32,180 bases of DNA from an uncultured bacterium. Lineage in GTDB: Bacteria > Bacillota_I > Bacilli_A > Acholeplasmatales > Anaeroplasmataceae. Positions 1 to 32,180 of the stretch are shown here, piece by piece. A model generated the notes under the pieces. It did not search any database, was not told the origin of the DNA, and was given only the letters and a program-made list of their open reading frames with translations. Each line of letters begins with the position of its first letter. Positions within the stretch are counted from its first letter, which is position 1. The translations under genes and the position numbers were made by a program. The stretch is taken from NCBI GenBank assembly GCA_949293265.1, contig CASFCK010000018.1, forward strand, positions 1-32,180. The letters run 5' to 3'.

Positions 1-76
1 CCTATCTATTTAAGTCGGCTCTATTATAGGAGGATTTTATAATATTACAAGTAAGAAAACGTTTGATTTTAAGCAT

Positions 77-104
77 TTTTTAATGAAAACTTTTTCATTA
101 AAAA
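77..104. repeat. Perfect AT-rich inverted repeat at the end of the regulator gene
   Basis: Two 13-base arms (77-89 and 92-104) are exact reverse complements with a 2-base centre, and the repeat overlaps the last codons and stop of the LacI-type gene. It could fold as a hairpin at the 3' end of that transcript. No clear T-run follows on the minus strand, so a terminator role is only possible. In bases 1-76 I see no gene. Confidence 0.5.
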
Positions 105-895
105 TGAATCACATGTTCAGCTACTTCAGCGTGTTCAATAGCTAAAATAGTTGAATTATAAATAGCCGTAATAAAATTATTATAATTAAAAGGCGCCTTA
201 TAAACCTTAATGTTTTTTGTTAGCAAATAATCTAGTAGTGAGGCTGAAGAAGCGACAACAACTTTATTAGCACTCTCACTAGTTAAGTTTTCTAGTTGTA
301 AGAAATTAGAGACAAACTTAACGTTATTATTATTTTGACTTATTAATTTATTTAGGCCATTAGAGTTATATTTGTAGCAAAATAAAACATATTCATTTAA
401 TAATAAATCATCTTTAACGTTTTTATATGTATGACAAATTTCAAAAGTCCAAGGTATGTGACGGATACAGTCAACAGCAATAACAGGTATAGTATTAGCT
501 TTAGAAACAGTGATAAAATCCTCATCACTTAAAGAAATACATACAATTGCATCAATATAGTTAATACTAGTATTATATGGACTAGATAAAACAATAGTAT
601 AATAGCCATTTTCTAAGAATTTAGCACTTAATATATTAATTAATTGATATATATCAGCATTAATTATAGAAAAATCATATTTAGCAGCATAGATACCTAC
701 ACATTTAGTTTGACCTTTAACTAAAGCTTCAGCAATATTATTTTTTTTATAATTATGTAAATTAGCTATTTGCATAACTTTTAATCTAGTTTCATCGCTC
801 ACTTTTTGATTAGGAACATTGTTTAGAACATATGAAACAGTAGCTACTGAAACACCTGCTTCTTTAGCTATATCTATTAATCTGACTCTTGCCAT
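98..895 (-). CDS. LacI/MalR-type transcriptional regulator, unusually short
   Basis: This is a DNA-binding regulator that probably controls the divergent maltodextrin operon. Residues 2-50 form the LacI helix-turn-helix and hinge (RLIDIAKEAGVSVATVSYVL, then NVPNQKVSDETRLKV). The rest should be a periplasmic-binding-protein-like sugar sensor, recognisable at KCVGIY but very diverged. The start at 895 is preferred because GGAGG lies 6 bases upstream; longer in-frame starts at 922 and 910 lie upstream of or overlap that site. The protein is about 265 residues against roughly 330-340 for the family, so the effector domain is shortened. The ligand is inferred from position only; maltose or maltodextrin is likely. 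Confidence 0.85.
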   Translation of the reverse strand: MARVRLIDIAKEAGVSVATVSYVLNNVPNQKVSDETRLKVMQIANLHNYKKNNIAEALVKGQTKCVGIYAAKYDFSIINADIYQLINILSAKFLENGYYTIVLSSPYNTSINYIDAIVCISLSDEDFITVSKANTIPVIAVDCIRHIPWTFEICHTYKNVKDDLLLNEYVLFCYKYNSNGLNKLISQNNNNVKFVSNFLQLENLTSESANKVVVASSASLLDYLLTKNIKVYKAPFNYNNFITAIYNSTILAIEHAEVAEHVIHF

Positions 896-990
896 AAGGT
901 ACCTCCACATGCTTTTTTGCACACCTATTTTGCGTACTTATATTATAAATGTTTATCAAATTAAAATCCATAATTAATTTTTTAAAGAAT

Positions 991-1009
991 TTAACTTAAA
1001 TTAAGTTAA
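991..1009. repeat. Palindrome TTAACTTAA-A-TTAAGTTAA
   Basis: A perfect 9-base inverted repeat with a 1-base centre lies 4 bases upstream of the -35 box of the mal operon promoter and between the divergent genes. The TAACTTA/TAAGTTA half-sites recur in the palindrome at 15691-15706 with a spacing one base shorter. It may be a regulator site; the protein that binds is unknown. Confidence 0.4.
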
Positions 1010-1013
1010 ACCA

Positions 1014-1042
1014 TTTACAAATTAAAGCGCTTGCAGTATAAT
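1014..1042 (+). promoter_or_regulatory. Promoter of the maltodextrin operon
   Basis: TTTACA (1014-1019), a 17-base spacer and TATAAT (1037-1042) form a near-consensus sigma-A promoter about 110 bases upstream of the first gene. The spacer contains an operator-like sequence at 1022-1035 that read on the other strand is TGCAAGCGCTTTAA, close to the cre/LacI consensus. Bound repressor would block RNA polymerase. Confidence 0.75.
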
Positions 1043-1089
1043 ATACGCGAATGGTTAAACGATTAAGTGTGCAAATCTTATGCAACTTG

Positions 1090-1105
1090 TTGTAAGCGTT
1101 TACAA
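1090..1105. promoter_or_regulatory. cre/LacI-family operator TTGTAAGCGTTTACAA
   Basis: The core TGTAAGCGTTTACA fits every defined position of the published Bacillus cre consensus TGTAANCGNTNACA. It lies downstream of the predicted transcription start, so binding by CcpA or by the local LacI-type protein would be expected to repress the operon. A weaker CG-centred relative, TTAAACGATTAA, lies at 1055-1066. Which regulator uses which site cannot be told from sequence. Confidence 0.7.
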
Positions 1106-1152
1106 TTTCAGGGTGGATTTGAAAAGATATAAAAAAACAATAGGAGGAGAAA

Positions 1153-2889
1153 ATGAAAAAAGTATTTAAATTATTTGGCATACTTTTAAGTGTGCTAGTG
1201 CTAGGCTTAGTTTTGACTTCATGTGACAATAGCCAAGATGAACCTGGTGAAAAAACATACACTGTCACTTTCTATGATGGTGGATCTACAGATGTTGTAT
1301 TAGATACACAAGAAGTTAAAGAAGGGGAAAAAGCTACTAATTGGACACCAGATCCTAAAGCAGATGGCTCAGTATTCCGTGGTTGGTATTCTACCCCGTC
1401 TTTATCACATGAATTTGATTTTGATGAACCAATTACTAAAGATACAGCTGTATTTAGTATGTGGGCTACAGTTGCTGAAGATAATAATAAATGGGAAATA
1501 ACAGGTAATTTATCTGGCGATTTAGCGGCTTCTGATTGGGGTAAAGGTCATAAAGATACTGATATATTTGCATTAGATAAAGTTGAAGGTGAACCTAATG
1601 TATTTGAAGGAACATTTGGCTTAATTGAAGGTAATGAATTCCAATTTGCAGTATTTGAATTTGCAGGAACAGAAGTTACATGGAAATATCAAATGGGTGG
1701 GTCTTTACTTGAAGATGGTAATGATGAATATTTTGAAAAAGTTGGTAACTATTTAGACCCATCTACAGGCTATAAAGCTAATATTAAAGTTAAAGTATCT
1801 GGTCTTTATAAATTCACAATCACGACTGATTTAGTTACTCCAACTGCTGGTGTAATTGAAGTTGAAAGATTAGGAGATTTCACAGTTGATGTATATTTTG
1901 CTCCATTTATTGGTGGTACTCCAGCTGGTGGAGCTAACACTACAAGTTATGAGGATTTAAAATTCCCTGTAGGTAAAGCTGTTGGCGATAATATTGTTTG
2001 GACAGGTGAATTTAGCTTTAATGCTGGTGAATTATTACAAATTTATATGGTAGATAAAGACTATAGTGTTCAATTAAGTGGTCTTAATAAGAGTATTGAT
2101 AAAGAAAATACAGATGCTGAAAATGTAAATCTTAATAGCGCTAATGAAATTGAAATTATTAATAGTGGTAAATATAAAGTGGTAGTTACTGCTGATAAAG
2201 AAGTGGCTGAAGAAGTTACAAATGAATATGTAGTAGTTAATAAATCAACTTATGCAGATGAAAATAAATATGAAAAATATACTGTAGCTATTAATCGTAT
2301 TGGCAATTATGAAACTACTAAAGGCGTAGTATATGATACATTTAATTTCAAATATAATGGCAATGGTACTGATCACACTGTTTATTTAAGAAATGGTGCT
2401 AAATTCCCTAACGTTAAAGAACCAACAGTTAGTGAAGGACAAGCAGTATCAGGTTGGTATTATTTAGAAGGCGAAGAAAAACATGGTATTAGCTACAATA
2501 GAGAAGTATATCAAACTACAGGTAAAACATATGAAGTAAATTATGAAGTTGTAGATGCTAATACTAAAGATAATAGAGATTTCAAATTAACAGGTTTAGC
2601 TACAGTAGATGGTGTAGAAACTGATTGGTCTAAATATACTAGTTTAAAACAAACAAATAATTACACTTATGAAGCTGAAATCGTAGTTAATGACAATGCT
2701 TCATTCCAAATCGTAAGTTATTGGTATGGTTTACATCAAGGTGTATTCTTAAGAGGCGGTAACGTAGTAAGTAAAGATGTTATAAAAACAGATGATCATT
2801 CTAACATCACTATTTTAAAAGCTGGTACATATAAATTAAGTTTAAATTCTATTACTAAAGAAATTACTATCACTCCAGTTACAAAATAA
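1153..2889 (+). CDS. Surface lipoprotein, probable starch/maltodextrin-binding, modular
   Basis: First gene of the maltodextrin operon. It has a lipoprotein signal peptide with lipobox LTSC (Cys24) and is expected to be anchored to the outer face of the membrane. Residues about 35-105 resemble an InlB/Listeria-Bacteroides beta-repeat (VTFYDGG, then FRGWYSTPS). They are followed by several beta-rich modules that each end in a GxYK strand: GLYKFTITTD near 220, GKYKVVVTAD near 345, AGTYKLSLNS near 565. The aromatic residues and layout recall SusE/SusF or CBM-type starch-binding modules. No catalytic motif is visible. AGGAGG lies 5 bases before the start. The family is not recognised with certainty; starch binding is inferred from operon position and architecture. 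Confidence 0.7.
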   Translation: MKKVFKLFGILLSVLVLGLVLTSCDNSQDEPGEKTYTVTFYDGGSTDVVLDTQEVKEGEKATNWTPDPKADGSVFRGWYSTPSLSHEFDFDEPITKDTAVFSMWATVAEDNNKWEITGNLSGDLAASDWGKGHKDTDIFALDKVEGEPNVFEGTFGLIEGNEFQFAVFEFAGTEVTWKYQMGGSLLEDGNDEYFEKVGNYLDPSTGYKANIKVKVSGLYKFTITTDLVTPTAGVIEVERLGDFTVDVYFAPFIGGTPAGGANTTSYEDLKFPVGKAVGDNIVWTGEFSFNAGELLQIYMVDKDYSVQLSGLNKSIDKENTDAENVNLNSANEIEIINSGKYKVVVTADKEVAEEVTNEYVVVNKSTYADENKYEKYTVAINRIGNYETTKGVVYDTFNFKYNGNGTDHTVYLRNGAKFPNVKEPTVSEGQAVSGWYYLEGEEKHGISYNREVYQTTGKTYEVNYEVVDANTKDNRDFKLTGLATVDGVETDWSKYTSLKQTNNYTYEAEIVVNDNASFQIVSYWYGLHQGVFLRGGNVVSKDVIKTDDHSNITILKAGTYKLSLNSITKEITITPVTK

Positions 2890-2917
2890 TGCTAGTAATA
2901 AAAGATAGGGGGATAAT

Positions 2918-4621
2918 ATGATTAAGGAAGCAATTTTTCATGAAGAAGATTCAAACTATGCTTTTCCAATTAGTAAAAATGAAATAACTTTACGATTAAG
3001 AGTAGCAAAAAAAGATGAATTTGCTAAAGTACAAGTAGTATATGGTAATAAGTATGATTACTATATCAAGCAACAAGTAATTGATATGAATTTAAAATAT
3101 GAAGATTATATGTTTAAATACTACGAAGTTACGATTAAACTTTGGGATGTTAGATTTGTTTATATATTCACATTAACTGAAAACGGCAAAACATATTATT
3201 TTTGTGAAGATGGTGTTAAAGATAGTTATGATTACAATTTAGCATATTTTAATTGCTTCCAATTCCCATATATCAATGAAGTTGATATTCCAAAAAGAAT
3301 AGACTGGTTAAAAAATCGCGTGTTTTATGAGGTTTTTATTGATAGATTTAATTTAGGTAATAAAGAAAAAGATTTAAGTTACATTAATTTAAAGGTTAAT
3401 GAAATTCCTAAACCTACTAGTTTTTATGGAGGAGATTTAAAGGGCATTACAAATAAATTAAATTATTTAAAAGAGTTAGGTATAAATGCCCTTTATCTAA
3501 CTCCTATTTTTAAATCTATTTCTAATCATAAATATGATATATCTGATTATTATGATGTTGATAAACAATTTGGTTCAAAAGAAGACTTAAAGGAATTAAT
3601 TACTAAAGCTCATCAATTAGACATTAAAATTATCTTAGATGCTGTATTTAATCATTGTTCAGACCAAATTGAGCAATTTCAAGATGTTCTTAAAAATGGT
3701 AAAGATTCTAAATATTATGATTGGTTTATCATTCATGGTGATAAAGTTGACCAAGAAAAAATTAATTATGAAATATTTTCTATTTGTAATTATTTACCTA
3801 AGTTTAATACTAGTAATAAAGAATTAAGAAAATATTTAATTGAAATAGGAAAATATTATGTAAGAGAATTTAAAATAGATGGTTGGCGTTTAGATGTAGC
3901 TGATGAATTAAGTCATTGTTTCTGGCAAGAATTTAGAAAAGCGGTTAAGGAAGTTGACCCAAATTGTTTGTTAGTGGCTGAAAATTGGCATAATAGTTAT
4001 CCTTTTTTAAGAGGAGATCAATTTGATTCAATCATGAATTATTCATTTACTAAGGCAGCCTTAGATTATTTAGCTTTAAATAATTTAAATGCTAAAGAAG
4101 TAGCTGAACAGTTAAATGCAATCCTACTAAGAAATAATGATATAGCAAACGATATGATGTTAAATTTATTAGATACTCATGACACAGATAGATTTTATAC
4201 TTCATGTAATAAAGATTTAGATTTATTAATTTGTGCTTTAGCTTTACAATTTTGTTTTAAAGGAAATCCTGGTATCTATTATGGTATTGAAATACCACTA
4301 GAAGGTGGTTATGATCCAGATAATAGAAGACCGATGGATTTTAATAAAATCGATTATAATGGCAAATTATATAACATGTTAAAAGCCTTAATTAAATTAA
4401 GAACTACAAATGATCTATTAGCATATAGTGAAATATATGTTACTAGCGAAAATGATATGTTATTAATTGTCCGTAAAAAAAATAATAAATTATTAAAATT
4501 ATATATTAATTATTCACAGAAGAATAAAAAAATTAAAAGTAAAACAGTTATTCTTTGTCATAATTATGAAAATAATATTCTTAATGACAAAGGCTTCGTT
4601 ATAATGGAGGAAAATGCATGA
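2918..4621 (+). CDS. GH13 neopullulanase/cyclomaltodextrinase-type alpha-glucosidase, cytoplasmic
   Basis: Hydrolyses imported maltodextrins, cyclodextrins or pullulan-type oligomers. There is no signal peptide, so it should act in the cytoplasm. Residues 1-120 look like an N-terminal CBM34-like domain. The (beta/alpha)8 barrel carries all four GH13 regions: DAVFNH (241-246), GWRLDVADE with the nucleophile Asp326, LLVAENW with the acid/base Glu355, and LLDTHDTDR with Asp422. The 567-residue length fits the GH13_20 group. It starts 28 bases after the lipoprotein gene and its stop overlaps the next start (ATGA), so the two are translationally coupled. Exact substrate preference cannot be read from sequence. 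Confidence 0.9.
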   Translation: MIKEAIFHEEDSNYAFPISKNEITLRLRVAKKDEFAKVQVVYGNKYDYYIKQQVIDMNLKYEDYMFKYYEVTIKLWDVRFVYIFTLTENGKTYYFCEDGVKDSYDYNLAYFNCFQFPYINEVDIPKRIDWLKNRVFYEVFIDRFNLGNKEKDLSYINLKVNEIPKPTSFYGGDLKGITNKLNYLKELGINALYLTPIFKSISNHKYDISDYYDVDKQFGSKEDLKELITKAHQLDIKIILDAVFNHCSDQIEQFQDVLKNGKDSKYYDWFIIHGDKVDQEKINYEIFSICNYLPKFNTSNKELRKYLIEIGKYYVREFKIDGWRLDVADELSHCFWQEFRKAVKEVDPNCLLVAENWHNSYPFLRGDQFDSIMNYSFTKAALDYLALNNLNAKEVAEQLNAILLRNNDIANDMMLNLLDTHDTDRFYTSCNKDLDLLICALALQFCFKGNPGIYYGIEIPLEGGYDPDNRRPMDFNKIDYNGKLYNMLKALIKLRTTNDLLAYSEIYVTSENDMLLIVRKKNNKLLKLYINYSQKNKKIKSKTVILCHNYENNILNDKGFVIMEENA

Positions 4622-6027
4622 AAAAAATTGTAATTTTAATTCTTCATTTTGTAGCCATATTTACAATTTTAATTGTCATTGGTTGCCTACCTGAAGAGGA
4701 AGAAGTAGGTAGAGATGAAATATTTACTGGTGAATTAGAAAGAAATGTTCAAATTAAAGTTCTAGAAAACGATATAGCTCGTGAACTAGGTTATCTAAAT
4801 GAACTTCTAGATGCATTTAACGAAGAATATGCCGAATATGGTATTGAAGCAGTTGATGCCAATTTATCAGAAAACACAAACTTAGTAGACGATGGACCAT
4901 ATGGCGAAGGTCCTGATGTTTTATATCAAGCTAATGATAATTTGATGAAATATGTTGATGGTAGACATCTTTTACCTCTTCCTATTACTGAAATTGATGA
5001 ATATGAGGGAATAGGTGAAAATGCTTGGAAAGCATATGAAAAAAATGGTGAAATTTATGGTGTTCCGGTAAATGTACAAGAGCCATTGTTGTTTTATCGT
5101 AAAGATTTAATTCCTAGCAATTGGGAAACTGAGTGGGATGATAATCAAAATAACGTACCTGACATGATTGAAAGTTGGCCAGCTATGTATAAATTTTCAA
5201 AAATGTTAGCTGAAGATGGTGATCCTGATACATTTGGTTATATGAAGAGTTATGAACAACCATATTTCAGTATGGGTTATTTATATAGTTATGGTGGTTA
5301 TATTTTTGGTGATGATAATAACGATACATCAGATATTGGTATTTCAGCTGGAAATGCCTATCTAGGTGCTAGTGTAATACGTCAACAAGCCACTTTAATG
5401 GATCAACGAGCAGTTGATGGAACTATTACTTCAATAGCATATCAACAACTAGCTGAGGGTAATTTCTTTGCTACTGCAACTACACCGGATGTTACTAATA
5501 TGTTTATTACAGCATTAGAGGGTGAAGGTCTTGATCCTAATGAATGTTTAGGTGTTTCTACACTACCAAAATTACCAGCTAATGGTGATTTAACAGATGA
5601 AGATGCAGAACTTATTGACAGTATTTCAATGGGTGGTGTACACGGTTATGCAATATCTGCATACACTGAATATCCTAATGCTTGTTTAGCGTTTATTAAT
5701 TTTGCTACCCAATATGAAATTTTAGAACTTAGAAATGAAATGCTTGGTGTCGTTCCAGCTAGAACAGAATTAGCTGAACAATTAGGTGGAATTAATAAGG
5801 ATGTTGTTGAAGATTTAAATAACGGAAATATTCGAGTTATGCCATCAAATAGTGAACTTACTTCTGTATGGAAAGCTGTAACTACATTATTTACAGATAT
5901 GGCTGCTGATGCATTTAGAGAAGCAGGTTCTTCAAATCCACCTAAATATGATTCTTTAGACAAGATAAAAGCTAGAGTAGAACAAGCTAATCAAGAGGTT
6001 ATAGATGCCTTGACAACGTTAGGGTAG
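4618..6027 (+). CDS. malE: Maltodextrin ABC transporter substrate-binding lipoprotein
   Basis: Captures maltodextrin outside the membrane and delivers it to MalFG. A short signal peptide ends in lipobox VIGC (Cys23), followed by an acidic linker. The body is a family 1 extracellular solute-binding protein, with IARELGYLNELLDAFNEEY early on and YGVPVNVQEPLLFYRKDLIP near residues 145-165. Its position between a GH13 hydrolase and two permeases supports a maltodextrin ligand. It overlaps the GH13 gene by 4 bases, and the permease gene follows within about 10 bases. Confidence 0.9.
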   Translation: MKKIVILILHFVAIFTILIVIGCLPEEEEVGRDEIFTGELERNVQIKVLENDIARELGYLNELLDAFNEEYAEYGIEAVDANLSENTNLVDDGPYGEGPDVLYQANDNLMKYVDGRHLLPLPITEIDEYEGIGENAWKAYEKNGEIYGVPVNVQEPLLFYRKDLIPSNWETEWDDNQNNVPDMIESWPAMYKFSKMLAEDGDPDTFGYMKSYEQPYFSMGYLYSYGGYIFGDDNNDTSDIGISAGNAYLGASVIRQQATLMDQRAVDGTITSIAYQQLAEGNFFATATTPDVTNMFITALEGEGLDPNECLGVSTLPKLPANGDLTDEDAELIDSISMGGVHGYAISAYTEYPNACLAFINFATQYEILELRNEMLGVVPARTELAEQLGGINKDVVEDLNNGNIRVMPSNSELTSVWKAVTTLFTDMAADAFREAGSSNPPKYDSLDKIKARVEQANQEVIDALTTLG

Positions 6028-6036
6028 GTGATAATG

Positions 6037-7428
6037 ATGGAAAATGTTGTAGAAAAAAGAGAAAATATATTCGTAAAGAAATTTAACGAGAAAAAAGAAG
6101 CCATTAAAGATAAATGGCAAAAATTTAAAGAATTTTTAATTCATTCAAATGGTAAGACAATGGCCTCATTTGGGGTAATGGGCCTAGGCCAAATTCTATA
6201 TAAAAAATATGCTAAAGGTATTATTTATTTATTAGTTCAAATTTTAGCAATAGTATATTTTGTTTTAAAAGGTGGTAGAGATTTCGTTAAACTCTTCACT
6301 CTAGGTGATGTTGAGCCAAACCCAATATTAGGCATTGAAGGAGACAACTCAGTCGTATGTTTGATATTAGGTGTTATGACATTATTCATATTGTTATTAT
6401 ACCTAGCGATTTATGTATCAAATGTACGTGATGCTTATCAAACCCAACTAAGAGTTGAAGCAGGTTTAAAGCCTAAAACTTTTGGTGAAGAAGTAAAGGA
6501 ATTATTAAATCAAAAGTTTTATATAACAGTATTATTTTTACCAGTAATAGGTGTAGCTATTTTCAACGTATTACCTATTGTAGTTATGATTTTGATCGCT
6601 TTCACAAACTACGGTGGCAGAATAGTTGATACTAACTCACTTGTAGATTGGGTAGGATTCCAAAACTTTAGTGAATTGGTTACATTAGGCCAATTCGCCT
6701 CAACATTTGGTAAAATCTTAGGTTGGAATATTTTATGGGCAGTTATGTCTACGGCATTGAATTATTTTGGCTCATTAGCTTTAGCATTATTGATTAATAA
6801 GAAAATCGTTAAGGGTAAATTATTCTGGCGGGCATTCCCAATAATTGCTTATGCTGTTCCTGGTTTTATTACCTTATTGGGTTTTAAATATATGTTCTCA
6901 TTTGGTGGACCTATTAATCAATTAATTCAAGAATCAGGAGGTAAAGCAATTGATTTCTTATCAATTGATGCTGGTTGGAACGCTAGATGGTTAGGTTTAA
7001 TTATAAATGCCTGGATAGCAGTACCATCAGGAATGTTATTAGCTACAGGTATATTATCTAATATGCGTACAGATTTGTATGAAGTAGCTTCAATGCATGG
7101 GGCTAAACCATTCCGTCAATTTAGAAGTATTACATTACCATACGTAGTATTTGCTACTACTCCAGTTATTATTAACCAATTTATCGGTAACTTTAATAAC
7201 TTTGGTATTTTCTATTTCTTAAGAGGAAGTAGTCTTACAACAGATGGTTACTTTTTAGCAAGTAATACCGACTTATTAATTAACTGGTTATATAACTTAT
7301 CAATTGATAATAATTATTACTCAATTGGTGCTGCTATATCATTGATAATATTTATAATAACATCAATTATATCACTTGCGGTATATGTTTTATCTCCAGC
7401 TTATAGACAGGAGGATACGTATAAATAA
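6037..7428 (+). CDS. malF: Maltodextrin ABC transporter permease MalF, with N-terminal extension
   Basis: One of two membrane subunits of the maltodextrin importer. The C-terminal two thirds is a MetI-type permease with the EAA loop YEVASMHGAKPFRQFRSITLP. Before it lies an extra region of about 150 residues with at least two membrane segments (MGLGQILYKKYAKGIIYLL near residue 50, and a second segment just past residue 100), resembling a small TM2-like module. The start is set at 6037 because AGGTGAT then lies at the seven-base GGT-to-start spacing seen in other genes here (for example 11706, 15971, 23189); GTG at 6028 or ATG at 6034 are alternatives. It overlaps malG by one base. Confidence 0.88.
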   Translation: MENVVEKRENIFVKKFNEKKEAIKDKWQKFKEFLIHSNGKTMASFGVMGLGQILYKKYAKGIIYLLVQILAIVYFVLKGGRDFVKLFTLGDVEPNPILGIEGDNSVVCLILGVMTLFILLLYLAIYVSNVRDAYQTQLRVEAGLKPKTFGEEVKELLNQKFYITVLFLPVIGVAIFNVLPIVVMILIAFTNYGGRIVDTNSLVDWVGFQNFSELVTLGQFASTFGKILGWNILWAVMSTALNYFGSLALALLINKKIVKGKLFWRAFPIIAYAVPGFITLLGFKYMFSFGGPINQLIQESGGKAIDFLSIDAGWNARWLGLIINAWIAVPSGMLLATGILSNMRTDLYEVASMHGAKPFRQFRSITLPYVVFATTPVIINQFIGNFNNFGIFYFLRGSSLTTDGYFLASNTDLLINWLYNLSIDNNYYSIGAAISLIIFIITSIISLAVYVLSPAYRQEDTYK

Positions 7429-8291
7429 TGGAAAATACAGTTAAACAATATAAAAGAAGAATAATAAATCCTCAAAAAATATTTGGTGCAGTATTAAGCT
7501 ACTTAATTTTAGCCGCTGTAGCATTTATCTTTTTCTTTCCAATATTATGGTTAGTTCTTGCTTCATTTAGTAAGCAAGGTGATATGTATTCATTTGATGG
7601 TTTCTTTCCTACTGAATATGGTTTTGATTCATTTGTAAAATTATTTACTGATACAGATACTTATAATTATCCAAAATGGTTTTTAAATACACTTCTAATT
7701 TCATCAGTAAGCTGTGTATTTGGAACATTCTTAACAATATTAACTGCTTATGCTATGTCTAGATTAAAATTCAAATCACGTAAGCATTTAATGAAATTAA
7801 CGTTAATTTTAGGTATGTTCCCATCATTCATGGGTATGGTTGCCGTATATTTACTTTGTACACAATTGAACTTATTAAATAGTCATTGGGGATTAATTTT
7901 AATCTATACTGGTGGTGCACCTATGAGTTATATGGTACAAAAAGGGTTCTTTGACACTATACCTTATGAAATAGATGAGTGCGCTATGATGCATGGTGCT
8001 AATAGATTCCAAATTTTTATGAAAATAAACTTACCGGTAGCAACACCGATGATTGTATATAGTGGTTTAACTAGTTTTGCTTTCCCATGGAGCGATATTA
8101 TCCTTCCTCAAATGTTACTAAAGAATCGTGATATGTGGACAGTAGCAGTAGGTTTAAATAACTTAACTCAACAAGAATTTACGCGTTTTGCCGCAGGTAG
8201 TATTTTCATTGCCGTACCAATTATCATTTTATACTTTGTTTTATCTAAGTTTATGATTAGTGGTATGTCAGCAGGTTCAGTAAAAGGTTAA
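7428..8291 (+). CDS. malG: Maltodextrin ABC transporter permease MalG
   Basis: Second permease of the maltodextrin importer, with about six membrane segments. The MetI-type EAA loop, IDECAMMHGANRFQIFMKINLP near residues 183-204, would dock onto the ATPase. The start overlaps the malF stop (TAATG), and AGGAGG lies 13 bases upstream inside malF. The length of 287 residues is normal for MalG/UgpE proteins. Confidence 0.92.
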   Translation: MENTVKQYKRRIINPQKIFGAVLSYLILAAVAFIFFFPILWLVLASFSKQGDMYSFDGFFPTEYGFDSFVKLFTDTDTYNYPKWFLNTLLISSVSCVFGTFLTILTAYAMSRLKFKSRKHLMKLTLILGMFPSFMGMVAVYLLCTQLNLLNSHWGLILIYTGGAPMSYMVQKGFFDTIPYEIDECAMMHGANRFQIFMKINLPVATPMIVYSGLTSFAFPWSDIILPQMLLKNRDMWTVAVGLNNLTQQEFTRFAAGSIFIAVPIIILYFVLSKFMISGMSAGSVKG

Positions 8292-8307
8292 AATCGAGGT
8301 ATAGAAT

Positions 8308-9534
8308 ATGATTATAGAATTAAAACATGTAAAAAAGATATATGACAAAAACGGAATAGAAGTTGTTAAAGATTTCAACTTAAAAATTGAAGATAAAGAA
8401 TTCATTGTTTTCGTTGGACCTTCTGGTTGCGGTAAATCAACAACATTACGCATGATTGCTGGTCTTGAAGATATAACAGGTGGTACTATTAGTTTTGATG
8501 GAAAAGTCATTAATGATTTATTACCTGGTGATAGAAACATAGCCATGGTTTTCCAATCTTATGCTTTATATCCAAATATGACTGTTTATAAGAATATGGA
8601 ATTCCCGTTAAAGATTAAAAAACCTAGTTCTAAAGTAGATGGTAAATTTTCATTCAAGAAATGGTTAGAAAATCATTCAGCAAAAGAAGTCAAAGCACGT
8701 AAACTAGAAAGACGCGAAAAAATAATGCAAGTTTCTAATATGTTAGGACTTAATGAATATTTAAAACGTAAGCCTAAAAATCTTTCAGGTGGGCAAAGAC
8801 AAAGAGTTGCTGTAGGTAGAGAAATAGTTAGAGATTGTAATTTATTCTTATTTGATGAACCTTTATCTAACCTAGATGCTAAACTAAGAGTTCAAATGAG
8901 AACAGAATTAACAGCTCTACATAAACAACTACAAAAAACATTTATCTATGTAACACACGATCAAGTAGAAGCTATGACTATGGCTACTAGAATTGTAATT
9001 ATGTACAATGGTATCGTTCAACAAGTTGGTACACCAAAAGAAGTTTATGATCATCCTGAAAATATGTTTGTTGCAGGATTTATCGGAACTCCAGCTATGA
9101 ACTTTATTAAAGGTGTAGTTACAGAAGATGGCTATTTTACAGCAAGTGATGTAAAGAAAATTGAAGAATTAGAACAATGTGAAGATCCGGTAGAAGAACC
9201 ATTAGAGCTTTTAGAGATGAAAGTTAGAATTCCAGAAAACAAATTTAAAGTTCTAAAAGAAAAACAATACATTGGTAAAGAAGTTGTTTTAGGTATAAGA
9301 CCAGAAAACATATTAGAAGAAGAACATTTACCAGAAACCGGATTAGATATTCCTGTATTAAATGCTGAATTATTAGGCTTTGAATATAATTTAATTATGA
9401 ATGTTTGTGGTTCGCAAATAATTTCTAGAATTGTTGCTAATAAGATTATTAGATCAGGCGATAAAGTAAAATTATATTTAGATTTAAATAAAGCCCACTT
9501 CTTTGATGTAGACACAACTAATGTAATAAAGTAG
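8308..9534 (+). CDS. malK: Sugar ABC transporter ATPase, MalK/MsmX/UgpC type
   Basis: Powers maltodextrin uptake by ATP hydrolysis on the cytoplasmic face of MalFG. Visible motifs are Walker A GPSGCGKST (37-45), Q-loop VFQSYALYPN, signature LSGGQ (159-163), Walker B LFLFDEP (179-185), D-loop SNLDAKLR and switch His217. The C-terminal part is the MalK regulatory OB-fold (LGIRPENI). Two regions are longer than usual: a lysine-rich stretch of about 30 residues (about 103-138) between Q-loop and signature, and an acidic stretch (EDPVEEPLELLE) near residue 292. At 408 residues it is longer than the common 360-370. Confidence 0.92.
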   Translation: MIIELKHVKKIYDKNGIEVVKDFNLKIEDKEFIVFVGPSGCGKSTTLRMIAGLEDITGGTISFDGKVINDLLPGDRNIAMVFQSYALYPNMTVYKNMEFPLKIKKPSSKVDGKFSFKKWLENHSAKEVKARKLERREKIMQVSNMLGLNEYLKRKPKNLSGGQRQRVAVGREIVRDCNLFLFDEPLSNLDAKLRVQMRTELTALHKQLQKTFIYVTHDQVEAMTMATRIVIMYNGIVQQVGTPKEVYDHPENMFVAGFIGTPAMNFIKGVVTEDGYFTASDVKKIEELEQCEDPVEEPLELLEMKVRIPENKFKVLKEKQYIGKEVVLGIRPENILEEEHLPETGLDIPVLNAELLGFEYNLIMNVCGSQIISRIVANKIIRSGDKVKLYLDLNKAHFFDVDTTNVIK

Positions 9535-9544
9535 GTTTCTTTAT

Positions 9545-11038
9545 ATGAATAAAGATAGAAAAGCAGGTATTTTATTACATATTACATCATTGCCTGGTAA
9601 ATATGGTATTGGCTCATTAGGTCAAGAAGCTCTAGACTTTATTGATTTTATGGCTAAAGCAAAATTAAAATTATGGCAAATATTACCACTTACACCTACG
9701 GGGTATGGAGACTCACCTTATTCATCTTTTGCTAGTAACGGTTTAAATTATTATATGATAGATTTAGAAGAACTAGTAAAAGAAAAATTACTAGATAAAA
9801 AAACTCTAGAAAATTTAGATTTCGGTGATAATGAGCGCGTTAATTATGAATTAATTTATAAAAATAAAACTTATTGTTTAAAAGAAGCTTTTACTAAATT
9901 TAATATCAATAGTTTGGATTTTCAAAACTATATTATTGGTAATTATGCTAATGATTATGCCTTATTTATGACTTTAAAAACTAAATTTAATGGTAAAGCT
10001 TGGAATACATGGCCAGATGAATATCGCAATTACACTAAAGAATTAGAAGAAAAAGTCAAAAAAGAAAATGAAGTGGAATATTTATTCTGGGTATTTACAC
10101 AATATATATTTACTAAACAATGGAATAAGGTACATAATTACGCCCACGAAAAAGGTGTAGAAATTATAGGTGATATTCCGCTATATTTAGCATATGATTC
10201 AGTTGATGTTTGGAAGTATTATAAAATATTCGAACTAGATGAAAATAAAGAAATGATCAATGTGGCAGGTTGTCCACCTGATGCCTTTAGCGAAGATGGT
10301 CAACTATGGGGTAATCCGGTTTATCGTTGGGATGTGTTAAAAAAAGAAAATTATTCTTGGTGGCTTAACCGGATTAACAACACACTTAAATATGTAGATA
10401 TATTAAGAATTGATCATTTTAGAGGCTTTGATAGATTCTATGCTGTTAAAAATGGTAGTCCAAATGCTCGTCTAGGTAAGTGGATAGATGGACCTAAGTT
10501 TGATTTATTTAAAGACATTTTAGATTATAAAATAATAGCTGAAGATTTAGGTGTTATTGATGATGGTGTAATTAAATTAATGGAAGATGTTAAATATCCT
10601 GGTATGAAAATACTTGAATTTGCCTTTGATGGTAATAAAGATAACGAACATAAACCATCTAATTTCACACAAAATTGTGTTGCCTATACAGGTACTCATG
10701 ATAATATGCCAATCACGCAATATATTTTAGATTTAAGACCAAAAGAAATATTAGATTTTGTAGCTGATATGGCTAAAGAGGCCTCATTATTAGGCTTTTC
10801 TGTAAATACTAATAGTACAGAAGATATGGTTTGGTCAATTATTGAAATGGCTTATCGCTCAAAAGCTTTTATGGTTATTATTCCGATGCAAGATTACTTG
10901 TGTCAAAAGGGTGATAGTAGGATGAATCTACCTTCAAATGTTTCAGGTTTTAATTGGTCTTACCGGGTTAAAAAAGAATTAATCACTGATGAATTAGCAG
11001 CTAGAATTAAAAAGCTAGTAGAAATTTCAAATAGATAA
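9545..11038 (+). CDS. malQ: 4-alpha-glucanotransferase (amylomaltase)
   Basis: Disproportionates maltodextrins in the cytoplasm, moving glucan segments between chains and releasing glucose. It is a GH77 protein of normal length (497). Motifs are ITSLPGKYGIGSLG at the N-terminus, GDIPLYLAYDSVDVW, RIDHFRGF with nucleophile Asp290, IAEDLG with the acid/base Glu, and GTHDN. Last gene of the operon, 10 bases after malK, and followed directly by a strong terminator. Confidence 0.95.
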   Translation: MNKDRKAGILLHITSLPGKYGIGSLGQEALDFIDFMAKAKLKLWQILPLTPTGYGDSPYSSFASNGLNYYMIDLEELVKEKLLDKKTLENLDFGDNERVNYELIYKNKTYCLKEAFTKFNINSLDFQNYIIGNYANDYALFMTLKTKFNGKAWNTWPDEYRNYTKELEEKVKKENEVEYLFWVFTQYIFTKQWNKVHNYAHEKGVEIIGDIPLYLAYDSVDVWKYYKIFELDENKEMINVAGCPPDAFSEDGQLWGNPVYRWDVLKKENYSWWLNRINNTLKYVDILRIDHFRGFDRFYAVKNGSPNARLGKWIDGPKFDLFKDILDYKIIAEDLGVIDDGVIKLMEDVKYPGMKILEFAFDGNKDNEHKPSNFTQNCVAYTGTHDNMPITQYILDLRPKEILDFVADMAKEASLLGFSVNTNSTEDMVWSIIEMAYRSKAFMVIIPMQDYLCQKGDSRMNLPSNVSGFNWSYRVKKELITDELAARIKKLVEISNR

Positions 11039-11039
11039 G

Positions 11040-11068
11040 CAAAAGGGACTCTTTAAAAGTCCCTTTTG
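11040..11068. terminator. Bidirectional intrinsic terminator
   Basis: An 11-base-pair stem (CAAAAGGGACT with AGTCCCTTTTG) has a 7-base loop, with A/T runs on both sides. It separates the convergent malQ and DJ-1/PfpI genes and should end both transcripts. Confidence 0.9.
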
Positions 11069-11608
11069 TTAATTTAAAATATCAGAATCTAAATATTCCA
11101 TTTGTTTTAATAAATTATTAAGTGCTGTTTTTCCGCTTAGTTCTAAGACTATTTTAAATGGTAAAGCAAAACTAGCTGCCACACTTCTAGCTGTAAAGAA
11201 AGGTTTATCATAGATGACATAATCATCAATAAAATTACCACCAAAATCAGTGTTTAAAGCAGGAAAACACACATAATTTTTATTTCTTAAAAATCCTAAT
11301 TTTCCAAAATAGGTTGGGCCACTGCAAATAGCGGCAAGATACTTGTTATTTTCATAAAAAAATTTAATAGCTTCATTAGTTTTTTGAGATGGAATATAAC
11401 CTCCACCAGGCAAAAACAATAAATCATAATCTATAAAGCTAATTTCATCGATTAATTTCAAATTACTATAGGTTATATCATGCTTACTAACAATAGTACT
11501 TGTCTCAGCAACGATGGTTACTTTATAACCTGCTCTAAGTAAAATATCGATAGTTCCGGTAGCTTCAAGTTCTTCAAAACCATTATTTAATATAACTAAA
11601 ATATTCAT
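11069..11608 (-). CDS. DJ-1/PfpI (ThiJ) family protein
   Basis: Belongs to the DJ-1/YajL/PfpI superfamily of small cytoplasmic proteins linked to thiol stress, chaperone or glyoxalase-type activity. It shows the conserved NGFEELE with its Glu near the N-terminus, LFLPGGG, and the nucleophilic-elbow cysteine in AAICSGP. The start at 11608 places GGAGG 6 bases upstream; earlier in-frame ATGs at 11635 and 11614 do not fit that site. At 179 residues it is normal for the family. The true substrate is unknown. Confidence 0.88.
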   Translation of the reverse strand: MNILVILNNGFEELEATGTIDILLRAGYKVTIVAETSTIVSKHDITYSNLKLIDEISFIDYDLLFLPGGGYIPSQKTNEAIKFFYENNKYLAAICSGPTYFGKLGFLRNKNYVCFPALNTDFGGNFIDDYVIYDKPFFTARSVAASFALPFKIVLELSGKTALNNLLKQMEYLDSDILN

Positions 11609-11675
11609 AATCATCCTCCATGTACAATGATACAATAATTAGACCTTTTTTTAAATATCTTTTTATTTACAAATA

Positions 11676-11684
11676 TGTTATAAT
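11676..11684 (+). promoter_or_regulatory. Extended -10 promoter of the degV gene
   Basis: TGTTATAAT is a perfect extended -10 element (TGnTATAAT). It abuts the ATG at 11685, so transcription should begin after that ATG. This argues for the TTG start at 11706. No good -35 is visible, which is acceptable for extended -10 promoters. Confidence 0.65.
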
Positions 11685-11705
11685 ATGAAAAAGAAGGTGA
11701 TTACT

Positions 11706-12587
11706 TTGCAAGATTATAAAATAATTAGCGACGGTTCATGTGATCTAACATCAGAAAAAGCACAAGAATTAGATATTGAAGTTGTTCCTTTTTCAGTTCA
11801 GTTTTTAACAGATGATTATCAAAAAGAAGGAATAGACATTAATGTTCGGGATTTTTATGAAAAATTAGTTAATAATCCTACTATTTTCCCTAAATCTAGT
11901 TTACCATCAATCAATGAATATGTAGAAGTTTTCAAAAAATATGCTGAAAAAGGCCAAGACATAGTTTGTTTATGCATTACATCGAAATTTAGTGGTTCAT
12001 ATAATTCAGCTCTAAATGCTAAAAAAATAGTTGAAGAAGAATATAAAACTAAAATTACAGTAATAGATACTACAGTTAATACAGTTTTACAAGGGCTTGT
12101 TGTTAAAGAAGCAGTTAGATTAAAAAGATTAGGTTATTCATATGATGATTTAATAAAAGCGATAAACTCTCATTTAAATACAGGTCGTATTTTCTTTACT
12201 ATTAAAGGATTAAGCTATTTGAAAAATGGTGGCAGAATAGGTAAAGTTTCTTCAATAATTGGTGACCTATTAAAAATAACACCTATAATTACTTTAAAAG
12301 AAGGGGAAATTTTTTCAAGTGGAGTTGCGTTAACTAGAACTCGTAGTTTAGCTAAGGTAAAACAATTACTTCAAGCCTATATAAAAGAAGTTCAAGCTAC
12401 ACCTGAGAATTATTATTTAGCGGTTGGCTATGGTTATGATATCAAAGAAGCTAAGGCATTTTATGAAGAAATTAAAAAAATCTGTTTAGATTATCAAATT
12501 GATTTTGAACAAATAGGTTCAACAATAGCTGTTCATACCGGTCCTCACCCTTTAGGTGTAGGTATAATTAAAAAGTTTGATAAATAA
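11706..12587 (+). CDS. DegV family fatty-acid-binding protein (FakB type)
   Basis: Binds a fatty acid and, in the known system, presents it to the kinase FakA for phosphorylation and entry into phospholipid. DegV hallmarks are SDGSCDLTS at the N-terminus, FPKSSLPS, CLCITSKFSGSYNSA, and a C-terminal domain with LKNGGRIGKVSSIIGDLL. The TTG start is chosen because AAGGTGAT precedes it at a good distance and the predicted transcript starts downstream of the in-frame ATG at 11685. About 293 residues. No fakA is seen in this window. Confidence 0.88.
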   Translation: MQDYKIISDGSCDLTSEKAQELDIEVVPFSVQFLTDDYQKEGIDINVRDFYEKLVNNPTIFPKSSLPSINEYVEVFKKYAEKGQDIVCLCITSKFSGSYNSALNAKKIVEEEYKTKITVIDTTVNTVLQGLVVKEAVRLKRLGYSYDDLIKAINSHLNTGRIFFTIKGLSYLKNGGRIGKVSSIIGDLLKITPIITLKEGEIFSSGVALTRTRSLAKVKQLLQAYIKEVQATPENYYLAVGYGYDIKEAKAFYEEIKKICLDYQIDFEQIGSTIAVHTGPHPLGVGIIKKFDK

Positions 12588-12608
12588 ATGTTAATACTTT
12601 AAAATAAT

Positions 12609-12643
12609 AAAAGGTAATTTAGAGCTAAAATTACCTTTTTATT
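12609..12643. terminator. Bidirectional intrinsic terminator
   Basis: A 12-base-pair stem (AAAAGGTAATTT with AAATTACCTTTT) has a 7-base loop and T-rich flanks. It lies between the convergent degV-type gene and the flavoprotein gene. Confidence 0.88.
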
Positions 12644-12645
12644 AT

Positions 12646-13893
12646 TTATGAATTCTTTCTTTTTGAATAACAATAATCTTCTATTTCTTTAGCAACCATT
12701 TTTGATACAGCCACCGCTTCAACTACAGTCTTAGCACCATAAACAACATCACCACCAGCAAATACACCTTCTCTTGTTGTTTCACCATTAGTAGTTGTTT
12801 GAATAAGACCACGTTGATTAGTATCTATATTTTTAGAAGTAGATACAATATTAGATTGTGGACCTTGGCCAATCGCAATAATAACAGAAGAAGCAGGAAT
12901 CTTATATGCATTTTGTGTAGCGTTAATATAGGTAACTTCACCATCATCATTTTTTTGTTCTACAACAGGTTCAACGATTATTCCGTCACTTTCAATACGA
13001 ACAGTATTTAAATAATAACGCATTTTTAAGCCGTCTAAAATAGCTAAATTCAATTCCTCATCAGTTGCAGTAACTTCCTCTCTTCCTCTAAAGAATATAC
13101 AGCTTACAGTCGCGTGAGTTTTTCTTAAAATTGTTCTAGCCACATCCATAGCTACATTACCAGCACCAATTATAGCAATATTATCGCCTAAGTTTTGATA
13201 TGAATCAGGATTTTTTAAATAGTCAATAGCAAAATGAACATTACCTAATGATTCACCAGGTATTTTTAAACGATTAGGTTTCCAAACACCAGTTCCAATA
13301 AAGACGGCGTCATAGCCATCTCTAAACATATCATCAATAGTAATAGAAGGGCCTATTAAAGTGTTAGGTCTAAATTTAATATTTAAATCATACATTCTAA
13401 CTAATAATTTATCTAATAATTCTTTAGGTAATCTGAATTCGGGAATACCATATCTTAAGACACCACCTATTTTATCTTTTGAATCAATAATAGTGATATC
13501 AAATCCTTTTTCAGCTAGAATAATCGCTATAGTTATACCAGCAGGTCCTGCCCCGATTATTCCAACGTGAAAACCATTTGGCTCAGCTCTTTGTAGTCTA
13601 GCTTTTTCTAAATAAAAAGTAGAAATATAATTTTCAACCTCATAGAATTTGATTGGACTACCTTTACGATTTAAAACGCAATGTCCAGTACAATTTTTTT
13701 CATGTGGGCAAATTAAGGCACAAATAGCTGATAAGGGATTATTAGCAAATAATTTTTCACCAGCCTCATCCATTTTGCCATCTAAGAACATTTGCATTAT
13801 TTCATTAATAGGTGTCCTAACCGGACATCCTTCTTTACATAAGGGTCTTTTACATTTTAAACATCTTTTTGCTTCATCAATAACATCAGCCAT
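12646..13893 (-). CDS. GltD/NfnB-like NAD(P)H-dependent Fe-S flavoprotein oxidoreductase
   Basis: Related to the small subunit of glutamate synthase and to NfnB. The N-terminal dihydropyrimidine-dehydrogenase-type domain has cysteines for Fe-S clusters (CLKCKRPLCKEGCP near 12-25; CALICPHEKNCTGHC near 58-72). An FAD-binding GIIGAGPAG follows near 110, then an NAD(P)-binding IIGAGNVAMDVA near 245 and the C-terminal GVFAGGDVVYG FAD motif. The start has AGGAGATGAT upstream. No glutamate synthase large subunit or NfnA partner is nearby, so the electron acceptor is unknown; it may work alone or as a general NADPH:acceptor reductase. Confidence 0.85.
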   Translation of the reverse strand: MADVIDEAKRCLKCKRPLCKEGCPVRTPINEIMQMFLDGKMDEAGEKLFANNPLSAICALICPHEKNCTGHCVLNRKGSPIKFYEVENYISTFYLEKARLQRAEPNGFHVGIIGAGPAGITIAIILAEKGFDITIIDSKDKIGGVLRYGIPEFRLPKELLDKLLVRMYDLNIKFRPNTLIGPSITIDDMFRDGYDAVFIGTGVWKPNRLKIPGESLGNVHFAIDYLKNPDSYQNLGDNIAIIGAGNVAMDVARTILRKTHATVSCIFFRGREEVTATDEELNLAILDGLKMRYYLNTVRIESDGIIVEPVVEQKNDDGEVTYINATQNAYKIPASSVIIAIGQGPQSNIVSTSKNIDTNQRGLIQTTTNGETTREGVFAGGDVVYGAKTVVEAVAVSKMVAKEIEDYCYSKRKNS

Positions 13894-13938
13894 AATATCA
13901 TCTCCTTAAATAAGATTATATCAATTTTTAAACAATAT

Positions 13939-13952
13939 TGAAAGCGTTTTAT
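13939..13952. promoter_or_regulatory. cre-like site TGAAAGCGTTTTAT
   Basis: Close to the CcpA/cre consensus (TGWAANCGNTNWCA), with two mismatches at the right end. It lies between the divergent flavoprotein and pseudouridine synthase genes and could link either to carbon catabolite control. Confidence 0.4.
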
Positions 13953-13974
13953 ATAGATTTTTTTCAACAAATTA

Positions 13975-13983
13975 TGATATTAT
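13975..13983 (+). promoter_or_regulatory. Extended -10 promoter, possibly giving a leaderless rluA-type mRNA
   Basis: TGATATTAT fits TGn plus a -10 hexamer. It ends 6 bases before the ATG at 13990, so transcription would begin at or next to the start codon. No Shine-Dalgarno sequence lies upstream of that ATG. Confidence 0.45.
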
Positions 13984-13989
13984 AAAATC

Positions 13990-14826
13990 ATGAAAGAAAG
14001 AAAAATAGAATTTTATAGTCAAAATGACAATATATTAAGTGAAGAACTAAAATTAAATTTCAGTAAAAAATTTTATAGGCATTTAAAAAGCATTAATGCT
14101 TTAGTTTATGTTAATGGTGAAATTAAAGAAAGATATATTAAAATAAAAAAAGGAGATAAAATAGAAATAATATATCATGAAAGCATTGAAATAGCATGGC
14201 CGGAATTAGATTTACCGCTTAAAATATGTTATGAAGATGAACATTATTTAATATGTTATAAAGAAGCTAATATGTTAACTATTCCAACCAAGGCCTGCCC
14301 AATCAGTTTGTATCAACAAATATTATTTCATCTAAAAGATACTAAACATATATCTTTTTTAAATCGTTTAGATAAAGAAACACAAGGTCTTGTTTTAATA
14401 GCTAAAGATACTTATAGTGCTAATTTATTAACCCCAGTAAAGGAAAATATAAAGCGCAAATATTTAGCTTTAGTAAAGGGTAATTTAAGTAATTCAGGGA
14501 CTATAAATAAAAGAATTGAACGTTCAGGTGAAGGAAATAAACGAATTATTTCAGAATCAGGAAAAGTGGCTATAACCCATTATAAAACGATATGGTCTAC
14601 TGAAACTAAAAGTTTAGTAGAATTAGAACTTGAAACTGGTAGAACTCATCAAATAAGAGTTCATTTAGCTAGTATAGGCCATCCGATTATTGGTGATATG
14701 TTATATGGTGATGTCTTAAATAATATAATGTGTTTAGAAAGTTATTATTTAGAGTTTTTGAATCCTTATAAAAAAGAAAAAATAATAATAAAGGAGTCCT
14801 TAGCAAAATGGAAAGAAAAAGAATGA
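13990..14826 (+). CDS. RluA-family pseudouridine synthase
   Basis: Isomerises uridine to pseudouridine in rRNA or tRNA. Residues about 20-60 look like an S4-like RNA-binding domain (FYRHLKSINALVYVNGE). The catalytic motif is FLNRLDKETQGLVLIAKD with the essential Asp near residue 124; the usual RLDxxTSG is RLDKETQG here. ETGRTHQIRVHLASIGHPIIGD is the conserved C-terminal motif. The length of 278 fits RluD/RluC-like enzymes; the target position cannot be assigned. Its last 19 bases overlap the next gene. Confidence 0.9.
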   Translation: MKERKIEFYSQNDNILSEELKLNFSKKFYRHLKSINALVYVNGEIKERYIKIKKGDKIEIIYHESIEIAWPELDLPLKICYEDEHYLICYKEANMLTIPTKACPISLYQQILFHLKDTKHISFLNRLDKETQGLVLIAKDTYSANLLTPVKENIKRKYLALVKGNLSNSGTINKRIERSGEGNKRIISESGKVAITHYKTIWSTETKSLVELELETGRTHQIRVHLASIGHPIIGDMLYGDVLNNIMCLESYYLEFLNPYKKEKIIIKESLAKWKEKE

Positions 14827-15536
14827 CACCTGCCGATAAGAAAAGATTAATAATAACTAGTACAATTTTACTTTTATTTATAATTGGTTTTATTACTTTA
14901 GTTGTAATATACTGGGATTACATTTGGGGACTTTGTACTAAAGATGAAGAAATCACTAAACAAATCCAACAATTTTTAAATAAATACAATTCCTGGGCTT
15001 GGCTCATATTAATATTATTTATGATTTTACAAGTCGTTTTTGCTATCTTACCTAATGGTCCTTTCGAAATGTTAGCTGGGTTAATGTATGGTCCGTATTT
15101 AGGGGTAACTATAGCGCTTATTGGTACAACTTTAGGAACTTTAATAGTTATTCTTTTAGTTAAAGCTTTCGGAAAGGGGTTTGCCGCTTTATTTGTAAAT
15201 ATCGATGATGGTGACAAATACAGTTTACTAAAAGATCGGAAAAGGTGTTTAGTAATTATGTTTGGACTTTTGATTGTTCCGGCTTTACCAAAGGATTTCT
15301 TAGCTTTTTTAGTACCATTTACTAAAGTTAAAACATATGAATATCTAATATTAAATTTAATAGCTAGAGCACCAGTAACTATTTTTTCAGTTATAGTAGG
15401 TGATTCTTTAATGTCTGGCAACTTTACATTAGCTATTATACTAGGTGTGATTGCTGCAACAATTGGTTTAATTTGTATTATATTTAACAAAAAAATAGTT
15501 CAAATTTTAACTAAAACAAAAGAAGTAAACGAATAA
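14808..15536 (+). CDS. VTT-domain (TVP38/TMEM64, DedA-like) membrane protein
   Basis: Polytopic membrane protein of the SNARE-associated/VTT family, proposed to move or scramble lipids. A hydrophobic segment lies at about 14-35, then the family core AILPNGPFEMLAGLMYG near 82-98, a reentrant-type hydrophobic stretch, and the second motif IVPALPKDFLAFLVPF near 160-175. It overlaps the pseudouridine synthase gene by 19 bases and uses AAAGGAG inside it, 11 bases before this start. ATG at 14823 is a less likely start. Confidence 0.85.
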   Translation: MERKRMTPADKKRLIITSTILLLFIIGFITLVVIYWDYIWGLCTKDEEITKQIQQFLNKYNSWAWLILILFMILQVVFAILPNGPFEMLAGLMYGPYLGVTIALIGTTLGTLIVILLVKAFGKGFAALFVNIDDGDKYSLLKDRKRCLVIMFGLLIVPALPKDFLAFLVPFTKVKTYEYLILNLIARAPVTIFSVIVGDSLMSGNFTLAIILGVIAATIGLICIIFNKKIVQILTKTKEVNE

Positions 15537-15617
15537 TATTCTATATTCATAAAAATAAAGATTTAAAATTGAATTTTATTCGAATATAAATAAATATAAA
15601 AAATCATACGCAATAAA

Positions 15618-15643
15618 ATGATAATATCATGAATTTAATTCAT
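15618..15643. repeat. Two abutting AT-rich palindromes
   Basis: ATGATA-A-TATCAT (15618-15630) is followed at once by ATGAATT-T-AATTCAT (15629-15643), sharing bases at the junction. They lie downstream of the VTT gene and upstream of the next promoter. They could be operators or a weak hairpin for the preceding transcript; no T-run is present. Confidence 0.35.
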
Positions 15644-15657
15644 AAAATTGTTGTTTA

Positions 15658-15685
15658 TTGCTTTTTTTTAATATTGTGCTATAAT
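15658..15685 (+). promoter_or_regulatory. Promoter of the small membrane protein pair
   Basis: TTGCTT (15658-15663), a 16-base spacer and TATAAT (15680-15685) with an extended TG form a strong promoter. A perfect 16-base palindrome, TAACTTAGCTAAGTTA (15691-15706), begins at the expected transcription start and is a plausible operator or 5' hairpin. Confidence 0.65.
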
Positions 15686-15729
15686 TTGTGTAACTTAGCT
15701 AAGTTAATTGCTTTATTGGAGGGGAAAGT

Positions 15730-15984
15730 ATGGTTTATTTAATAATAATTCCAATAATAATCTATTTATTGGGTGTATTAATGATTATGGAACATCCTAT
15801 AACAAAGCATGGGGTTATAGCGCTGTGTCTATTTGCAATATGTGTTTTTGCGATATTTGTATTTTTATTTGCCGATGGGGAACATCAAGATTTTAATTTT
15901 ATAATATATTTTATTCTTATGGGATATATACCAATGATAATTGCGAGTAAACGAAAAAAAGGTGATCAAAATGATGATATTTAG
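15730..15984 (+). CDS. Small membrane protein of unknown function (84 aa)
   Basis: Not recognised. Three membrane segments are predicted (about residues 3-20, 28-47, 57-72), joined by short loops and ending in a basic and acidic tail (KRKKGDQNDD). The start is well supported by GGAGGGG. The gene is coupled to the next one, whose start lies 14 bases before this stop and whose ribosome site lies inside this gene. The pair has its own promoter and terminator, so it is a complete two-gene operon. Confidence 0.75.
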   Translation: MVYLIIIPIIIYLLGVLMIMEHPITKHGVIALCLFAICVFAIFVFLFADGEHQDFNFIIYFILMGYIPMIIASKRKKGDQNDDI

Positions 15985-16249
15985 TACTATATATAGCGCT
16001 TTAAGTTCAGGATTATTATCCGTATTTTCTATTATTGTATTTATATTGACAATACTTTATAGTATAGCGCTAGTAGTAATTGTCATTATGAAAAGGTCGC
16101 TACAATCATTTTGGTGTTTAATAATATATATAATTAATTTAATATTTATTTTTGTATCTGATAAAGAAGGGGGTTTTTATTATACAACAAGTATATTAAA
16201 TATAGCCCTATCATTTATCTTAGTTAATTTAACTCCTAGAAAAGAATAA
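15971..16249 (+). CDS. Small membrane protein of unknown function (92 aa)
   Basis: Not recognised. Three hydrophobic segments (about residues 10-38, 46-62, 71-86) with MKRS and TPRKE polar turns. The start at 15971 is chosen because AAAGGTGAT is seven bases upstream; ATG at 15974 is possible. It is translated in a different frame overlapping the preceding gene. Similar size and topology suggest that the two proteins may form a membrane complex, but that is inference. Confidence 0.7.
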   Translation: MMIFSTIYSALSSGLLSVFSIIVFILTILYSIALVVIVIMKRSLQSFWCLIIYIINLIFIFVSDKEGGFYYTTSILNIALSFILVNLTPRKE

Positions 16250-16256
16250 TTAATGT

Positions 16257-16283
16257 GCTGTTAAGTGATTAACAGCCTTTTTT
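16257..16283 (+). terminator. Intrinsic terminator of the small membrane operon
   Basis: An 8-base-pair stem GCTGTTAA/TTAACAGC with a GTGA loop is followed by CTTTTTT. It ends the two-gene operon. Confidence 0.88.
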
Positions 16284-16334
16284 ATGGCAAAATTGAAAAT
16301 ATATGAAAATAATATTATAAATATTTAGAAAACA

Positions 16335-16352
16335 TGCTATAATATAGCTAAG
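16335..16352 (+). promoter_or_regulatory. Extended -10 promoter with TAGCTAAG initial region
   Basis: TGCTATAAT (16335-16343) is a perfect extended -10, followed by TAGCTAAG (16345-16352). No convincing -35 is seen. It would drive the kinase-like and aminopeptidase genes. The same -10 plus TAGCTAAG combination appears at 15680 and 24896. Confidence 0.6.
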
Positions 16353-16365
16353 GATGGTGAACGAT

Positions 16366-16983
16366 ATGAAATATGTAATAACAATAAGTAGAGAATATGG
16401 TTCAGGTGGTCGCTTTATAGGTCGTAAATTAGCTGAACGCTTAGGTATTAATTTTTATGATAATGAATTATTAGCTCAAGCAAGCGAAAAAAGTGGTCTA
16501 AGTAAAGCAGTTTTTGAAAACTATGATGAAAAGAAAGATGGCTTCTTTAGTGGTATTATTCCAACTAGTTATGGCTTTGATATGTCAATGGGGCAGAAAG
16601 TTTTTTTAGCTCAATTTGAGGCTATTAGAGAAATTGCTAGCCAAGAGTCTTGTGTAATAATCGGACGTTGTGCTGATTATGTATTACGTGATATGCCAAA
16701 TGTTGTAACAGTATTTATTCATGCCTCAATGGAACGTAAAATAGAACGAGCAATAAAATATTATGGTGTTAACCCTAATAAAGCTAAAGACACAATAATT
16801 AAAATGGATAAGAAAAGAAGAAATTATTACAATTTCTATAGTGATAGAGATTGGGGTAAAGCTACTACTTATGATTTGTGTTTAACTAGTGATATTGGTC
16901 TTGAAGAAACTGTAGATGCAATTAAAACTTTTGCCGAAAGAAAACTAAAATTTAAATTAGAAGAAGTTAAAAAAGATGAATAA
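16366..16983 (+). CDS. Cytidylate-kinase-like family protein
   Basis: P-loop kinase-fold protein of the cytidylate kinase-like family (AAK_26 type). It starts with ITISREYGSGGRFIGRKLAERLG, where the glycine-rich loop binds nucleotide. IIGRCADYVL and FIHASMERKIERAI follow, and KMDKKRRNYYNFYSDRDWG is typical of the family. Its physiological substrate is not settled. The start at 16366 has GGTGA seven bases away by the GGT rule; ATG at 16354 is the alternative. It overlaps the aminopeptidase gene by 8 bases. Confidence 0.85.
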   Translation: MKYVITISREYGSGGRFIGRKLAERLGINFYDNELLAQASEKSGLSKAVFENYDEKKDGFFSGIIPTSYGFDMSMGQKVFLAQFEAIREIASQESCVIIGRCADYVLRDMPNVVTVFIHASMERKIERAIKYYGVNPNKAKDTIIKMDKKRRNYYNFYSDRDWGKATTYDLCLTSDIGLEETVDAIKTFAERKLKFKLEEVKKDE

Positions 16984-18199
16984 GCAATTATTACGAGAAT
17001 ATGCAAAATTAATAGTAAGAAAAGGGGCCAATGTCCAAGAAGGGCAAATAGTAGTAGTTAAAGCACCTGTCGAAGTCTATGATTTTGCTAGGTTAGTTGT
17101 AGAAGAAGCTTATAAAGTAGGAGCTAAAAGAGTTTTTGTTGAATATAATGATGTTATCAATTCTCGCAATGATTTTGTTTATCAAGATATTGACTCCTTG
17201 AAAGAGGTTTTGGATTACGAAGTTGATAAATGCCATTATTTAGTAGATAAAAAATATTGTGCTATATCTTTAGTATCACCAAATGTTGAGGCACTTACTG
17301 GTCTAGATTCAACAAAAATACAAGCTCGCAGTCAAGAAAGAAATAAGAAATTAGCTTTTTTTAGTGAATATACCATGAATAACGATGGCCAATGGGTAGT
17401 TGCTGGTGTTAGTTCTAAAATATGGGCAGATAAGGTTTTCCCTAATTGCTCTGATGCAGTAGATAAGCTTTGGGATGCCATATTTAAAGCTTGTAGAGTT
17501 GAAGAATTTGATACTATTGATAATTGGACTAACCATAGTAATGAAATTAGTAAACATGCAAAGTTGTTAAACGATTATGATTTCTTAAAACTTCACTTTA
17601 AAAATAAGCTTGGTACTGATCTAGAAGTTTATCTTGCTGACGCCAACTTATTTTGTGGTGGCGATGATTATACTAACTCAGGCATTAGATTTAGTCCTAA
17701 TATTCCGACTGAAGAAGTGTTTGGTATGCCTTATAAAACAAAGGTTAATGGTAAGGTTGTTGCTACAAAACCATTAAACTATCAAGGTGCTATTATAGAT
17801 GATTTTTATTTAGTGTTTAAAGATGGTAAAGTCATTGAATATGATGCTAAAGTTGGTAAAGAAAATTTAAAATCTTTAGTTGAATTTGATGAAGGTAGTT
17901 CATATTTAGGTGAAGTAGCTCTAATAAGTCATAGCTCACCAATCTCCAACATGAATATTTTATTTTATAATACCTTGTTTGATGAAAATGCTTCATGCCA
18001 TTTAGCTTTAGGTGCTTCATATCCTTCGAATATTAAGAATGGTACAAATATGAGTCGTCAAGAATTAGCTAAATTAGGTTCTAATTATAGTAATGTTCAT
18101 GTTGATTTCATGTTTGGATCAAGTGATATGAGCGTAGTTGGTTATACGCGTGATGGCAAAGAAATAATACTATTTAAAGACGGAAATTTTGTAATTTAG
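16976..18199 (+). CDS. M29-family aminopeptidase (AmpS/PepS type)
   Basis: Cytoplasmic metallo-aminopeptidase that removes N-terminal residues from peptides. Family motifs are FCGGDDYTNSGIRFSPNIPTEEVF and GEVALISHSSPIS, giving two metal-ligand glutamates. NASCHLALGASYP and NVHVDFMFGSSDM supply the ligand His residues and an Asp. The length of 407 residues is normal. The start overlaps the previous stop (ATGAATAA), with no strong ribosome site of its own, so translation is probably coupled. Confidence 0.92.
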   Translation: MNKQLLREYAKLIVRKGANVQEGQIVVVKAPVEVYDFARLVVEEAYKVGAKRVFVEYNDVINSRNDFVYQDIDSLKEVLDYEVDKCHYLVDKKYCAISLVSPNVEALTGLDSTKIQARSQERNKKLAFFSEYTMNNDGQWVVAGVSSKIWADKVFPNCSDAVDKLWDAIFKACRVEEFDTIDNWTNHSNEISKHAKLLNDYDFLKLHFKNKLGTDLEVYLADANLFCGGDDYTNSGIRFSPNIPTEEVFGMPYKTKVNGKVVATKPLNYQGAIIDDFYLVFKDGKVIEYDAKVGKENLKSLVEFDEGSSYLGEVALISHSSPISNMNILFYNTLFDENASCHLALGASYPSNIKNGTNMSRQELAKLGSNYSNVHVDFMFGSSDMSVVGYTRDGKEIILFKDGNFVI

Positions 18200-18222
18200 A
18201 GGGAATTTATTTTCTCTTTTTT
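18198..18222 (+). terminator. Intrinsic terminator after the aminopeptidase gene
   Basis: AGAGGGAA pairs with TTTTCTCT, including two G-U pairs, around a 4-base loop; a T-run follows. It overlaps the aminopeptidase stop codon. Confidence 0.7.
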
Positions 18223-18290
18223 AAATTGTAAAGATTGTAAAATAAGTTGTTAAAAAAATAATAAATGTTAAAATTATCAAGGAGGACTAT

Positions 18291-19220
18291 ATGAATAAGA
18301 TCATTGAAATTAAACATTTATCTAAAAAATATGGGAATATTTTAGCAGTGAATGATTTATCGTTTGAAGTTAGAGAAGGTGAACTTTTTGCTTTTTTAGG
18401 GGTTAATGGAGCTGGTAAATCTACTACAATAAACATTATGTGCACATCATTAAAAAAAGATGAAGGAGAAATTATTATTGATGGTTATAATTTAGATAAA
18501 GATAAAGAGCAAATTAAACGAACTTTAGGGGTGGTTTTTCAAGATTCTTTATTAGATGCTAATTTGACTGTTTATGATAATTTAGCAGTAAGAGCTAGTT
18601 TATATAATATCTATAAAGAAGATTTTAAAAAGAGATTAAATGAATTAGCTGATTTATTAGATTTTAAAGATTTATTAAAGCGAAGAATAAGTAAACTATC
18701 AGGTGGACAAAGAAGAAGAATTGACATTGCTAGAGCCTTAATTCATAAACCAAAAATATTAATATTAGATGAACCTACAACAGGACTTGATCCAAAAACA
18801 AGAAAACTGATTTGGAAAGTAATCTTTGAATTAAGAAATAAATATAAAATGACAGTTTTTCTTACTACTCATTATATGGAAGAAGCCAATGAAGCTGACT
18901 ATGTGATAATTATAGATAAAGGGCAAATAAAGGCTGAAGGAACTCCACATGATTTAAAAAATAAATATACATTAGATTTTATTACTCTATATAATGTAAA
19001 TGAAGAAGATGTTAAAAAATTAAATTTAAAATATTATAAGATTAAAGATGGCTATAAGTTAGAAGTTAAAAGCACTTCTATAGCTACTAAAATTATATTA
19101 AATAATAAAGAATTATTTAAAGATTATGAAATCACTAAGGGAAAAATGGATGATGTTTTTTTAAATGTAACAGGTAAGGGTAAAGAAGGAGAAGAAAATG
19201 ACGCTATTAATCTTAACTAA
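18291..19220 (+). CDS. ABC exporter ATP-binding protein (DrrA-like)
   Basis: ATPase of an ABC-2 type exporter. Walker A is GVNGAGKST (residues 38-46), then Q-loop VFQDSLLD, signature LSGGQRRR, Walker B ILILDEPTTGLDP and switch His in TTHYMEE. The C-terminal tail after about residue 220 matches the DrrA-type extension (MDDVFLNVTGK). AGGAGG lies upstream. The last 23 bases overlap the permease gene. The cargo could be a drug, lipid or polysaccharide; sequence does not tell. Confidence 0.92.
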   Translation: MNKIIEIKHLSKKYGNILAVNDLSFEVREGELFAFLGVNGAGKSTTINIMCTSLKKDEGEIIIDGYNLDKDKEQIKRTLGVVFQDSLLDANLTVYDNLAVRASLYNIYKEDFKKRLNELADLLDFKDLLKRRISKLSGGQRRRIDIARALIHKPKILILDEPTTGLDPKTRKLIWKVIFELRNKYKMTVFLTTHYMEEANEADYVIIIDKGQIKAEGTPHDLKNKYTLDFITLYNVNEEDVKKLNLKYYKIKDGYKLEVKSTSIATKIILNNKELFKDYEITKGKMDDVFLNVTGKGKEGEENDAINLN

Positions 19221-20091
19221 ACGCAATATTAAAATCTTTTTCCGCGATAAAGGATTGTTTTTTACATCTTTAATAACCCCTATTATCTTACTCGTTTTAT
19301 ATTTTACTTTTTTAGCTGGAATATACAAAGAAAGTTTTTTAAATAATTTGCCAGAAAATATAAATTTAAGTACTGAAGTAGTTGATGCCTTTGTTGCTAG
19401 TCAATTAACCTCATCTATATTAGCTGTAACTTGTATAACTGTAGCTTTTTCAACTAATTTTTTAATGGTACAAGATATAGCTAATAAAAAAATACTAGAT
19501 ATTACAATTACCCCAATAAAGAGTAGAACTTTAGCTCTAAGTTATTTTCTTGCTACTTTACTTTCTACTTTAATAATTTGTTTATTAACTTATCTAATAT
19601 CATTAATATATTTATCTATAGTTGGTTTTTATATGAGTACTAGTGATATTTTCTTAGGACTATTAGATATCATATTGATGACTATTTTTGGCACAGCTTT
19701 ATCAAGTCTAGTAAATATATTTTTAAAAACTGAAGGTCAAATATCAGCAGTAGGAGCAATTGTCAGTGCTGGATATGGTTTTATTTGTGGTGCTTATATG
19801 CCTATAGCTTCATTTGGGGAAGGGGTTAGGAATTTTATTATGTTTGTCCCAGGTACTTATGGGACTTCATTAATAAGAGAACATATGATGAATGGTATTT
19901 TTAATGAATTAAAGGATATGGGATTTCCTAAATTGGTTATAAATAATTTAAAAACTAGTTTTGATTGTGATCTAAGTTTTTTTGGTAATAATGTTTCGGT
20001 GTTAACTAAATATCTTGTTATTATAATATCTACTAGTATCTTTTTAAGTTTATATATATTAGTAAATTATTTGAAGAAAAAAAGAAGATAA
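19198..20091 (+). CDS. ABC-2 type exporter permease
   Basis: Membrane partner of the preceding ATPase, with six hydrophobic segments of the ABC-2 type. The N-terminus (LTKRNIKIFFRDKGLFFTSL) is the typical amphipathic entry. A long extracytoplasmic loop after the first segment (about 45-75) and GAYMPIASFGEGVRNFIMFVPGTYG near the C-terminal third match the family. The start lies inside the ATPase gene behind AAGGAGAAG. Confidence 0.9.
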   Translation: MTLLILTKRNIKIFFRDKGLFFTSLITPIILLVLYFTFLAGIYKESFLNNLPENINLSTEVVDAFVASQLTSSILAVTCITVAFSTNFLMVQDIANKKILDITITPIKSRTLALSYFLATLLSTLIICLLTYLISLIYLSIVGFYMSTSDIFLGLLDIILMTIFGTALSSLVNIFLKTEGQISAVGAIVSAGYGFICGAYMPIASFGEGVRNFIMFVPGTYGTSLIREHMMNGIFNELKDMGFPKLVINNLKTSFDCDLSFFGNNVSVLTKYLVIIISTSIFLSLYILVNYLKKKRR

Positions 20092-20136
20092 AAAGGCTGT
20101 AAAACCTTGACAAAATGCCAGGCTTACAGCCTTTTT
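20090..20136. terminator. Bidirectional intrinsic terminator
   Basis: A 13-base-pair stem (AAAAAGGCTGTAA with TTACAGCCTTTTT) has a 21-base loop that can partly pair within itself. It separates the ABC exporter operon from the convergent clpB. Confidence 0.88.
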
Positions 20137-20138
20137 AT

Positions 20139-22250
20139 TTATTTGTTTAATAATGCTAATTCATTTCTAATTATATCTAGAACATAAGGAATATTTGGCT
20201 TAATATCGCCGTTTATTATTTTAGTTGCTAAAAACGTTTCAATATATTTAGTGATAAATCTTTTAATTGGTCTTGCGCCATAAGTAATATCAAAACTTTG
20301 ATCTATAATCCAATTCTTTAAATTATCAGTAAAAGTAATATTGATATCTTGAGCAAGCAATCTTATATCTAGATCATGTAATAATTTAGAAACTATTTTT
20401 AGTTGAACATCTTTGTTTAATGGTTTAAAACATATTATTTCATCAATACGATTTAAGAATTCAGGTTTAAAATATTGTTTTAATAAATTAGTAACATCAC
20501 TTTCAGATTTTTCTTCAAGTAATAAATCACTACCGATATTAGAAGTCATGATGATAATAGTATTTTTAAAATCAACAGTTCTACCTTGACTATCAGTAAG
20601 TCTACCATCATCTAATATTTGTAATAAAATATTAAAAACATCATGATGGGCTTTTTCGATTTCGTCAAATAAAATAATAGAATAAGGATTTCTTCTAATT
20701 TTTTCTGTTAATTGACCACCTTCATCATATCCAACATAACCTGGAGGGGCACCGATTAATTTTGCCACACTATGTGGTTCCATAAATTCAGACATATCAA
20801 GACGAACAATATGGGTCTCGCTATCAAACAATGCTTCAGCTAAACTTTTAGCTAATTCTGTTTTACCAACCCCAGTAGGACCTAAGAATAAGAAAGAACC
20901 AATCGGTTTGTTTTCATCTTTAATTCCGGCTCTTTGTCTTAATATCGCATCAGAAACAAGACTAACAGCATTGTCTTGACCGATAACTCTTTTACGTAAA
21001 GTTTCAGCCAAATGCAAGATTTTTTCTCTTTCACCTTGCATTAATTTTGAAATAGGAATATTAGTAGTTTTAGAAACTACATTAGCAATATCTGATTCAT
21101 AAACTGTATCAGATATCATTCGATTTTCTTTGTTTTGTTGTTGGAAATCCTCGATAGTTTTTTGTAAATCAGGGATCACTTTATATTGTAATTCAGATGC
21201 TGTTTTATAATCACCATTATTAAATGCTTGATCTAATTCAAATTTTTTCTGATCGAGTTTTTGTTTTGCTTCCTTATATTGGTTTAATTCTTTAATTTCT
21301 TTCTGCCATTCTTTAGTCAAAGCGTCTTTTTTATTTTCTTCATCACTTAATTCTTTTTCTAAAGCTTTAAGTCTATTTTGACTAGCAGGATCAGATTCTT
21401 TTTTTAACGCCATTTGTTCAATTTTTAGTTGCGTTATTTTTCTTTCGCAATCATCTAATTCAACCGGACGTGAATCTATCTCCATTCTTAAAGAAGCACA
21501 AGCTTCATCAATCAAATCAATAGCCTTATCAGGTAAAAAACGATCAGTAATATACCTATTAGACATAGTAGCAGCAGCAACTATAGCGTTATCAGTTATA
21601 TGGACACCGTGATGCATTTCAAATCGTTCCTTAATACCACGTAGTATTGAAATAGTATCTTCAACGCTAGGTTCAGCCACAAGGACTTTTTGAAAACGTC
21701 TTTCTAGTGCACTATCTTTTTCGATATATTCACGATATTCTTTTAAAGTAGTAGCCCCAATACAATGAAGTTCACCACGTGCTAACATAGGTTTTAACAT
21801 ATTACCAGCATCTAGTGCTCCATCAGCTTTACCAGCCCCAACAATAAGGTGAATTTCATCAATAAACATAATTATTTTACCTTCAGACTGTTTAACTTTA
21901 TTTAAAACAGCCTTTAATCTTTCTTCAAACTCACCTCTATATTTAGCTCCAGCTATTAAAGCGCCCATATCTAGTTCATATATTTCTTTATCTTTTAAAG
22001 AAATCGGCACATCATTAGCAACTATTCTTCTAGCTAAACCTTCGACGATCGCAGTTTTACCAACACCGGGTTCCCCGATTAAAACAGGATTATTTTTAGT
22101 TTTTCGAGTTAAAATTTTAATGATATGTCTTATTTCTTCATCACGACCAATAACAGGGTCGATTTTACCATCTCTAGCAAGTTCAACTATATTACGTCCA
22201 AATTTTTCTAAGATTTTTGGATCGTCATTATAATTCATTTCTTGTTGCAT
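20139..22250 (-). CDS. clpB: ClpB-type disaggregase lacking the N-terminal domain
   Basis: AAA+ chaperone that extracts proteins from aggregates with DnaK. NBD1 has Walker A GEPGVGKT (59-66). The middle domain (about 270-410) is a coiled coil rich in Lys, Glu and Gln, which marks ClpB rather than ClpA or ClpC. NBD2 has GPTGVGKT near 456-463 and GAPPGYVG. There is no ClpP-binding loop signature. The 703-residue protein begins just before NBD1 and lacks the double Clp_N repeat of about 140 residues. Known short ClpB forms, including those of mycoplasmas, look like this. The start is supported by AGGAGG. Confidence 0.93.
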
Positions 22251-22293
22251 AATTCTAGCCTCCTTTTAAAGGTCTTTTAACCTTTACATGTAT

Positions 22294-22342
22294 ATTATAC
22301 TCAAATAATTGGCACTGTCAATACGAGAGTGCCAATTATTTG
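22294..22342 (-). promoter_or_regulatory. clpB promoter overlapping a CIRCE-like HrcA operator
   Basis: On the minus strand TTGACA (22316-22321), a 16-base spacer and TATAAT (22294-22299) form a consensus promoter. The -35 lies in the centre of an inverted repeat whose 15-base arms (22302-22316, 22328-22342) contain TTGGCACT and AGTGCCAA. This is a variant of the CIRCE sequence (TTAGCACTC-N9-GAGTGCTAA), so HrcA control under heat shock is expected. Confidence 0.85.
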
Positions 22343-22394
22343 TTTTTTACTAAATTTTTACAATTTATTTATTTATAAATTAATGGTTAATTGT

Positions 22395-22412
22395 TATAAT
22401 TTTAAACGGAGG
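22395..22412 (+). promoter_or_regulatory. Extended -10 and ribosome site of the phospholipase-domain gene
   Basis: TATAAT at 22395-22400 is preceded by TGT (extended -10), and GGAGG lies at 22408-22412 before the ATG at 22420. This leaves a leader of only about 15 bases. Confidence 0.55.
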
Positions 22413-22419
22413 TTTTAAT

Positions 22420-23196
22420 ATGCCTGCAATATTTGCCCATAAATTACTAGCTACTGAAGTAATTGGTAAAATTAATAACGATATTCAAAATGTGATTAAA
22501 TCTAATTTTAGATCTTATTTAGCCGGTACCCTCGGACCAGATCTCTTTTATTTTTATGGCTTTTACAAAGGCTTGCCTTTAACAAGTAAAGCTGATTTAA
22601 TTCACCGCACTAAAGCCTATTTATTTTTTGATGTTAAAATTAAAGATGATAAAGAACTAGCTTTTATCTTAGGCTTAATTACTCATTATACCTTAGATAA
22701 AAATGTACATAAGTACATTCACAAAATAGAGAATGAATTTTCTCATGTTCGTTTAGAAAGAGAATTAGAATATTTGTTATTAAAAGAAAATAAAATTAAT
22801 TTAAATGAATATAATTTTTATGAACATATTTGTATTGATACTGATTTATTGCCTTTTTTATATGAATTATTTGAAATACCAGAAAAGAAAATTAAAAAAG
22901 CTTATAAAGATACTAAACTAATTATTAAATATGCCTATAATCAAAATAAATTTATTAAAACTTTAGTTAAAATTATTATGAAGATAAGTTTTATATATAA
23001 AAATAATAAAGATATGTTACTTAGTACTGATATATCAAATGAAGATAAAAAGCAATTAGAGATAATTTTAAAATTATGGGAAGAAAGTAAAGAAGAAGCT
23101 ATCATAAATATTAATAACTATTATGCCTATTTGAAAGAAAAAGAACAATTAAGCGAAAACTTTAATTACAATTTTGAAGGTGAAGAAGATGACTAA
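22420..23196 (+). CDS. Zinc-dependent phospholipase C-domain protein
   Basis: Matches the Zn_dep_PLPC domain found in bacterial phospholipase C and in many uncharacterised cytoplasmic proteins. Conserved pieces are the N-terminal MPAIFAHKLLATEV, GTLGPDLFYFYGF, and LGLITHYTLDKNVHKYIH with metal-binding His and Asp residues. No signal peptide is present, so secretion is unlikely. About 258 residues; the C-terminal half is Lys-rich and alpha-helical. It overlaps the following transporter gene by 8 bases. True enzymatic activity is unproven for this subgroup. Confidence 0.8.
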   Translation: MPAIFAHKLLATEVIGKINNDIQNVIKSNFRSYLAGTLGPDLFYFYGFYKGLPLTSKADLIHRTKAYLFFDVKIKDDKELAFILGLITHYTLDKNVHKYIHKIENEFSHVRLERELEYLLLKENKINLNEYNFYEHICIDTDLLPFLYELFEIPEKKIKKAYKDTKLIIKYAYNQNKFIKTLVKIIMKISFIYKNNKDMLLSTDISNEDKKQLEIILKLWEESKEEAIININNYYAYLKEKEQLSENFNYNFEGEEDD

Positions 23197-24433
23197 AAAA
23201 GAAAAATCATGGGTACTTTATGATGTCGGCAACTCAGCGTTTACGTTAATGATTGCGACAATATTTCCAATTTATTTTAATGGATTAGCTGCATCAGCAG
23301 GAATAAGTGAAGTTAATTACCTAGCTTATTGGGGGTATACGGCTTCTATAGTTACGATTATAGTTGCGCTAATAGGACCAATCTTAGGAAGCTTATCCGA
23401 TTACAGTCGTTTTAAATTACCGATTTTCTTGACGACTGTTTTAATTGGGGTCATTGGTTGCTTGGTTTTAGCTGTTCCAATGAATTGGATTTTATTTTTA
23501 GTGTTTTTTGCGATAGCTAAAGTTGGTTATAGTGCTAGTTTAGTGTTTTATGATTCGATGCTAATCGACATAACTGATGAAACAAGAGTTGATAAAATTT
23601 CATCACAAGGATATGCTTGGGGATATATAGGAAGTTGTATACCATTTTTAATTTCCCTCATAATAGTTTTATTTTATGATAAATTAAATATTACTATGAC
23701 AACTGCTATGTCAATAGCAATAATAATCATAGCGATATGGTGGTTTTGTCTTACTATCCCACTACTTAAGAATTATAAGCAAAACAAATGTATTGGTAAC
23801 GTTAAGCCGAACATAAAAAAGTGTTTTAGCAATTTAGGAAATACGATTAAAGATATTTGTAAAACACCGCATGTTCTATTATTTTTAATTGCATTTTTCT
23901 TCTATATTGATGGTGTTTATACAATTATAGATATGGCTACTGCCTATGGCACAGCTTTAGGTTTAGATACTACGATGTTGCTTGTAGCATTATTAGTAAC
24001 ACAAATTGTAGCATTCCCTTTTGCTATATTATTTGGTTATTTATCAAAAAAACATAAAGTTTCAACGTTATTATTAATATCAATAGTAGCATATTTAGGA
24101 ATAGGTGTATTTGCGGTATTTTTATCTAATCAAATTGAATTTTGGATTTTAGCTGTTCTAGTAGGAATGTTTCAAGGTGGTGTTCAAGCTCTATCTCGTT
24201 CATATTTTGTGAAAATATGTCCTAAAGAAAAAACAGGTTCTTATTTTTCAATTATGGATATTTGTGGCAAAGGAGCTACAATATTAGGCACATTTTTAGT
24301 TTCATTATTTACACAAATAACAAATTCAACTAATGGGGGTATCATAGTTTTACCAATTATGTTTGCGATAGGATTAATAATATTTTTAATTTCTATTAAA
24401 TTTCATAAAAAATATTTAAAAAAACAAAATTGA
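23189..24433 (+). CDS. MFS transporter, UMF1 (Atg22-like) family
   Basis: Twelve-segment major facilitator protein of the UMF1 group, related to yeast Atg22. The diagnostic N-terminus is SWVLYDVGNSAFTLMIATIFPIYF, where YDxxNSAF is typical; the GILGSLSD-type loop reads GPILGSLSDYSRFK, and VGMFQGGVQALSRSYF is the late motif. The start at 23189 has AAGGTGA at the seven-base GGT-to-ATG spacing used elsewhere here; a TTG at 23174 is rejected. It is coupled to the phospholipase-domain gene. Substrate unknown. The stop is TGA, which shows the standard code. Confidence 0.9.
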   Translation: MTKKEKSWVLYDVGNSAFTLMIATIFPIYFNGLAASAGISEVNYLAYWGYTASIVTIIVALIGPILGSLSDYSRFKLPIFLTTVLIGVIGCLVLAVPMNWILFLVFFAIAKVGYSASLVFYDSMLIDITDETRVDKISSQGYAWGYIGSCIPFLISLIIVLFYDKLNITMTTAMSIAIIIIAIWWFCLTIPLLKNYKQNKCIGNVKPNIKKCFSNLGNTIKDICKTPHVLLFLIAFFFYIDGVYTIIDMATAYGTALGLDTTMLLVALLVTQIVAFPFAILFGYLSKKHKVSTLLLISIVAYLGIGVFAVFLSNQIEFWILAVLVGMFQGGVQALSRSYFVKICPKEKTGSYFSIMDICGKGATILGTFLVSLFTQITNSTNGGIIVLPIMFAIGLIIFLISIKFHKKYLKKQN

Positions 24434-24441
24434 AAAAAAAC

Positions 24442-24470
24442 TTGCTTTTAGCGCGTTTATTATGTATAAT
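24442..24470 (+). promoter_or_regulatory. Promoter of the tRNA-Cys gene
   Basis: TTGCTT (24442-24447), a 17-base spacer and TATAAT (24465-24470) lie 18 bases before the tRNA. The gene therefore has its own promoter rather than belonging to a tRNA operon. Confidence 0.75.
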
Positions 24471-24487
24471 AAAAAAGCGCTGAAAAC

Positions 24488-24561
24488 GGCCCTGTAGCCA
24501 AGTGGTAAGGCACGGCACTGCAACTGCCTGATCATGAGTTCGAATCTCTTCGGGGCCTCCA
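24488..24561 (+). tRNA. tRNA-Cys (anticodon GCA), CCA encoded
   Basis: The cloverleaf folds with acceptor GGCCCTG/CGGGGCC, D-loop AGTGGTAAG, an anticodon loop CTGCAAC that gives GCA, T-arm GAGTTCGAATCTC, discriminator U and encoded CCA. U73 and the GCA anticodon are cysteine identity elements. It marks the left border of an accessory region, as tRNA genes often do. Confidence 0.95.
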
Positions 24562-24821
24562 TATTCGTACAACATGTCTGATACAAACTTAGTCGATGAC
24601 TAGGGGTGTGCAGACTTTTTTCATTTTTAGTCTTAAATAGCCACTTTTTAAAATTATGCCGTTGTAATAGTGAAAGGCAAATTCTCTAAAATTTGCTAAA
24701 AAACCATCAGTTTTAGGGCTCACTTTGAAACGACAGGTGTGCACTATTACACGGCAACCCTCATTTTGCACACCCCTAAACACGGCAACTGCACACCCTA
24801 TCTTTATTAATAACATTGATT
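24562..24821. other. Non-coding spacer after tRNA-Cys with dense inverted repeats
   Basis: No credible gene. The stretch between the tRNA and the terminator at 24822 would be transcribed with the tRNA unless processed. It contains the MITE-like element 24601-24778 and a further partial copy of its right end (ACACGGCAACTGCACACCC, 24781-24798). It may hold a structured RNA. Confidence 0.6.
24601..24778. mobile_element. MITE-like nested inverted repeat with TA ends
   Basis: The ends TAGGGGTGTGCA (24601-24612) and TGCACACCCCTA (24767-24778) are perfect 12-base inverted repeats that begin and end in TA. Inside are a second inverted pair (24657-24672 with 24742-24756, one bulge) and a third (24677-24683 with 24690-24696). 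It has no coding capacity. A short non-autonomous transposable element with a TA target would look like this, but a structured RNA is an alternative. Confidence 0.5.
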
Positions 24822-24858
24822 GACCATCTGGTTCTTATTGGACTGGGTGGTCTTTTTT
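24822..24858 (+). terminator. Strong intrinsic terminator
   Basis: A 13-base-pair stem (24822-24834 with 24840-24852, including several G-U pairs) has a 5-base loop and a T6 tail. It probably ends the tRNA-Cys transcript about 260 bases after the tRNA and insulates the following gene. Confidence 0.85.
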
Positions 24859-24895
24859 GTTTGCCTAAGATATGGAAAAATAGGCGGTTTTTAGT

Positions 24896-24914
24896 TATAA
24901 TTATCTTAGCTAAG
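24896..24914 (+). promoter_or_regulatory. Promoter -10 and palindrome before the AlbA_2 gene
   Basis: TATAAT (24896-24901) is followed by the palindrome CTTAGCTAAG (24905-24914) at the expected transcription start, about 20 bases before the coding start. No clear -35 is seen. The arrangement matches 15680-15706. Confidence 0.5.
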
Positions 24915-24933
24915 AAAGCAGGTGTTTTTTATA

Positions 24934-26277
24934 ATGAAATATGAAGAAAGCGATAGAGTAGAACTTAAGCGAGAAATGATAAAAGATTTGGATAAAGAAA
25001 TCATCGCTTTTTTGAACGCACATGGTGGAACAATTTATATTGGTGTTGATGATAATGGAAATGTAGTAGGAATACCTGATGAAAACAAAGATATCTATGA
25101 TCAAAAACTATCATCTATGGTAACAGAGGGAATTAAACCTAGTGCTAAACAACTTGTTACTTTCGGATACAATAGTGATAACGTTCTATTTATTAATGTA
25201 AATGAAGGAACTAAAAAACCTTATTATCTTGCTTCAACCGGTCCTAAACCTAGCGGTACCTACATTCGTGTTGGAAGATGTAAACAACAATTAAGTGATG
25301 AAGAAATTCTTTTTATGCTTATGGATAGCATGAGGATGTCTTTTGAGAAAGAAATTTCTGAAAATCAAAACCTTCATTTCACATACGCTGTTGAACTTGC
25401 CAAATCTAAAAATATTGATTTTAGTGAAAGAGAATGGCTGGCTTTAGGACTAAAAAATAGACATGATGACTTTACAAATTTAGGTTTATTGGTTAGTGAT
25501 GAAAATCCAATTGAAGTAAAGTTTGCATCATATGATGAAAATTTGAATTTTAAAATGAAAAAGATTTTTTCTGGTTCCATTTTAAAGATAGCTGATCAAA
25601 CGCTTGAATATGCTAATTTACTTAATACAACATCAGCTGTAATTGTCCCTTATCAAGCACAAAGAATAGAGACTAAATCATATCCTGGAGTAAGTTTAAG
25701 AGAAGCAATTTTAAACGCTATTTGTCACGCTAATTATTTGAAACCATCTAATATTAAAATCGAGTTTTATGATGATAGAGTAGAGATTACAAGTCCGGGA
25801 GGAATATTAGATGGTACATTAGAAGAGATATTGAGTGGATATCAAACTTTTAGAAACCCAGGATTAGTTCGAGTATTAGATAAATTTGACTATATTGAAA
25901 ATTTTGGTAAAGGTATGAAAAGAATCCAAGAGGCTTATGAAAATAGTGATAAAAAGCCATCGTTTGATGTAAATAATACATATTTTAGAATCATCTTGCC
26001 AGATTTAAATTTCCACCATAGTTCCACCATTAGTTCTACTAATAATTCCACCATTGATTCCACTATTCGACTTTCGGAAACGCAAGTAGCAATTCTCACA
26101 TTAATTAAAGAAAACAAATATATTACAACAAACGAAATATCAGATAAGTTGAGTAAAGAATTATCTACTATTAAAAAATCAATTAAAGTTTTGAAAGATG
26201 CTGGCATACTCGCAAGAATTGGCACTAATAGAACTGGCTACTGGGAAATCTTAGAATCGAAAGAAGATTTTAATTAA
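24934..26277 (+). CDS. AlbA_2 (Schlafen-like) / HATPase_c_4 domain protein, RecG-like regulator type
   Basis: Residues 1-110 form an AlbA_2 putative nucleic-acid-binding domain (ESDRVELKREM, then EIIAFLNAHGGTIYIGVDDNGNVVGI). Residues about 225-350 contain the GHKL-type ATPase region of this family (YPGVSLREAILNAICHANY, ITSPGGILDG, GLVRVLDKFDYIENFGKGMKRI). A Ser/Thr-rich linker near 360-380 leads to a C-terminal winged helix (ETQVAILTLIKENKYITTNE). Such proteins are often called transcriptional regulators or RecG-like, and many lie in accessory islands. AGGTG precedes the ATG at 24934; GTG at 24922 is less likely. It overlaps the next gene by one base. Confidence 0.85.
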   Translation: MKYEESDRVELKREMIKDLDKEIIAFLNAHGGTIYIGVDDNGNVVGIPDENKDIYDQKLSSMVTEGIKPSAKQLVTFGYNSDNVLFINVNEGTKKPYYLASTGPKPSGTYIRVGRCKQQLSDEEILFMLMDSMRMSFEKEISENQNLHFTYAVELAKSKNIDFSEREWLALGLKNRHDDFTNLGLLVSDENPIEVKFASYDENLNFKMKKIFSGSILKIADQTLEYANLLNTTSAVIVPYQAQRIETKSYPGVSLREAILNAICHANYLKPSNIKIEFYDDRVEITSPGGILDGTLEEILSGYQTFRNPGLVRVLDKFDYIENFGKGMKRIQEAYENSDKKPSFDVNNTYFRIILPDLNFHHSSTISSTNNSTIDSTIRLSETQVAILTLIKENKYITTNEISDKLSKELSTIKKSIKVLKDAGILARIGTNRTGYWEILESKEDFN

Positions 26278-26636
26278 TGGATATTGATATTCTTAAAGGG
26301 TTAATAGGAAAAGAAATTGATGTTACCATTGATCGACCTATAGGAACAACTCATCCGAAATATAAAGATATGATATATTTAGTTAATTATGGTTATATTG
26401 ATGGCTTTTATGGCGGAGATAACGAATATCAAGATGTGTATATTTTAGGTGAAGACAAGCCGTTAAGTAACTATCGTGGTAAAGTTATTGCAATAGTACA
26501 TCGTTTGAATGATAACGAAGATAAATTAGTTGTTCATAACTATGGATATTTATCAAGTAATGAGATAGAAGAAGCAATTAATTTTCAAGAAAAGTATTTT
26601 AAACATGAGATTATTACTATAAATAGTTCAAAATGA
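26277..26636 (+). CDS. Short inorganic-pyrophosphatase-like protein
   Basis: Resembles a small group annotated as inorganic pyrophosphatase: DRPIGTTHPKYKDMIYLVNYGY, then GGDNEYQDVYILGEDKPL and GKVIAIVHRLNDNEDKLVV. The acidic residues in the DxxED-like stretches could bind Mg, but the 119-residue chain is shorter than soluble PPases (about 170) and activity is unproven. The start is fused to the upstream stop (TAATG), so it is co-translated with the AlbA_2 gene. This makes a two-gene unit between the tRNA terminator and the repeat at 26681. Confidence 0.75.
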   Translation: MDIDILKGLIGKEIDVTIDRPIGTTHPKYKDMIYLVNYGYIDGFYGGDNEYQDVYILGEDKPLSNYRGKVIAIVHRLNDNEDKLVVHNYGYLSSNEIEEAINFQEKYFKHEIITINSSK

Positions 26637-26680
26637 TTAATTAATGAAAAATTGATAAGTTGCCTTTGTTGTCGTTGTAA

Positions 26681-26825
26681 GGGTGTGCAATGTATCAAAA
26701 GCGTAGTAGGGAGGCATATTGAAAGCATAGGTTTGATACGCTAGAAATAGCTAATCAAGCCTTTTTTTGAGCCAAAATTAGCAAAATTTAGCAGTTATTT
26801 AACATAAATTGAGCATAAGCGACTT
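26681..26825 (+). repeat. Structured repeat, copy A
   Basis: About 100 bases (26724-26825) match copy B (28878-28980) at roughly nine positions in ten by eye. The shared upstream edge is GGGTGTGCAA-TGTATCAAA. The conserved part contains the hairpin at 26730-26768 and about 55 more bases beyond the T-tract, so conservation is not limited to the terminator-like hairpin. Confidence 0.75.
26730..26768 (+). terminator. Hairpin with GAAA tetraloop and T7 tract (copy A)
   Basis: GGTTTGAT pairs with ATCAAGCC. An internal loop follows, then GCTA-GAAA-TAGC, and after the hairpin seven T. This can terminate the AlbA_2/PPase transcript. GTATCAAA at 26692-26699 could pair with TTTGATAC (26732-26739) instead and break the terminator stem. 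Confidence 0.65.
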
Positions 26826-26874
26826 ACCATCCTATTCTCTAACAATGAAGTTTTAGCTCGTGGTTTTGCACTAA

Positions 26875-26931
26875 AAACTTTTTATAGCACAATAAACTTT
26901 TTGTCCCACAAAAAACTTTTTATCAATTTAC
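26875..26931. repeat. Three 19-base tandem repeats beginning AAACTTTTT
   Basis: AAACTTTTT occurs at 26875, 26894 and 26913, an exact 19-base period. The following bases are partly conserved (ATAGCACAAT, GTCCCACAAA, ATCAATTTAC). It could be a protein-binding array. Confidence 0.55.
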
Positions 26932-27345
26932 GCTGAAAATAGTAATAAAAATAAGTTCTTATATTAAAAATGCTTTAAAACCATGAAATTTTACTAAATT
27001 GTATTTAAATATAAACATTTGATACTTGCAGAACTCTTAATATTAGTGACCTTAGAAAATTTAGAAATTTATTTTTATTATAAGAGGATGTTTTCGCAGT
27101 TTTACATTAAGCGATTTATGGATAAAGCAATGCTTTTGTAAGAAACTATGTTTTAATTTTAGAGTTTGAAAAGCAATTAATGTTCTAAATAATGGTGTGA
27201 GCATTTTGCAGTCAAGTTAAAATCGACACTTTAGGAATGGTTTTTGGATATGATTTATGCTATATTTATTATAGTTAGTGAACGCATATGATGAAAAAAT
27301 GCAGAATAATAATACTTAAAACTGCAAGGTAAGGGAGGCTTTATT

Positions 27346-28572
27346 ATGAAAAAGAAACTGCTTGCGTTAATAACTGCTGCAATGAGCGTTGTTTTTATGT
27401 TCTCTTTTACGGCTTGTAACGGCGGTAACGAAACCACGGACGGGAGCGGCACGCATACGCATACCTATTCGGAGCAATGGTCACATAACGAAACAGAGCA
27501 TTGGCACGCCTGCACGGGCGCGGACTGTGACGAGGTAACGGACAAAGCCGCGCATACTTGGGATAATGGCACGATTACCATGGCGCCGACCTGCACGGCA
27601 AAGGGCGAAAAGACCTATACTTGTACGGTGTGCAATGCGACAAAAATGGAAGAAGTCGCAACAACCGAACACACCTTTTCGGATGAATGGAAAAACGATG
27701 AAACCCACCATTGGCACAAGTGCGAAAATTGCGACGAGATAGACGGCAAAGCGGAACATGAATATAATGCGGACGGTGTTTGCGTGTGCGGTTATGAGAC
27801 TATACCCGAAGAAACTCCTCCGACTACTTTGGAAGAGCTTATGCAGGAGGGTAACGAAAAGTATCAGGCAATCGTTGTAAAAACATTGAACGACCATTTG
27901 CTCGAAGATATGCTATACAAAACACTTGGCAATTACAATCTAAATAGCGTTCAAATTGAACAATGGGAAGTCGTTGATAGCGATAAAAACGGTATTATCG
28001 ATTGCATAAAACTACATTTCTTCTACGATAACGCAATAATTTCGATGCTTTACAGAATATCTTGCGTTGAACCTAAAACGGAAATAACTTTACAGGATTT
28101 GTTAACCGAAAGCCCTGACGCCACAAAACTTGACGAAGCATTCGACAGAGGAACTCCTTATGTCAACGGCGCCAAATATTTTACTGAATATGCTTTTGGT
28201 TATGACCCTACAATACAAGAGATGCGAAAAAGATTGTTAAATGCGGTCAATGAGAAACTTGCTACTGAAGGCTTGATTTCTGCGGTTGACGAGAATACCC
28301 GTTCATTTATTATAAGGGACTATGAATCGACGGAAGATACAACATTAGGTAAGACAAAACGAATAGTAGTTATGAATTTAACAGAGAACAGCTATGAAGA
28401 AATTACCATATTAATTAAAGAAGCAGAAAAAAACAATGACGATACAAAACTGATAGAAAACTTAAATGCGGGCCAATATAAAGTTTTAAATGATGTAAAA
28501 CGTGGTAAATTTACGGGCACACTTCTAAAAGGCGATATATCCGAAACTGGCGGTAAGGCAACAACGGATTAA
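27346..28572 (+). CDS. Cys/His-rich lipoprotein with HWHxC repeats, compositionally mosaic
   Basis: Signal peptide with lipobox FTAC (Cys24). Residues about 38-155 contain two related units with the pattern HWHxC...C: TEHWHACTGADCDEV and THHWHKCENCDEIDG, separated by CTAKGEKTYTCTVCNATK and followed by VCVCGYE. They look like metal-binding or disulfide-bonded surface modules seen in clostridial lipoproteins. The remaining 250 residues are not recognised. Base composition is unlike the neighbours: 35 of 60 bases are G/C at 27481-27540, but only 17 of 60 at 28381-28440, so the 5' part looks recently acquired. GGGAGG precedes the start. Confidence 0.75.
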   Translation: MKKKLLALITAAMSVVFMFSFTACNGGNETTDGSGTHTHTYSEQWSHNETEHWHACTGADCDEVTDKAAHTWDNGTITMAPTCTAKGEKTYTCTVCNATKMEEVATTEHTFSDEWKNDETHHWHKCENCDEIDGKAEHEYNADGVCVCGYETIPEETPPTTLEELMQEGNEKYQAIVVKTLNDHLLEDMLYKTLGNYNLNSVQIEQWEVVDSDKNGIIDCIKLHFFYDNAIISMLYRISCVEPKTEITLQDLLTESPDATKLDEAFDRGTPYVNGAKYFTEYAFGYDPTIQEMRKRLLNAVNEKLATEGLISAVDENTRSFIIRDYESTEDTTLGKTKRIVVMNLTENSYEEITILIKEAEKNNDDTKLIENLNAGQYKVLNDVKRGKFTGTLLKGDISETGGKATTD

Positions 28573-28647
28573 GCCACCGAATGTAGTTAAAAGACAAAGA
28601 CTAAAACGAAGAAAACTAAATAGCAAAATTAAGGCGTTCACGTATAG

Positions 28648-28665
28648 AAGCGTTAGCGCTTTTTT
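28648..28665 (+). terminator. Short intrinsic terminator after the lipoprotein gene
   Basis: AAGCG-TTAG-CGCTT forms a 5-base-pair stem followed by a T-run. It is weak but correctly placed. Confidence 0.5.
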
Positions 28666-28793
28666 ATGTCCTTCGAAAAAGTCGCATTATTAAAGCCTGC
28701 AGTCATCCCGTGCGAATTTTGTAAAATTCAACCTTTTCAAAATTCAATCGGGGCATAACACTAAAATATGTGATAAATCCTCAACTTTATATA

Positions 28794-28843
28794 GGGGTCG
28801 CAAAGTTGTTAAAGGGGTTGCAATTTATAACTAGGGGTTGCAA
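28794..28843 (+). repeat. Iteron-like triple repeat GGGGTYGCAA, 20-base period
   Basis: GGGGTCGCAA at 28794, GGGGTTGCAA at 28814 and GGGGTTGCAA at 28834 are spaced by exactly 20 bases, about two helical turns. The third unit is the left edge of repeat copy B. A protein could bind all three on one face of the DNA. Confidence 0.65.
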
Positions 28844-28980
28844 CTGTATCAAAATACGTAATTCATTTCATATAAGAAGCATAGGTTTGATACGCTAGAA
28901 ATAGCAAATCAAAACCTTTTTTTGTGTCAAAATTAGCAAAATATAGCGGTAATTTAACATAAATTGAACATAAGTGACTT
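28834..28980 (+). repeat. Structured repeat, copy B
   Basis: Second copy of the element at 26681-26825, same orientation. The core 28878-28980 differs from copy A by about nine substitutions and one extra A. GTATCAAA (28846-28853) and TTTGATAC (28886-28893) are 40 bases apart in both copies, although the sequence between them differs for about 24 bases. Confidence 0.75.
28884..28923 (+). terminator. Hairpin with GAAA tetraloop and T7 tract (copy B)
   Basis: GGTTTGAT pairs with ATCAAAACC with one bulged A, then GCTA-GAAA-TAGC and a T7 tract. Where copy A has a G-U pair, copy B has A-U, so the fold is kept despite sequence change. Confidence 0.6.
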
Positions 28981-29063
28981 TTTTGAAAAAATCCTGTAAA
29001 AGTTCTATGAAAATATCGAAATTATATTACACTAGGATAAACGCATGAAATAGGCCCAAAAAC

Positions 29064-29112
29064 ATAGCATACTACAAACTAAGCTGAAAAACTTAGGTAG
29101 TATGCTATTTTT
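29064..29112. terminator. Bidirectional terminator at the IS left end
   Basis: ATAGCATACTAC (29064-29075) pairs with GTAGTATGCTAT (29097-29108). A second stem, CTAAG/CTTAG, lies in the loop, and A/T runs lie on both sides. It ends the transposase transcript and also blocks outside transcription entering the element. Confidence 0.8.
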
Positions 29113-30414
29113 ATTGCTTGTTATCACTTTTAAATAAAGTGTTAAGATCTAATCCTTCTAAGAAAACAAATAATCTAATAAGATTTTTCTCGTAATTACT
29201 TCTAAACGACTTAAGAGTTCGCATTTTAGAACCATTTCTAAACATAGGAGCTATTAAAACTAATAATGAATTAACCATTTTTCTTAAAATGGAGAAGTTA
29301 TTATTAGCAACTTTGTTCATAGTTCTATTAGCATCCTCATGGAAGAAAGCATCTAAAGGATAATGAAGTTGATTTTCAATAGACCAATGGCCTCTAATAG
29401 CTAAAGCAATAAGATTAGTATCTTTTAAATCAGATATAAAATAACGATATTCACAAGAATTTTTACCAGATAAAGTGTGATAAATTTTTTTCTTATAACA
29501 AACAATAGACTTAAGATTAAGCCAATCATCTTGTTGATAGAAAGAGTCAGCATCAACGCGAAAGAATTCTCTAGTTTCAACTTGATTATGATTCTTTTCA
29601 ATCTCCATTTTATAATAATCTTTAGTATCTTTAATAGAATCTAATTTATCTTTAAAATGAGATTCAATATCTTGATGAAATTCACTATGATTACCTTTAA
29701 TAGCTAAAACATAATGACCTTTACCATTAATAATAACTTCAACAGTTTTCTTTTGACAGTTCATCGCATCAGCAGTAACAATTTTATTTTTAATATCTAA
29801 AGTAGGTAGTATTTGTTGAGCAATAGGAATTTCATTTGTTTTCTCACTAATAACTACACTTTTAATACATTGTTGATTAGAAACATCAAAAAAATGCATA
29901 AGCTGACAATTAGGCACCTTGTCTTCGTAGTTATATTTTCTGCCACTTAACCTTAAGGCTTTACTATCAATAGCTAAATGGTCAAAGTCTTCAGAATTTT
30001 TCTCTATATTCTCTTTTACAACTTTATTAATACATTCAGACAAGAAAGAAACTATTACTTTTTCAAGACTTTCATTATTAATTTTAGCAAATACTCTCAT
30101 ATATGTATCATGTACAGGCAGCGTATCGGGATACTCAATAAACTTAGATAAGAAATCTTTTTTATCTTCAGCAAAATCAGCTATTTCCTGCCAAGTCTCT
30201 CTAATATCTAAAATAGCTAAAAACGTGATAACTACAATAAATTTTGTTGAGTATTTACATTTAGCTTTGATTCTAGAATCAACTACACCATCAAATGATG
30301 AATAAATTCTCTAAGTTTTTGACCATCATCTAAAAGAATTTTCATTACTAAAAGGGGTTCTTGTTTATTAAACTTATCTTTATATTTTTGAACATTTTGA
30401 TTAATTTTGGCCAT
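29111..30414 (-). pseudogene. ISAs1-family transposase, frameshifted
   Basis: DDE transposase of the ISAs1 family. The intact part (start codon 30100) has AIDSKALRLS (first Asp), VTADAMNCQKKTVE (second Asp), YVLAIKGNHSEF, VETREFFRV, IRGHWSIENQLHYPLDAFFHED (Glu). Upstream in another frame lie the missing family N-terminus (YSSFDGVVDSRIKAK, TWQEIADFAEDKKDF, LPVHDTYMRVF) and, in the first frame, MAKINQNVQKYKDKF to KLREF. One missing base near 30304-30309 moves the reading to a TAG at 30283-30285. Adding one T there restores a protein of about 434 residues. No classical slippery heptamer is present, so a mutation is favoured over programmed frameshifting. Confidence 0.85.
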
Positions 30415-31015
30415 AACACTTTACCTCGAATCCAAAAGTATTAAATATTTGATATACATCATTATCACATTGTGATAAGTAATAACGTTTATTTATATAA
30501 ACAAGTTTTAAAGTAGATAATATTTTTTCAATATTATTAATATTAGAGCACTTACTATATTCTGTTTCAATCATTTTACATACTCTATCAGTCTCAGATA
30601 AAGTTAATTTATAATTAGCTAATTTATCATCATAGTTGGGATACAATAATTTAAGAGCAGTATAATAAATAAGATTATTAGATATATTAAAAGTACGAGA
30701 AATAGCTAATACCATTATAGTATCGGCATATTTCTTGTGGGTTCTAATTTGACCATTGTAGATATTTTTTAATAAATTGAATAAGAATAGATAAAAACCA
30801 TATTCATATACTAAAATATCTGAATTAATTAGACCCTTTGAAGGAATAAGACCATCTTTTTCAGTGATAGTTCCTAAATATTCATCAACAATTCTGACAT
30901 ATTTACCATTTCTATACTCACAATGGCCTTTATAAAGTCTATAATGATCTTTATATTTATTTAGATAATGTCCTGGTTTTTTATATTTTAAGACCCAATC
31001 TGGGTAATTAGCCAT
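30401..31015 (-). CDS. IS-encoded accessory ORF, N-terminal-transposase-like (205 aa)
   Basis: First gene inside the IS. The N-terminus MANYPDWVLKYKKPGHYLNK, then HYRLYKGHCEYRNGKYVRIVDEYLGTITEKDGLIP, resembles the N-terminal DNA-binding-type region of IS4/IS1634-like transposases, including the YLGxI(T)EKDG motif. No DDE residues follow. It could recognise the ends or regulate the transposase; this is inference. The start at 31015 has AAAGGGG eight bases upstream. Its stop overlaps the transposase start by 14 bases, so the two are coupled. Confidence 0.65.
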   Translation of the reverse strand: MANYPDWVLKYKKPGHYLNKYKDHYRLYKGHCEYRNGKYVRIVDEYLGTITEKDGLIPSKGLINSDILVYEYGFYLFLFNLLKNIYNGQIRTHKKYADTIMVLAISRTFNISNNLIYYTALKLLYPNYDDKLANYKLTLSETDRVCKMIETEYSKCSNINNIEKILSTLKLVYINKRYYLSQCDNDVYQIFNTFGFEVKCYGQN

Positions 31016-31029
31016 AGAAATCGCCCCTT

Positions 31030-31054
31030 TATTACACATGTGTAATATATTATA
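31030..31054 (-). promoter_or_regulatory. IS promoter and 18-base palindrome
   Basis: On the minus strand TGGTATAAT is an extended -10 (TATAAT at 31049-31054). The perfect palindrome TATTACACATGTGTAATA (31030-31047) lies at the expected transcription start. It would serve as an operator or a 5' hairpin limiting transposase expression. Confidence 0.6.
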
Positions 31055-31139
31055 CCATAAAAAATAAGGTAATTAAACCTTTAAATTTATAAATCAATGG
31101 TGATTTCGTGCGTTTATCCTAAAATGGTTATTATAATAA

Positions 31140-31168
31140 TTGACCATTTTTTTTGCTCATGTTATAAT
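31140..31168 (+). promoter_or_regulatory. Promoter of the surface protein gene
   Basis: TTGACC (31140-31145), a 17-base spacer and TATAAT (31163-31168) with TG extension are close to consensus. It lies 18 bases outside the IS right end, so the IS did not interrupt it. Confidence 0.8.
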
Positions 31169-31185
31169 GAAAAAAAGGAGGAATT

Positions 31186-32180
31186 ATGAGCCAAATAAAT
31201 GATAAAGACCTAAATGAATTTAATAATTTTTACATTGAAGAAGTTATTAAAAGCAAGGAATCTGCACACGAAACTGGCGAATATAATGAAATTAAGATTT
31301 TGAATGGGCTTATTTCTAATACTGCAGAGGAAGAAGACTCTAGCTCAGATGAAGAATCAACCTCTAAAATAGTAGCGATAGGAACCACAGTTGGAATGAC
31401 TGTTGGAATTGGAGGAATAGTAATTGGAGCAATTGCTAGTATTACTCTTTCTTTAAATTTTTTAGCTGTTCAAAGTAAAGTCGGAATTACTCAAGCTCAA
31501 TGTTTCTTTGAATTAACGAATGCCAATTATGATGAAGTAGATATTCAACTAGAAGATACAAACGGAGATAAAATACAACTTGCAGATTTAGAACCTACTG
31601 ATATAAAAAACCAGTATGTTGCTGAGTTTAACCATTTATCACCAAATTCCACTTACTTTTTAAAAGGATTAGATGATGGTAAAGAAATTGATTTAGGCGA
31701 AAATGATTACTTTAAAACATTACCAGTTCCAAGGTATGACATTGAAATTGATTTAAACAAGTATGATAAAGATAATGAAGAGTATAACGTATCTTTTAAA
31801 ATCGATAATCCGCATGAATATTTAATAGAAGCGATTCTTATATGTGAAAACGACAAGACGTTTAATCAATTTGCCGAATCAAGTAATGGGATTTTTGATT
31901 TCACTTTACCTCCTATCTTATTTAATTATCGACTAGAACTTTATCAAGAAGGCTATTTAGTCGGGGAAAGACCATTTGATTATTATGAAGGTATTGAAAT
32001 TATAGATGAATCGCTTGAAATAGGTATTTCTTCTATTGATATGGCTTTAAGTGTAGGCGATGTTGATCCAAATGATATGGATATTTCAATTATTAATAAT
32101 GATAATCCAGAAGAAGTTATTCCTCTTGAAGTAGCTTTAGATGGATATCTATATGTCAGTTACTACGAACTCGAACCTGA
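31186..32180 (+). CDS. Membrane-anchored protein with fibronectin-III-like domains (3' end outside window)
   Basis: An open frame runs from ATG 31186 to the window end without a stop (331 codons). AGGAGG lies just upstream. Residues 1-60 are polar and acidic with no signal peptide (EEEDSSSDEES near 48-57). Residues about 62-93 form one Gly-rich membrane segment (TVGMTVGIGGIVIGAIAS). From about 105 on, beta-rich repeats resemble FN3 domains (CFFELTN... DLEPTDI... LSPNSTYFLKGL... YFKTLP). This suggests a cytoplasmic N-terminus and an extracellular adhesion- or sensor-like C-terminus. The family was not identified. Confidence 0.75.
   Translation, partial: MSQINDKDLNEFNNFYIEEVIKSKESAHETGEYNEIKILNGLISNTAEEEDSSSDEESTSKIVAIGTTVGMTVGIGGIVIGAIASITLSLNFLAVQSKVGITQAQCFFELTNANYDEVDIQLEDTNGDKIQLADLEPTDIKNQYVAEFNHLSPNSTYFLKGLDDGKEIDLGENDYFKTLPVPRYDIEIDLNKYDKDNEEYNVSFKIDNPHEYLIEAILICENDKTFNQFAESSNGIFDFTLPPILFNYRLELYQEGYLVGERPFDYYEGIEIIDESLEIGISSIDMALSVGDVDPNDMDISIINNDNPEEVIPLEVALDGYLYVSYYELEP

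Follow-up and report, generated by a model that had tools for sequence, protein, structure and literature searches.

Mobile cassettes stacked behind tRNA genes in Acholeplasmatales and their probable link to a phage-encoded pair of serine recombinases

The window considered here, a 32,180-nucleotide stretch of the genome of an uncultured bacterium of the Anaeroplasmataceae, contains an array of the order tRNA-Cys, AlbA/Schlafen cassette, lipoprotein cassette and third element (Table 1). The right end of element 1 has diverged from the consensus and retains only a single recognisable box, and its geometry is exact. The initial annotation had described a foreign-looking gene flanked by two structured repeats; this is the lipoprotein gene, which is the cargo of the element 2 cassette and has a homologue in G036 (64% aa, 84% nt) that adjoins the same left-end segment. 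Element 3 has been split by an insertion sequence that encodes a DDE_Tnp_1 transposase on the minus strand (29111-30100; Pfam), and no right end was found between its left end and the contig end. The insertion sequence itself spans 29060-30100, with a strong hairpin on its 3' side. Elsewhere in the same genome, the sequence 3' of a tRNA-Gly gene (G000:C7, ~66683) matches the left end of element 1 (24562 onward) at 88% identity across 258 nt, and the tRNA-Cys and tRNA-Gly genes that precede this shared end differ from each other.

Table 1. Parts of the array in the window, with the evidence for each
Feature	Position	Strand	Evidence
tRNA-Cys (GCA), docking gene	24488..24561	+	ARAGORN, Rfam; final CA (24560-24561) is the crossover dinucleotide
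Element 1 left half-site, TATTCGTACAACATGTC-TGATAC, degenerate	24562..24584	+	CCA-N17-TGATAC geometry; copy behind tRNA-Gly
Element 1 left-end terminator hairpin, GTCTG...CAGAC TTTTTT	24576..24621	+	Sequence; repeated in tRNA-Gly copy
Element 1 (cassette)	24562..26714	+	Ends as defined by half-sites; Pfam for cargo
AlbA_2/HATPase_c_4 (Schlafen-like) gene, element 1	24922-26277		Pfam
119-aa inorganic-pyrophosphatase-like gene, element 1	26277-26636		Pfam
Element 1 right end: box AGGGTGTGCA (26680-26689) and half-site GTATCA-N17 (26692-26714)	26680..26714	+	
Junction 1 crossover dinucleotide CA	26715..26716	+	CA in 58/62 pattern-found left ends
Element 2 left half-site, TATTGAAAGCATAGGTT-TGATAC	26717..26739	+	PWM, 41.8 bits
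Element 2 left-end terminator hairpin and T7	26730..26768	+	Fold; covariation across 118 left ends
Element 2 (cassette) with lipoprotein gene 27346-28572	26717..28868	+	ORF
Element 2 right-end box array AGGGGTCGCAA, AGGGGTTGCAA, AGGGGTTGCAA, 20-bp spacing	28793..28843	+	Sequence
Element 2 right half-site GTATCA-N17	28846..28868	+	PWM, 20.4 bits
Junction 2 crossover dinucleotide CA	28869..28870	+	CA in 58/62 pattern-found left ends
Element 3 left half-site, TATAAGAAGCATAGGTT-TGATAC	28871..28893	+	PWM, 39.5 bits
Element 3 left-end terminator hairpin and T7	28884..28923	+	Fold
Element 3, incomplete	28871..32180	+	Left end 96% identical to G031 over 136 nt

The two repeats lie in the same orientation (26715-26825 and 28869-28980; 88% identity over 111 nt) and share a hairpin, GGTTTGAT / GCTA-GAAA-TAGC / ATCAA..CC followed by T7, which is the minimum-energy fold in both copies. 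Their co-orientation, common hairpin and T-tract had thus been correctly recognised in the initial annotation, as had the gap of exactly 40 bases from the start of GTATCAAA to the start of TTTGATAC (26692 to 26732 and 28846 to 28886). This constant spacing follows from the layout of a recombination site with two half-sites and not from RNA folding. The copies themselves are real, but the boundaries given to them earlier do not hold, since the bases 5' of each CA dinucleotide belong to the preceding element. Likewise, the suggestion of a mobile cassette stands, but its ends are not simple direct repeats: each repeat is a composite, in which an element's right end is joined to the left end of its following neighbour. 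The repeats in the window are DNA junctions between consecutive mobile elements rather than an RNA switch. A resemblance of the GCTA-GAAA-TAGC stem to that of an sgRNA, noted by eye, had raised the idea of a CRISPR/tracrRNA, which was dropped as the copies are tRNA-linked recombination sites. Beyond the T-tract, the genus-specific left end (26799-26825 and 28954-28980) reads ATTTAACATAAATTGA.CATAAG.GACTT and resembles a Xer/dif arm (TTATGTTAAAT reversed). Direct repeats of CACNAAAAACTTTTTAT are found near the left end of element 2 (26868-26924) and at L030 1651-1709, and across 59 nt this region is 98% identical to an element of G034 that is docked at tRNA-Gly.

A search for further copies in the host order recovered the core GAAAGCATAGGTTTGATA (18 core bases, with at most two mismatches) in 75 of 160 genomes of Acholeplasmatales, at 1-6 copies per genome. 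The same pattern reversed, used as a control, gave nearly no matches in the 160 genomes, and hence the repeats represent more than chance similarity. The strict core occurs only twice in the window's own genome, and a degenerate third site lies in the window at 24562, directly 3' of tRNA-Cys. A scan of named genomes yielded 23 full junctions, nearly all from Acholeplasmataceae, Izimaplasma and related Tenericutes genomes or MAGs, including CP076021.1 and the plasmid CP017949.1.

The full junction, as seen at internal positions in arrays, is a symmetric 48-bp site of the form GTATCA-N17-CA-N17-TGATAC, in which GTATCA-N17 forms the right end of an element, N17-TGATAC the left end of its following neighbour, and the two meet at a shared CA. 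This dinucleotide is present in 58 of 62 left ends found by pattern and also in the CCA of the tRNAs. We gathered 122 distinct left ends across Acholeplasmatales, of which 50 lie exactly at a tRNA CCA, with the TGATAC half-site always 17 nt later and always in the direction of the tRNA. The docked tRNAs are of nine types, namely Ser, Leu, Gly, Cys, Glu, Phe, Trp, Arg and Thr. The remaining copies are internal junctions, where the core is mostly preceded by two or three direct repeats (AGGGGTGY..) and then GTATCA-N17-CA; these boxes recur about 20-21 bp apart, form arrays upstream of most internal junctions and are also found inverted near the left end in the phage genome PV036447.1 and in element 1. 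Internal junctions follow each other at 0.3-10 kb and point the same way, and many of these series lie behind a tRNA. The CA is the only sequence shared between tRNA and element site, and right ends have no tRNA fragment at the junction. About 110-140 bp 5' of some right ends we also observed an inverted copy of the half-site together with a tRNA T-arm-like GGGTTCGATACCC (L071 1777-1803, L340 2777-2803, L070 17610-17636 and L072 14324-14350).

Comparison of relatives revealed both occupied and empty loci. At one tRNA-Gly locus, whose upstream region is ~90% conserved, a left end follows straight after the CCA in six relatives, and unrelated native terminators are found in most others; at the tRNA-Cys locus, some relatives carry an element left end right after the CCA and the others unrelated sequence with a native terminator. 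In the G078 array a native-like terminator stands directly after the CA of the last right end. The cargo between junctions is unrelated from copy to copy, and includes a CadA-like P-type ATPase with an ArsR regulator and LspA, as well as MMPL, GNAT, HTH and methyltransferase genes, with viral-contig copies carrying type I and IIG restriction-modification and Hachiman systems. The element family accounts for part of the variable gene content of Acholeplasmatales, such as restriction-modification, Hachiman and metal ATPases. The Hachiman genes hamA and hamB (L336 3540-7600 and L230 2341-6405) lie in the left part of a prophage docked at tRNA-Leu and of a viral-contig element docked at tRNA-Gly, respectively.

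Most of the elements are small cassettes without a recombinase. Autonomous members of the family are temperate phages whose genomes encode two large serine recombinases in tandem, about 440 and 530 aa long; in L229 this pair shows Resolvase, Recombinase and Zn-ribbon domains (Pfam), and in G078 it matches the PHROG integrase phrog_95. The full order of tRNA-Leu, left end, prophage, recombinase pair and right end is seen in G078 and G069, and the G078 prophage has head, tail and tape-measure genes. The complete genome of Anaeroplasmataceae phage NatCom_34063 (PV036447.1, Ca. Heliusvirales) likewise encodes the recombinase pair, followed by three boxes and a right half-site, its last bases, GTATTAAAATAGTTGTGTAAATACA, being GTATTA-N17-CA and its first bases CACCA-N17-TGATAC, followed by a terminator hairpin. 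It thus shares with the window cassettes the boxes and both ends, and the recombinase pair adjoins its right end; it differs from them in being a complete phage. Three extra bases (CAC) precede its CA, and its attachment site is unannotated in the record. An AP2-domain protein is encoded between the recombinase pair and the right end of the phage contig L229 (685-1314). A conserved small coding stretch (..SIKKGNLYRL..) just 5' of the first recombinase gene is a candidate directionality factor (L379 9740-9766, L380 907-933, L381 993-1019 and L208 11119-11145).

In a tree of 62 recombinase proteins, all loci with a same-strand element end downstream fell into one ~525-aa clade. Element ends were present downstream of 13 of the 18 loci of this clade against 0 of 13 loci of other recombinases (p = 4e-5), where the loci were chosen by us, first by pair size, the clade was defined afterwards by the tree and three of the 13 positives (G069, G078 and G077) were scored from neighbouring stretches. 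Two of the five clade loci without an end downstream are on 6-kb contigs. The notion that all serine recombinases are equally linked to the ends was discarded, as the ~550-580-aa pairs have ends nearby at 0 of 13 loci. Recombinase relics of the same clade are found inside cassettes, mostly close to the left end. Across genomes, left ends and recombinases co-occur moderately (47/75 vs 23/85, p = 7e-6; p = 0.013 upon leaving out a reduced-genome genus). Related recombinases in viral contigs are mostly without these ends, and a search of viral contigs with the right-end pattern gave no match. G058 bears elements and has no large serine recombinase; likewise, the window's own genome (97% complete) has no match to PF07508, and hence its cassettes could either depend on outside enzymes or be relics.

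The site anatomy, tRNA linkage, arrays, occupied and empty loci and phages with the same ends are direct observations, and from these we infer both an enzyme and a mode of strand exchange: the repeats are very probably the attachment-site junctions of integrative elements that dock at tRNA 3' CCA ends by means of a phage serine recombinase pair. The domain set of these enzymes, the shared 2-bp CA and the ~50-bp attP with two symmetric half-sites are traits of elements mobilised by large serine recombinases. In the proposed mechanism, the phage-encoded tandem recombinases would recombine the attP, GTATCA-N17-CA-N17-TGATAC, with the tRNA end at the CA of its CCA. Because this crossover would fall within the last two bases of the tRNA, the tRNA would stay intact, and the former downstream sequence with its native terminator would be displaced to the far side of the element. 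Repeated rounds would stack elements behind one tRNA, re-forming an attP-like site between neighbours, and the cassettes that lack a recombinase are probably moved in trans by the phage enzymes.

The left half-site (..GGTTTGATAC) also appears to double as the 5' arm of a predicted intrinsic terminator. A T-tract is present 3' of 118 of the 122 left ends. In 95 of these 118, at least nine of ten half-site positions pair with the stretch preceding the T-tract, compared to two upon shuffling. The pair types in the stem vary on both sides (T-A, T-G and C-G; G-C, G-T and A-T), so that the preservation of pairing through compensatory changes, first noted for the two window copies, extends across the 118 left ends. 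Because of this pairing, the half-site would be used twice, as DNA in recombination and as RNA in the terminator. On insertion, the hairpin would replace the terminator displaced from the tRNA, with the new left half-site supplying the 5' arm through which the tRNA regains a terminator.

As for target recognition, the near-invariant tRNA bases upstream of the junction in the docked set are those of the T-loop and the CCA. Counted from the CA, T55-C56-R57-A58 of these tRNAs occupy positions -20 to -17, which read TCAA in both attP half-sites. This match tentatively suggests that the serine recombinase pair recognises the T-loop, a universal feature of tRNAs, as one half of its target, which may be how one system uses many tRNAs. 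If this were true, almost any tRNA gene would be a dock for integron-like cassette arrays moved by phages in trans.

Other explanations have been weighed against docking by serine recombinases. The initial annotation had first suggested an attenuator or riboswitch-like RNA with mutually exclusive hairpins, in which GTATCAAA pairs with TTTGATAC, competes with the terminator and thereby controls the downstream gene. The complementarity of the arms, their constant spacing and the predicted, covarying terminator hairpin are all compatible with such a switch, but 50 of the 122 left ends, those directly 3' of a tRNA, lack the arm and retain the terminator hairpin; because of this absence, antitermination is not a general function of the arm. 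Moreover, the arm is the right end of whichever element precedes and its position tracks the recombination site, the downstream genes are unrelated between copies and only the tRNA-Cys in the window matched Rfam 15 above the gathering score. An attenuator is therefore very unlikely. Spread of a conserved family of tRNA terminators by ordinary recombination, with no mobile element involved, would account for left ends that are good intrinsic terminators directly after tRNAs. It leaves unexplained why right half-sites keep the exact CA geometry, why arrays carry diverse cargo, why relatives have empty sites and why phage genomes end at the same sites, and is hardly credible.

Somewhat less improbable, though still unlikely, is integration by a tyrosine recombinase in an integron-like or lambda-like manner with the AGGGGTGY boxes as arm-type sites. 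Tyrosine recombinases are encoded in 149 of the 160 genomes, the box arrays look like arm sites and the arrays of elements resemble integron cassettes. Against this, the identity between tRNA and element, limited to CA, is too short for the usual tyrosine overlap, the far end has no tRNA fragment, a locally built profile detected only one tyrosine recombinase in cassette-bearing stretches (at L084), and G078, a complete genome with many elements, has only two Xer-like full-length tyrosine recombinases and a fragment. Finally, a Tn7-like transposon that targets sites downstream of tRNA genes would be in keeping with boxes that recur close to one end and with a constant distance between tRNA and insertion point. 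However, the TnsB-type Mu-transpos_C domain, on which a CAST was likewise discounted, is present in only three of the 160 genomes, and terminal TGT/ACA ends and a 5-bp duplication were not seen; we consider the chance of such an origin negligible.

Docking by a serine recombinase pair places the present family beside several known systems. Integron arrays consist of co-oriented cassettes separated by recombination sites, with the enzyme acting in trans. The present arrays have the same single orientation and sites between cassettes, and probably an enzyme in trans, but they differ in their symmetric double-strand half-sites around CA and in their tRNA gene dock; no tyrosine recombinase is common to the cassettes, as judged by the locally built profile, and the site geometry differs. 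Staphylococcal cassette chromosome (SCC) elements (ccrAB) stack, and like the present family they have a large serine recombinase pair, a central dinucleotide, a fixed dock at a gene 3' end, cassettes without their own recombinase, and restriction and resistance cargo. Their dock is the 3' end of rlmH, whereas that of the present family is the CCA end of many tRNA genes; the latter is further distinguished by the dinucleotide CA in place of the GA of ccrAB (PMC10581047), by autonomous forms that are tailed prophages and by a half-site that doubles as a predicted terminator. The ssrA islands of Dehalococcoides, of which 15 have no integration module, lie in tandem at a tRNA-like gene and are associated with the Ccr-like serine recombinase pair DsiA/DsiB; they insert in the T-loop of the tmRNA, with a 20-bp ssrA repeat left at their distal side (PMC3146451). 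They resemble the present family in enzyme type and stacking; in contrast, the crossover here would lie in the CCA, there is no duplicated tRNA fragment and the docks are of at least nine tRNA types. Tyrosine-integrase islands of the Islander type also dock at tRNA 3' ends and form tandem arrays, and they restore the split tRNA gene and leave a tRNA fragment (PMC4383910); this distal 3' fragment is absent here.

Known serine integrases mostly use one site per genome. They were described in 2014 as not known to target tRNA genes (PMC4383910), and we found no later report of this in the open literature, though one may exist elsewhere. Likewise, no paper on the present system was found in the open literature, subscription papers being outside our coverage. 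Here one site family uses at least nine tRNA types with integron-like stacking, the tRNA being left intact and its terminator being replaced by the element's own predicted half-site hairpin. The system opens the question of how a recombinase uses a conserved tRNA feature as its target, and could yield integrases whose landing site is nearly universal.

Two further sets of loci lie outside the family as counted here. A second group of serine recombinase pairs (mostly ~550-580 aa), without these left and right ends, is situated 0.25-1.2 kb from, and convergent with, tRNA 3' ends (Cys, Ser, Arg) at L211 7672-11466, L383 1887-5144, L391 8863-12665, L394 3701-7445 and L395 8518-13111, and is possibly an independent tRNA-docking family. 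The gut phage contig L320 carries three AGGGGGTGCA boxes together with TTGTATCAAAA next to serine recombinase genes (7646-7760); it lacks the CA geometry, was left out of the counts for that reason, and is a possible distant relative.
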